Source: a virus
Virus record (IMG/VR): IMGVR_UViG_3300044699_000018
Span: 1 to 44,097 of that record
Strand: one strand, 5' to 3'
DNA: 44,097 nt
Positions within the stretch are counted from its first letter, which is position 1. Each line of letters opens with the position of its first letter. The notes under the pieces were generated by a model that saw nothing but the letters and a program-made list of their open reading frames with translations, did not search any database and was not told where the DNA came from. This document shows, piece by piece, positions 1-44,097 of this stretch. The position numbers were made by a program, and so were the translations under genes.

Positions 1-31
1 TTTTTGGACGTGCAGTTGGGAGTTTATGGAA

Positions 32-454
32 ATGGCTCGTAGAGGACACAACAAGGCCCTGCCGCAAGAGATCAAGTTGGCGAAGGGAACAGCCCAGCCC
101 AGCCGCGTAACCGTGCCTGTCGTGCCCGTGCTTGAGGGTGAACCTGTTCGCCCGGCTTGGTTGAAGGGTAGGGCTCGTACGATCTGGGATGCCAAGGTGG
201 CGATTTATAGGGCGCGGCAGCAACAGGTCCGAGGCTGCGAGGGGCCGCTCGCGCAGTACTGCGCGCTGGAGGCGGAGTTGGTGAAGCGTTGGGCCAAGGG
301 GATCGATATCCCGATGGCTATGGTGAACGGGCACCGGTTGTATGCGAACGAATTCTACGACACCAGCGCTAGCCAACAGCAGGGCGCCAAGAAGGCCGAA
401 GAAGCCAACCCGTTCGCAGACAACGGGCGCCGGCCCGACCTCAAGCTCGCGTGA
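32..454 (+). CDS. terS: Terminase small subunit (P27-like)
   Basis: DNA-recognition subunit of the packaging motor, which hands phage DNA to the large terminase. The 140-residue product has the N-terminal basic segment, the PxWL...A..IWD signature around residues 40-55 and the C-terminal GRRPDLKL motif seen in P27-type small terminases. An ATG lies at 26, but GGGAG at 18-22 is only 3 bases from it and 9 bases from the ATG at 32, so 32 is preferred. The gene is immediately upstream of the large terminase, the usual order. The stop overlaps a GTG at 451 (GTGA), which bears on the start of the next gene. Confidence 0.85.
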   Translation: MARRGHNKALPQEIKLAKGTAQPSRVTVPVVPVLEGEPVRPAWLKGRARTIWDAKVAIYRARQQQVRGCEGPLAQYCALEAELVKRWAKGIDIPMAMVNGHRLYANEFYDTSASQQQGAKKAEEANPFADNGRRPDLKLA

Positions 455-2165
455 CTACGTCGGGATCGCCAACCAGTACGTTCGTGATGTGCTGGCCGGC
501 CGTCAGGTCGCGTGCGAATGGGTGCGGTTGGCGTGCGCGCGGCAGGATCGGGACCAGAAGCGGGCTGCGGATCCGGCCTGTCCGTTCTACTGGGATGATT
601 GGCACGCGCGGGACATCTGTGACTTTGCCGAGAAGCTGCCGCACGTCGAAGGGCAATGGGCCACGCCGACGATCCTGCTCGAAGCGTGGCAGATTTTCAT
701 CCTGACGACGGCTTTTGGCTGGCGCCGGAAGGGTGACGGGCACCGTCGATTCAACACGGCTTACATCGAGGTCGCGCGGAAGAACGCCAAGTCTGTACTC
801 ACCAGCATCGTCGGGCTCTATTGCCTGACCTGCGAAGGCGAAATAGGTCCTCAGGTAAAGTGCGCGGCTACGACTGGCGACCAGGCCCGCATCGTCTTCA
901 ACGTAGCGAAGGCGATGGTGGAACGGACGTCGACACTGCGCAAGGCGAAGTCGGTCGAGGCGTTGGCGAACGCGATCGTGTGCAGTCAGAACGGCGGTAG
1001 TATGGCGCCGATCAACGCGAAGTCATCGACCCAGGACGGGCTCAACCCACACGCGGCCCTGGTGGATGAATTGCATGCGCACAAGGATCGCGGGCTGTTC
1101 GACGTGCTGAAGTCCGCCCGCGGCGCCCGCAAGAATCCTCTGTCCTGGTACATCACGACGGCCGGTTTCAACCTGCTGGGCGTTTGCTACGAACAGCGGT
1201 CGTTCGTCATCAAGATCCTGCTGGGCGTGTTCGAGGTTGAGCAGTCCGATCACTACTTCGGGATCATCTTCACCCTGGACGACGGGGACAAGGAACGCGG
1301 CATCAAGCCGGACGATCCCTACGATGAATCCGTCTGGATCAAGGCCAACCCGAACCTGCACGTCAGCGTGCAGATGAACGAGCTGCGGGGCTACGCGGCC
1401 GAAGCCAAGCTCTCCCCTGACAGCGAAGGTGAGTACAAAACCAAGCGCATGAACCTCTGGCTGAACGCCGCTAAGGCGTGGCTGAACATGACGCAGTGGG
1501 CCAAGTGCGCGGACGAGAAGCTGAAGCTCGAAGACTTTGCCGGGGAGCGCTGCTGGATCGGCGGTGACCTCGCACAACTCGACGACATCGCCGCAATCGC
1601 GCTGCTGTTCCTGCGGGCCGGCATGGTCTACGCCTTTACGCGATTCTACCTGCCGCGGTTGGTGGTTGAGGAGCGGGCTAGGGCCGTGCCGCAATATCGC
1701 GACTGGGTGAACAAGGGCGTGCTGGTCCTGACCGAGGGGACCATGATCGACTACAGCACGATCGAGGCTGACGTGCGTGGGTGGTGCGAACAGTTCGGCG
1801 TGCAGTCGATCATCTTCGACCAGTTCGGGTCCCTACAGATCGCGGGCAACCTGTCGAACGACGGACTGCCGGCGATGATCGTCCCGAAGAATGCCAAGAC
1901 CTTCACACCCGCGGCGCGCGAACTCGAAACGCGCGTAAAGCACGGACACTTCCGACACGACGGGAATCGCTGTCTGACCTGGATGGCCTCGAATGCGGTT
2001 GTCACCCGGAAGATCGACGACAGCATCCTGCCCAAGAAGGAGAACGCCGATTCGCCGAACAAGATCGACGGGATAGACGCAATCCTTCAGGCGATGGGCG
2101 CTATGTTGGCACAGGCGCCGACGGGGACGACCGTGTACGAAACTCGCGGCGTGCTCACTTTGTAG
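342..2165 (+). CDS. terL: Terminase large subunit
   Basis: ATPase/nuclease that cuts concatemers and drives DNA into the prohead. Walker A-like ARKNAKSV is near residues 145-152 and Walker B (AALVDE) near 238-243. The C-terminal RNase H-like nuclease has acidic residues in the GGDLAQLDD stretch (~405), in IIFDQFG (~490) and in KIDGIDA (~573). The frame as read opens at ATG 342, giving a 112-base overlap with the small subunit and an unlikely Ser/Thr/Arg-rich leader. Recognisable homology begins at DYVGIANQYVRDVLAG (453). A GTG at 451 overlaps the terS stop; one base missing near 455 would give a normal start M-T-Y-V-G-I. The N-terminus is therefore uncertain, while the identity is secure. Confidence 0.93.
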   Translation: MRTNSTTPALANSRAPRRPKKPTRSQTTGAGPTSSSRDYVGIANQYVRDVLAGRQVACEWVRLACARQDRDQKRAADPACPFYWDDWHARDICDFAEKLPHVEGQWATPTILLEAWQIFILTTAFGWRRKGDGHRRFNTAYIEVARKNAKSVLTSIVGLYCLTCEGEIGPQVKCAATTGDQARIVFNVAKAMVERTSTLRKAKSVEALANAIVCSQNGGSMAPINAKSSTQDGLNPHAALVDELHAHKDRGLFDVLKSARGARKNPLSWYITTAGFNLLGVCYEQRSFVIKILLGVFEVEQSDHYFGIIFTLDDGDKERGIKPDDPYDESVWIKANPNLHVSVQMNELRGYAAEAKLSPDSEGEYKTKRMNLWLNAAKAWLNMTQWAKCADEKLKLEDFAGERCWIGGDLAQLDDIAAIALLFLRAGMVYAFTRFYLPRLVVEERARAVPQYRDWVNKGVLVLTEGTMIDYSTIEADVRGWCEQFGVQSIIFDQFGSLQIAGNLSNDGLPAMIVPKNAKTFTPAARELETRVKHGHFRHDGNRCLTWMASNAVVTRKIDDSILPKKENADSPNKIDGIDAILQAMGAMLAQAPTGTTVYETRGVLTL

Positions 2166-2174
2166 GAGACGGAT

Positions 2175-2450
2175 ATGCCTGCTCGACGCCTTCGCGCGAT
2201 TGACATCACTAGTGAGGTGGGCTTGCCAATCACGACGGGCGAGCTGGCGCGCGTCACCGGTATTCCGCTTCGCACGATTCAGAGAGACATCACACTCGGC
2301 GCATTGAAGGCCGTACGGCGCTGGCAGGGACGGCATTATCGCATCGCATGGCAGGAAGCTAGGCAGTATGCGATCCGCGTCTGTGCGCTCGACTGTTCCA
2401 CGGGGAACGCACGCCAAACGCGCCAGCAAGACACGACATCAACAACGTAG
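2175..2450 (+). CDS. Small HTH (excisionase/MerR-type) DNA-binding protein
   Basis: A 91-residue protein whose residues ~20-60 look like an excisionase-type helix-turn-helix: TTGELARVTG is a first helix and PLRTIQRDITLGAL the recognition helix, followed by a wing-like GRHYRI. It follows the terminase by 9 bases, and GGAG at 2164-2168 serves as ribosome site. The role is unknown; packaging-region HTH proteins may be regulators or terminase accessory factors. The C-terminal Thr/Gln-rich tail has no recognisable fold. Confidence 0.6.
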   Translation: MPARRLRAIDITSEVGLPITTGELARVTGIPLRTIQRDITLGALKAVRRWQGRHYRIAWQEARQYAIRVCALDCSTGNARQTRQQDTTSTT

Positions 2451-2513
2451 CCTCGCTCTCTGCCACACTAGAGTCCGACTAGTCATTGTTCGTTCCGCTC
2501 CGTCGGATCCTTC

Positions 2514-2738
2514 ATGAGCATCGTGCGCGCGCTGCGGTCTGCGATGGCCGCATTCTGGGCGGCGTGTAGATCAGCCATTGATCTGCAAGACTGCGTCGTC
2601 TTCGCGGCGCTGGTCATGATTGGCGTCGGCTGTTGGTGGCTCTCTCCTGCGCTGGGCTTGATTGCGCCTGGCTCCCTCCTGCTGTTCATCTGCTTGTGGC
2701 CGGGCCCCCGTCCTCCGCGTGAGGAGGTTCGTCGCTGA
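2514..2738 (+). CDS. Small two-helix membrane protein
   Basis: A 74-residue product with two hydrophobic segments, about residues 26-43 (CVVFAALVMIGVGCWW) and 45-63 (PALGLIAPGSLLLFICLW), then a basic tail. Its TGA overlaps the portal ATG by one base, so it is translationally coupled to the portal gene. No family is recognised. A small membrane gene between terminase and portal is unusual but occurs in phages; a role at the host membrane is a guess. Confidence 0.55.
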   Translation: MSIVRALRSAMAAFWAACRSAIDLQDCVVFAALVMIGVGCWWLSPALGLIAPGSLLLFICLWPGPRPPREEVRR

Positions 2739-4294
2739 TGGGGCTGATTACGCGCCTGCGCGCACAGGCTGACGGCTCCGCCGGTAGACCTGATGACTGG
2801 GCGGACGTGTGGTACGACGGCACGCTCACCGGATCGCATCGCATAACCACGAGTGGCGTGCGCATGGGGCCCGATGCGGCCTTGCGGTTGTCAGCGGTCT
2901 GGGCGGCTGTGCGCATCCTTGTCGAAGGGATCAGCGCGCTGCCGTGCATCGTCTACGAGTCGCAGGAGGACGGCGGACGACTGCGGGCGAAGAAGCATCC
3001 GCTCTACACGGTCCTGAAGCGGTACCCGAACTCCTGGCAGACGGCGATCGAGTTCTGGGAAATGATGATGGGGCACGTGGTCCTGCGCGGGAATGCCTAC
3101 GCGCAGATCATCCCGGGGCCGCGCGGGGCAGTCGATCAGCTCATTCCGCGCCATCCCGATCGCATCGAGGTCCAGACGATCCAGACTCCGACCGGCATCC
3201 GGCTGCGGTACAAGTGGACGCCGCCTCAAGGCCAGCCGATCATCCTGACGCAGGATGAGATGTTCCATATCCGGGGACTGTCGAGTGACGGCGTCTCGGG
3301 ATTGATCCTTGCGGACCATGCCTCCGATTCATTCGGCTTGTCCAAGGCAGCCGAGAACTACGGGGCGACGTTCTTCCGCAAGGGCGCCACGGTCGCCGGC
3401 CTGGTCGAGCATCCGAAGAACATCACCGGGCCGGCACAGAAAAACCTCAAGGAGTCCATCGAAGCCCAGATGCGGAACCCGCACGGGATCATGGTGCTCG
3501 AAGAGGGCATGCAGTGGAAGCAGCTCGGGTTCAAAGCCCAAGACGCGCAGTTGATCGAGACGATGGAGTTCGGGATCGAAGAGGTAGCGCGCTGGTTCAA
3601 CGTGCCGCTGCACCTCCTCCGGTCCAACAAGCAGGCGCAGACGTACGCCAGCGTCGAGATGTTCGACCTGGAGTTGATCATCCACACGCTGCGCCCGTGG
3701 GCGGTCCGGATCGAGCAGGCGATCTCGCGCGATCTGATCACGGCGGACGACACGTACTTCGCCGAGTTCCTGATGGACGCGCTGATGCGCGGGGACTCAA
3801 CGGCGCGCAAGGACTTCTACGCGAGTGCGATCACGAATGGGTGGATGACGCGGAACGAAGTCCGGATCAAAGAGAACCTGAACCCGCTGGACGGACTTGA
3901 CGAGCCTTTGGCGCCGTTGAACATGGGCACGGGTAATCCGCCACCGGCCGGGCAGGACCAAGCGCCAGCGGCACCGAAACAACAGCGGGGCGCCTCGCTC
4001 GCCCGGGCGGCCGTGGACCGTGTCCTCCGCCGTGAGGCGGGGGCCGTGTCGAAGGCGCAGCAGAAGTACGCGAAGGAACCGAAGGCGTACCAAGCCTGGG
4101 CGGAAGCGTTCTACGCTGAGCACGCGACGTTCGTGGCTGATGCGTTGGCCATTCCGCACCTGGTGGCGGCCGCGTACTGCGCCGAACGGCTCGCCAAGAG
4201 CTATCCCTGGACCGAGCACACGCAGGCCCATCGCGACGCGTTGGTCACGTTGGCCTTGCAGGAGTACGACGATGAGCGACAACCGGCAGCCTGA
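2738..4294 (+). CDS. Portal protein (HK97 family)
   Basis: Forms the dodecameric portal ring at one capsid vertex through which DNA enters and leaves, and nucleates head assembly. The 518-residue length fits the HK97 portal family (usually 400-520). Typical features are SAVWAAVRILVEGISALP near residue 55, GNAYAQI near 118 and the conserved ARWFNVPLHLL stretch near 285-296. The C-terminal ~100 residues (Ala/Pro/Gln linker then Ala/Glu-rich helices) extend beyond the core and may be the variable crown. The gene overlaps the protease gene downstream by 23 bases. Confidence 0.93.
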   Translation: MGLITRLRAQADGSAGRPDDWADVWYDGTLTGSHRITTSGVRMGPDAALRLSAVWAAVRILVEGISALPCIVYESQEDGGRLRAKKHPLYTVLKRYPNSWQTAIEFWEMMMGHVVLRGNAYAQIIPGPRGAVDQLIPRHPDRIEVQTIQTPTGIRLRYKWTPPQGQPIILTQDEMFHIRGLSSDGVSGLILADHASDSFGLSKAAENYGATFFRKGATVAGLVEHPKNITGPAQKNLKESIEAQMRNPHGIMVLEEGMQWKQLGFKAQDAQLIETMEFGIEEVARWFNVPLHLLRSNKQAQTYASVEMFDLELIIHTLRPWAVRIEQAISRDLITADDTYFAEFLMDALMRGDSTARKDFYASAITNGWMTRNEVRIKENLNPLDGLDEPLAPLNMGTGNPPPAGQDQAPAAPKQQRGASLARAAVDRVLRREAGAVSKAQQKYAKEPKAYQAWAEAFYAEHATFVADALAIPHLVAAAYCAERLAKSYPWTEHTQAHRDALVTLALQEYDDERQPAA

Positions 4295-5372
4295 CCGTTA
4301 TCGGCACATCATGCGGGCATTTTCCCGTGAACTGTGGGCCATCGACGAGTCCAAGTACTGCGCCATTCGTGCATTCCTGACGCTGCGTGCGGCGGGCGGG
4401 CACGTGTCCGACGAAGAGATCAACGCGCTGGTGGCTGACTCTCGGCCGAACGTCACGCGGAATGCTGGGGCTGTGGCGGTGCTGCCGCTGTTCGGCACGA
4501 TCTCGCACCGAGCCGGTCTGCTGACCATGAGCAGCGGCGGCACGTCGACGATCGCGTTCGGGAAGGCCTTCGCGCAGGTCATGGCCGATCCGAACGTGTC
4601 CGCGGTGGTCATTGAGGCGGACACGCCTGGCGGCGGTGTCGCCGGGTTGCCAGAACTGGCGCAGCAGATTTTCGACGCGCGCGGGACCAAGCCCATCATC
4701 GGCGTGGCCGCAAGCCGCGCGCTGAGCGCGGGGTATTGGATTCTCTCCCAGGCCGATGAACTCGTCGTCCAGCCGAGCGCCGAGGTCGGCAGCATCGGCG
4801 TCTTCATGCTGCACGAGGACTGGTCGAAAGCCTACGAGATGGATGGCGTCAAGCCGGAGATCATCCGGTACGGCGAGAACAAGGCCGAAGTCAACGACTT
4901 CGAGCCGCTCAGCGACGACACGCGCGCCTATCTGAAGGCACAGGCGAATCAAGTCGGCGAGGCGTTCGTGCGAGATGTCGCGCGTGGCCGCGGCGTGTCT
5001 GCGCAGACGGTGCGGTCGGACTTCGGTAAGGGGCGCAGCGTGCTGGCCAAGGATGCGGTCAGGCTCGGGATGGCGGACCGCATCGGCACGGTCGACGACG
5101 CGATCGCCCGCGTCGCCAGCGGCCGCTGGAAAGCGCCGAACCGTCTGGCGGCCGAATCCATCGACGTGCGGATGGTGGCCGTCGCTGAAACCGAGGGCGT
5201 CAAGGCTGAAGCCCCAGTCTCGCAGGAGCCGCCCGTGGAGCTGCCGGCGCCAGAACCAGAACCGGCGTCCCCGCTGCCGTCCGCCGAAGCCCAAGACGAC
5301 GGCTACGACGACCTCGCCTTAGCCTATCTCAGCGAATGGGAGCAGTCCGATGCCGAGAGGCCGTCCGCCTAG
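4272..5372 (+). CDS. S49 family prohead protease (SppA-like)
   Basis: Head-maturation serine protease expected to cleave the capsid scaffold domain. It has the S49 core: ADTPGGGVAG (residues 117-125), the SALSAGYW-like nucleophile region with Ser152, a GSIGVFM strand at 173-179 and a Lys204 in GENKAE followed by the usual EPLSDDTR. A Ser/Lys dyad is the known mechanism of the family. ATG 4272 is preferred because residues upstream in this frame (back to 4020) are a basic shadow of the portal gene. The last ~60 residues are Pro/Glu-rich and end in an acidic tail, perhaps a scaffold-like or capsid-interacting extension. It sits between portal and capsid as expected. Confidence 0.9.
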   Translation: MSDNRQPDRYRHIMRAFSRELWAIDESKYCAIRAFLTLRAAGGHVSDEEINALVADSRPNVTRNAGAVAVLPLFGTISHRAGLLTMSSGGTSTIAFGKAFAQVMADPNVSAVVIEADTPGGGVAGLPELAQQIFDARGTKPIIGVAASRALSAGYWILSQADELVVQPSAEVGSIGVFMLHEDWSKAYEMDGVKPEIIRYGENKAEVNDFEPLSDDTRAYLKAQANQVGEAFVRDVARGRGVSAQTVRSDFGKGRSVLAKDAVRLGMADRIGTVDDAIARVASGRWKAPNRLAAESIDVRMVAVAETEGVKAEAPVSQEPPVELPAPEPEPASPLPSAEAQDDGYDDLALAYLSEWEQSDAERPSA

Positions 5373-5550
5373 AAACATCGCACGCGCCACCGAGAAGGTC
5401 GGGTTGTGGTTGACGCCGGCAGAACGCGCCGATCTTGAAGCGGCAGCGCGCGAGAACGGCGTGTCGATCGCGACTCTGCTCCGTGAGGCGGTGAATGAGT
5501 ACGTGGCGGACTATCGAGACCACGTCCCGTTCAATTCTCTACCCCAATAA
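5350..5550 (+). CDS. Small ribbon-helix-helix-like protein
   Basis: A 66-residue protein starting 23 bases inside the protease gene. The pattern KVGLWLTPAERADLEAAARENG followed by a second helix with LLREAVNEYVA matches the beta-strand/helix/helix layout of CopG/Arc-type DNA-binding proteins. The family call rests on pattern only. Because it lies in the head operon it may autoregulate late transcription or bind packaged DNA; neither is shown. Confidence 0.55.
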   Translation: MPRGRPPRNIARATEKVGLWLTPAERADLEAAARENGVSIATLLREAVNEYVADYRDHVPFNSLPQ

Positions 5551-5665
5551 TTCCTGCCTCCTCCGACACTGAGCACTGCACTAGGTGTTCCGTCTCGCCG
5601 TCTCCGTCCTCCATTGAGTGATGTAGTCCGGCACTGACGCAAGCAGACATTCGCGCACTCCAACG

Positions 5666-5752
5666 AGGCGCGCGAGTTTGCCTGACGCATTGACCCGCAG
5701 CCTTCCGACGAAGGCCGTGAATCATGCGCCAAGCAGATTCGCGCGCCTTTTT
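5666..5752 (+). promoter_or_regulatory. Long-range inverted repeat plus T-run before capsid gene
   Basis: A perfect 10-base inverted repeat, AGGCGCGCGA at 5666-5675 and TCGCGCGCCT at 5739-5748, encloses a 63-base loop with an inner CCTTC-CGAC-GAAGG hairpin at 5701-5714. The right arm runs straight into TTTTT. It looks like an attenuator, processing site or weak terminator just upstream of the major capsid gene. It lies in a 231-base gap, the longest in the head operon. The 5551-5665 part of the gap is pyrimidine-rich and shows no gene. Confidence 0.45.
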
Positions 5753-5781
5753 GCGTTGTGGGTGCCATCAGGAGATACGCG

Positions 5782-7098
5782 ATGGCGTCTCGCCTCAAGG
5801 CGTTGCAGGACCAGCAGGCCGCCCTTCAGACCGAAGCGCGCGCGCTCCTGTCTGCGGCAGACAAGAACGACAACAAGCGGATGACGGCCGAGCAGAAAGC
5901 GCGGTTCGAAGCGATCAAGGCCGAACGGGTCGAGGTCGATGAGGAACTGGGGCGCGAGATGCAGGCGCAGGAATGGGAGCGCACGAAGGCTCCTGTCATC
6001 CCGACCGGGAACGAAGACACGGAGCGCCAGGCGGCCGAACGCAATGGCGAGGAGAAGAAGGCCGAAGGTTTCGAGAGCTTCGGTCACATGCTTCACGCCG
6101 TCGCGAATGCCGCGAAGCCGGGCGGCCGTGTCGATCAGCGCCTCATGGCCGGGCCTACTGGCCTGAACGAAGGTGTTGGGTCGGATGGCGGCTTCCTCGT
6201 GCAGACGGACGTGCAGACGCAGGTGCGCCAGCGTGCCTACACGCAGGGCGAGATACTGAAGCGCGTCAACAAGATACCCATCAGCGGCAATTCCAACGGC
6301 ATCAAGCTGTACGGCATCGACGAGACGAGCCGGGCGGACGGCTCGCGCTTCGGCGGCATCCGGTCGTACTGGACCGCAGAAGGCGGCCTCAAGCTCGATT
6401 CGAAGCCGAAGTTCCGCGAGATGGACATGCGGCTGCACAAGATCGCAGCCCTCGTCTACTGCACCGACGAACTCCTCCAGGACACCGCCGCGCTCGAAGC
6501 GTGGATCACGTCGCGGCTGCCGGACGAACTCCGGTTCAAGGCCGAAGACGCCATACTCACCGGCACCGGTGCCGGTATGCCGCTGGGCATCTTCAACAGC
6601 GGTGCGGCCATCACGGTTCCGGCCGAAGCGGGCCAGCTCGCGGGCACGGTGGTCTTCGAGAACATCGTGAACATGTGGTCGCGGCTGTATGCCTCGTCCC
6701 GTTCGAATGCGGTGTGGCTGGTCGATCAGAGCGTCGAGCCGCAGCTCTACACCATGTCCCTCTCGATCGGCGCCGGCGGCATCCCGGTCTACATGCCGGC
6801 GGGCGGCATCTCCGGCGCCCCGTTCTCGACGCTGTTCGGGCGTCCCATCATCACGGTGGAGTACCTGTCGCAGCTCGGGACCAAGGGCGACATCGTCCTC
6901 GCCGATCTGTCGCAGTACACCGTCATCGACAAGGGCGACGTGCAGCAGGCCAGCTCGATGCACGTGCGGTTCCTCTATGACGAGACGGTCTACCGGTTTG
7001 TGTATCGGATCGACGGACAGCCCGAGTGGAATTCCCCGCTCACCCCGAAGAACGGTGGCGCAACTGTGTCGCCCTTCGTCGTGCTTGCGACCCGTTAG
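5782..7098 (+). CDS. Major capsid protein (HK97 fold)
   Basis: Shell-forming protein. The 438-residue product has an N-terminal coiled-coil scaffold (delta) domain, about residues 1-75, rich in Ala/Glu/Gln/Lys. A variable linker and then the HK97 core follow, with VGSDGGFLVQTDVQTQV near 140 and the C-terminal P-domain/A-domain segments around GAGMPLGIFNSGA. The scaffold domain is presumably removed by the upstream S49 protease. The frame extends back to a GTG at 5758, but AGGAGA at 5770-5775 lies 6 bases before ATG 5782, which fixes the start. Confidence 0.93.
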   Translation: MASRLKALQDQQAALQTEARALLSAADKNDNKRMTAEQKARFEAIKAERVEVDEELGREMQAQEWERTKAPVIPTGNEDTERQAAERNGEEKKAEGFESFGHMLHAVANAAKPGGRVDQRLMAGPTGLNEGVGSDGGFLVQTDVQTQVRQRAYTQGEILKRVNKIPISGNSNGIKLYGIDETSRADGSRFGGIRSYWTAEGGLKLDSKPKFREMDMRLHKIAALVYCTDELLQDTAALEAWITSRLPDELRFKAEDAILTGTGAGMPLGIFNSGAAITVPAEAGQLAGTVVFENIVNMWSRLYASSRSNAVWLVDQSVEPQLYTMSLSIGAGGIPVYMPAGGISGAPFSTLFGRPIITVEYLSQLGTKGDIVLADLSQYTVIDKGDVQQASSMHVRFLYDETVYRFVYRIDGQPEWNSPLTPKNGGATVSPFVVLATR

Positions 7099-7110
7099 AA
7101 CGAGGATGCC

Positions 7111-7587
7111 ATGTTGAGCTTTCCTGAACACTTCAAGATCGTGGACGGGCTCCAGCCGGCCGCTGATGCGGCGGGCCGTACGGGCCGCTACGTCAACCTC
7201 AAGAACTGCACCATGGTGCACGTGTTGGTCACGCTGGATCAGGGCAATGCCGCGACGGTGGCATTGACGCCCTACCAAGCGACGGCCGTGGCGGGCACCG
7301 CCGAGAAGGTGCTGGCAAATGCCGTGCAGATCTGGGCGAACCAGGACACGGCGACGAGTGATGCGCTCGTACGCCAGACCGACGCGGTGAACTTCACGAC
7401 TTCGGCGGCGGTCAAGCGCAAGCAGGTGCTGTTCCAGATTGATCCCGCGCTGCTCGATGTGGAGGGCGGGTTCGACAGCATCACGCTCAAGACGGGCGCG
7501 TCGAACGCGGCCAACATCACGCAGTGCACGTATTTCCTGCGGACGCGCTACTCCCAGCAGGTTCCGCCCAGCGCGATTGTCGACTAG
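7111..7587 (+). CDS. Putative capsid-associated/decoration protein 1
   Basis: A 158-residue, Ala/Thr/Val-rich protein with predicted beta character and no signal or membrane segment. It follows the capsid gene by 12 bases (GAGG before the ATG). Proteins of this size and composition between capsid and connector genes are often head decoration or minor capsid proteins. No motif settles the function; the call is from context. Confidence 0.55.
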   Translation: MLSFPEHFKIVDGLQPAADAAGRTGRYVNLKNCTMVHVLVTLDQGNAATVALTPYQATAVAGTAEKVLANAVQIWANQDTATSDALVRQTDAVNFTTSAAVKRKQVLFQIDPALLDVEGGFDSITLKTGASNAANITQCTYFLRTRYSQQVPPSAIVD

Positions 7588-7600
7588 CGAGGAGTGACAC

Positions 7601-8071
7601 ATGGCGACGATTCCGAATGCCAAGAACCGTGTCGTCTTCTCGCAGATGCGACTCGGGTTCTCGACGGACCGGGCGACGGCCGCGCTGCCGCAGACCACCC
7701 AATCTGCGATCTTCACGGTCTCCGGCGGTCGCATTGCGATCGTTGGGCTGATCGGTGAGGTGACGACGGTCATCCAGACACAGGCGGACAACCTGTCGGT
7801 CGTCTCGAATCCGACGACCGGCACGGACGTGGCGCTCTGTGCGGTGCTGAACATCAGCGCGAAGGAAGTCGGGACGCTGCTGGGGATCACGGGCACGTTT
7901 GCTGACGCGCTGGTTGGGGCGAATGCCGGCGCGACGGTGTTGTGTGACCGCCCGGTGGTCGTCCCGATCGGCACGATCGATCTGCTGACTTCGGCGAGCA
8001 ACACGGGCTCCATCAAGTGGCGCCTGATCTGGCTGCCCGTGGATGATGCGGCCAACGTCGCGGCCGCGTAG
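7601..8071 (+). CDS. Putative capsid-associated/decoration protein 2
   Basis: A 156-residue, strongly beta-type protein rich in Ala, Thr, Val and Gly, with a good ribosome site (GAGGAG at 7590-7595). It has the same size class and composition as the preceding gene, but no obvious sequence duplication by eye. By position it is likely a second head-surface or minor capsid protein. Function not demonstrated. Confidence 0.55.
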   Translation: MATIPNAKNRVVFSQMRLGFSTDRATAALPQTTQSAIFTVSGGRIAIVGLIGEVTTVIQTQADNLSVVSNPTTGTDVALCAVLNISAKEVGTLLGITGTFADALVGANAGATVLCDRPVVVPIGTIDLLTSASNTGSIKWRLIWLPVDDAANVAAA

Positions 8072-8081
8072 TGAGGACCCT

Positions 8082-8330
8082 GTGCTCCTACGCGTCCTCG
8101 TTGGCCCGCACGCCGGCACGATTCGCGACTACGCCCCGATGGCGGTCGCAGGCGCCCTGGCGGCGGGCATGGCGGAACCGGTAGATCGCGAGCCGATGCA
8201 TGTCGTCCCTGAGCCTGGTCGCCGCGCCGACAGAGGAACCGATCGATCTCGACACGGCGAAGGCGCAGTGCCGGATCGACCTGTCGGACGACGACGCGCT
8301 GATCCAGGGCTACATCGTCGCAGCGCGTGA
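8082..8330 (+). CDS. Small head-region protein (C-terminus uncertain)
   Basis: Starting at GTG 8082 the frame reads LLRVLVGPHAGTIRDY then APMAVAGALAAGMAEPV. This compact pattern (strand, Gly-Pro turn, short helix) is seen in tiny proteins encoded between capsid and connector genes of many phages. Beyond about 8200 the frame becomes Arg-rich because it shadows the connector gene. The real product is therefore probably only ~40-45 residues and may end by an unseen frameshift or earlier stop. Function unknown. Confidence 0.4.
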   Translation: MLLRVLVGPHAGTIRDYAPMAVAGALAAGMAEPVDREPMHVVPEPGRRADRGTDRSRHGEGAVPDRPVGRRRADPGLHRRSA

Positions 8331-8805
8331 GTACGTCGAGCACTACACCGGGCGGCAGTTGATCACGGCGACGTGGGATCTGGTGCTGGATGGGTTCTGT
8401 GCTCGCATCGATATCCCGAAGGCGCCGTTGCGGAGCGTGACCTCGATTGGCTACGTGGACACGGCGGGAGTCACACAGACCCTGGCCGTCTCTGGCTACA
8501 AGGTGATCGGGGCGGCTGGCACGCTGGTCAACCCGACGGCGTCACGTGGCCGGATCGAACGCGCGTATGCGACGGCCTGGCCCATCGCACGCAGCGAGTC
8601 AGGGAATGTGACGGTGCGATTCGTTGCGGGGTACGGGAATGCGTCAGACGTGCCGGTGGCGCTGAAGCAGGCCATGTTGCTGTTGATCGGCCACTGGTAT
8701 GCGAATCGTGAGCCCGTGAACATCGGCAACATCGTGGCGCCGTTGCCGATGGCCGTTGACGCGCTGCTCGGGCCGTATCGGACGTGGCCCATCGGGTGTT
8801 GTTAG
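8200..8805 (+). CDS. Head-tail connector (HK97 gp6-like)
   Basis: The 201-residue protein shows the gp6-like adaptor pattern. An N-terminal helical part has LDTAKAQCRIDLSDDDALIQGYI and AAREYVEHYTGRQL. A beta middle follows, and the conserved C-terminal helix runs ALKQAMLLLIGHWYANRE then a LPMAVDALLGPYR ending. Such proteins form the ring below the portal. The next gene begins at the base after its stop. Confidence 0.9.
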   Translation: MSSLSLVAAPTEEPIDLDTAKAQCRIDLSDDDALIQGYIVAAREYVEHYTGRQLITATWDLVLDGFCARIDIPKAPLRSVTSIGYVDTAGVTQTLAVSGYKVIGAAGTLVNPTASRGRIERAYATAWPIARSESGNVTVRFVAGYGNASDVPVALKQAMLLLIGHWYANREPVNIGNIVAPLPMAVDALLGPYRTWPIGCC

Positions 8806-9144
8806 GTGGGGATCGGGCTCGCTGCTGGCCTGTTGCGCCATCGCGTCACAGTGCAGGTGCCGGGGGCGCGTGTATCGGACGGATCGGGCGGATTCACCGA
8901 GACATGGACCGCTCTCGGCACCGTGTGGGCCGCCATCGAGCCAGCCACGGCCGCGAACGTCGAACGTCGCGTCGGGCGTCAGGTCGAGGCGAAGGTGTCG
9001 CACCTTCTGACCATTCGCTATCTGCCCGGTGTGGTGACGACAGGACGGGTGCTGTTCGGGTCGCGCATCTTCTGGATCCGAGGGATCGCCAACCGCGATG
9101 AGCGGAACGTGCAATTGACGCTGGCGTGTGACGAGAAGGTGTGA
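8806..9144 (+). CDS. Head closure protein / head-tail joining
   Basis: A 112-residue protein beginning with GTG directly after the connector stop. LLRHRVTVQVPG, GGFTETWTALGTVWAAIEP and the ending FWIRGIANRDERNVQLTLACDE are the beta-barrel pattern of SPP1 gp16/HK97 gp7-type stoppers (phage head-tail joining family). It closes the head after packaging and provides the tail docking surface. Stop and next start overlap (TGATG). Confidence 0.88.
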   Translation: MGIGLAAGLLRHRVTVQVPGARVSDGSGGFTETWTALGTVWAAIEPATAANVERRVGRQVEAKVSHLLTIRYLPGVVTTGRVLFGSRIFWIRGIANRDERNVQLTLACDEKV

Positions 9145-9560
9145 TGGCGGGCGTGAAGATCGACGGGCTAGCGGAGTTCAGGGCTGCGCTTAAAGCCGCG
9201 CCTGAACTCTTGACAAGAGAAGCCGCACCGATCGTCGCCGAGACCAGCGAGGCCGTCTTCAGTGCGCTCAAGGCGGACTATCCCGAAGGGGAGACCGGCA
9301 AGCTCCTGCGCGGCGTGAAGTTGGTGCAGACGGGGCCGCTCTCGTGGCGCGTGAAGAGCACGAGCAACATCGCGTTCATCTTCGAGAAGGGCACCGTGCA
9401 GCGGTACTTGCGCAGGTCAGGGGCCAATAGAGGCGTGATGCCGGCGGCGGATCTCTTCATCCCGTTGGCGACGCGCTACCGCGCCATCATGGTCTCTCGG
9501 CTCGAAGCGATGGCGGAACGTCAGACAGGCGCGCGGTTTGAGTCCAGCGCGGGCGTATGA
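9144..9560 (+). CDS. HK97 gp10-like head-tail/tail completion protein
   Basis: The 138-residue product has the gp10-like signature: VKIDGLAEFRAAL at the N-terminus, a helix with EAAPIVAETSEAVF, GETGKLLRGVK and a late IAFIFEKGT segment. It acts at the neck or in tail completion. ATG 9144 is used in preference to GTG 9141 because it forms the TGATG overlap with the upstream gene. Confidence 0.87.
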   Translation: MAGVKIDGLAEFRAALKAAPELLTREAAPIVAETSEAVFSALKADYPEGETGKLLRGVKLVQTGPLSWRVKSTSNIAFIFEKGTVQRYLRRSGANRGVMPAADLFIPLATRYRAIMVSRLEAMAERQTGARFESSAGV

Positions 9561-9970
9561 GCCAGAGCGCGATCGATCAGGCCATCGTCGGTCGCTTGTC
9601 TGCCGATGGGGCGTTGACGGCGGCGGCGCCTGGCGGGGTCTGGTGGGAGCTGGCACCGCAAGACGCGGCGACGCCCTACGTGGTCATCACGCTCGCGGAG
9701 GACTTTGACGAGCCGCAGTTCCGAAGCACGGCCTATGAAGTCGCGCAGTACGCGATCGAGGCCATGGACGATGGCCCGTCCTTCGCGGGAGTCTCGACGG
9801 CGTATGACCGCATCCACGCGTTGATGCAGGATCCGGCGCTCGCGATCACTGGTTACACGCTGATGAAGTGCTTCCGGCGTCGGCGGTATCGCAGCGTGAT
9901 TGAAGACGGCGACCAGCGCATACAGCAGGTCGGTGGTGTGTACGAGTTATGGGCGCAGCCTACGTCATGA
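9557..9970 (+). CDS. Tail terminator / tail completion protein (DUF3168-like)
   Basis: A 137-residue protein with the tail-terminator layout: helix AIDQAIVGRLSAD, the strand GGVWWELAPQDAATPYVVITL, helix DRIHALMQD and a C-terminal strand ending VYELWAQPTS. It caps the tail tube at the head-proximal end. Its last nine codons have a recoded second copy at 10482-10514, beyond the HNH gene that follows, so its 3' end appears to be the site of a mobile-gene insertion. Confidence 0.82.
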   Translation: MSQSAIDQAIVGRLSADGALTAAAPGGVWWELAPQDAATPYVVITLAEDFDEPQFRSTAYEVAQYAIEAMDDGPSFAGVSTAYDRIHALMQDPALAITGYTLMKCFRRRRYRSVIEDGDQRIQQVGGVYELWAQPTS

Positions 9971-10485
9971 CGAAGGCCAGAATTGCGGATAAGTTCTCGC
10001 GCTTCGTGGCTCGCGGCGAGAGCTGCTGGGAGTGGACTGGGTCTCGAAACGCCAACGGCTACGGGCAGTTTCAAATGAAGACAGCAGGCCGTTGGGCGCC
10101 TTGGTTAGCCCATCGTGTCTCGTACTGGCTTGAGAAGGGCGACGTTCCTGATGGCATGTGCGTATGCCATAGCTGTGACAACAGGGCGTGCGTACGGCCG
10201 GATCATCTGTGGTTGGGAACAGTCGCCGACAACAACCGCGACATGAGCCACAAAGGCCGAGTGCGTACAGGCGTAGGCATGGAGCATCCTTCTAGAAAGC
10301 ATCCAGAGTCCTTGCCTCGTGGTGAGGACCATGTCTTCGCAAAGCTGAATGACGCATCGGTCAGGGAAATTCGATCCCGTAGGGACGCTGGCGAAGATGC
10401 GCTCATGGTTGCTCGGATGTACGGCGTGTCTCGTACGGTTATCTACAAGATTCACAATCGTCAGATGTGGGCGCACGTCTCGTAA
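9967..10485 (+). CDS. HNH homing-type endonuclease
   Basis: A 172-residue free-standing HNH nuclease. N-terminal CWEWTGSRNANGYGQF and LAHRVSYWLEKGDVP lead into the zinc-coordinated HNH core CHSCDNRACVRPDHLWLGT (residues ~68-85). The C-terminal part (~120-172) carries a helix-turn-helix-like ALMVARMYGVSRTVIYKIHN, typical of the DNA-binding module of such enzymes. The start (ATGA) overlaps the tail-terminator stop. It cuts DNA to spread its own gene; the duplicated target remnant at its 3' side fits that. Confidence 0.9.
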   Translation: MTKARIADKFSRFVARGESCWEWTGSRNANGYGQFQMKTAGRWAPWLAHRVSYWLEKGDVPDGMCVCHSCDNRACVRPDHLWLGTVADNNRDMSHKGRVRTGVGMEHPSRKHPESLPRGEDHVFAKLNDASVREIRSRRDAGEDALMVARMYGVSRTVIYKIHNRQMWAHVS

Positions 10486-10514
10486 ACGAACTCTGGGCTC
10501 AGCCCACAACGTAA
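10482..10514 (+). pseudogene. Remnant of tail-terminator C-terminus
   Basis: Read in the frame of 10482, this reads V-N-E-L-W-A-Q-P-T-T-stop, against V-Y-E-L-W-A-Q-P-T-S-stop at the true end of the tail terminator (9938-9970). About 22 of 33 bases match, and nearly all differences are at synonymous third positions, so it is an independent allele and not a recent copy. It is the displaced original 3' end, or the end of a related allele, left on the far side of the HNH insertion. Confidence 0.75.
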
Positions 10515-10571
10515 ATGGTCACACCGACACATGGTCTCACCATTCCATACATCATCCCCAACAACGGGTAA
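10515..10571 (+). CDS. 18-codon ORF after the remnant (uncertain)
   Basis: Directly after the remnant's TAA (TAAATG), an ATG opens MVTPTHGLTIPYIIPNNG and then TAA. In an uninterrupted phage the next gene would start exactly here, so this may be a decayed start of the gene that once followed the tail terminator, or a real micro-peptide. No ribosome site apart from coupling to the upstream stop. Confidence 0.25.
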   Translation: MVTPTHGLTIPYIIPNNG

Positions 10572-10601
10572 GCGGGTGGTCCGCGCCGATGCGAGGCGCG
10601 C

Positions 10602-11162
10602 ATGACCGTCTCGCTGATCTGTGCCGCCTTCAACCGGCCGCAGGTGCTACCCGTCCTGCTGCATTGCCTTCGTGTGCAGACACACCAGGACTGGGAATGT
10701 CTGGTGATGGACGAATCGCCTGAGCGCGTGAACCTCGACGTGGTGGCGACGATCAACGACGACCGCATCCAGCACGTTCCCTGCGATCGGTTCAACGACT
10801 GGGGCCAATCGGTCAAGCGCATCGGCGCCGAGATGAGCCAGGGCGCGGTCTTGGGCTTTCCCAATGATGACGCCTACTACACGCCCACGTATCTCGAGCG
10901 GATGGCCGGGACGCTGAAGCGCGACAAGCTCGGGCTCGTCTACTGCGATTGGCTGTTCGACATCATGGGCTACGTGCCGTGGTGCGCACAGCCGGTGGTC
11001 GGCCACATCGACGTGGGCGGCTTCCTGGTGACGCGTGAGGCGATGAAGCACGTGCCATGGACAGGCGCACATCAGACGGCCGATGGGGAATGGGTGCAAG
11101 CCATGGTCGCTGCCGGCATTCGACATGGGAAGGCACCGGGGGTGCTCTATGTCAAGAACTGA
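10602..11162 (+). CDS. GT2-like glycosyltransferase
   Basis: The 186-residue GT-A fold enzyme starts VSLICAAFNRPQVL and has WECLVMDESP for the nucleotide-binding region. GFPNDDAYY (NDD at residues 88-90) is the metal-binding DXD equivalent, and DVGGFLVTREA is the acceptor-side strand. It transfers a sugar from a nucleotide-sugar donor to an unknown acceptor. It is short for the family (usually 220-300), keeping only the catalytic domain. First of four overlapping genes of a glycan cassette; GAGG precedes the start. Confidence 0.82.
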   Translation: MTVSLICAAFNRPQVLPVLLHCLRVQTHQDWECLVMDESPERVNLDVVATINDDRIQHVPCDRFNDWGQSVKRIGAEMSQGAVLGFPNDDAYYTPTYLERMAGTLKRDKLGLVYCDWLFDIMGYVPWCAQPVVGHIDVGGFLVTREAMKHVPWTGAHQTADGEWVQAMVAAGIRHGKAPGVLYVKN

Positions 11163-11736
11163 TGGCGTCATGGTGTCCGCGGTCACGAAAGACCGGGCCT
11201 ATTGGAACAAGGGCATCTCGAACGTCCCGATGATGACCGGCGCCGCCTCTGTCATGGACTGCTCGGACCTGATCGATGCCTGCCGAGGCCTGGGGGTCGA
11301 CTTGCCGCTCGGCGACGTGCTCGACGTTGGATGTGGGACGGGGCGTTTGTGGTCGCAGTGCCAGGGATACGTCGGAGTCGATATCGCCGGCGATGCCGTC
11401 GCGTATTGCCAGAACAAAGGTCTGAACGCGCTGAGCATCGACGGACCGAAGGATTTGCCCTCGGGACCGTTCGACGCGATCTGCTGCTTCTCGGTCTTCA
11501 CGCACATCAACCGTGCGGACCATGTGGCCTATTTGGCTGAGTTCAAGGCCAGATCGCGTCAGTTGTTGGTGGACATCATTCCTGGAGATGGCCGAGGAAC
11601 CGTGGCGCTCTGGACCGCACGGCCGGTGATGTTCGAGTCGGACCTGCGTCATGCGGGTTACGTGGTCATAGCGACGTATGACCGGACCTCGCCGGATGGC
11701 GTGACGCATCGCTACTACCGGTCGGAGTTGGCATGA
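11149..11736 (+). CDS. SAM-dependent methyltransferase (class I)
   Basis: A 195-residue protein with motif I GDVLDVGCGTGRLW (residues 55-68), acidic motif II GYVGVDIAGDAV (73-84), then FDAICCFSVFTHI (post-motif) and a C-terminal strand VVIATYDRTSPDG. This is a Rossmann methyltransferase of the type that modifies small molecules or sugars. The start at ATG 11149 overlaps the glycosyltransferase by 14 bases; ATG 11170 is an alternative. Its setting among sugar genes suggests O-methylation of a glycan; the substrate is inferred. Confidence 0.82.
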   Translation: MSRTDGVMVSAVTKDRAYWNKGISNVPMMTGAASVMDCSDLIDACRGLGVDLPLGDVLDVGCGTGRLWSQCQGYVGVDIAGDAVAYCQNKGLNALSIDGPKDLPSGPFDAICCFSVFTHINRADHVAYLAEFKARSRQLLVDIIPGDGRGTVALWTARPVMFESDLRHAGYVVIATYDRTSPDGVTHRYYRSELA

Positions 11737-12239
11737 ACGTTCCCGATCGCGACCTGCTCGCGCAGTATGACCGGACCGAGCCGTTCGCGCGGGCGTATCT
11801 CGGGGGCACGTTCGATCTGTTCCATCGCGGCCATCTGGCACTGATGGCGAGGGCTCGGCGGATCGCGAAGGAGATCGTCGTCGGCGTGAACACGGACGAA
11901 TTCGCCACACGTTATAAACGCAAGCCGGTGATGTGTCTGGCCGATCGAATCGCGGTGCTGAGTGCCTGCCGGCTGGTGGATCACGTCGTCCTCAACGTCG
12001 GCGATGAAGACTCGAAGCCGGCCATTGTGCATGCGGGCGTTGACTGCATCGTGCATGGGAGCGACTGGGTCGGCGAACCGTTGATGCGGCAGATGGGACT
12101 GACGCCGGAGTTCTTGCGAGACCACCACATCACGATGGTGACCTTACCCTATACACCGTGGGTCAGTTCGACGTCGATCGTGGAAGGCTGGCAGCCGGTG
12201 ATTGCGCGACAGGTAATGCGTGAGGAGTTGGCGCATTGA
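11733..12239 (+). CDS. TagD/GCT-like cytidylyltransferase
   Basis: The 168-residue protein has the nucleotidyltransferase signature YLGGTFDLFHRGHLAL with HxGH at residues 31-34, the GVNTDEFATRYKRKP loop and the second ATP-binding element WVSSTSIV. The closest families are glycerol-3-phosphate cytidylyltransferase (TagD) and the RfaE C-terminal domain. It would activate a phosphorylated polyol or sugar as a CDP or ADP derivative for the neighbouring transferases. The ATGA overlap with the methyltransferase shows coupled translation. Confidence 0.85.
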   Translation: MNVPDRDLLAQYDRTEPFARAYLGGTFDLFHRGHLALMARARRIAKEIVVGVNTDEFATRYKRKPVMCLADRIAVLSACRLVDHVVLNVGDEDSKPAIVHAGVDCIVHGSDWVGEPLMRQMGLTPEFLRDHHITMVTLPYTPWVSSTSIVEGWQPVIARQVMREELAH

Positions 12240-13321
12240 AACCGCTCAAAATATTCGTCATTTCGGGCGGTGCAGCGTTCAGTTTGAAGGACGTGGACAC
12301 CGGCGTGGTAGCAGGGCTGCGGGCCGCTGGGGCGGAGGTCGGGCTCTATGCCTACGACGAACGTCTCGGGGCCTACAAGCAGGTGCTGGAGTGGATGTGG
12401 AAGAAGCGGCGCAAAGACAATCCGGCGATCGAAAAGCCGCCGTTCCTGCACGTCCAGCTCAATGCGATCAGCGAAGCCCAAATGATCGCGCAGTTGAATG
12501 ACGCGGATTTCGTGCTGTTCATTTCGGGCATGTTCGTGCCGCTGCCAGTCATGAAGGCATGGCGTCGGTACAGCCGGATTCCGATCGCCCTGTTGCTGAC
12601 CGAGTCCCCGTACGACCTTGAGAACGAGGTGCGCTGGGTGGAACAGGCGCATCTCGCCTGGACAAACGAGCGCAGCGTGGTCGATCGACTGCGACAGGTG
12701 AACCCGCAGGTCCGCTATCTGCCTCACGCATGGCTGCCGGGGGTACACGATGTCGTTCCAGAAGACATGAGCGCGATCGCGGCGCACGACGTGGTGTTCG
12801 TCGGGACATCGTTCAAGGAGCGCATCGCGTTCTTGGAGGCGATCGACTGGACGGGCATCGACTTCGGTATCTATGGTCACTGGAAGAGTCTTCCGCGGAA
12901 GAGCCGACTCCAGCAGTACATCCGTGGTGGTGTGCAGGAGAACGCGACGACGTCCGCGCTGTATCGTCGCGCGAAGGTCGGTCTGAACCTTTATCGGCAC
13001 ATGAAGGGCTGGACCGGCGTCGAGCGGATCGCACAGGCGGACTCGCTGAATCTGCGCGCCTACGAACTAGCCACGGCAGGATGTTTCCAGGTCAGCGACC
13101 ACCGTGCCGAGATCGCGGAGATCTTCGGTGATGCCGTAGCGACGTTCACGTCTCCGGCCGAATGCGAAGCGGCGATCTGCCACGCCCTCGCTGACGACGT
13201 CTGGCGACGCCGTTGTGTCGATGCGGCGAAGCTTAGGGCGCAGGGTCACACCTGGTATACGCGGGGGATTCAGATGATGGCGGATCTCCAGCGGTATCAG
13301 CATCAAGAGGCGGCGGCGTGA
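12236..13321 (+). CDS. CgeB-like glycosyltransferase (GT-B fold)
   Basis: A 361-residue GT-B-type enzyme. The N-terminal Rossmann half begins KPLKIFVISGGAAF, and the C-terminal half has DVVFVGTSFKERIAFL. The donor-binding stretch SLNLRAYELATAGCFQV then AEIAEIFGDAV matches group 1/CgeB-type transferases. It starts at the rare TTG 12236, overlapping the upstream stop (TTGA), with GAGGAG at 12222-12227 in good position; no ATG is near. Last gene of the glycan cassette. Confidence 0.82.
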   Translation: MKPLKIFVISGGAAFSLKDVDTGVVAGLRAAGAEVGLYAYDERLGAYKQVLEWMWKKRRKDNPAIEKPPFLHVQLNAISEAQMIAQLNDADFVLFISGMFVPLPVMKAWRRYSRIPIALLLTESPYDLENEVRWVEQAHLAWTNERSVVDRLRQVNPQVRYLPHAWLPGVHDVVPEDMSAIAAHDVVFVGTSFKERIAFLEAIDWTGIDFGIYGHWKSLPRKSRLQQYIRGGVQENATTSALYRRAKVGLNLYRHMKGWTGVERIAQADSLNLRAYELATAGCFQVSDHRAEIAEIFGDAVATFTSPAECEAAICHALADDVWRRRCVDAAKLRAQGHTWYTRGIQMMADLQRYQHQEAAA

Positions 13322-13524
13322 ACCCCGCGACGTTCCGACTTGTTCGAGAGGTTCGCCGGCATCTAATTGCGGTCGCCGACGAACTCGCGCGATGGACCGA
13401 GGCGCAACCCGGCGTCATCTCGCACGACCACGAAGACCACGAGCCCACGGCCAAGCCGTTTCCTCGTTTATCCGCCAATCACGGCGGCGATCGAGGAGAT
13501 CAGCATGGCTCGTCACGCAGGTAG
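13318..13524 (+). CDS. Small uncharacterised protein
   Basis: A 68-residue ORF starting GTG 13318 in a GTGA overlap with the glycosyltransferase and ending 20 bases inside the tail tube gene. The N-terminal helix (FRLVREVRRHLIAVADELARW) looks real; the His/Gly/Asp/Arg-rich end is low complexity. No family recognised. Confidence 0.45.
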   Translation: MNPATFRLVREVRRHLIAVADELARWTEAQPGVISHDHEDHEPTAKPFPRLSANHGGDRGDQHGSSRR

Positions 13525-13906
13525 ATATGGCGCCGTTTACATGTCAGTTACGGGATCGGGTGTGGCGATCCCGATCACGCAGGCAGCATGGTCCGTCAAC
13601 TTCACGACAGACAAGATCAACGTCACGTCGTTTCGCGACGCCAACAAGGTCAATGTCGTCGGGTTACCGGATGCATCCGGCGACTTCAGTGGCTTCTGGG
13701 AAGATACGGAGACGACGCTGTTCTCGGCGAGCCGGAGCACGGATGGCGTGAAGCTGTATCTGTATCCGGACATCACCAACAAGCCGCTGTCTTATGTCTA
13801 CGCACCCGCTTGGGTGGACTTCAAGATGAACGTCACCGTGGGTGGCGCCGTGGAAGTCAGCGGCTCCTGGGTGGCGAACGGCAACGTCGGCACTTACGGG
13901 ATCTAG
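13505..13906 (+). CDS. Major tail (tube) protein
   Basis: A 133-residue beta-rich protein with a strong ribosome site (GAGGAGA at 13492-13498). Features of tail-tube proteins are visible: WSVNFTTDKINVTSF near residue 27, the DFSGFWEDTETTLF strand pair, LYLYPDITNKPLSYVYAPAW, and a closing strand with AVEVSGSWVANGNVG. It polymerises into the tail tube. It is short for the family (often 150-200 residues). The frame extends back to 13367 only as a shadow. Confidence 0.82.
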   Translation: MARHAGRYGAVYMSVTGSGVAIPITQAAWSVNFTTDKINVTSFRDANKVNVVGLPDASGDFSGFWEDTETTLFSASRSTDGVKLYLYPDITNKPLSYVYAPAWVDFKMNVTVGGAVEVSGSWVANGNVGTYGI

Positions 13907-13909
13907 CGT

Positions 13910-14197
13910 ATGACGGAGATGGTGGTGACGCCGTCGCTCGCGGCCAAAGGGGTGTCAGGCGAACTGCGCCATGGCTATCAGGTCGCGGCTCGGTTCGGAG
14001 CCTGGACGCTCACGGTCGAACGGGGGGCATTGTCGGCCATCGTTTCCGTGTCCAATCTGGAGCCTGATGGGTTCTGGTTCGACCAGCATCCTCAGTCACT
14101 ACGCATTCAGGTGGGGTCACGTCTATGGGTGTGGCGTGACGCCGAACGTATCTCCGACACTCAATGGCGGGTCCTGTCTGACCCAGAGGTGATGTGA
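13910..14197 (+). CDS. Uncharacterised tail-module protein
   Basis: A 95-residue protein of beta character (RHGYQVAARFGAWTLTVE, GSRLWVWRDAERI), 3 bases after the tail tube and ending at the base before the chaperone ATG. Position suggests a minor tail or tail-assembly role. No family recognised. Confidence 0.55.
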   Translation: MTEMVVTPSLAAKGVSGELRHGYQVAARFGAWTLTVERGALSAIVSVSNLEPDGFWFDQHPQSLRIQVGSRLWVWRDAERISDTQWRVLSDPEVM

Positions 14198-14617
14198 ATG
14201 GCTCGCAATCGGTTCCCGCAGCCCGACGTGGTGCGGCTCCCGTTGTCCGATGGTGACTGGATCGAGATCAAGAAACAGTTGACCATCGGCGAAGAGAAGG
14301 ACGTTGTGACGCTCGCAATCCGATCCGTCGGCGTCGATAGCGAAGGGCGCAACAAGTTGCAGCACGACTACCAGTTGACGCCCTTCGCGAAGGCTGTCGT
14401 GTACCTCGTGTCGTGGTCGCTCTGGAATGCAGACGGCCCCGTCAAGCTTCACGACGATCAGAAGAAGCGGTTGTCGCAGCTGCGCGCATTGGATCGCGAG
14501 AGCTGGGACGAGATCACGACGGCAATCGACAAGCACGAAGAGGAGTATGAGGAGTCAAAAAAGTCGCTGGCTGCGACGACCGAGACGACCACATCTTCGA
14601 CGTCTGCCGCCGTCTAG
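14198..14617 (+). CDS. Tail assembly chaperone, short (G-like) product
   Basis: A 139-residue protein between tail tube and tape measure, the invariant place of the tail assembly chaperone. It starts PDVVRLPLSDGDWIEIKKQLT with GEEKDV, then has a helical middle, and ends in a Lys/Thr-rich tail when read without frameshifting. It coats the tape measure during tube polymerisation. The slippery heptamer near its end lets part of the ribosomes make the longer form described separately. Confidence 0.85.
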   Translation: MARNRFPQPDVVRLPLSDGDWIEIKKQLTIGEEKDVVTLAIRSVGVDSEGRNKLQHDYQLTPFAKAVVYLVSWSLWNADGPVKLHDDQKKRLSQLRALDRESWDEITTAIDKHEEEYEESKKSLAATTETTTSSTSAAV

Positions 14618-14766
14618 ATTGGGCGTGGACGTACTGGGATGTGGCGTCGTTGCCGCTGAGCACGTTTCGCAATCTCGCCGCCTATCTGAATGACGATGCG
14701 CGCCGGCATAACGCTGGCGTCGGAAGCACCACCAGTACGACCACGATTCGCAGCACGGACGGCTGA
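14198..14766 (+). CDS. Tail assembly chaperone, -1 frameshift (GT-like) product
   Basis: After A AAA AAG (14557-14563) a -1 slip gives 122 residues of the G part plus 67 residues of a second domain, 189 in all, ending at TGA 14764-14766. That TGA overlaps the tape-measure ATG. The added domain reads RLDWAWTYWDVASLPLSTF then RNLAAYLNDDARRHNAG, matching the style of T domains that bind tail tube subunits. The extension has no start codon of its own, so it can only be made by frameshifting. Confidence 0.82.
14557..14563 (+). promoter_or_regulatory. Slippery heptamer A AAA AAG
   Basis: In the chaperone frame this reads tcA AAA AAG, the classical X XXY YYZ site (the strongest bacterial -1 site). 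It is followed immediately by GTCGC-TGGCT-GCGAC, a short hairpin that could help pausing. The -1 frame opens for 67 codons to the tape-measure start. Confidence 0.85.
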
Positions 14767-16124
14767 TGCCCACGTCTCTGAACGCGAGATTCGACGCCGA
14801 CTTCTCCCAGCTCCAGAAGGCTGTGGACGGGGCGGACGTGCATCTCCAGACGTTCGAGAAGGCGGCGAATCGTGCATCGGCAGAAGTCGGGAAGCTGGCC
14901 TCATCATTCCGCGGTGATGCCCTCATCCGAGATGCCACACTTGCGGCGAAGGCGGTCGAGGCGATCGGCGGGTCGGCCAGGCTCTCGGCAACCGAACAGC
15001 AGAAGCTGTTGACGACGACGACCGCGGCCATCGATGCGTTGAAGCGCCAGGGCGCGGAGATCCCGCCAGGCATTGCGAAAATCGCCGCAGAACTGAAGGG
15101 CGTCAATGACGTCGGCCATCTCTCACAGGCGGTCGGTGTTCTTAAGGAGCTCGGATCGACGGCGGGTCCGGCAGGTACGGCTATTGAGGGCGTGACGAGC
15201 AAGTTTACCTCGCTCGGCGCCACGGCCGGCGCGCTCGGTCCGGTCGGCATCGCCATCGCCGGGATCGCGGCGGCCGCGGCGGGACTGGTGACGGTCGGTG
15301 TCCTTGCGGCGGATACGCTGGTCGGGCTCGTGAAGCATGCGGCCGATGCGGGCGACGAAATGCTGACGCTGTCGAACAAGACGGGCGTCTCGGTCGATGC
15401 CCTCAGCGAGTTCAAGTACATCGGCGACCAGACGGGCGTGTCGCTGGAGAGCATCACCGACGCGGCCTTTAAGCTGTCCACAAATTTAGGTAAGGCCGGG
15501 AAAGATACGAAGCTGGCAATCAAGGACATTGGGCTGTCGTTCGATCAGTTGCGCGCGTCGTCGCCGGAGGACGCCTTCAAGGCGATCGTGTCGGCGCTGG
15601 GTCAGGTCGGCGACACGGCACGGCAGCAGGCTGATGGCGTGGCGTTGTTCGGTAAGGGGTACAAGGAAGTCTCTGCGCTGACCAAAGAGGACATCGGCTC
15701 GTTGATCAGTCGATTCCACGATCTCGGCGGAGGCGTGACCTCCGAGATGGCCATTGCCGGCGACGCGGTCAACGATGCGTTGAGTGATATCAACACGGCC
15801 TTCGAAGCGACGAAGCTCAAGATCGGCGCCGTGTTTCTGCCGTCTGTGGCCTCCGCGCTGTCCATCTTCACCGATGCGTGGATTCAGGCGAGCAAGACGG
15901 CTGGCCTGTCCTATGTGGGCTTAGCCGATACCATCGACAAGGTCACGGCCGTGGTCCTCCAGTTGATCGGCGCCACGATCGCGTCCGTCGCGGATCTCTT
16001 GAAATCGTTCGTGACGGTCGGCAAGGGCATGGAGGATTTTGGCGGCAAGCTCCGATACGTGATTCCAGATTTCGGTGAGTCGGCACTGGGTGGGAGACCG
16101 CTGGCAAGCGGCTGCGCGAGCTAG
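14766..16124 (+). CDS. Tape measure protein, N-terminal part
   Basis: Sets tail length and is ejected to help DNA pass the envelope. The first 452 residues show long Ala-rich helices (ARFDADFSQLQKAVDGA, then coiled coil), a hydrophobic transmembrane-like stretch around residues 150-190 and the usual GVSVDALSEFKYIGDQTGVS core near 215. The frame runs to a stop at 16122-16124. The true protein continues: at ~16080 the coding signal moves to the next frame (GTGWETAGKRLRELGEAA), consistent with one missing base. See the following feature. Confidence 0.88.
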   Translation: MPTSLNARFDADFSQLQKAVDGADVHLQTFEKAANRASAEVGKLASSFRGDALIRDATLAAKAVEAIGGSARLSATEQQKLLTTTTAAIDALKRQGAEIPPGIAKIAAELKGVNDVGHLSQAVGVLKELGSTAGPAGTAIEGVTSKFTSLGATAGALGPVGIAIAGIAAAAAGLVTVGVLAADTLVGLVKHAADAGDEMLTLSNKTGVSVDALSEFKYIGDQTGVSLESITDAAFKLSTNLGKAGKDTKLAIKDIGLSFDQLRASSPEDAFKAIVSALGQVGDTARQQADGVALFGKGYKEVSALTKEDIGSLISRFHDLGGGVTSEMAIAGDAVNDALSDINTAFEATKLKIGAVFLPSVASALSIFTDAWIQASKTAGLSYVGLADTIDKVTAVVLQLIGATIASVADLLKSFVTVGKGMEDFGGKLRYVIPDFGESALGGRPLASGCAS

Positions 16125-18750
16125 GTGAAGCCGCGTCTGGCGTGTCAAGCGCTGCGCAGACCCTTGGCGTGACCCTGTTGACGACCACGAAAGGCTCGAT
16201 CACGGCCATGCGTGAAGAGATTGAGCGCCAAGTCGTGGAAGGAATGGGGCCCGACGCTCACGGATATCGGTGGCAAGGCTGGTCTGCTTGCGGATGAAGC
16301 CGGCAAGACAAAGGATAGGGTCAAGGGACTCGGCGACGAATTCGCGAAGACGATCGACCAAGCCCGAAAAAGCGCGGCTGACTTCGAGACCGGCCGTGTC
16401 GCGTTGGCCAATCTCGGCGCGAAACAGGACGAGGTCAACAAGCTCTTCGTGTCCGCGTCTGAAGCGATGAAGGCGATGGGCCGGACGGGCGATCCGTTGT
16501 ATGCCACCTTTACACGTCTCGCGTTCGCGACCGCCAATTGGACAAGGAGTTCCAACCACTCAAGCTGGGAATCGATGATGTGCTGAAGGAGCTGAACAAG
16601 CTGCCTGATGCCACGGCGAAGCTCGATATCGCGATCGGCGCCTACGCCAAGTATGGCCGATGCCATTCCACTGGCGGCACTCGGACTCAAGGAGATTCCA
16701 AAGAACGTCAAAGACGCAGACGATGCCTTTTCGGCATCGCTGAAGAGAAACCACCCGATGCCTACCATGCCTTCGGGTTGACCTCGCGCGCGGAGCTCCA
16801 GCAAGCGGCGATCGCGGCCAGTGCGAACTATCAGATCTAGCCGCGAGCGGGACGGCTACCGTGCTCCAGTTGCGGGAAGCTTATAGCCAGATGATCGAAG
16901 CGCAGCTCCTCGCGACCGGAAAACTGCCATCGCTGTGGCGTTCGATCTTCTCTGATGTCAAGGGCTCCATCACCAGCGTGCAGGACACGTTCAACGAGAG
17001 CGTCGCCGGCATGTTGCTACACATCACGTCCCTCAAGGATGGCTGGGCTTCCGTCTGGGACTCGATGAAGCAGTCGGCGATGAAGATCCTGTCCGACATC
17101 CTGGAGTACTTCGAACGCGTCTTCATCGCCAAGATCATCGCTAACCTCGCGGGCGGTCAGAGCAGTTGGGGGGGCGCGTTCGCCGGCATCGCAGGCGGTG
17201 GCGGTGGTGGAGGAGGAGGCGGAGTTGCTGGGGGCTTGGTCCAGGAAGGCGAGAAGGCGGCCGGCACGTGGGCGATGAACGCGCTCGGGATCGGCGGCGT
17301 GACCGCGGGCGTGGCGGCTGGTCTGGGCGGTGGCACCACGATCGCCATGCCGACGCGGCCTTCGCGGCGAGCAGCCTCGGCGCTGGCGCTGCAGGGACTG
17401 GCGCGGGCGCGGTGGCGGAAGCGCGGCAGCCGGGGCGGGCGGCACCTTCGGCGGGGCCGGGCGACCCTGTTGGGCGCTGCGCGCGATTGGGCGGCGCGGG
17501 GTTGGGCCTTGGTTTGTCGGGACGAAGATCTTCGGCGGGTCGGCTGGAAGGCGTCAGGATTCGGTGCGGCGACTGGGGCAGGGGCAGGGCCTTGATTGGC
17601 ACGCTCGTGTTTTCCTGGCATCGGCACGGCGGTCGGGGCAGGCATCTGGCGCGGTCGCCGGGTTGATCGGCGGCTGGATCGGCAAGAGCGCTCCGGCGAA
17701 AAGCTGAATGACGCGCGGCGACGAGTTCACCGCACAGTTCGGCGGCACCGGCACTGGTGCGGGTTCTGGCTTCGCCGTATTGGCCTCCGCCTCAGCGGAG
17801 CTCGAAGGCTCGGCCTGCACGGGAAGAAGCTGTTCGACGACGTGTTCAAGGCCGACAACTTCGACGACTTCAACGCAGCCGTCAAGAAGATGGTGGATGC
17901 GCTCGGCAGCGGGCCTACGCCTCGCTCAAGGTGCAGGAATCGTTCGATGCACTGCAAAAGACACAGCAGCAATTGACCGATGCGGGGCAGGCCACGGCTG
18001 ATGTGGTCGCGACGCAGGCGGGTGACTACAGTGCCTGTTCGACACGCTCGTCAAGTCAGGTGCGACGGTGCCAGCCGGCTTGGAGCCAATCCTCCAAACG
18101 TTGATCGACATGGGCTTGTTGGTTGATGAGAACGGCGCGAAGAGGACGAACCTGGCGCGCTCATGAGGGCATGGCGACGGGTTCGTCGGATGGCCTCGGC
18201 GACATCAATGACGCGTGCGCTGGATGTGGTCCGAGGGCTGTGACGACACCACGAAGAAGGCGCTGCTCAACAGCGACGCATGGCAACAGGTGTTTGCTCA
18301 ACGGGAAAGAGGTCGGTCCAGAGATCGAAGTGTCGCTGCTTGAAGCTGCGAAGGCGGCTGGACTGACGCGGACCAACTCGATGCCATCGTGACGGCGCTC
18401 GGGACCGACATTCCGAACGCCGCACAAGATGCGGCGGACGCGCTCGAGCACATGCCGAAAAGCGTAGACATCGATATCCGCTATCGGCGCGATGTGTTCG
18501 ATGAAGGCTATCCCGCTCACCAACAGCTGAAGGCGGGATCGTGACGCGTCCACAGGTACGGCTCGTGGGCGAGGCCGGGCCCGAGGCGATCATCCCGCTC
18601 AACCGCATGCGCGGTAGCGATCAGGTCGTCAATCAGCCGGTTCAGATCGTGCTGAATGATCGGGTACTCGCGGACGCCATGATTCGCATCATCCCGAACC
18701 GGCTTGGCATCTACGGGGCGGCACGGTGGACATGGGGGTTGTCACGATGA
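16125..18750 (+). pseudogene. Tape measure protein, remainder (frame broken by indels)
   Basis: Continuous tape-measure coding is visible, but it hops frames at least ten times. Pieces include 16212-16520 (SWKEWGPTLTDIGGKAGLL), 16538-16655 (KEFQPLKLGIDDVLKELNKL), 16653-16745, 16750-16835, 16840-17345 (LREAYSQMIEAQLLATGKL; a Gly10 run near 17199-17228), 17345-17430, 17850-17920 (GKKLFDDVFKADNFDDF) and 18390-18540. The end piece is 18541-18750, with the diagnostic tape-measure C-terminus VRLVGEAGPEAIIPLNR. The full protein would be about 1,320 residues. Each hop fits a one-base gain or loss, often in a GC run; conservation of sense on both sides argues for sequencing error, not decay. Confidence 0.78.
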
Positions 18751-19384
18751 CGATCGCGGGACGGACGTGCTCGACTACCTCCAGCAAGAGTCGCTGGAGA
18801 TCGACTATGTCATCAACGGTCGTCCCGTGTTGCGGTCGGAACTTGTGGTGCGCGACGGCAATGCGTATCGCCCGGCCGTCAATGCGGACATCGTCGTGAC
18901 GGATGACGGGACTCGCGTCTTCGGGGGCGTGCTCTACAACATGATCGAGAACGACGTGGTGGACTACCGGCATCGACGTGTGGCGATCGACGGGACGGGC
19001 TATGCGTTCTATGCCGACAAGACGCTGCTGAACGGCATTCTCGCCGCCGGGACGCTCAAGAGCATGTTGACCTCCGTGGTGACGAACATCGCACACGGCA
19101 TCTCGGTGGATAGTGGGCAGGTCAACGGTCCCACGCTCCCGGCGCAGGGGTTTCCTTTCAAGACGTGCGGGGAATGTCTCGGACAGCTTGAGGTCGTGAG
19201 CGGCTACGTCACGAAGTTCGACTTCCAACAGAAGGTGAGCATGTTCGCGCCGGGGTCCGTCGGGGCGCCGTTCGCCTTGGACGACACGAACAGCACGATC
19301 TTGTCGCTCGACGTGACGAAGAGCCTGGACAACTACGCGAATACGGTCTGGTGCAGTTCGGCGGAACCACGCAGCAGCAGGTGA
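18747..19384 (+). CDS. Tail hub/baseplate protein, N-terminal part (frameshifted)
   Basis: Begins at ATG 18747 in an ATGA overlap with the tape-measure stop (MTIAG), then with one base missing near 18762 reads TDVLDYLQQESLEIDYVI, strands with VNADIVVTDDGTRVFGG and DYRHRRVAIDGTGYAFY. This resembles the gpD/gp27-type hub fold that sits below the tube. The open frame stops at 19384, but the coding signal passes at ~19350 into another frame, so this is the first ~200 residues of a longer protein. Confidence 0.62.
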
Positions 19385-20418
19385 CCGTCACGTTGCATGG
19401 GGACGGCAGCACGCGCCTGTTCCCCTTGGGCTACACGGCGGCCGCGGCGCCAAGCACGGTGACGCTGAATGGCGTCGTGAAGCCGGTGGGGATCTACGGT
19501 GTCGATACGCATCCGCCGTGGACTACTTCTATCGCGAGGTCGATCCGACGTATCCTACAGCATCATTCAGGATCCGTCGCAGACAGTGCTGACGAGTGGC
19601 GACAACCTCGTCGTGACGTTCACGGCACAGTTTCCTGGAGCGACCTACGTTCTGGACGCGGCGGAGGTGAGCGCCAATGGACCGTTCGTGATCATTATCC
19701 AGGCGCCAGACGTGTACGACCGCACGGTGGCGGCGGCCATTGCGCAGGGCGAACTCAATCGACGGGTCGGCATTGTCAGGACGATCAAGCGCGCACGTTG
19801 ACCGCTGGACTGGAGCCTGGCATGACGGTCAGCATCACCGCCTCCAAGCGGAGCCTGTCATCCGTCGCGTGTCTGATCACGTCTGTGAAGATGACGCACC
19901 TGACCAAGCGTCGGGATGGTACACACATGTTCGCCTATGACATCGAAGCCGTCGAAGGCAACCAGTACCAATCGAATTGGTTGGATTACTACAAGGGGCT
20001 CCAGAGCAACGGTGGCGGATCGAGCGGCGCGACGGCATCGAGCAGTGGCGTGACGAGTGCGCCATCGATCGTGCCTACGCCTACTGGGGCGGATCCATCA
20101 CCACCGGACAGATTGCGAACGCGGTATTCAAGGATGTGATCGATGCCATCCCGATTCGCCTGGATGGTACGAGCGGGCAGGCCACGACGGTGCGCATCAT
20201 TCAGCGGACAGGCGCAACGGGAACGAGTGTCCAGGCGCAGATCGTCAAGCGGTGAGCGGTGTGGATACGTCGATGGCGACCGGATCGACGACGACGAGCG
20301 TGTCAGCGACGATTGCGCTGGTGACGTTCACGCCGTCATCAGGGTCAATGATTACTACTTGCAGGTGAAGGGCGGGAACGGCAGTGCGCTTGTGTTTGCG
20401 ATGGGTCAGTCTCTGTAG
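19351..20418 (+). pseudogene. Tail hub protein, remainder (frame broken by indels)
   Basis: Pieces in order: QFGGTTQQQVTVTLHGDG at 19351-19505; DYFYREVDP then IIQDPSQTVLTSGDNL up to ~19798; LTAGLEPGMTVSITASKR to ~20090; WGGSITTGQIANAVFKDV to ~20252; then ATGSTTTSVSATIALV; and VNDYYLQVKGGNGSALVF ending at TAG 20416-20418. Together with the previous feature this makes a hub-like protein of about 555 residues. A Gly/Ser linker (SNGGGSSGATASSSG) separates the hub from a C-terminal beta domain of probable tip function. Confidence 0.6.
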
Positions 20419-21484
20419 CGCGACGCTCTGGGCACCTCTGCATCGGCGCAGGTGGCGCAGTCCTACGACTACCTCGGCGTCACCAACAAGCTGGTGATCG
20501 GCGCCAACGGTGAGGGTGTTGAGCAATTACGACCAGGTGCTGAAGGTCGTCGGCCTGCCCTCGGTGTCCGGTGGCGCGAGCGTCGCGATCGGCATCGATA
20601 GCTTGGGCAACATCCGGAAGGATAGCGGCACGACGATCTCGACAGGCGGCTCGTGGACATGGGGAGGACTCGCGACGTTCAATGCCAACATCCGGACGAC
20701 AGCCGGTTCGATCTCAGCGGGTGCCGCGCCGATGGTGGCCTTGGGCGCTCGACACGAACGGCGACCTCCGGAAGGACACTAGCCTCGGGGTGGATACGTC
20801 GGGACACTGGCTCTTCGGGAACTGGCTGTACACGCCGACCGTCTTCGCGACCGGGACCGCGCTGGATGTCGCACAGGGCCTCGACAACGTGCGGATCACG
20901 CAGGGCGCGGCGGGCAGCGGGCCGCGGGTGATTCTGGAAGACACGGGCTTCCCGCAGTGGGGCGTGACGAATGCCACCGGAGCCATGCAGTTCTATCGAT
21001 CGAACAGCGCCGCACGACGGATCAGACGTCCATCTCGCTGGACGGTAACATCACCGTGGCGCCCTACGGCAAATACATCCTGCCGGCGACCACGCTGGAA
21101 ACGAGCCTGGGCAGTATCAACAAGAAGTTCGGCGCCATCTGGACGGGTGACCTGTTCGCTGAAACGCTCGTTGCGATCGATGCGATCGGGACCGTGGGCA
21201 ATCACTGGCTGATCGGGACGACGAACATTCTGGACGAAGACATCAGTTCGAGCGCGACGACGATCATCACGCGGTACAACAGCTTTCTGAACAACGAGTT
21301 CGTCTTGCTGCAGGCGTTCGGCAAGTCCGAGATCATCAAGATCACCTCTGGCGCGACGGCCTTCAATAAGATCAGCAATCCGAGCTTCGAGACGAATAAC
21401 ACCACCGGCTGGGACGTGTCGGCGAGTGACGTGTTGACCAACTCCACGGCCAAATCGTACAAGGGCGAACGTCGATGCTGTTGA
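20419..21484 (+). pseudogene. Tail tip/fibre protein, N-terminal third (frame broken)
   Basis: Coding continues directly after the hub: YDYLGVTNKLVIGANGEG, then VLSNYDQVLKVVGLPSVSG, DTNGDLRKDTSLGVDTSG, GPRVILEDTGFPQWGVTN, and from 20957 one open stretch with SISLDGNITVAPYGKYIL and IGTVGNHWLIGTTNILDED. Repeated short beta motifs resemble phage fibre and knob regions. The last part (SNPSFETNNTTGWDVS) begins a carbohydrate-binding-module-like domain. At least five frame changes occur. It may be one gene with the hub or a separate fibre gene; the start cannot be fixed. Confidence 0.55.
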
Positions 21485-22233
21485 CGCATTCCGGAACGCT
21501 GTTGCAGATCGCCTACAACGGGTTCTCCAGCGTGGCGAGCACGGCCTATACCTCGTGCGCGTATTTCCGCCGCGTGGATGGCGTCATTCCGACCGTAGGC
21601 GACATCACGGTCACCTCGCGTGGCGGCACAGCGGTGGCGCTCACGATCGAGCCGACGGGATCGGATTCATGGGTGCGCGGCTGCGCCACCTTCACGTCCG
21701 GCGTCGGCGCCGATGCGCGCGCGCCCTTCTACAATTTCGTCGCGGACACCGTGGACTACTACGTCGACGCGGTGCAGTTGGAGACGGGTAGTACGGTGCG
21801 GTCGTACGCAGACTTTCGCGCCAGCTACACGGTGTCGAGGAACGCGGATGGCGGGGTGGCGAACGCGTGGTCCGCCGGTGACGCGATGTTCGACACGGGC
21901 GCGACGGCTGGCTACGGCTGGCTCGATTGCTATTCCATCTTTGGCTTGAGGGCCGTGACGGAGATCGGCCCGGCCTGTGTGGCGAATGTTCGCACTGGTA
22001 CTGGGTTCAATGCTTGGGAGCCGTACGCCGGGTGGGGCCAGTTGAACGGGCTTTGGGAATACAGCAGCAGCACGTTCGGCTTCGTCGCCGGTCCGAAGTC
22101 TGGTGCGCATGTCGCGGTGGACAACGTGAACGGTATTCGTTTCTGGAATGGAACGACGTTGAAGGCTGATTTCGATCTGGCGGAAACATCACGTTGGGCA
22201 ATCACGTCACGACCACGCCGGTGCTGTTGTTGA
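21475..22233 (+). CDS. Tail tip/fibre protein, middle part
   Basis: Open frame of 252 codons continuing the CBM_4_9-like domain begun upstream: HSGTLLQIAYNGFSSVAS, AYTSCAYFRRVDGVIP and VDYYVDAVQLETGSTVRSY, the typical last strand of such jelly-roll modules. A second beta region with GYGWLDCYSIFGLRAVTE and GQLNGLWEYSSSTFGF follows. Binding host surface sugars is the expected role. The frame shifts again at ~22185 into the next piece, so neither its ATG nor its stop is likely to be real. Confidence 0.6.
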   Translation: MLLTHSGTLLQIAYNGFSSVASTAYTSCAYFRRVDGVIPTVGDITVTSRGGTAVALTIEPTGSDSWVRGCATFTSGVGADARAPFYNFVADTVDYYVDAVQLETGSTVRSYADFRASYTVSRNADGGVANAWSAGDAMFDTGATAGYGWLDCYSIFGLRAVTEIGPACVANVRTGTGFNAWEPYAGWGQLNGLWEYSSSTFGFVAGPKSGAHVAVDNVNGIRFWNGTTLKADFDLAETSRWAITSRPRRCCC

Positions 22234-22982
22234 CGTCGACGGCCCTGCAGTTCTGCGTCTATGGTGGCTCGTGCGTGCTGACCATGGAGGGCACGACCGG
22301 TGATATCAGAGGCGGTTCCGCGACCACGCTGACGGCTGGCACCGGGTACTTTATCGGAGGCACCGGCACATTTCGAGCGGGAACAGCGACTAATCGCATG
22401 TTGTGGGACGGGACGAATCTGGAGATAGGCAGCAATCACATTGTGCTGAACCAAAACGGCCTGCAGATCGATCCGAACACGGCCGGTTCGTTCGACCCGC
22501 AGTACTCAGTGTCGTGGAAAAACCTGGCGCTCGGCGGCCAGAACTATCTCGATTCGTATGAGACCGGCAGCAACCGCATCACGCATCTGACCAACACGAT
22601 CGGCAACGCGAGCTACGACGCGCTCGTTAGCCTCTCGTCCAGTGGGCCGGCCGGAGTGACGTCGGCTAGCGTGGGCACGCGGGCGAGCGCGACGGGCGCG
22701 AACGCCTATGCGGAATTGACGCTGGGATCGAATCTGGTGCGGTTGATGTTCCCGACCACTGGCGGTACGGCGTGGGCGCCCGTCGCGGGGTTTGGTGCGG
22801 GCGTCATTGATCTGGGCGGTCCGTCGAATAAGTGGAACAACATCTACTTCAGCGAGCCCACGACGACGAGCGGCCTGCTCTATCCATCGTCACGAACGCG
22901 GGACGCATCATGGCCAAGACGAACGTCGCGTTTCAGTGCGACAAGTTGTCCTGTGGTCAACACGTCAACAGTTGGGTTCTAG
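22194..22982 (+). CDS. Tail tip/fibre protein, C-terminal part
   Basis: Open frame of 262 codons, rich in Gly/Thr/Asn/Ser: LGNHVTTTPVLLLTSTAL, SATTLTAGTGYFIGGTGTF and the repeated fibre motif MLWDGTNLEIGSNHIVLN. It closes with VIDLGGPSNKWNNIYFSEP, a phrase common near the end of tail fibres. Near 22885 coding moves to another frame (IVTNAGRIMAKTNVAF). The stop at 22982 is thus an artefact and the true end is probably 23017. Confidence 0.6.
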   Translation: MGNHVTTTPVLLLTSTALQFCVYGGSCVLTMEGTTGDIRGGSATTLTAGTGYFIGGTGTFRAGTATNRMLWDGTNLEIGSNHIVLNQNGLQIDPNTAGSFDPQYSVSWKNLALGGQNYLDSYETGSNRITHLTNTIGNASYDALVSLSSSGPAGVTSASVGTRASATGANAYAELTLGSNLVRLMFPTTGGTAWAPVAGFGAGVIDLGGPSNKWNNIYFSEPTTTSGLLYPSSRTRDASWPRRTSRFSATSCPVVNTSTVGF

Positions 22983-23017
22983 AAGGCGGGTTCGTAATCT
23001 CGTTCGGCTGTTCGTAA
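22910..23017 (+). CDS. Fibre C-terminal peptide or separate 35-residue protein
   Basis: From ATG 22910 the frame encodes AKTNVAFQCDKLSCGQHV then NSWVLEGGFVISFGCS. Upstream in the same frame the fibre's natural continuation (IVTNAGRIM) runs into it, so it may be the fibre end. It could also be its own small gene: no ribosome site is evident, and three Cys suggest a compact fold. Unresolved. Confidence 0.4.
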   Translation: MAKTNVAFQCDKLSCGQHVNSWVLEGGFVISFGCS

Positions 23018-23031
23018 GGGGGGATGGAAAC

Positions 23032-23325
23032 GTGCGAGTCGGTATGTGGAAAACGCTCGTCTCTGTGTCGGTCTTGGCGCTGATCGGATCGTCCGTGGCG
23101 GCTCAGGCGCCACAGTCGGAGTCCGCGCCAACGTCGGAGCAAATCGCCATTCAGAAGGTGATGCTCGCGAAAGACGCGGAGTTGGGCAGGTACCTGTCGC
23201 TCTACTCGCAGTGCCAAGGCGACATGCTGGATCTCGCAAAGCTGAAGGCGCGCGTCGCCCAGCTCGAAGCGTTGGAGAAGAAGCCCGACGTGAAGCCAGC
23301 GGAGCCAGTGAAGCCCAAGGACTGA
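23032..23325 (+). CDS. Secreted coiled-coil protein with signal peptide
   Basis: A 97-residue product starting at GTG 23032 (GGGGGG 8 bases upstream) or ATG 23044. Residues 1-25 form a signal peptide (KTLVSVSVLALIGSSVAAQA). The mature part is a helix with heptad character (KLKARVAQLEALEKK) and a Lys/Pro tail. It leads a set of three helical, membrane-linked genes. A spanin-like role is possible but there is no lipobox; function unknown. Confidence 0.6.
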   Translation: MRVGMWKTLVSVSVLALIGSSVAAQAPQSESAPTSEQIAIQKVMLAKDAELGRYLSLYSQCQGDMLDLAKLKARVAQLEALEKKPDVKPAEPVKPKD

Positions 23326-23332
23326 GACGCTG

Positions 23333-23794
23333 ATGTCTGAGCCACACGCCGTCGGATGGACCTTCGACACGTTCAAGGAATACCTCGACGCGAAGGTGGA
23401 AGGCATCGACGCGAAAGTCGAGGGCAACGACAAGCGGTACGCGTCCGTCTTCAACGCGCAGGAAAAGGCCACGGTTGCCGCGTTGGCGGCAGCCGAGAAG
23501 GCCACGAGCAAGGCCGAAGAGACAGCCGCGAAGAAGGCGGAAGCCCAGAACGAGTGGCGCGCGGCGATGAATGACCGTGAGCGCATCCTGATGCCGCGGT
23601 TGGAGCAGGAAGGCTTGAATCGCGCGCTGGCGGATCGGATCAAGGCACTGGAGGACAGTCGCATCCAACAGGCCGGGCAGGGCGCCGGGACACAGGCCGG
23701 GTGGGCGTGGGCTGTCGGCGCGGTGGGACTGATTCTGACGGTGCTGGCTATCGTATCGGCGGCGATCGTGTTGGCTCAACGACTACACTCCTGA
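23333..23794 (+). CDS. Coiled-coil protein with C-terminal membrane anchor
   Basis: The 153-residue protein has a long charged helix (residues ~10-105, many Ala/Glu/Lys; a DAKVEG motif twice at 19-31) and one transmembrane segment near the end (WAWAVGAVGLILTVLAIVSA then AIVLAQ). Similar tail-region proteins occur in many phages with unknown roles. It follows the secreted protein by 7 bases, so is probably co-expressed. Confidence 0.65.
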   Translation: MSEPHAVGWTFDTFKEYLDAKVEGIDAKVEGNDKRYASVFNAQEKATVAALAAAEKATSKAEETAAKKAEAQNEWRAAMNDRERILMPRLEQEGLNRALADRIKALEDSRIQQAGQGAGTQAGWAWAVGAVGLILTVLAIVSAAIVLAQRLHS

Positions 23795-23873
23795 GGAGCC
23801 AGGGGTTCATGACCGCACATGATGTGCGGAGTACGGGATTCGGTTGTGAATCGGTCAGCGTCCGTGGGTCACT

Positions 23874-24269
23874 ATGCCGATGTCATCGTTGGGGCCAGGA
23901 GAAGTGATCGCGCTGATCCTGGCCGGCGTCAGCTTCGTGGCGTGGATCGTGCGGTTGGAGAGCCGTATCTCCGCTGAGAGCAAAGATCGCATCGCGGCGG
24001 ACACCACCGAAACGAACGCGCGGATCGCGGCGGATATCGCGGAACGCCAGGAGCGCATCGCGGCGGATGCGACAGAAGCCAATGCACGGGCGGCGGATGC
24101 GCGGGTCGCCGAAGTGCAGCGGAAGGCGGAGGCGGAGTCGGTACATGTCAAGCTGGGTCACGCGGCACTCGCATGCAGCGAAGGACGACGGGATCATGGG
24201 AACCGGCTCCTGGAACTTGAAGCCGTGGTCGGGCGTCGAGCGACGGTCTTTCGAGAGGAGGGCAAGTAG
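23874..24269 (+). CDS. Coiled-coil protein with N-terminal membrane anchor
   Basis: A 131-residue protein. Residues ~8-26 are hydrophobic (GEVIALILAGVSFVAWIV). They are followed by a helix with near-repeats RIAADTTETNA, RIAADIAERQE and RIAADATEANA (11-residue period), and an ordinary C-terminal tail. It is the topological mirror of the preceding gene (anchor at the other end), so the two might pair through their helices. Function unknown. Confidence 0.6.
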   Translation: MPMSSLGPGEVIALILAGVSFVAWIVRLESRISAESKDRIAADTTETNARIAADIAERQERIAADATEANARAADARVAEVQRKAEAESVHVKLGHAALACSEGRRDHGNRLLELEAVVGRRATVFREEGK

Positions 24270-24270
24270 G

Positions 24271-24703
24271 GTGCCCCCCGCTTTCCATCATCTACGTGGA
24301 TGACGATCCAGAGGACCGACGCGTCGTCAGAGATCAGGTCGAACGTCGGCTGAGGCGCAATCCGTTCATCTACCTGTCGCGCGGTGAGGAACTGCTTGAC
24401 CGGCTGGCAAGCGGGCAGATCGTGAACCCTGGCATCATTCTGGTGGACTTGGTGTTGCCAGGGATGTCAGGGTATCAACTGGTGCAAGCGCTGCGGACCG
24501 AGTACAAGTACTTGGACCGCACCGCGATCCTGATCGTCACGGGCACGGATACGAGCACGTCACGCGACACGGCGCGCGAGGTAGGGGCAGACGCGTTTTT
24601 ACCGAAACCACTGAGCATTCTCTCGTTGATCGACGCGCTCGATCGACTCGGGCACTACGACCTGGAACTGCGCGATCGACGACTCGATACGATGACGACA
24701 TAG
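24271..24703 (+). CDS. Orphan response-regulator receiver protein (start frameshifted)
   Basis: CheY-like single receiver domain. The open frame starts at GTG 24296 (135 residues), but this cuts strand beta-1. From GTG 24271, after GGAGGG, the product would start PPLSIIYVDDDPED if the run of six C at 24274-24279 were five. Numbered from 24296, acidic residues are D2-D4, the phospho-acceptor is Asp51 in IILVDLVLPGMSG, the switch Thr is in VTGTD (82/84) and the conserved Lys-Pro is 104-105. No output domain and no kinase nearby. Likely a phosphate sink or adaptor acting in host signalling; inferred. Confidence 0.82.
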
Positions 24704-24866
24704 ACGAAACCGAACGTGTCGCAGGCCCGGCGGGAGTCATGACCCGAAGGAACCTCTAGCCAAGGGCGACACGTACAAGGCCAACACGAACGAGGCTGGT
24801 TCTGTGCTGCACGCGAGCAATCGCGTGGGGTATGGGCCAGCCTTTTCTTGTTGGTGGCGAACAACG

Positions 24867-25307
24867 ATGCATATCGACCACGAACGCTTACGCAAGATGC
24901 TGGTTCTCGAAGAGGGCGTGAAGTTACGTCTGTACGTGGACACCAAGGGGAAGCGCACCATCGGCATCGGACGCAACCTGGACGACGTGGGCATCTCGAA
25001 GGCGGAAGCTGAATTCATGCTGACGAACGACATCATCGAGCGCACGGGGACGTTGCCGAAGGTGCTGCCGTGGATCGACACGCTCGATGTGGTTAGGCAG
25101 ACGGTGCTGGTGGATCTCTCGTTCATGGGGATCTCCTCGCTGTTGACGTTCAAGAAGATGCTCGACGCGTTGAAGTCAGGGGACTTCGAGAGGGCGGCCG
25201 CGGAGTTGGCCGATTCCAAATGGGCCCGTGATGACGTGCAGCCTTCGCGATCGTTCCGGCTGATCACGATGATCCGGACCGGTCAGTGGGCTGCGGATAT
25301 CGGATGA
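24867..25307 (+). CDS. Endolysin, GH24 lysozyme (T4-like)
   Basis: Muramidase that degrades peptidoglycan for lysis. The 146-residue protein has the GH24 catalytic layout: Glu16 in LEEGVKLRLY, Asp25 in YVDTKG and Thr31 in TIGIGRNLDD, spaced E-8-D-5-T as in T4 lysozyme. The C-terminal part has the usual ADSKWARDDV then SRSFRLITMIRTGQW. The frame opens at GTG 24804, but those 21 extra residues look like shadow, so ATG 24867 is chosen. No signal peptide, so it needs a holin; the holin lies 6 kb downstream. The 24704-24866 gap shows no gene. Confidence 0.92.
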   Translation: MHIDHERLRKMLVLEEGVKLRLYVDTKGKRTIGIGRNLDDVGISKAEAEFMLTNDIIERTGTLPKVLPWIDTLDVVRQTVLVDLSFMGISSLLTFKKMLDALKSGDFERAAAELADSKWARDDVQPSRSFRLITMIRTGQWAADIG

Positions 25308-25525
25308 CAGGTATGGCTGTTGGCGACACGTTCACAGACGCATCTGGTCAGGAACTGACGGTCATGTGGGACGGCAGCAAGGGCAGCGCATCGCTCTTGG
25401 GGCCGCGTTCGACTCGCCCACAGGACTATGGCGATAGGCGGGTCGCCGTGCCAACGCGGCAGGTGCGTGGACGCGCATCGGCCATGACAGACGTGGATGA
25501 CAGAGAGATCGGAAGGACGACGTAG
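25304..25525 (+). CDS. Small uncharacterised protein
   Basis: 73 residues, ATGA overlap with the endolysin stop and ending directly before the next ATG. The sequence (GDTFTDASGQELTVMWDG, then Arg/Asp-rich) suggests a small beta barrel followed by a disordered end. No family recognised. Confidence 0.45.
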   Translation: MTGMAVGDTFTDASGQELTVMWDGSKGSASLLGPRSTRPQDYGDRRVAVPTRQVRGRASAMTDVDDREIGRTT

Positions 25526-25966
25526 ATGACGACGCGAATCGGACTGACGGTGGGCGTGCTGCTGCTGATGGCCGTGAGTGCGCAGGCGCAGGTGAAGCAG
25601 AGTCCCAGAGGCATCGGGTTCGATTGCCCGATCACGCAACCCACGCCGACGGAAGGCGTGCCGGAGAGCCTGCTCATGGACTTCTACGTCTGCGATGCGA
25701 CCGGCGCGAACTGCGCGGCGGGTCCGGAGTTCACGTCGCCCACTGGTGGGTTACCGGTCGCCGATCCGCGACTGGTGCATCTGCCGCAGGCGGGGCAGTG
25801 CGAGGTGAACTTCAACACGATCCCGTATCCGATCGGCAAGGTCTACATCACGAAAGGACGGTGGGTCAACTCGACGGGCTCTTCAGCTCCGTCAAGTCCC
25901 ACAGGCCCTTTTACACAGCCGCAGCCAGTTCCGAAAGCGCCTGCAAACTGGCGAACGGTGCCGTAG
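25526..25966 (+). CDS. Secreted protein with signal peptide
   Basis: The 146-residue product starts with a clear signal peptide (TRIGLTVGVLLLMAVSAQAQ). The mature part contains four Cys (FDCPIT, YVCDATGANC, GQCEV) that could form disulphides. A Pro-rich tail ends at TAG 25964-25966. It begins immediately after the previous stop. A periplasmic or outer-surface role, such as superinfection exclusion, is possible but unproven. Confidence 0.6.
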   Translation: MTTRIGLTVGVLLLMAVSAQAQVKQSPRGIGFDCPITQPTPTEGVPESLLMDFYVCDATGANCAAGPEFTSPTGGLPVADPRLVHLPQAGQCEVNFNTIPYPIGKVYITKGRWVNSTGSSAPSSPTGPFTQPQPVPKAPANWRTVP

Positions 25967-25986
25967 ATCCGGACAGCGTCCCGAAG

Positions 25987-26355
25987 GTGTCGATCGGCGA
26001 GTACCAGCGGGTTGTGCATATGGGGGACGCGCTGGTGATTTCGATCAGCGTGACCCGTCCGACGAACGGCCACGCGATTGTGCAGGTCAGGCCGGATCTG
26101 GAGGGCGACGGCCGCGATGGGTGGCCGGTGGGATGGAGCGACGCGGTGGTTGCGAGACTTCGAGACAAGGTGCATCCGATCACACCGGCAGACATGACGC
26201 TGTTGCGGAGCGCTTCGCAGAGCCTGGAGAACGTGAGAGCCGTGACGCTGTATCCGAAGGTGATCGGGAACTTCAACCTGGTGCTGACCGCGACCACGGC
26301 GGATGGATGCGTGGGCGTGACCGGGCTTCGACGCGATGTGCAGGTGACACCGTGA
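25987..26355 (+). CDS. Uncharacterised beta-type protein (start uncertain)
   Basis: Coding in this frame is convincing from about 25970 (SVPKVSIGEYQRVVHMGDAL, then VISISVTRPTNGHAIVQVRP) to the stop at 26355. GTG 25987, GTG 26014 and ATG 26020 are possible starts, none with a strong ribosome site. The C-terminal part LYPKVIGNFNLVLTATTADG looks like an Ig-like strand series. The frame might instead be the true continuation of the preceding secreted protein after an indel. Confidence 0.5.
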   Translation: MSIGEYQRVVHMGDALVISISVTRPTNGHAIVQVRPDLEGDGRDGWPVGWSDAVVARLRDKVHPITPADMTLLRSASQSLENVRAVTLYPKVIGNFNLVLTATTADGCVGVTGLRRDVQVTP

Positions 26356-26825
26356 GCGAGATGGTGCGGGCCAAGAAGCGCCCTGGACGCAAACCAGGGA
26401 AGCCCTCGCGAAAGCTCGCCGATGTGCCATGCGTGACGAACGCCGTGCAACGTGTGGACCTCCGTCGATTCTTGCCGCTGGTGCCGAATGAACGGCGACT
26501 AGCCGTGGCCGCGGCCTATCTCGGGATCTCGCGTCTGGAGTTCTACCGACAGGCTGGGTACGACCCGCAGACACTCTCGATGTATCGACGCGGGATCCTG
26601 GATTGGCCAAAGCAAGCGCTCTATGCGTGTTGGGCGTTCGCCGCGTTGCTTGGCCTCGCACTCCCTGAGTTGTGGGAGATCGACGACGAGTTTGACCCGA
26701 CACAGGCCGTGCCGCTGGCGGCCTCAGACATGGGCGATCACATCCTCGCTGGCACGCGAGGCAAGAGACTGCCGTTTCGAGCGAAACGTCCGCATGTGGT
26801 CACGTCACACACGGAATGCGCATAG
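26352..26825 (+). CDS. HTH (XRE-like) DNA-binding protein
   Basis: A 157-residue protein starting GTG 26352 (GTGA overlap). A basic N-terminus (VRAKKRPGRKPGKPSRKL) precedes a helical domain: RRLAVAAAYLGISRLEFYR then QTLSMYRRGILDWP, which resembles a helix-turn-helix, followed by WAFAALLGLALPELW. A regulator embedded in the late operon is uncommon. DNA binding is inferred from the basic arm and helix pattern. Confidence 0.5.
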   Translation: MSEMVRAKKRPGRKPGKPSRKLADVPCVTNAVQRVDLRRFLPLVPNERRLAVAAAYLGISRLEFYRQAGYDPQTLSMYRRGILDWPKQALYACWAFAALLGLALPELWEIDDEFDPTQAVPLAASDMGDHILAGTRGKRLPFRAKRPHVVTSHTECA

Positions 26826-26838
26826 GGAGAGACAGCGT

Positions 26839-27069
26839 ATGGAACCCGTCACCTCACGATTCAGAGTTACCGGCATTGGTGGATACGAAGGGCACTATGG
26901 CACGGACCTTCATTCGGTGACGCCGGTTGTGTTGCCCAAAGGGGCGATGTTCACCGAGGCGCCGCCGGCTGTGAGGCTGCGTATCGAATCGAGCGGCCAT
27001 GTCGTGCTCGCTGGCTTCCCGATCGGGCAGGAATACGACGTGACGTTCACGCCGGTGCAGAAGTCGTGA
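26839..27069 (+). CDS. Small uncharacterised beta protein
   Basis: 76 residues with a good ribosome site (GGGAGAG at 26825-26831). It reads FRVTGIGGYEGHYGTDLHSV, RIESSGHVVLAGFPIGQ and EYDVTFTPVQ, a small all-beta pattern. It is coupled to the next gene by a GTGA overlap. Position suggests a partner or virion component associated with the large following protein. Confidence 0.5.
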   Translation: MEPVTSRFRVTGIGGYEGHYGTDLHSVTPVVLPKGAMFTEAPPAVRLRIESSGHVVLAGFPIGQEYDVTFTPVQKS

Positions 27070-28829
27070 GCGTAGATCCTCGCCTCACCGGCGGGCACAT
27101 GCCCCGGCTCTCACTGTCAGGGCAGAACGTCCTGTCGACGTGGATCGGGCCCTTCAACGCGACACTCGGCCGGCGTGAGTGCGCCTCGATCGTCAACGGA
27201 CAGGTGGCCGTCGAGCACGGGTACGGCGGCGGCTGGCTCAACGAGACGACGATCGTCGTGCTGGACATGTCGATCAATCGCTTGGTGACGTGGGCGATCG
27301 GCGACGCCGCGCCGCAGCCGATACAGGGCCCGTTGGCTATTGGCGGGAACGCCCTCGCGGCCGCCAACAACGCGCTCGCGATCTCACGCACGGACCCGCC
27401 GCGGACGCTGATGCAGTTCGCCACGGTCGACGAGCTGCCTGGATTCGTACAGCCAGCGCTCAGCGACTCAGCGCGCGACTACGCGTACCTGCGCCAGGCC
27501 GATTCGGCGCTCTTCCATCACGGACGACTGGTGGATGCGCGCGCCTGCTTCAATCCCGAGTTCGGGGGCGAGACGATCGCGTACGAATACGACTCGCGCA
27601 TTGCCGGCTACACGACGTTCGGCCAGCCGCGCACGGAGTTGACGATTCCGAGCCTACCGCAGCACAAGCCGATTCCCGTGTGGACGGGGCGCGACCTGGT
27701 GGTCATGAGCCACACGAATACAGGCGTCATCCTCCAGCCGTGGGGTGAGAGCATCACGGAGGGCTGGCCAGTCTACGACGGGATTACGGACGGTCCGCAC
27801 CACGCGCGTGCACTCGACAAGAGTCATGTCCGCTGCGAGTTGAGCATCGGCGGCGTGTTGCACTCACGCGTCATCGATCTCGATTCACCGAAGGTCGATC
27901 TCAGGCCGAAGGAGACGCCCGTGGAACCGTTGCCCGACATCCCGTGGACCACCAAGGCGGACGGCGTGATCGCGGACATGCTGCCGCGCCTGATCGCAGG
28001 AGGAACGGCCGCGACAGACAAGGTGATCTGGACCTGGAAGTCAGACGAAACCACCGACTTCGGGGCGTGGCTGGACTTCGACAAGGACTGGGTCGGTCTC
28101 CTCGCTGACAACAGCAACGGCGAGCGGATGCCGGACGGCCATACCCCGCGCAGTTATCGGTTGGACGGGCCGCACGTCTGGCTGCCGCGACGACTCACCT
28201 CCGGATGGCACATCGAATACGACACGGTGTTCGCCTATGCGGACGGCTCGCAGCGGAACGTGACGGTCCATCGCACGGCCGATGTGGGGTACGCCCGGAT
28301 CGACGGCGTCGAATACGACGTGATGGACACCTATCACACCATGACGCCGGACCCGGCCAAGCCCAAGCGTCGCAGGGGCCTATTCGAAAAGAACTACTCC
28401 AACGCAAGTGGAGAAGGACGTTTCGAGGAGTGGAAGGACGACGACAACGGCGTGCTTGTATTCGTGCGCACGACGCGGTGGCCGCGGCTTCCCGGCTTCT
28501 ACGTCGCACCGCCCGTGCCGGAACCCTATCCCGCGATAGCGCCGCCAGCCGAGAAGGCGACGATCACGATCCGCGACTACGGTCCGAAGCAAGGCAAGGC
28601 GCCGCACACCTGGGAAGCCACGGCGGTCACGACCGGGGCGATCGATCAGATCGTCTGGCGCTGGCGGAAGCAGGGCACGACCGCGTGGACGCACAAGAAC
28701 GACGACGAGCACACGACCGTTAAGTTCACGTCCCCTGGCACCTATGAGATTGGCGTGGATGCCTTCGACGCGTCGGGGCACAAGCTCGATGGAACCGTGC
28801 GGCCACGATTGATCGAAGTGACGGCATGA
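27066..28829 (+). CDS. Large uncharacterised protein, propeller-like N-half and PKD-like C-end
   Basis: 587 residues, GTG start. The N-terminal ~260 residues carry repeating strand motifs with aromatic/Gly turns (GGWLNETTIVVLDMS, ALAAANNALAISRTDPP, DLVVMSHTNTGVILQPWG) like an irregular beta-propeller. The middle (~280-460) is Trp/Asp-rich (IPWTTKADGVIADMLPRLIA; GPHVWLPRRLTSGWHIEY). The end (~495-587) resembles a PKD/Ig fold (TWEATAVTTGAIDQIVWRW; FTSPGTYEIGVDAFDASG). No signal peptide. Probably a virion or adsorption protein; enzymatic activity cannot be excluded. Confidence 0.6.
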   Translation: MSVDPRLTGGHMPRLSLSGQNVLSTWIGPFNATLGRRECASIVNGQVAVEHGYGGGWLNETTIVVLDMSINRLVTWAIGDAAPQPIQGPLAIGGNALAAANNALAISRTDPPRTLMQFATVDELPGFVQPALSDSARDYAYLRQADSALFHHGRLVDARACFNPEFGGETIAYEYDSRIAGYTTFGQPRTELTIPSLPQHKPIPVWTGRDLVVMSHTNTGVILQPWGESITEGWPVYDGITDGPHHARALDKSHVRCELSIGGVLHSRVIDLDSPKVDLRPKETPVEPLPDIPWTTKADGVIADMLPRLIAGGTAATDKVIWTWKSDETTDFGAWLDFDKDWVGLLADNSNGERMPDGHTPRSYRLDGPHVWLPRRLTSGWHIEYDTVFAYADGSQRNVTVHRTADVGYARIDGVEYDVMDTYHTMTPDPAKPKRRRGLFEKNYSNASGEGRFEEWKDDDNGVLVFVRTTRWPRLPGFYVAPPVPEPYPAIAPPAEKATITIRDYGPKQGKAPHTWEATAVTTGAIDQIVWRWRKQGTTAWTHKNDDEHTTVKFTSPGTYEIGVDAFDASGHKLDGTVRPRLIEVTA

Positions 28830-28842
28830 AAGTGAAGCAGTG

Positions 28843-30495
28843 ATGGCGACATTTCCAGCAGATCTCTGGGCACGCTTCCGAGCGGCGGTCCCTCCGACGT
28901 TCCTCTCGTCGCCGGCCTCTGATGCGAAGGACGAACAGGCGCGGCAGTACGTCAAGCAGTTCGCGGCGCAGTGCGCCTTCTCGCTCGGCCCGCAGTGGGG
29001 CGCGAAGAACGCAGGCGGTGGGCGCCCATTATCCAAAGATGTGGTCGCCTGCCGAGAGGGTAGTGCGCTGATCGGGTTCGACATGTTCAGCGGGCTGGGC
29101 GAGAACGTCACGACCGTGAACCCGAATCCAGGCGCGATGACGCTGCCCGGCGATCAGGTGTTCGTCCCGGTGGCACCGCAGGACTTCATCGGTGGTGTGG
29201 TGGTGGATCCCGGCCCTGGACCCATGCCTGTGCCTGGGGGCTCTGTCGTCTTCACCGCCACGGGCAGCAACGGGCTGCGGTACGTCACCGTGGAAGACGG
29301 CGGTGGCGAGCAGGGTCAGCTTGTCGGCAAGCGGCCCAAGGGACTCGCGACGGCATCGCGCACGCAGGCGGACATCGATCAGTACGGACTCGCGTGGCAA
29401 TCCCTCACGATCGAACCGGTCGATGGGGGCGTTGCCCTGAAGCTGGCTGACTTCTACGCCACGGCCTGGGACACGGGCGGGAAGATGGTGTTCAACCGTC
29501 GCATCGTCGGTCCTGGCGAGACGTGGCGTCTCCATCAGGTCGATGGTGGTGTCGCGATTCAAGCCTACACGGGCAAGTTCGCCTGCATTGAGCGGGATGC
29601 GCAGGGCAACATCACGGGCGACATCAACGTCAACCGTGACGCGCCTGGGGCATGGGAGACATGGTCGGTCTCCGGATCGATCGGCGGTGCGAGTGGCAGC
29701 GCGGTCAGTGCGCCCGCCTTGACGGAGGTGCGCATTGTCAACGGGCGATGGACCCAGCAGATCGTCGGGGCGTCGATGCTTTACGCGCTCGGTCCGTCGA
29801 GCGACCCGCGGGCTGCGCTCGATGAGAGCCGCGCCCTCGGCTTTCAGATCGTGCGCAAGTTCGTGGGCGACCTGCCTCAGATCGGATTGAGCCAGAGCCT
29901 AGCTCTCCAGCGTCTTCCGCAAAGCTTGGCGTGGTGCCAGGAGCGCGGCCTCAAGGTCTACGCCAGTTGCGGCACAAACAAAGACCCGGGCGCGTCCTGG
30001 TATCGCGACTGCGGGGACATCCTACGCGGGTATCCGGACGTGGTGCTGATGACGGAGGGGTCCAACGAGGCGCTGCAGCGGGGCGGGTGGGCCACGCCGT
30101 CCAAGCTCCGCGAATACGTGGAACAGCTCCCTGGGTTCCGGGTACTGAGCGCCCCTGACGGAGATCGCGATATCTCGCTCGACTACGTGTCGAATAGCGC
30201 CTACGCCTTCCACTTCCGGCGTGATCGACCAGCCAGTGACCTTGCGCACTTCGATGCGGTGTGCCGGCAGCGGAACTTGGCTGGCCTCAATCAGGAGCCC
30301 ATCGGCGCCGACGAGACGAACCAGCCTGGGCGGCGTTCGAACGATGTTGCGTTCTTCGGCGAGATGGGCGCATTCAATCGCAAATACGGCTTCGCGGGAT
30401 TCTTCCACAGCGAAGCTGGGCTGAACGCGCGCACGTTCGGTCCTGTCCAGCGTCAGGCTGCCGAGGCGTTTCTGCGCGAGTCGTTTGGAGGCTAG
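28843..30495 (+). CDS. Multidomain protein: trefoil-like domain plus TIM-barrel glycosidase-like domain
   Basis: 550 residues. An N-terminal ~100-residue helical region (FPADLWARFRAAVPPTFLS) is followed by a Pro/Gly hinge. About 130-280 is a fascin/ricin-type beta-trefoil-like section (GLRYVTVEDGGGEQGQLVG; ETWRLHQVDGGVAIQAY). About 285-550 looks like a TIM barrel: IVRKFVGDLPQIGL, RGLKVYASCGTNKDPGASW, VVLMTEGSNEALQRGGW, with SNE as candidate acid/base and FHSEAG near the end. It could be a capsule or cell-wall degrading enzyme. Trefoil and barrel assignments are by eye only. Confidence 0.55.
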   Translation: MATFPADLWARFRAAVPPTFLSSPASDAKDEQARQYVKQFAAQCAFSLGPQWGAKNAGGGRPLSKDVVACREGSALIGFDMFSGLGENVTTVNPNPGAMTLPGDQVFVPVAPQDFIGGVVVDPGPGPMPVPGGSVVFTATGSNGLRYVTVEDGGGEQGQLVGKRPKGLATASRTQADIDQYGLAWQSLTIEPVDGGVALKLADFYATAWDTGGKMVFNRRIVGPGETWRLHQVDGGVAIQAYTGKFACIERDAQGNITGDINVNRDAPGAWETWSVSGSIGGASGSAVSAPALTEVRIVNGRWTQQIVGASMLYALGPSSDPRAALDESRALGFQIVRKFVGDLPQIGLSQSLALQRLPQSLAWCQERGLKVYASCGTNKDPGASWYRDCGDILRGYPDVVLMTEGSNEALQRGGWATPSKLREYVEQLPGFRVLSAPDGDRDISLDYVSNSAYAFHFRRDRPASDLAHFDAVCRQRNLAGLNQEPIGADETNQPGRRSNDVAFFGEMGAFNRKYGFAGFFHSEAGLNARTFGPVQRQAAEAFLRESFGG

Positions 30496-30497
30496 AC

Positions 30498-30641
30498 ATG
30501 TTGCTCTCGCTCAATCTGTTACTGGTGCTCGGCGCGTTCATCGCGCTGCTGTTCACGATCTCGATCGGCAAGCCTCCGCTGTGGGTGGCGGTGTTGCTGC
30601 TTGTGCTGATCCATCTGCTCGGCATCGTGCCGCTTCGATAG
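30498..30641 (+). CDS. Small membrane protein (47 residues)
   Basis: Almost entirely hydrophobic: LLSLNLLLVLGAFIALLFTI, a short polar turn (GKPPLW), then VAVLLLVLIHLLGIVPLR, giving two transmembrane helices. GGAGG at 30486-30490 precedes the ATG. It sits directly before the holin gene, so a lysis role (second holin or antiholin) is plausible but unproven. Confidence 0.6.
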   Translation: MLLSLNLLLVLGAFIALLFTISIGKPPLWVAVLLLVLIHLLGIVPLR

Positions 30642-30654
30642 CAAAGGACAAACA

Positions 30655-31048
30655 TTGGCCTTCCTCAGTGGGCACGACTTCGGTTCTGTCATTCAGGCCG
30701 TCTACGGCAACGCGTTCGTGCGCGTCGCGCTCGCACTCGTCGCGGCAGACATCCTCTCTGGCGTCGCGGTGGCGTTCAAGAACGGGGACTTCCACCTCGC
30801 GGAGGTGGGGGAACTTCCTGCTCTCGAAGGCGGTGCCCTACTTCCTTGGCGCCGGCGCCTTGCAGCTGGTGTTGCTCGCGGTGCCGCCTGAATGGAGCGG
30901 GCTGAGTACCGCCGTGGGTGATGCCGTCTGGCTCTTCGTCGTGGCGGCGCTCGTCGGGCATGTGCTCGACAACTTGCGACAGATCGGCCTGCCTGTCCCC
31001 GCAGCCCTCGGTGCCAAGGCCAAACTGGAAACCACGGCAACCCCGTAG
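30655..31048 (+). CDS. Holin (phage holin family, LL-H-like), frameshifted by one base
   Basis: Start TTG 30655 with AGGA upstream. The first part gives FVRVALALVAADILSGVAVA then FKNGDFHLAEVG; after the five-G run near 30808-30812 the second part (frame +2) gives NFLLSKAVPYFLGAGALQLV, AVWLFVVAALVGHVLDNLRQ and a basic tail to 31048. With one G removed the join reads EVGNFLLSK, a signature of LL-H-type holins (three membrane segments, about 130 residues). It makes membrane holes that release the endolysin. Read literally, the frame stops at 30891. Confidence 0.75.
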
Positions 31049-31059
31049 GAGAGTGAGCG

Positions 31060-31572
31060 ATGCGAACGATTCGATATCTGGTATGCGCGGCGGTTTTCAT
31101 CGCCGCGAGTCTCGTGGTGATTGGCGGCTGCGCGCTGCACGGCAAAACGCCCCAGCGACAGATCGCGACGATCGGGATCGAGGTGCTGAGCGGACTCGAT
31201 GCGACCGGCAAGACGGCGCATGACCTGCACGCCTCGCATGTCATCACCGATGCGCAGTACGAAGCGTTCCTGCTCAAGCTGAAAGTGGTCTATCAGCAGG
31301 CAGGGCGACTCGCGGACGCGCTCAAGGCGTACGACACGGCAGCCGGGACAGAGACTGCGTCGCAGGTCAAAGCCGCGCTCGATGCGCTCGCCGTGCTCGT
31401 GCCGAACGTCGCCGCGGACATCGGGGGGCCAGGCGCCGCGAAGATCGCCGAGTTGGTGGGCAACGTGAATCGCTTGCTGATCACGATCGCGGCCGCGCTA
31501 GCGCCGACGCCGACGGCCTTCGTTGTTCCCAACCAGTTCCTGCATGGAGGTGTCGCGTGGGCTCAGTCCTGA
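31060..31572 (+). CDS. Putative lipoprotein
   Basis: 170 residues; the signal sequence RYLVCAAVFIAASLVVIGGC has a lipobox (IGGC, lipidated Cys24). The rest is Ala-rich helix (DAQYEAFLLKLKVVYQQAG; ADALKAYDTAAGTETASQ). GGAGAG precedes the ATG. Next to the holin it could be an outer-membrane lysis protein (o-spanin-like), though it is longer than most and lacks Pro-rich content. Confidence 0.6.
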   Translation: MRTIRYLVCAAVFIAASLVVIGGCALHGKTPQRQIATIGIEVLSGLDATGKTAHDLHASHVITDAQYEAFLLKLKVVYQQAGRLADALKAYDTAAGTETASQVKAALDALAVLVPNVAADIGGPGAAKIAELVGNVNRLLITIAAALAPTPTAFVVPNQFLHGGVAWAQS

Positions 31573-31784
31573 TCGTGATCGACCTGATCAATACCATCGT
31601 GGGGAAGCTCAACGTCACCGTCCCTGAAGCGCTGACGCTCTATCGGACGATCACGGGCTTGCGTCCGAACGCCTATCCGGAACTGGCCGACGCAGACGTC
31701 ATCGCCCTGCTCAAGTCGCGCGCACAGGCAGGCGAGACGTGGGTGGATGACGAGCTCGCGAAGCTCCATGCAGCAGGAGATTGA
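31557..31784 (+). CDS. Small uncharacterised protein
   Basis: 75 residues, GTG start overlapping the lipoprotein end by 16 bases. It reads VLIVIDLINTIVGKLNVTVP then LYRTITGLRPNAYPELADAD, a soluble helical protein of a type often found in phage accessory regions. Function unknown. Confidence 0.5.
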   Translation: MGSVLIVIDLINTIVGKLNVTVPEALTLYRTITGLRPNAYPELADADVIALLKSRAQAGETWVDDELAKLHAAGD

Positions 31785-31787
31785 ATC

Positions 31788-32000
31788 ATGAACGGCCACG
31801 ATCGAAGCTTCCACCTCGAGATCAACAGCATCGAGGAGTTCACCACCTTCGTCGCGTTGATCCGCGGCGATGCGACCACCTCCGCTGCGGTGATTGCCCG
31901 GCTCCAGAAGGATGCCCAAGCCATCACCAAGGCGGGCACCACGCTCGGCGAAGCGGCGGTCACACTCGACGGGGTCTCGCCGGACCCAGCCACTACGTAA
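31788..32000 (+). CDS. Small uncharacterised protein
   Basis: 70 residues, good ribosome site (AGGAG before ATG 31788). It begins with a strand-forming FHLEINSIEEFTTFVALIRG and continues as an Ala/Thr-rich helix. Probably co-expressed with the next coiled-coil gene. No family recognised. Confidence 0.5.
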   Translation: MNGHDRSFHLEINSIEEFTTFVALIRGDATTSAAVIARLQKDAQAITKAGTTLGEAAVTLDGVSPDPATT

Positions 32001-32010
32001 AGGATTCACC

Positions 32011-32328
32011 ATGCCCGTACCACCGGATTTCCAAGCCGCACTCGATGCGGTTGACACGGCGACCACGACCCTCGGCGGGCACGTCGCCACCCTGAGCACC
32101 GCCGTCGATGGCGTGAGCACGCGCGTTGCCGCGATCATCGATAAGCTCAAGACGTCCATGACGGCCGAGGAGGTCGCGACCGCCAAGTCCACGCTCGCGG
32201 CGGAGACGACGAAGCTCGACGCGGTCACCAGTGGACTCGACGCGATCGGAACGGCCCTGAACGGGATCGCGGTGGACACCAGCAACCCGGTGCCGCCTTT
32301 GCCGGAACCTCCGGCCGAACCGGTCTAG
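32011..32328 (+). CDS. Small coiled-coil phage protein
   Basis: 105 residues (start ATG 32011 after AAAGGA). Heptad-like helix VPPDFQAALDAVDTATTTLG, LDAIGTALNGIA, with a Pro-rich end (NPVPPLPEPPAEPV). Such short coiled-coil proteins are common beside tail-fibre genes. The frame opening at 31894 is shadow. Function unknown. Confidence 0.55.
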   Translation: MPVPPDFQAALDAVDTATTTLGGHVATLSTAVDGVSTRVAAIIDKLKTSMTAEEVATAKSTLAAETTKLDAVTSGLDAIGTALNGIAVDTSNPVPPLPEPPAEPV

Positions 32329-32341
32329 TCTCTCTCCCTGT

Positions 32342-32379
32342 CAGCGAGACAGTACGTCGGCTGGGATGCGGTCTCGCTG
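32342..32379 (+). repeat. 9-base inverted repeat in the 101-base gap
   Basis: CAGCGAGAC at 32342-32350 and GTCTCGCTG at 32371-32379 are perfect complements around a 20-base loop. CT-rich stretches lie on both sides. It could be a processing or attenuation structure at the boundary between the lysis and virion-surface gene groups. There is no U-run directly after it, so it is not a typical terminator. Confidence 0.4.
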
Positions 32380-32429
32380 CCAGGTCTCTCTCTTTCGGAT
32401 TCGTCTCTTCGGGTTAGGAGCGGGAGGCC

Positions 32430-32675
32430 ATGATGGCCGTCTTGATAAATGCGGATCGGGCAGCCGTCTGGGCGAGTCTGATGACAGACAACACAGAGGT
32501 CTGCAGCATCACGAAGACTGATCTGCGCGCGGCGGTGAACGCGATCGATGACTTCCTGGAAGCGAATGCAACCGCTATCAACAACACGTTGCCGGCAGCG
32601 GCGAAAGCAGGGTTGTCCGTGGCACAGAAGGCTCGATTGCTGTCCTACGTCGTCCGCAAGCGGTGGGGAGGCTAG
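32430..32675 (+). CDS. Conserved small phage protein
   Basis: 81 residues with a strong GGGAGG ribosome site; ATG 32433 is an alternative start. The pattern ADRAAVWASLMTDN, CSITKTDLRAAVNAIDDFLE and AQKARLLSYVVRKRWGG is one I associate with small proteins next to tail-fibre genes in many phages; a role in the virion is likely but unknown. Confidence 0.6.
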   Translation: MMAVLINADRAAVWASLMTDNTEVCSITKTDLRAAVNAIDDFLEANATAINNTLPAAAKAGLSVAQKARLLSYVVRKRWGG

Positions 32676-32678
32676 GCT

Positions 32679-33154
32679 ATGGCATCCGGCGATACTCTCT
32701 TCGACTGGGGACCGCAGTCCAACGAGCCTCCGGCCACGTCCTTCGCGCGGCTCGATACGCGCAACAGCATCCCTGTCTTGAACTTCGACGCAGCGGCTGC
32801 GGAGTCGGCGGTGTTCGGTGGCGTCGTGCCGAACAACTACGCCGCTGGTGGCTTCAACGTCACGATCATCTGGATGGCGGCCAGTGCGACGACCGGTAAC
32901 GTCGTGTGCTCGTCGCTGTGGAACGTAACGAAGCAGGCGGGACCGATGCCGATGCCGATAGCTTCGCGTCCGCACAGACGGCGACCGGTGCCGCAAATGC
33001 CGCGAGTGGCGTGCGCACGTATACCGCGGTCGCGCTGACCAACGCGCAGATCGATGGCCTGCTGAAGAACGAAAAGTGTCGCATCAAGGTCACGCGTGAC
33101 GCGGCGAACGGCTCAGACACCATGACCGGGACGCGCAAATCGATCGGATTCTAG
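32679..33154 (+). CDS. Virion-surface beta-sandwich protein (frameshifted)
   Basis: From ATG 32679 (GGAGG upstream): LFDWGPQSNEPPATSFARLD, VLNFDAAAAESAVFGG, GGFNVTIIWMAASATTGNVV. Near 32910-32925 coding moves one frame (VAVERNEAGGTDADAD) and ends NGSDTMTGTRKSIGF at 33154. The joined product (~158 residues) fits a beta-sandwich protein common near fibre genes. Read literally, the first frame ends at 33038 in Arg/Pro-rich shadow. A one-base loss in TGTGCTCGTCGCTGTGG is the likely cause. Confidence 0.62.
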
Positions 33155-33173
33155 TTCAGGAAGTTTAGGGACA

Positions 33174-33905
33174 ATGGCGCGCACGTTCTCGACCTCGTCC
33201 CAGCTTGGCGTGACCTTCGGCAGCACCATTTCCGGGTCGATGACGCTCGCCGCGTGGATCAACCACACCACCGCGTCGACCGCTGGCTATCCGGCCAACG
33301 TGGATCGGTGGCTCTGCTTCGGGCGCACGAACGACAGCTTCGTCATCCGTCGGGAATGGAACGGAGCGACGCACGGCGACAGCTACGTCAACGCCACGGC
33401 CGGGGGACGCGCGCAGGGCGGCAGCGTCACGGTTGGGGTATGGGCGCATTGGGCCGTGACGGCCAACGGCAGCAACATTCGCCTCTACAAGGACGGGAGC
33501 CAGGTCGCGAGTGTCGCACAAACGCAGGCGATCACCGCCGATTCGACGTTGCGGATCGGTGAGGCCAGTTCGGAAGCCTTCGAGGGCCGATTCGCCGACG
33601 TGGCGTTCTGGAACCGTGCGCTGGCCGCGAGCGAGATCGCCATGCTCGCAAAGGGCTACTCGCCCGGATTCCTGCCGGTGAGCCTGATCGATTGCTTCCC
33701 GTTGATACGTGATCTAACGGGGCTCCGTGGCAACGTGCTGACCGACACCTCGACGACCGTTGGCGCGCACCCTAGAGTCTATTCTCCCGTGCAGGCGCGA
33801 ACGATTGCGGTGCCGGCCGTCGGCGGTGGCGCGGCCGTTACGTATCCGCAATTGGAACGGTCGGTTCGTGGGCTCAATCGTGGCCTGACGACAGGGGCGT
33901 ACTAG
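33174..33905 (+). CDS. LamG/concanavalin-like domain protein
   Basis: 243 residues. The first ~170 form a LamG-type jelly roll: GSMTLAAWINHTTAS, RWLCFGRTNDSFVIRREW, VGVWAHWAVTANGSNIRLY, KDGSQVASV and the closing GRFADVAFWNRALAASEIAM, the hallmark of LamG_3 domains. The C-terminal ~70 residues are an extension ending GLNRGLTTGAY. It is likely a glycan-binding adsorption protein on the tail. The next gene starts one base after its stop. Confidence 0.8.
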   Translation: MARTFSTSSQLGVTFGSTISGSMTLAAWINHTTASTAGYPANVDRWLCFGRTNDSFVIRREWNGATHGDSYVNATAGGRAQGGSVTVGVWAHWAVTANGSNIRLYKDGSQVASVAQTQAITADSTLRIGEASSEAFEGRFADVAFWNRALAASEIAMLAKGYSPGFLPVSLIDCFPLIRDLTGLRGNVLTDTSTTVGAHPRVYSPVQARTIAVPAVGGGAAVTYPQLERSVRGLNRGLTTGAY

Positions 33906-34538
33906 ATGTCAGCCTTTATCAGCAAGTACGGCGTCGCCGTGCACGTCTACATCCCGATCGTGAAGCGGGCCGTGGTGGACTTCGCGGTGAGCTCCGACTG
34001 GACCCCGGCCGCGGGCGACGTCAAGATTTCTAAGGACGGCGGCGCGGCCGCGAACGTGACGAACCTGCCAGCTGCGATCGCCATGGGGAACGCGGCGATG
34101 TGGGATTTCTCGCTGACGGCGACCGAGATGCAGGCCGCGAAAGTCATGGTCACCGTCTCCGACTCCGCAACGAAGGCGGTCGAGGATCAGATGTTCACCG
34201 TGTGGACGCATGGGAATGCCAGCGGGCAGTACCAGGTAGATCTTGCCGATGTCGTGCGTGCGGGCCTCACGGCGCTGCCGAATGCGGCCGCCGAATCCGC
34301 GGGCGGCCTGTTCACGCGAGGAACAGGAGCCGGCCAGATCAACCAGCCCGCGAATGGTGTGGTCGACACGAACGCAGTGCAGATCAGCGGTGATGCCACG
34401 GCGGCGGATAACTCGAGACGGCCTATGACGACACGGCTGGAGCCGTGCGCTGGAGCGGCATCATCGATCAGGGCACGGCGCAGGCCGCCACAGCACCACG
34501 CTGCAGCTCCGCGCCGCGGCTGCGTTCGCGAACAGTGA
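33906..34538 (+). CDS. Tail fibre protein, N-terminal part (frameshifted)
   Basis: The frame is convincing up to ~34410: SKYGVAVHVYIPIVKRAVVD, FAVSSDWTPAAGDVKISK, DQMFTVWTHGNASGQYQVDL, a pattern of fibre N-termini. Then one base is missing (joins to ETAYDDTAGAVRWSGIIDQG), and again near 34490 (TTLQLRAAAAFANSELNG, GAWILITGGSAGVGQVRQI), which leads into the next feature. The stop at 34538 is artefactual. Confidence 0.65.
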   Translation: MSAFISKYGVAVHVYIPIVKRAVVDFAVSSDWTPAAGDVKISKDGGAAANVTNLPAAIAMGNAAMWDFSLTATEMQAAKVMVTVSDSATKAVEDQMFTVWTHGNASGQYQVDLADVVRAGLTALPNAAAESAGGLFTRGTGAGQINQPANGVVDTNAVQISGDATAADNSRRPMTTRLEPCAGAASSIRARRRPPQHHAAAPRRGCVREQ

Positions 34539-34611
34539 ACTGAACGGCGCCTGGATTCTGATCACGGGTGGCTCCGCTGGTGTCGGGCAGGTTCGCCAGA
34601 TTACCGGCTAC

Positions 34612-35925
34612 GTGAGCAGCACGGACACGGCCACCGTTGACGCCTGGACGACGACGCCGACGGGCACGATCACCTATCAGGTCTATGCGGCGCCGCCCGC
34701 ATCCACCAGCGTGCCGACACCGGTCAACGTGACGCAGTTCGGTGGGGCGGCTGGCACGTTCGCCGGTGGCCGGCCGGAGGTGAACACTACGCATGCCGCT
34801 GGGACGGCATGGGGCTCCGGCGCCATCACGGCAGGCGCGATCGCCTCGAACGCCCTGACCGCCGCGAAGTTCGCAAGCGGCGCCTTCGATGCCGTCTGGA
34901 CCGTCACGACGCGCACGCTGACTGCGCTCGGCAGCAGCTTGGCGCAGGAGATCTGGGATCGCGCGACCTCCGCGCTGACGACGGTGGGCAGCATCGGCAA
35001 GCTGTTGGTGGACAACGTCAACGCCACGATCAGTTCACGCCTGGCGAGCGCCAGCTACACCACGCCGCCGACGGTGGGCGCGATCGCCGATCAGGTCTGG
35101 GAAGAGACGCTCGCGGACCACAGCGGTACGTCAGGATCGACCGCGGCCGCACTCAACGCGGCCGGCAGCGCAGGCGACCCATGGGCTACGGCCTTGCCGG
35201 GCGCCTACGGAGTAGGCACAGCCGGCAAGATCATCGGCGACAACATCAACGCGACCGTGAGCAGCCGACTGGCCACGGCGGGCTACACGGCGCCACCGAC
35301 CGCCGCGACGAACGCGAGTGCGGTGCGCACGGAGCTGACGACCGAGCTCGGTCGTCTCGACGCTGCCATCTCCACGCGGGCCACGCCAGCGCAGGTCAAC
35401 ACGGAAGCGGATACCGCACTCGCCGATGCGGGCGTCACGACGACAGTTACCGGCCGGATCGATGCCGCCATCTCCACCCGTCTGGCGACGGCGGGCTACA
35501 CGGCACCGCCCAGTGCAGCCACGAACGCGGGCGCCGTCAGAACCGAGCTGACGACGGAACTGGGGCGTATCGATGCGGCGGTCAGTTCGCGAAGCAGCCA
35601 TGCTGCGGCGGATGTCTGGACGGTCACGACGCGCACGTTGACCGATGGGGCTGGCATCAAGAAGAACACCGCGCTGAGCGCGTTCTCGTTCCTGATGGTG
35701 GACGATACGGACGGGAAGACGCCGGAGACCGGCCTCACGGTCACCGCCCAGCGCATGTTGGACGGCGCGGGATTCAATGCCGCCACCAATAGCCCGGTCG
35801 AAGTGTCGAACGGCTGGTACAAGATCGACTTGTCAGCGGCCGATCTCAACGGAAACGTGGTGGTCCTGCGGTTCAGCGCGGCCGGCGCCCGGACACGCGA
35901 GATCGTCGTCGTGACGGAGCCGTAG
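34612..35925 (+). CDS. Tail fibre protein, repeat-containing main part
   Basis: 437 codons as read, continuing the same gene; real coding in this frame begins about 34490. It contains WTVTTRTLT twice (near 34900 and 35620), three SRLA(T/S)A.YT.PP units and alternating Ala/Thr coiled-coil segments (TELTTELGRIDAA). It ends in a beta domain FLMVDDTDGKTPETGLTV to GWYKIDLSAADLNGNVVVL. This is typical of trimeric fibres that reach the receptor. The full gene, 33906-35925, would encode about 672 residues. Confidence 0.72.
   Translation: MSSTDTATVDAWTTTPTGTITYQVYAAPPASTSVPTPVNVTQFGGAAGTFAGGRPEVNTTHAAGTAWGSGAITAGAIASNALTAAKFASGAFDAVWTVTTRTLTALGSSLAQEIWDRATSALTTVGSIGKLLVDNVNATISSRLASASYTTPPTVGAIADQVWEETLADHSGTSGSTAAALNAAGSAGDPWATALPGAYGVGTAGKIIGDNINATVSSRLATAGYTAPPTAATNASAVRTELTTELGRLDAAISTRATPAQVNTEADTALADAGVTTTVTGRIDAAISTRLATAGYTAPPSAATNAGAVRTELTTELGRIDAAVSSRSSHAAADVWTVTTRTLTDGAGIKKNTALSAFSFLMVDDTDGKTPETGLTVTAQRMLDGAGFNAATNSPVEVSNGWYKIDLSAADLNGNVVVLRFSAAGARTREIVVVTEP
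35257..35595 (+). repeat. 213-base tandem repeat inside the fibre gene
   Basis: A unit of 71 codons starts at 35257 (VSSRLATAGYTAPP) and again at 35470 (ISTRLATAGYTAPP), each followed by AATNA.AVRTELTTELGR and (L/I)DAA. The second copy is truncated at ~35595. A weaker third relative (ISSRLASASYTTPP) starts near 35029. Third-position differences show the duplication is not recent. Confidence 0.7.
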
Positions 35926-35929
35926 GTCT

Positions 35930-36124
35930 GTGATTCTCGATGCCAACGAACAGGCGGGCTACTTGGGGCCGGGCGTGCTCGGCTCCTTCTCGTCTGCGTC
36001 GTTCACGCTGGTCACGTACGATTTCATCTCGTTCGAGATGGAGACGTTGACACAATGCGCCTCCTTCGACAGCGAGTCGATCGTGCAGGCATCCTTCGCC
36101 GCGGAAACCTTGGAGCCGATCTAG
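35930..36124 (+). CDS. Small uncharacterised protein
   Basis: 64 residues, GTG start, ending directly before the next ATG. Acidic and aromatic (GYLGPGVLGSFSSASFTLV, TYDFISFEMETLTQC). Found between fibre and Ig-like protein, so perhaps a fibre chaperone or tip component. No family recognised. Confidence 0.45.
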   Translation: MILDANEQAGYLGPGVLGSFSSASFTLVTYDFISFEMETLTQCASFDSESIVQASFAAETLEPI

Positions 36125-36496
36125 ATGGCACCGATCACACGCTTCAGCTCTGGAGATGCCGTCGCCGAGAAGTCCACGGCCGAATACCGCGCGGTGCTCA
36201 AGGATCAGGACGGGGCAGCGATCGAGCCTGGCGCCGTCTCCTCGATGACGGTGACGCTCTCGGATGCGTCAGGGACGGTCGTCAACAGCCGGTCAGCCCA
36301 GAACTGCTTGAACACAGGGGATGGTGTCCTGGCGGCCGGCGGCGTCTTCACGTTCACGATTCAACCAGCCGATACGGCTCTCGTGGCCGGGGCCGAACTC
36401 CAGAAGCGCATCCTGACGTTCCATGTGGTGTTCTCGGGAGGGGAACTGCGGCATGAGGCCGACTTCTACGTGAGGAATCTGATCAGCGTGAGCTAG
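36125..36496 (+). CDS. Ig-like/baseplate-upper-type virion protein
   Basis: 123 residues of regular beta strands: STAEYRAVLKDQDGAAIEPG, SSMTVTLSDASGTVVNSR, GGVFTFTIQPADTALVAG, TFHVVFSGGELRHEADFYVR. This resembles the small Ig-like proteins encoded after fibres in many phages (BppU N-domain style). It is the last gene of the rightward late operon, 105 bases before the terminator. Confidence 0.65.
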   Translation: MAPITRFSSGDAVAEKSTAEYRAVLKDQDGAAIEPGAVSSMTVTLSDASGTVVNSRSAQNCLNTGDGVLAAGGVFTFTIQPADTALVAGAELQKRILTFHVVFSGGELRHEADFYVRNLISVS

Positions 36497-36600
36497 AATA
36501 GCGGCAGCGAGAAAGCGCGCTGCAGGATGCGTGACGCCGAGGCTCGATGCAGAGCGTAAGCCGGTAGCACTGAACCTAGACGCGCCATGCGGCGAACACG

Positions 36601-36626
36601 AAGGGCCGGGAACCTACCCGGCCTTT
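36601..36626. terminator. Bidirectional rho-independent terminator
   Basis: AA-GGGCCGGG-type stem: GGCCGGG at 36604-36610, loop AACCTA, CCCGGCC at 36617-36623, flanked by AAG on the left and TTT on the right, so it works on both strands. It separates the rightward late operon from the leftward operon. The stop codon of the leftward gene (TAG at 36616-36614) lies in its loop. Confidence 0.8.
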
Positions 36627-36994
36627 GGTGACTCTGCCGATCTAGCGAATGCGCGTAGCCGAAGTCTGATTTCCTGCCATTCGAGATCTGGACCCGAGAA
36701 GCCGGGCAGCGGCGGCACCGTCTCTGTCATGTGTTCATCGCACCACACGAGCAACGTCTTGAGCCGGTCTACTTCAGCGAGGAGCGCAGGGATGTCCATG
36801 CGGGCTGCCGCGATGAATTCGGCGTCCGCTAAGTGCAGGTATGGTTCATTAATAATTGGCTCCACGGCCGCTTCATAACCGAAGCCATCTGGAACATTCG
36901 CGTCGATGTAACGTTGGACTTGCGTCACCGTCCAAGGACCTGCTTGTGCTGCTTCCATCCGTGTTCGAAGCGCCTGGAGTTCTTCGTCGGTCAT
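36614..36994 (-). CDS. Ead/Ea22-like small protein
   Basis: 126 residues, last gene of the leftward operon. It starts TDEELQALRTRMEAAQAGPW and has the recognisable LADAEFIAAARMDIPALLAE segment of Ead/Ea22-type phage proteins, then VDRLKTLLVWCDEHM. Function in phages is unknown. The stop sits in the loop of the terminator. A ribosome site, GGGAG, overlaps the end of the upstream 38-codon gene. Confidence 0.65.
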   Translation of the reverse strand: MTDEELQALRTRMEAAQAGPWTVTQVQRYIDANVPDGFGYEAAVEPIINEPYLHLADAEFIAAARMDIPALLAEVDRLKTLLVWCDEHMTETVPPLPGFSGPDLEWQEIRLRLRAFARSAESPKAG

Positions 36995-36998
36995 CTCT

Positions 36999-37115
36999 CT
37001 AGGCTCCCGGAGGGAACGGCGACAAGCCGCTCTGCGGATGGTTGATGAAGGCCGGGCCTGGATACACGAGGTATCCGAACCACCAAAGGATGCGCAGGGA
37101 CTTCTTCATCGTCAT
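36999..37115 (-). CDS. 38-residue micro-protein
   Basis: A short ORF between two operon genes: MTMKKSLRILWWFGYLVYPG then PAFINHPQSGLSPFPPGA. GGAG precedes the ATG by 9 bases; spacing to neighbours is 3 and 4 bases, as for the rest of the operon. A hydrophobic aromatic middle suggests membrane contact. Well supported by spacing and ribosome site, but of unknown function. Confidence 0.5.
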   Translation of the reverse strand: MTMKKSLRILWWFGYLVYPGPAFINHPQSGLSPFPPGA

Positions 37116-37118
37116 GAT

Positions 37119-37455
37119 CTAGGCTCCTGCGATCGGTAGGGCGGGGAGTGGCGCCCCAGTGTGTCGGTGCTTCCAGCGACACGGCGGTGTCAACAGACCA
37201 TGTCTCGATACGTCTCGCCCAATAGCCGGTGCGCTTCCATGATCCGTCGGTGAGGGAGCACTTCGGTCCCATCCTTGGCGCCGTGGCGATTGGCTGCCAG
37301 CGCGCCCGAGTACCATCATTGATCGCATCTCGGATGATGCTTCGAAACGTGTGCGTGGGATCGTTGTCTTCCCCGTGCATGATCGCGAGCAAGGCACCAT
37401 GAGCCCGAGAGACGATTTCATCGATCCAGGGTGTTGTTGATTCTGGCGTTGCCAT
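37119..37455 (-). CDS. DUF551-like protein (one frameshift)
   Basis: Begins ATPESTTPWIDEIVSRAHGA; the middle has RWQPIATAPRMGPKC and the end HW-(G/M)-APLPALPIAGA. The W.PI.TAP and HW.PLP pair is the DUF551 signature of phage/prophage proteins. The open frame runs on to 36991 in shadow, but one base change near 37163 restores the HW-PLP ending and a stop at 37119. Joined length is about 111 residues. Confidence 0.6.
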
Positions 37456-37459
37456 GATG

Positions 37460-37663
37460 TCAGGCTCCTGCTGTCTTCCGTGCCTCGAACTTGCGCATGG
37501 TGGCTCGCAACAGTTCGCGCGTATGTTCGGCCACTGCGGCGGGATCTTCCCCAGCCTCTATGCAATCCTCGATGATCTCCTCATCGGACGCAGTCTCGAC
37601 GCTATCGGCTAGAGCCTCGAACAGATTCCGCATGCGCTGTCCTGCTGTCGTCGATTCAGCCAT
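37460..37663 (-). CDS. Small acidic conserved protein
   Basis: 67 residues: MRNLFEALADSVETASDEEI, EDCIEAGEDPAAVAEHTREL, LRATMRKFEARKTAG. AGGAGG precedes ATG 37663 by 10 bases, which fixes the start inside the longer frame. I recognise the pattern from phage and genomic-island hypothetical proteins; no function known. Confidence 0.6.
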   Translation of the reverse strand: MAESTTAGQRMRNLFEALADSVETASDEEIIEDCIEAGEDPAAVAEHTRELLRATMRKFEARKTAGA

Positions 37664-37677
37664 GGTACCGCTACCTC

Positions 37678-38130
37678 CTACGCTGAGATCTGTGAGCCGG
37701 TTTCCCATTCGCGCACATCATCCATCGATGATGGTACGACGATGAAGTCGGCGTTCGTCCAGCGATATTCAGGCACGCTGCCGTCGAGTGGTTGAATGTA
37801 GTAGACACGCTCACGTGCGTTTTCGTCAGGCTCGATCTCGCCCTCTTCGCAGGGGAACGGCTCGTCCGCTACGCGCAACAGGATCCCGATGGATGGATAT
37901 TGTTCGGACGGCGCCTCGTCCGCATGTTGCGCCCATCGGTAGATCGTGCTCGTCTCGATGACGATATCGCCAGGGCGAGGATCTCGGATACGCGAGCCGA
38001 ACGCCGCCAGCGCTGGCGGCGGATCGCCGATCAGGGTGTTGCGGTAAGCCGTATAGGCATTGATCGCGATCAATCGCAGCAGTCGGCCTGTATCGCGCCA
38101 GTCCGTTGTGCGAGAATTCAGCTTAGCCAT
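37678..38130 (-). CDS. Uncharacterised protein, first gene of leftward operon
   Basis: 150 residues: TTDWRDTGRLLRLIAINAYT, RIRDPRPGDIVIETSTIYRW, GILLRVADEPFPCEEGEIEP, YYIQPLDGSVPEYRWTNADF. It looks like a compact alpha/beta protein with an SH3-like second half (GDIVIET...VYYIQP). GGAGG is 10 bases upstream of the start. It leads five co-directional genes, so a leftward promoter should lie in 38131-38256. Confidence 0.55.
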   Translation of the reverse strand: MAKLNSRTTDWRDTGRLLRLIAINAYTAYRNTLIGDPPPALAAFGSRIRDPRPGDIVIETSTIYRWAQHADEAPSEQYPSIGILLRVADEPFPCEEGEIEPDENARERVYYIQPLDGSVPEYRWTNADFIVVPSSMDDVREWETGSQISA

Positions 38131-38256
38131 TGCCGCGCTGCCTCCAAGCAGCAGGTCGTGGTGAGGAGCGACGAGGTGCGTCCAACATCACGTCGCTCCG
38201 CTTATTCTATCGCAAGTCGATCTGTCAAGCGCGAATGATCCGCTAGCATTCTGCGG

Positions 38257-38508
38257 ATGCCGCTCTTCCTGCTCGTCCTCGAAGCCCATTCCCGCGCCAC
38301 GCAGTACGAGCCCTTGCTCGATGTGATGCAGCGGATCTGGTCCGCACAGCGTCTGCTGCGTACCGCGTGGTTGATCGAGGCGACATCACCGTCAGTGATC
38401 CATCAGTCGATCCGGATGTACCTCCCGGTGAATGATGGCCTGCTGATCGTGCCGTGGGAGGAGCCGCGAGTGGAGCGGAATCTCAGGACGCCGACGACTC
38501 AGGCGTGA
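38257..38508 (+). CDS. Cas2/VapD-like small protein
   Basis: 83 residues with a ferredoxin-like beta-alpha-beta-beta-alpha-beta order: LFLLVLEAH (strand), TQYEPLLDVMQRIW (helix), QRLLRTAWLIEAT (strand), SVIHQSIRMYLP (helix), DGLLIVPWEEP (strand). This is the layout of Cas2/VapD-type stand-alone proteins, which can be nucleases or inactive. There are no other cas genes or CRISPR arrays in view. It is an isolated rightward gene between leftward genes and so perhaps a moron. Confidence 0.5.
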   Translation: MPLFLLVLEAHSRATQYEPLLDVMQRIWSAQRLLRTAWLIEATSPSVIHQSIRMYLPVNDGLLIVPWEEPRVERNLRTPTTQA

Positions 38509-38524
38509 ACGCTGAACACGGCAC

Positions 38525-38917
38525 TCATCGCTTCACGCCTCGCTTCTTCGCGGCGGGCTTCTGCTCCAGACGCGCGGTGACCGTTTCGATGATCTCGCGA
38601 TCGGTCTCCGGCAGCTCACGGATGCGTTCAGCCAAGACGCTGGCGAAATCAGGCGCGGTCGACTTCGTCGTCGGCAACCCCAAGCGCTGCAGCAGCGCCG
38701 CGACCTCTTCCTTGCCGTTCGCCCGCAGCACGTCGTCGACGCTCTCTCCGTACTGGACCGCAAGCCGCAGGCAGGCCTTGATGCCGAGCGGGTATCCACC
38801 GCGCCCCTTGAGCGCATCGCTCAACCGCTGACGACTCAAGCCGATGTTGCGGGCCACGGCGGCCTGGTTACCCTGTTCACGCGCCACGGCGCGTTTCAGG
38901 AAGTCGATCGCAGTCAC
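38525..38917 (-). CDS. HTH repressor-like protein
   Basis: 130 residues; GTG start without a clear ribosome site. AREQGNQAAVARNIGLSRQRL then SDALKGRGG is a helix-turn-helix of XRE/CI type, followed by LGIKACLRLAVQYGESVDDVL. The C-terminal half (SVLAERIRELPETDREIIETV) may be a dimerisation helix. A 6+3+6 inverted repeat at 38958-38972, 41 bases upstream, could be its operator. A second candidate repressor pair sits at 43 kb, so its role in lysogeny is open. Confidence 0.7.
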   Translation of the reverse strand: MTAIDFLKRAVAREQGNQAAVARNIGLSRQRLSDALKGRGGYPLGIKACLRLAVQYGESVDDVLRANGKEEVAALLQRLGLPTTKSTAPDFASVLAERIRELPETDREIIETVTARLEQKPAAKKRGVKR

Positions 38918-38957
38918 GGCACGGGACAGTACACACAGCGGTCACGTCCGAGCTAAT

Positions 38958-38972
38958 GGACGCCATGCGTCC
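38958..38972. promoter_or_regulatory. Perfect inverted repeat, possible operator
   Basis: GGACGC-CAT-GCGTCC, a 15-base dyad upstream of the HTH repressor-like gene and between it and a rightward gene. The size fits an operator for an HTH dimer. No second copy was noticed in the gap. Confidence 0.35.
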
Positions 38973-39071
38973 GTGTACCTTGACCACGTGTCGAAACGGC
39001 CGTAGTGTAACCCGAAGTCCGCACACGCGGCACAGATCATCCCGTTCCGAGTCGGAGTCAGGAGTTGGTCC

Positions 39072-39350
39072 ATGGGCCACCGGGATCCACAGGCGCAGGC
39101 ACGTCGTCGTCCCCTTACCTACACCCGAGTCACCCTGATCGCCGTGACCGCCTTCTTCCTCGGAGCGTTCTGTGCGCGCCTCACGCCCGCCGCGAAGGCC
39201 AGCCAGACGCACCGGACGATCTATCGCGATCAGGACATGGCGGACTGTGAAGCGTCGGGCGGCGTCCTGGTGGCACGTGCGCGGAAAGGCCCGATCGGGC
39301 TGTACTGCGCGCCGGATGGCGCGCTGACGCCGCTGCCAACCGTCCCGTAG
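39072..39350 (+). CDS. Single-pass membrane protein
   Basis: 92 residues with AGGAG 8 bases before the ATG. A basic N-terminus, one transmembrane helix (YTRVTLIAVTAFFLGAFCA), then an external domain with two Cys (MADCEASGGVLVAR, GPIGLYCAPDGAL). The C..AGG..V...G..LYC pattern is seen in small phage membrane proteins. Function unknown; it may be a moron. Confidence 0.55.
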   Translation: MGHRDPQAQARRRPLTYTRVTLIAVTAFFLGAFCARLTPAAKASQTHRTIYRDQDMADCEASGGVLVARARKGPIGLYCAPDGALTPLPTVP

Positions 39351-39721
39351 GTGCGCCGTACGCTTTCTCTTTGGGTGGGTGCGCGTGTCTGGCACAATTG
39401 CGCAGAAGCGTCACACCGTTCAAACGTTCGAAGGTGCATACGCAGACTTGCACGAACCCATCTCGCCGCGTATGGGCGAGGTCGTCACCTGTGTCGCAGC
39501 AGGGCTGGGGCCATGTGCCCTTTCCCTAAAGCTCAGGGAGGGGGCAAATCCCCTTCGGACGCCTCGCCCACCATTCACCCCGCGTGCCACACGCCAGTGC
39601 CACCATTTGCCCTGCGGACTGTCTCAGCCCCCTGCATTTCATTGCAGTTTTCGCACGGGAGCCTGATCGTGGCACGCGCCGCGAATTGCTAGAAAAACTC
39701 AATAAATACGGGAAGGAAAAG
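39351..39721. other. 370-base region without a convincing gene
   Basis: Overlapping ORFs of 95 and 113 codons exist on the plus strand, but both are Pro/Arg/His/Cys-rich with no ribosome site. The stretch lies just outside the att-like core next to the integrase, where integrase arm-type binding sites are expected. A weak hairpin plus T-run (CTGCA-TTTCAT-TGCAG-TTTT, 39632-39651) may terminate rightward transcription. Confidence 0.5.
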
Positions 39722-39749
39722 TGGTGGCCGTGGAGGGAATCGAACCCCC
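39722..39749 (-). other. attP-like core: tRNA 3' end
   Basis: On the minus strand this reads as a tRNA 3' end: CCCCC, T-loop TTCGATT, GAGGG-complement CCCTC, acceptor strand CACGGCC, discriminator A and CCA. No 5' half of a tRNA lies upstream, where the integrase C-terminus is coded instead. A lone tRNA 3' end 12 bases from a tyrosine integrase gene is the classic attP, or attL/attR, core, implying integration into a host tRNA or tmRNA gene. Confidence 0.62.
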
Positions 39750-39760
39750 ACGGCGAGTCG

Positions 39761-40861
39761 CTAACCTCCCTGCTTGCGTGACTTACGGAGGGTGCCGTCG
39801 TCTGGTGCCATGAATTTCTTCGATTCGTCAGGCGGCGTCGGGGCCTCCCAGCCGAATCGCCCACTCAGGACGTTCGACGACGCCTGCATCCGTGAGCCCA
39901 GCACGGGCACGTAATGGGCGCGGGTGACGTCGGTGTTCGACTGGCCCAACCAGTCCGCAACGGCCTTGAGATCGACGCCCGCCTCCGACAGCGTGATGCC
40001 GAGCGTGTGCCGCAGGTTGTACGGCCGAATCCCGGCCGGCCAGCCGCACACGCGTAGCGCGCGGGCATGATCGGCGGTGCGGTAGGCGCCCCAGCAGCCC
40101 ACGGCCGCGAAGAACTGCCAGGCGATCAGCATGTCATCGTTGAGATATAACCCGCCGGGCGTATAGCCGCCCTTCGCATCGCGTGTCCGCCAGACGCGTC
40201 GCTCGTAGTCCAGATCGCCCGGCTCCGTCCGCATCACTTCGCACGGGCGTCTGCCTGTCGACGCCGTGACCATGAAGCGCGCGAGGTGCTTGTATCGCGC
40301 CTTGCGTAGCCCTGGATGGGTCTGAATATTCTGGAAGACCGTGAGGATCGTCGTCGGCCCCACCACGCGTGGCGGCGGCGGCGTCCATGGCAACGCTTCG
40401 ACCTCGTCGCAAGGGGTCGGCGCCCGCTTCCCGTCGAGTGCGTGGTAGAGGCTGCTGAGGGCCGCCACGCGGTTGTTGATCGTCTTTGGCGACTTGCCAG
40501 CCTCCAACCACGCGACGCGGGACTCGAGCACCTGCGCCTTGCCGATCTTCCAGCGGGACCACGTGCCGTACCGCGCGATCCAGTGCCCGAGCTCGATCCT
40601 GCGGCTGCGCCACGACTTCAGGTGCTTGTGCTGCTTGAGGAAGCGCGCGACCTCTGCGGTGAGCGTGCCGCGGTGGGCGGGAGAGGCGAGCCCTTGGAGT
40701 GCGGACCGCATGTCCGCCTGCCAGCGGCGCAGCTCCTTCAGGGGGGTGCCCTTGGGATAGCGCTTCTCCTTGCGCCTGCCGTGGACGCTGACGATCGCGG
40801 CGATGCCGCTGCTGTCTTCGTAGACGCCTGACGCGATCTTCTTTCGTTTGCCGCGCGCCAT
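39761..40861 (-). CDS. int: Tyrosine recombinase / phage integrase
   Basis: 366 residues. A basic N-terminal arm domain (ARGKRKKIASGVY), a core-binding domain (~65-150, LTAEVARFLKQHKHL; SPKTINNRVAALSSLYHAL) and a catalytic domain. Catalytic residues: Arg204 in STGRRPCEV, Lys230 in DAKGG, Arg284-His285 in YNLRHTLG, and nucleophile Tyr317 in RAHYVPV. The usual first His of HxxR is Tyr281, and the LGH box has Gln307 (WLGQSN); both are known natural variants. It catalyses integration at the adjacent tRNA-end core. Confidence 0.93.
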   Translation of the reverse strand: MARGKRKKIASGVYEDSSGIAAIVSVHGRRKEKRYPKGTPLKELRRWQADMRSALQGLASPAHRGTLTAEVARFLKQHKHLKSWRSRRIELGHWIARYGTWSRWKIGKAQVLESRVAWLEAGKSPKTINNRVAALSSLYHALDGKRAPTPCDEVEALPWTPPPPRVVGPTTILTVFQNIQTHPGLRKARYKHLARFMVTASTGRRPCEVMRTEPGDLDYERRVWRTRDAKGGYTPGGLYLNDDMLIAWQFFAAVGCWGAYRTADHARALRVCGWPAGIRPYNLRHTLGITLSEAGVDLKAVADWLGQSNTDVTRAHYVPVLGSRMQASSNVLSGRFGWEAPTPPDESKKFMAPDDGTLRKSRKQGG

Positions 40862-40868
40862 GATGCCC

Positions 40869-41480
40869 TCACCGCGGCGCGTCGGCGTCCAGAATGAACG
40901 GGTTGCGCGTCTCCTTCGTCAGCATGTCGCCGACGTTCCGACATGATCCCCTAGCGTTGACGCACTCCAGCACCCAGAACTTCTCCGCGGCGGTCGTCTT
41001 CACGCCTTCCATGAGCACGCGGACCTGGCCCCCGTACGGATCGGCGTAAGTAGTTGCCCACACGGAAGTCGTCAAGTTTTGTGGCGGGCGGTGCATGTGC
41101 GTTCCGGAAACTGTCGCACTCTGGCGCGTTCGCGAGCTGTTCCAGATCGTAAGGGTTACAGTGCGGTGCGGCCGCTGCAGGTGGCTGTGGTGTCGGCGCT
41201 GGTGTAGACCCGGCGACAGGATCGGTCGGTGTCGTGCGGATCGTCCAGCCAGTGCCGTCATGCGTCCAGATGCGGCCGGGCAACGCAGGCACCGGCTGAT
41301 TCAGCCGCACGCGATAGGAGAAGAAATCCACGCACGTCTCCAGACTCGTGATCGAGGGCTCGTACGGGTCACCTCTGACGGTGTGCGGCAGTTGACGTGC
41401 CAGGAGGGCGCGGGTTGCGCCATGGTCGATGTGGCGATGAACGAGAGGGCGAGTGCGAATCCAGCGACGAGGCGAATCAT
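40869..41480 (-). CDS. Secreted protein, frame broken at two or more places
   Basis: From ATG 41480 (GGAG upstream): signal peptide IRLVAGFALALSFIATSTMA. Coding then moves to frames giving ITSLETCVDFFSYRVRLNQP and GRIWTHDGTGWTIRTTPTDP (about 41370-41090), then ADPYGGQVRVLMEGVKTTAA and KFWVLECVNARGSCRN, ending at TGA 40869. The mature part (~180 residues) has paired Cys. It is co-directional with the integrase, 7 bases away, and likely expressed in lysogens: a moron altering the host surface is plausible. Confidence 0.55.
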
Positions 41481-41598
41481 GTGGCTGCTCCTTCAAGAGC
41501 CGTCCGAAGAACCCCAGGGAACCGTGTTCGCTGATCACTGTCGCATGTGGGAAATCCGGGCGTATAGAGAACTTGCCAGGCGAAATGTTAGGGAAGCC

Positions 41599-42216
41599 TC
41601 AGCGCTCCTCCACCATCGACCAGGAGACGCCGGTCGAATCCACGATCTCCACGACGCCGCCAGCCACTAGATAGGTGCCTTCGTGATGTACCTGGTTCCA
41701 GTGTGTGCCGACCAGTTCATTCACGATCAATCGGCCCCCGACGCGGATAATGAAATTTGAACTGTTTCCGCCGTAGTCGCCGATGACATGGACGCGCGTC
41801 ACCCAGGTTGGCATGTCGAAGACGGTGTTCCCGACTCCTGTCTTGCTCCAGGCGGCGGCGGTACGCAGCGTGAAGTTCAACGACTTCGTACCATCGATCG
41901 CGAGCCCAGCCCGCGATTCGTCGTAGCCGTTCGCGCGGGCCACGAGATTGCCGTTGCCGGCCGTCAGTCCATCGAACCGGTATTCGCCGTTGGTGTTGGT
42001 GCTGACAGACTTGCCGACGTTGACGCCGTCGAAAATCATCACGCTCGCTCCGGCGAGTCTGGCGCCGCCCTGCGCTGAGACGGTGCCGGTGAGCGAGACG
42101 ACGGTGGGCGTTGGGGCCGGTGGCGTGGACGGTGCGGTCGGCGACTTGTCGCCCCCGCACGCACTGATCGACGCACACAGGCAGACCAACGCGAAACCCG
42201 AACCGAGTCGCGGCAT
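41599..42216 (-). CDS. Lipoprotein with carboxypeptidase-regulatory-like domain
   Basis: 205 residues; AAGGAG before the ATG. Lipobox SISAC with Cys20, then a linker GGDKSPTAPSTPPAPTPT. An Ig/CarboxypepD_reg-like domain follows (VVSLTGTVSAQGGARLAGAS, NTNGEYRFDGLTAGN), then a second beta domain (THWNQVHHEGTYLVAGGVVE). Anchored in the outer membrane or periplasm. This lipoprotein style is frequent in Acidobacteriota, which hints at the host. Placed behind the switch with the other secreted protein, it is a candidate lysogenic-conversion gene. Confidence 0.72.
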   Translation of the reverse strand: MPRLGSGFALVCLCASISACGGDKSPTAPSTPPAPTPTVVSLTGTVSAQGGARLAGASVMIFDGVNVGKSVSTNTNGEYRFDGLTAGNGNLVARANGYDESRAGLAIDGTKSLNFTLRTAAAWSKTGVGNTVFDMPTWVTRVHVIGDYGGNSSNFIIRVGGRLIVNELVGTHWNQVHHEGTYLVAGGVVEIVDSTGVSWSMVEER

Positions 42217-42256
42217 AGCTGCTCCTTGAAGTTGTCCCAGGGAAAACGAAGCGAAG

Positions 42257-42276
42257 AACCGGGTGCGCCCCCGGTT
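42257..42276. repeat. 7-base stem hairpin upstream of lipoprotein
   Basis: AACCGGG-TGCGCC-CCCGGTT. On the minus strand it is followed by CGCTTCGTTTTCC, only a modest T-run. It may attenuate leftward transcription from the repressor before the lipoprotein gene. The 42217-42482 gap otherwise shows no gene. Confidence 0.35.
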
Positions 42277-42482
42277 GTACTAACGACGAACTTCCCGATT
42301 CTGTACAGCTACCGTCTCTGTCTCAGGACTTGTCGTTGCCGTGACCGGGCGATTCGACGAGTGCACGAGCCTGAGTGTCGTCATACCTTGTGCAGCAGTT
42401 CCATGGCCGTCGCAGGTGTCAGTAGAATCGCGACCCCTGCAGCAAGATATCGAGCCCGAAAGTAGGCGCGGAGTCGTCACGC

Positions 42483-42611
42483 CTACTCGTTTCCCCGTTT
42501 CGCGGCATGCTGTCGTTCTGCCCGTCGCGCTCCCACCCGCAGCTGTAGCTGCCCGAGGAGTACGTCGCGTTCCTCGTCCGAGAGGTCCGCCGCCGTGAGT
42601 GCAATTTCCAT
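42483..42611 (-). CDS. Small 42-residue protein
   Basis: ATG 42611 reads MEIALTAADLSDEERDVLLG, QLQLRVGARRAERQHAAKRG, NE. Acidic then basic helix, reminiscent of a small regulatory or antitoxin-like peptide. No clear ribosome site. The surrounding sequence has indels, so boundaries are uncertain. The 42612-42766 gap shows no other gene. Confidence 0.35.
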   Translation of the reverse strand: MEIALTAADLSDEERDVLLGQLQLRVGARRAERQHAAKRGNE

Positions 42612-42766
42612 GACGTGCGACCGTTTGAGTTTGTCCGATGCCAACAATAGCCCGCTCCGCCTCCTTCAGCGGCTCATCCTGATTCGCTGAGTCTCGATCA
42701 TCGGCTTCAACAGCAAGGGGCACGCTGTCGCCGTGAATGTCCTCCGCAATGGCATACCCGAGGACT

Positions 42767-43007
42767 TCATTGCCTGTCTTTTCCTTGAGCGTCCTTGGCG
42801 ATCTTGTGAATCGTCGCCAGTTCCAGATTCTCGTCTCCTTCTCGGCGCGATGGATCGTGTCTGATTCACGCCCGCCGCTTGCGCCAATTGGCGCTGCGTC
42901 CAACGCGGCTCTGCGCGTCTCGCATCGCGGATCAGCTTGGCCAAGGTTGCCACCACGGCCGAAGTGTCGCACACGGATATATCCGGATCAACGGTTAAAG
43001 CCAACAT
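42767..43007 (-). CDS. XRE-family HTH repressor (frame broken)
   Basis: From ATG 43007: ALTVDPDISVCDTSAVVATL, AKLIRDARRAEPRWTQRQLA, QAAGVNQT. Then indels near 42850 join to IHRAEK, GDENLELATIHKIAKDAQGK and a stop at 42767. Restored, it is a standard Cro/CI-type helix-turn-helix protein of ~80 residues (WTQRQLAQAAGV..TTIHRAEKG). The frame opens at TTG 43046, but TTGACA there is more likely a -35 element. It faces a second XRE gene, forming a divergent switch. Confidence 0.62.
42974..42985. promoter_or_regulatory. Palindrome CGGATATATCCG, possible operator
   Basis: Perfect 12-base palindrome just inside the leftward repressor gene. Its half TATATCCG recurs at 43079-43086, within the spacer of the rightward promoter. 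Two matching half-sites flanking a divergent regulator pair suggest operators, one of them intragenic. Confidence 0.4.
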
Positions 43008-43061
43008 TTTCAGTTGCTTGCAAAGCAGGACAGAAAATTGTGTCAAGGCCGTGATTTACGC

Positions 43062-43091
43062 TTGACCATGAACAAGGCTATATCCGATAAT
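43062..43091 (+). promoter_or_regulatory. Sigma70-type promoter for the rightward XRE gene
   Basis: TTGACC (43062-43067), 18-base spacer, GATAAT (43086-43091). The expected start of transcription is about 43098, one base before ATG 43099, so the mRNA would be leaderless. The operator-like TATATCCG overlaps the end of the spacer and the -10. Confidence 0.55.
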
Positions 43092-43098
43092 CTCGGTC

Positions 43099-43355
43099 AT
43101 GGACAAATTGACCTTGCGTTCGGCCCGTGAATTACTTGGCTGACACAAGCCGCCCTGGAGGACGCCGCCGGCATCGCGCGCGGCGCGGTCCACGACCTTG
43201 AGGCTGGCCGAAACGGCCGCCCCTCCCACGAAACAGTGACGCGCGTGGTTCGCGCCCTCCGTCGTCACGGCTTGGCCGGTGTAACGGCCGAACAGCTCTT
43301 TCCCATCGCGGACGTGAATGCGAGCGATGACTCGGTGGCACAGGCACAAGCGTAG
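43099..43355 (+). CDS. XRE-family HTH regulator (Cro/CI-like), one base missing
   Basis: Reads MDKLTLRSARELLG, then a TGA at 43141. If one G is restored there, it continues W-TQAALEDAAGIARGAVHD, LEAGRNGRPSHETVTRVVRA, LRRHGLAGVTAEQLFPI to TAG 43355. LGWTQAALEDAAGI is the canonical helix-turn-helix start. Restored length is 85 residues. It has a leaderless promoter and is divergent from the other XRE gene, so it is the early (Cro-like) or repressor arm of the switch; which one cannot be told. Confidence 0.65.
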
Positions 43356-43406
43356 CCCTGGCACTTTCCCTCGGCAACCGAACGAACGAGCGAAGAGATA
43401 GCGGAC

Positions 43407-43732
43407 ATGGTGTTCAGCCCTAAGCACTGTCGTCTCACGGAGCACTGCCACGCCCCGCACATTCAAGCAGGCGTTGGTCTGTGCGACGCAGCATCACCCG
43501 ACGCTGTCAGCCGAAGAGATCGCGGACCGCGCGGAGATTCCGCTCCGTTGGCTCTACGACTACGCCAACGAATCGCAGCAGCGCGATATTCCCGCTGTGA
43601 AGTTGATGCGGGTCGTCGAAGTCACGCGGCCGTGTCGATCTGATCCGGTTCCTGCTCGCGCCGCTCGGCTACACGGTGGTGCAGGTGACCGAGGCGGCAT
43701 TCGTCGCGGCGAGCGTGCGTCATGACGCCTGA
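43407..43732 (+). CDS. CII-like phage regulatory protein (frame broken)
   Basis: ATG 43407 starts VFSPKHCRLTEHCHAPHIQ; coding then continues in another frame as ALVCATQHHPTLSAEEIADR, AEIPLRWLYDYANESQQRDI, PAVKLMRVVEVT, and in a third as RVDLIRFLLAPLGYTVVQVT to TGA 43732. The helix-turn-helix around AEEIADRAEIPLRWLYDYA and the IPAVKLMRVVEVTG..DLIRFL end match phage CII-type activators. About 108 residues after two corrections. It follows the XRE gene as in lambdoid order. Confidence 0.55.
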
Positions 43733-43762
43733 ACAATTCGCCACGCTGAAACTGGTGATCGC

Positions 43763-43906
43763 GTGACGTGGCGGGGACACCCGAGCGACGCTGGGGTCGT
43801 TCGCAGCACGAATGCGGACGTGCAGAGCGTGGTGGTGAAGTGGGACAGCGACAGTGCGCCATGTGAGCATGCCGCGGAGTCGATCGAAGTGGAGGCGCGC
43901 GCATGA
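43763..43906 (+). CDS. Small 47-residue protein
   Basis: GTG 43763 to TGA 43906: MTWRGHPSDAGVVRSTNADV, QSVVVKWDSDSAPCEHAAES, IEVEARA. Short beta pattern. Its ATGA overlap with the next gene supports it as real. It could instead be fused to the 14-codon ORF just upstream (ATG 43722). Function unknown. Confidence 0.4.
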   Translation: MTWRGHPSDAGVVRSTNADVQSVVVKWDSDSAPCEHAAESIEVEARA

Positions 43907-44097
43907 CCTGCCTCCATTGCGGCATCGCGACTCGCAACGGCCGCATACGTCTGCGACGACTGCTGGGGCTACGCCAAGGACGTACGCGAGGGCGCGATGC
44001 TGTCGGCGTGTCTCGGCTGTGGATCACCGCTGCGAGACGAGAGCGGATGGTGCAACGCATGCCTGGAAGACTCGCAGCGGACTACGACGAACCGACG
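43903..44097 (+). CDS. Zinc-ribbon protein with four CxxC knuckles (partial, frameshifted)
   Basis: ATG 43903: MTCLHCGIATRN, then after one missing base near 43938 AAYVCDDCWGYAKDVREGAM, LSACLGCGSPLRDESGWCNA, CLEDSQRTTTNR to the window edge. CLHC, CDDC, CLGC and CNAC would bind two zinc ions. Small zinc ribbons of this sort occur in phage early regions, often as nucleic-acid-binding accessory proteins. The C-terminus is outside the window. Confidence 0.5.
   Translation, partial: MTCLHCGIATRNGRIRLRRLLGLRQGRTRGRDAVGVSRLWITAARRERMVQRMPGRLAADYDEPT

Follow-up and report, generated by a model that had tools for sequence, protein, structure and literature searches.

A free-standing HNH gene that very probably entered a phage tail terminator gene together with a replacement coding end

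A free-standing homing-type HNH gene in a 44,097-base virus record (an IMG/VR phage contig, analyzed over its full length and referred to here as the window) very probably entered the 3′ coding end of a tail terminator gene as a two-part cassette, made up of a replacement gene end and the HNH open reading frame (Table 1). The window encodes a terminase, portal, protease, capsid, head-tail connectors, tape measure and integrase, and the terminator gene is placed within the head-tail connector gene order. Its product matches Pfam PF11367 (Tail_completion_gp17; E=5.7e-11) and PHROG 176 (tail terminator; E=1.9e-4), and no phage relative of it was found in INPHARED.

Table 1. Features at the HNH insertion site, in window coordinates
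Feature	Coordinates	Strand	Basis or remark
Tail terminator (tail completion) gene, intact, 137 aa	9557..9970	+	Insertion target
Predicted carried (replacement) end, VYELWAQPTS and stop	9938..9970	+	Sequence, lower G+C, TTA codon
HNH_3 endonuclease gene, 172 aa, C-terminal helix-turn-helix	9967..10485	+	Pfam, PHROG
Predicted native gene-end remnant, ELWAQPTT and stop; untranslated vestige abutting the HNH stop	10486..10514	+	BLASTN against L003
Native downstream flank (ATGGTCACACC...)	10515..10545	+	Directly 3′ of the terminator stop in the empty relative

The HNH gene has the domain and motif of an HNH_3 homing-type endonuclease together with a DNA-binding module. The HNH_3 domain (PF13392) is matched with E=3.7e-11 and 42.9 bits against a cut-off of 24.8, the HNH motif is intact (near position 10165), and an HTH_7 module is found at residues 126-165 (E=2.3e-4; at 21.7 bits it lies under the curated cut-off of 23.8). 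The product also corresponds to the HNH endonucleases of PHROG 59/1872, and a PDB sequence search with it gave no match. Its ATG start overlaps the terminator TGA (ATGA), and an alternative in-frame ATG at 9949 is possible.

Two versions of the same gene end flank the HNH gene. The upstream copy (9938-9970) reads GTG TAC GAG TTA TGG GCG CAG CCT ACG TCA TGA, encoding VYELWAQPTS and a stop, and the downstream copy (10482-10514) reads GTA AAC GAA CTC TGG GCT CAG CCC ACA ACG TAA, encoding VNELWAQPTT and a stop. The first-pass annotation had reported that the terminator ends with the former peptide directly before the HNH gene, which the ATGA overlap confirms, and that the copies agree at about 22 of 33 bases with mostly synonymous differences. 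The count is indeed 22/33, with mismatches distributed 3/1/7 by codon position; two codons are identical, and seven of the nine that changed are synonymous and two non-synonymous. The interval given there, 9938-10514, holds for the feature and should be widened to include the upstream gene.

Across six frames of the 44 kb, the full seven-residue ELWAQPT is found in these two copies and nowhere else. The shortness of the stretch (11 codons) speaks for a chance resemblance, and we nonetheless give that explanation a negligible probability: the 7/7 match and a stop fall at the HNH edge, whereas 20,000 random 90-mers with matching base composition gave 5/7 at best, and BLASTN aligns window 10486-10545 to the native end and flank of the HNH-less contig L003 (4386-4442, 83%, E=1.9e-10). 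In a matched control, three of 888 other ORF edges from the same loci score at least 36, and the window scores 37.8. On these sequence comparisons the two ends are clearly homologous. The G+C content is 0.545 in the upstream copy, 0.568 in the HNH gene and 0.654 in the gene body, and the upstream copy contains TTA, a codon used for 0.7% of leucines across 12 genes of the window; low G+C and TTA would be suggestive marks of a foreign carried end, over just 11 codons. The left boundary of this end lies inside homologous sequence and so has no exact placement.

Which copy is native is indicated by an HNH-less allele at the same site, as expected for a free-standing homing endonuclease gene; the same HNH at this site was not found in any relative. 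The empty allele is present in two IMG/VR contigs, L002 and L003, which are identical over a shared 6.2 kb and are treated as one phage in two samples, with the same gene order as the window and no HNH gene. The terminator they encode shares 83% amino acid identity with that of the window, has nearly the same C-terminal residues, and ends VYELWAQPTT with TAA followed immediately by ATGGTCACACC, as does the downstream copy in the window. BLASTN matches window 5588-9963 to L003 2-4407, and together with the match of the downstream copy this aligns some 22 bases of the empty allele twice, once on each side of the HNH gene; the terminator's own end is present once in L002/L003. Both window copies differ from L002 at 7/33 nt by manual count, and the flank and the last residue (T) of L002 agree with the downstream copy and not with the upstream one. 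Position, flank and last residue of the downstream copy are all native; on this evidence it is the native remnant, and the upstream copy is the one that would have arrived with the HNH gene.

The remnant (ACGAACTCTGGGCTCAGCCCACAACGTAA) lies directly 3′ of the HNH TAA and encodes ELWAQPTT and a stop with no amino acid change relative to the empty allele. At the HNH junction the T of the native TAC is missing, giving an apparent asparagine codon, and homology starts at 10486; of the downstream peptide originally read as V-N-E-L-W-A-Q-P-T-T, ELWAQPTT therefore stands, and the V-N is partly HNH sequence and an effect of the junction. The first-pass annotation had placed the HNH gene within the 3′ end of a conserved phage gene, to which it would have brought a functional end, and had predicted that an HNH-less relative would show the downstream-type ending (PTT, TAA) and then DNA like that from 10515 onward; L002/L003 support the former and have the latter arrangement.

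The same comparison makes a tandem duplication or paralogous neighborhood, in which the second ELWAQPT would belong to another gene, very improbable. Adjacent paralogous segments do occur, and the top-scoring control ORFs include such adjacent repeats (e.g. in tail fibres) that are not split gene ends; two weak duplicates in our survey, L114 and L048, may also be of this kind. In the window, however, this explanation is contradicted by the empty site, where the terminator end is single with the same flank, and no gene covers 10486-10514 in the remnant frame beyond the HNH edge. A group I intron or intein was also considered and, on the gene layout, rejected, as the terminator has its own stop before the HNH gene and the remnant is redundant.

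Other differences between the window and its relative were noted around the site. Nucleotide identity to L002 just before the replaced end (9881-9952) is 33/36 and 31/36, compared with 25-29/36 over most of the gene, which may mark a tract of co-conversion or a target site under constraint; we dropped it as evidence for co-conversion, the first codons of the terminator being equally similar to L002. Downstream of the terminator L003 has a small ORF (4415-4680) with a hydrophobic middle (MVTPFSPNSSPPDKRTGRAS...GLRMARRA), and the window has a matching but much shorter frame at 10515-10601 (MVSPFHTSSPTTGKRVVRADARRA, translated by eye), pointing to in-frame loss of the hydrophobic segment. Right behind the terminator and within the structural module, the interval 10602-13321 contains a glycosyltransferase family 2 gene, a methyltransferase, a cytidylyltransferase-like (heptose adenylyltransferase-like) gene and a second glycosyltransferase, a block also kept in L002/L003.

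We infer from these sequences how such a cassette could act and spread. The replacement end VYELWAQPTS is in frame with the gene body and leaves the essential protein whole, with the displaced native end ELWAQPTT persisting as a silent remnant after the HNH stop. An HNH protein of the same lineage would cut the gene end in a co-infecting phage near what becomes the remnant's edge, the broken end of the gene body would be repaired on the donor's homologous gene with copying of the donor end and the HNH gene, and the far side would be joined at the HNH edge. The respelled end would preserve the protein and no longer match the target, conferring immunity, and mismatch between the copies would hinder deletion of the HNH gene by recombination. 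Cleavage, homing and immunity are thus predicted activities of the window HNH.

The arrangement recurs elsewhere. HNH relatives were gathered from viral and bacterial contigs, and the peptides on either side of each HNH were compared. Clear additional cases by reading frame are L018 and L276, at an endolysin N-terminus, and L117 and L259, at a C5-methyltransferase N-terminus (gene names in L018, L276 and in L144, L203 and L316 below come from reading the sequences, not from domain searches). L018 and L276 have related HNH genes (49% identical) antisense at the endolysin 5′ end; in both, the native N-terminus remnant is on the far side of the HNH gene (MNLALGDTRLIIECCKRHGLLRNQAAYVLATA in L018, MTISLDIGDSRHIIKIAKEMG in L276), and that of L276 begins at the first base after the HNH stop. 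Synonymous and non-synonymous codon differences between the copies number 17 and 6 in the L018 endolysin, 16 and 3 in the L259 methyltransferase, and 11 and 1 in that of L117. In 36 loci of HNH-less endolysin relatives, several of them near-copies of each other, the 900 nt upstream contain no HNH motif. Weaker cases, which we regard as probable from their sequences, are L144 (DUF5131-like N-terminus), L162, L203, L316 (SSB-like), L039, L113, L098 and L326. In L326 the HNH ORF (2438-3046) runs in frame into the target C-terminus remnant (RLPNSTLQTITQ) and uses its stop. The weak duplicates L114, L048, L136/L235 and L164 may reflect paralogy or chance, for L008 there is a survey score only, and none of these is counted as support. 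The swapped ends span about 7-31 codons at N- or C-termini, on either strand, in phages and in bacterial contigs.

Intergenic HNH insertion without an end-swap is common: no duplicated end was found at related HNH genes in ZH4 (between gp15 and gp16), LUZ24 and LAh_6, or in Gordonia phages DumpsterDude, Bradissa and BrutonGaster. A first survey null built from mismatched locus pairs gave 12 loci scoring at least 45 against 1.05 expected, and later 18 against 2.0, but was rejected as too lenient; when ORFs of the same loci served as controls, low-complexity GC-rich frames erased the excess at scores under ~55. Scoring was then revised by down-weighting A/R/P/S/G/T/H matches and narrowing the windows compared, after which 10 of 284 HNH loci score at least 32 against 5 of 888 control ORFs from the same loci, with p=0.0006, a value that is indicative only, the matrix having been altered after the earlier statistic failed. 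The phage window ranks sixth in this revised survey, and the excess over same-locus controls is modest. Given these limits of the survey, we claim recurrence in several independent target genes and no precise frequency.

The anatomy is explained equally well if the carried end is simply the terminator end of a diverged donor phage, copied with the HNH gene in a one-sided recombinational repair and with a spelling that has no function; we consider this a serious possibility, if somewhat short of an even chance. The carried end and the HNH gene share a lower G+C than the gene body, and with a single independent empty relative, at ~74% nucleotide identity upstream, local recoding and donor divergence are inseparable in the window. 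The methyltransferase of L117 bears on the choice. Genes of this kind are present in 27 of 399 Pseudomonas genomes (L117's own included), and the start motif occurs once in the fetched relatives and twice in L117. Relative to the ten closest HNH-less alleles, the carried codons 1-15 show synonymous differences at a fraction of 0.80 of the conserved codons, compared with 0.43-0.56 for each of these alleles against the others and 0.53 for the L117 remnant. Codons 21-25 are still raised (0.42 vs 0.07) and the gene is ordinary from codon 26 on, and the divergence is thus limited to the replaced end plus a handful of codons beyond the break. High synonymous divergence is found anyway between empty alleles in these first 15 codons, as the diverged-donor explanation would have it, but beyond about codon 25 the L117 body diverges no further than local alleles do and the donor tract must stop there; such short tracts are possible. 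The local divergence fits recoding of the target, and a short donor tract would look alike. In L117 the HNH ORF (2953-3468) carries the native methyltransferase start fused to its N-terminus (MISYGSVCSGIEAATQ-S-RF...), so that its translation may begin at the start site of the target gene itself; an ATG within the HNH end provides a new start for the methyltransferase.

It is also conceivable, although we think it rather unlikely, that the spelling difference is kept for stability and not for immunity, identical direct copies being prone to recombine and delete the HNH gene. Every case has direct repeats flanking the HNH gene with ~49-73% nucleotide identity, as this would predict, but it leaves unexplained why the replacement sits exactly at the insertion point.

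Returning to entry with a replacement end, we lean slightly towards the view that it reflects a general end-swap strategy of free-standing HNH_3 genes in phages and prophages, in which a conserved gene (tail terminator, endolysin, C5-methyltransferase, probably others) is entered at its first or last codons with a locally recoded end, protecting both host gene and element as a splicing-free alternative to introns and inteins, and with some HNH ORFs continuing into the remnant of the native start or stop. Introns and inteins are the usual answer to occupying an essential gene, and this would be a third way, in phages, for a free-standing selfish gene to occupy essential coding sequence without splicing. 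The remnant marks the break in the gene and could predict, from sequence alone, the recognition site of many uncharacterized HNH genes. Gene ends beside HNH genes can be chimeric, affecting annotation and trees of short phage genes.

Among known phage systems, the free-standing HEGs of T-even phages also lie beside conserved genes, commonly with overlapping starts and stops and with co-conversion of flanks; in the available sections of that account their cleavage sites lie apart from where they are inserted, and duplication or replacement of a gene end is not described, whereas the window insertion is inside a coding end (PMC2988022). Skunavirus HNH genes are likewise free-standing between structural genes, and the recipient is assumed to become resistant as the donor allele replaces the target, but unlike in the window no gene-end duplication is reported (PMC12724721). 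ShiLan has an HNH gene in a conserved phage methylase without an intron or intein, and as described in the accessible part of the source it sits inside the gene and is read through in frame without a replacement end, unlike the window (PMC11855218). Replacement gene ends are absent from the available portions of these and other phage papers (PMC2988022, PMC10448857, PMC12724721, PMC2248197, PMC11855218), and a targeted search of the open-access literature found no phage description of an end-replacing endonuclease. Introns and inteins had been cited at first as the precedent for a co-carried replacement C-terminus, which is imprecise, as one is also found with intron-less endonuclease ORFs of fungal mitochondria (PMC3630166). 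In these mORFs, of which Allomyces macrogynus atp6 is given as the first case (PMC3630166 and its ref. 48), an intron-less endonuclease ORF has inserted into a conserved gene at its 3′ end, an anatomy that the window matches (PMC3630166). In Glomus sp. mitochondria (atp6, atp9, cox2 and nad3) the order is inserted C-terminus, endonuclease ORF and native C-terminus, with almost all differences synonymous (PMC3630166), and the window has the same order of inserted end (9938-9970), ORF (9967-10485) and remnant (10486-10514). The fungal mORFs encode LAGLIDADG or GIY-YIG enzymes and occupy C-termini in mitochondria, whereas the genes described here encode HNH_3 enzymes, come from phages and from bacterial contigs, and are located at either the N- or the C-terminus of their targets.
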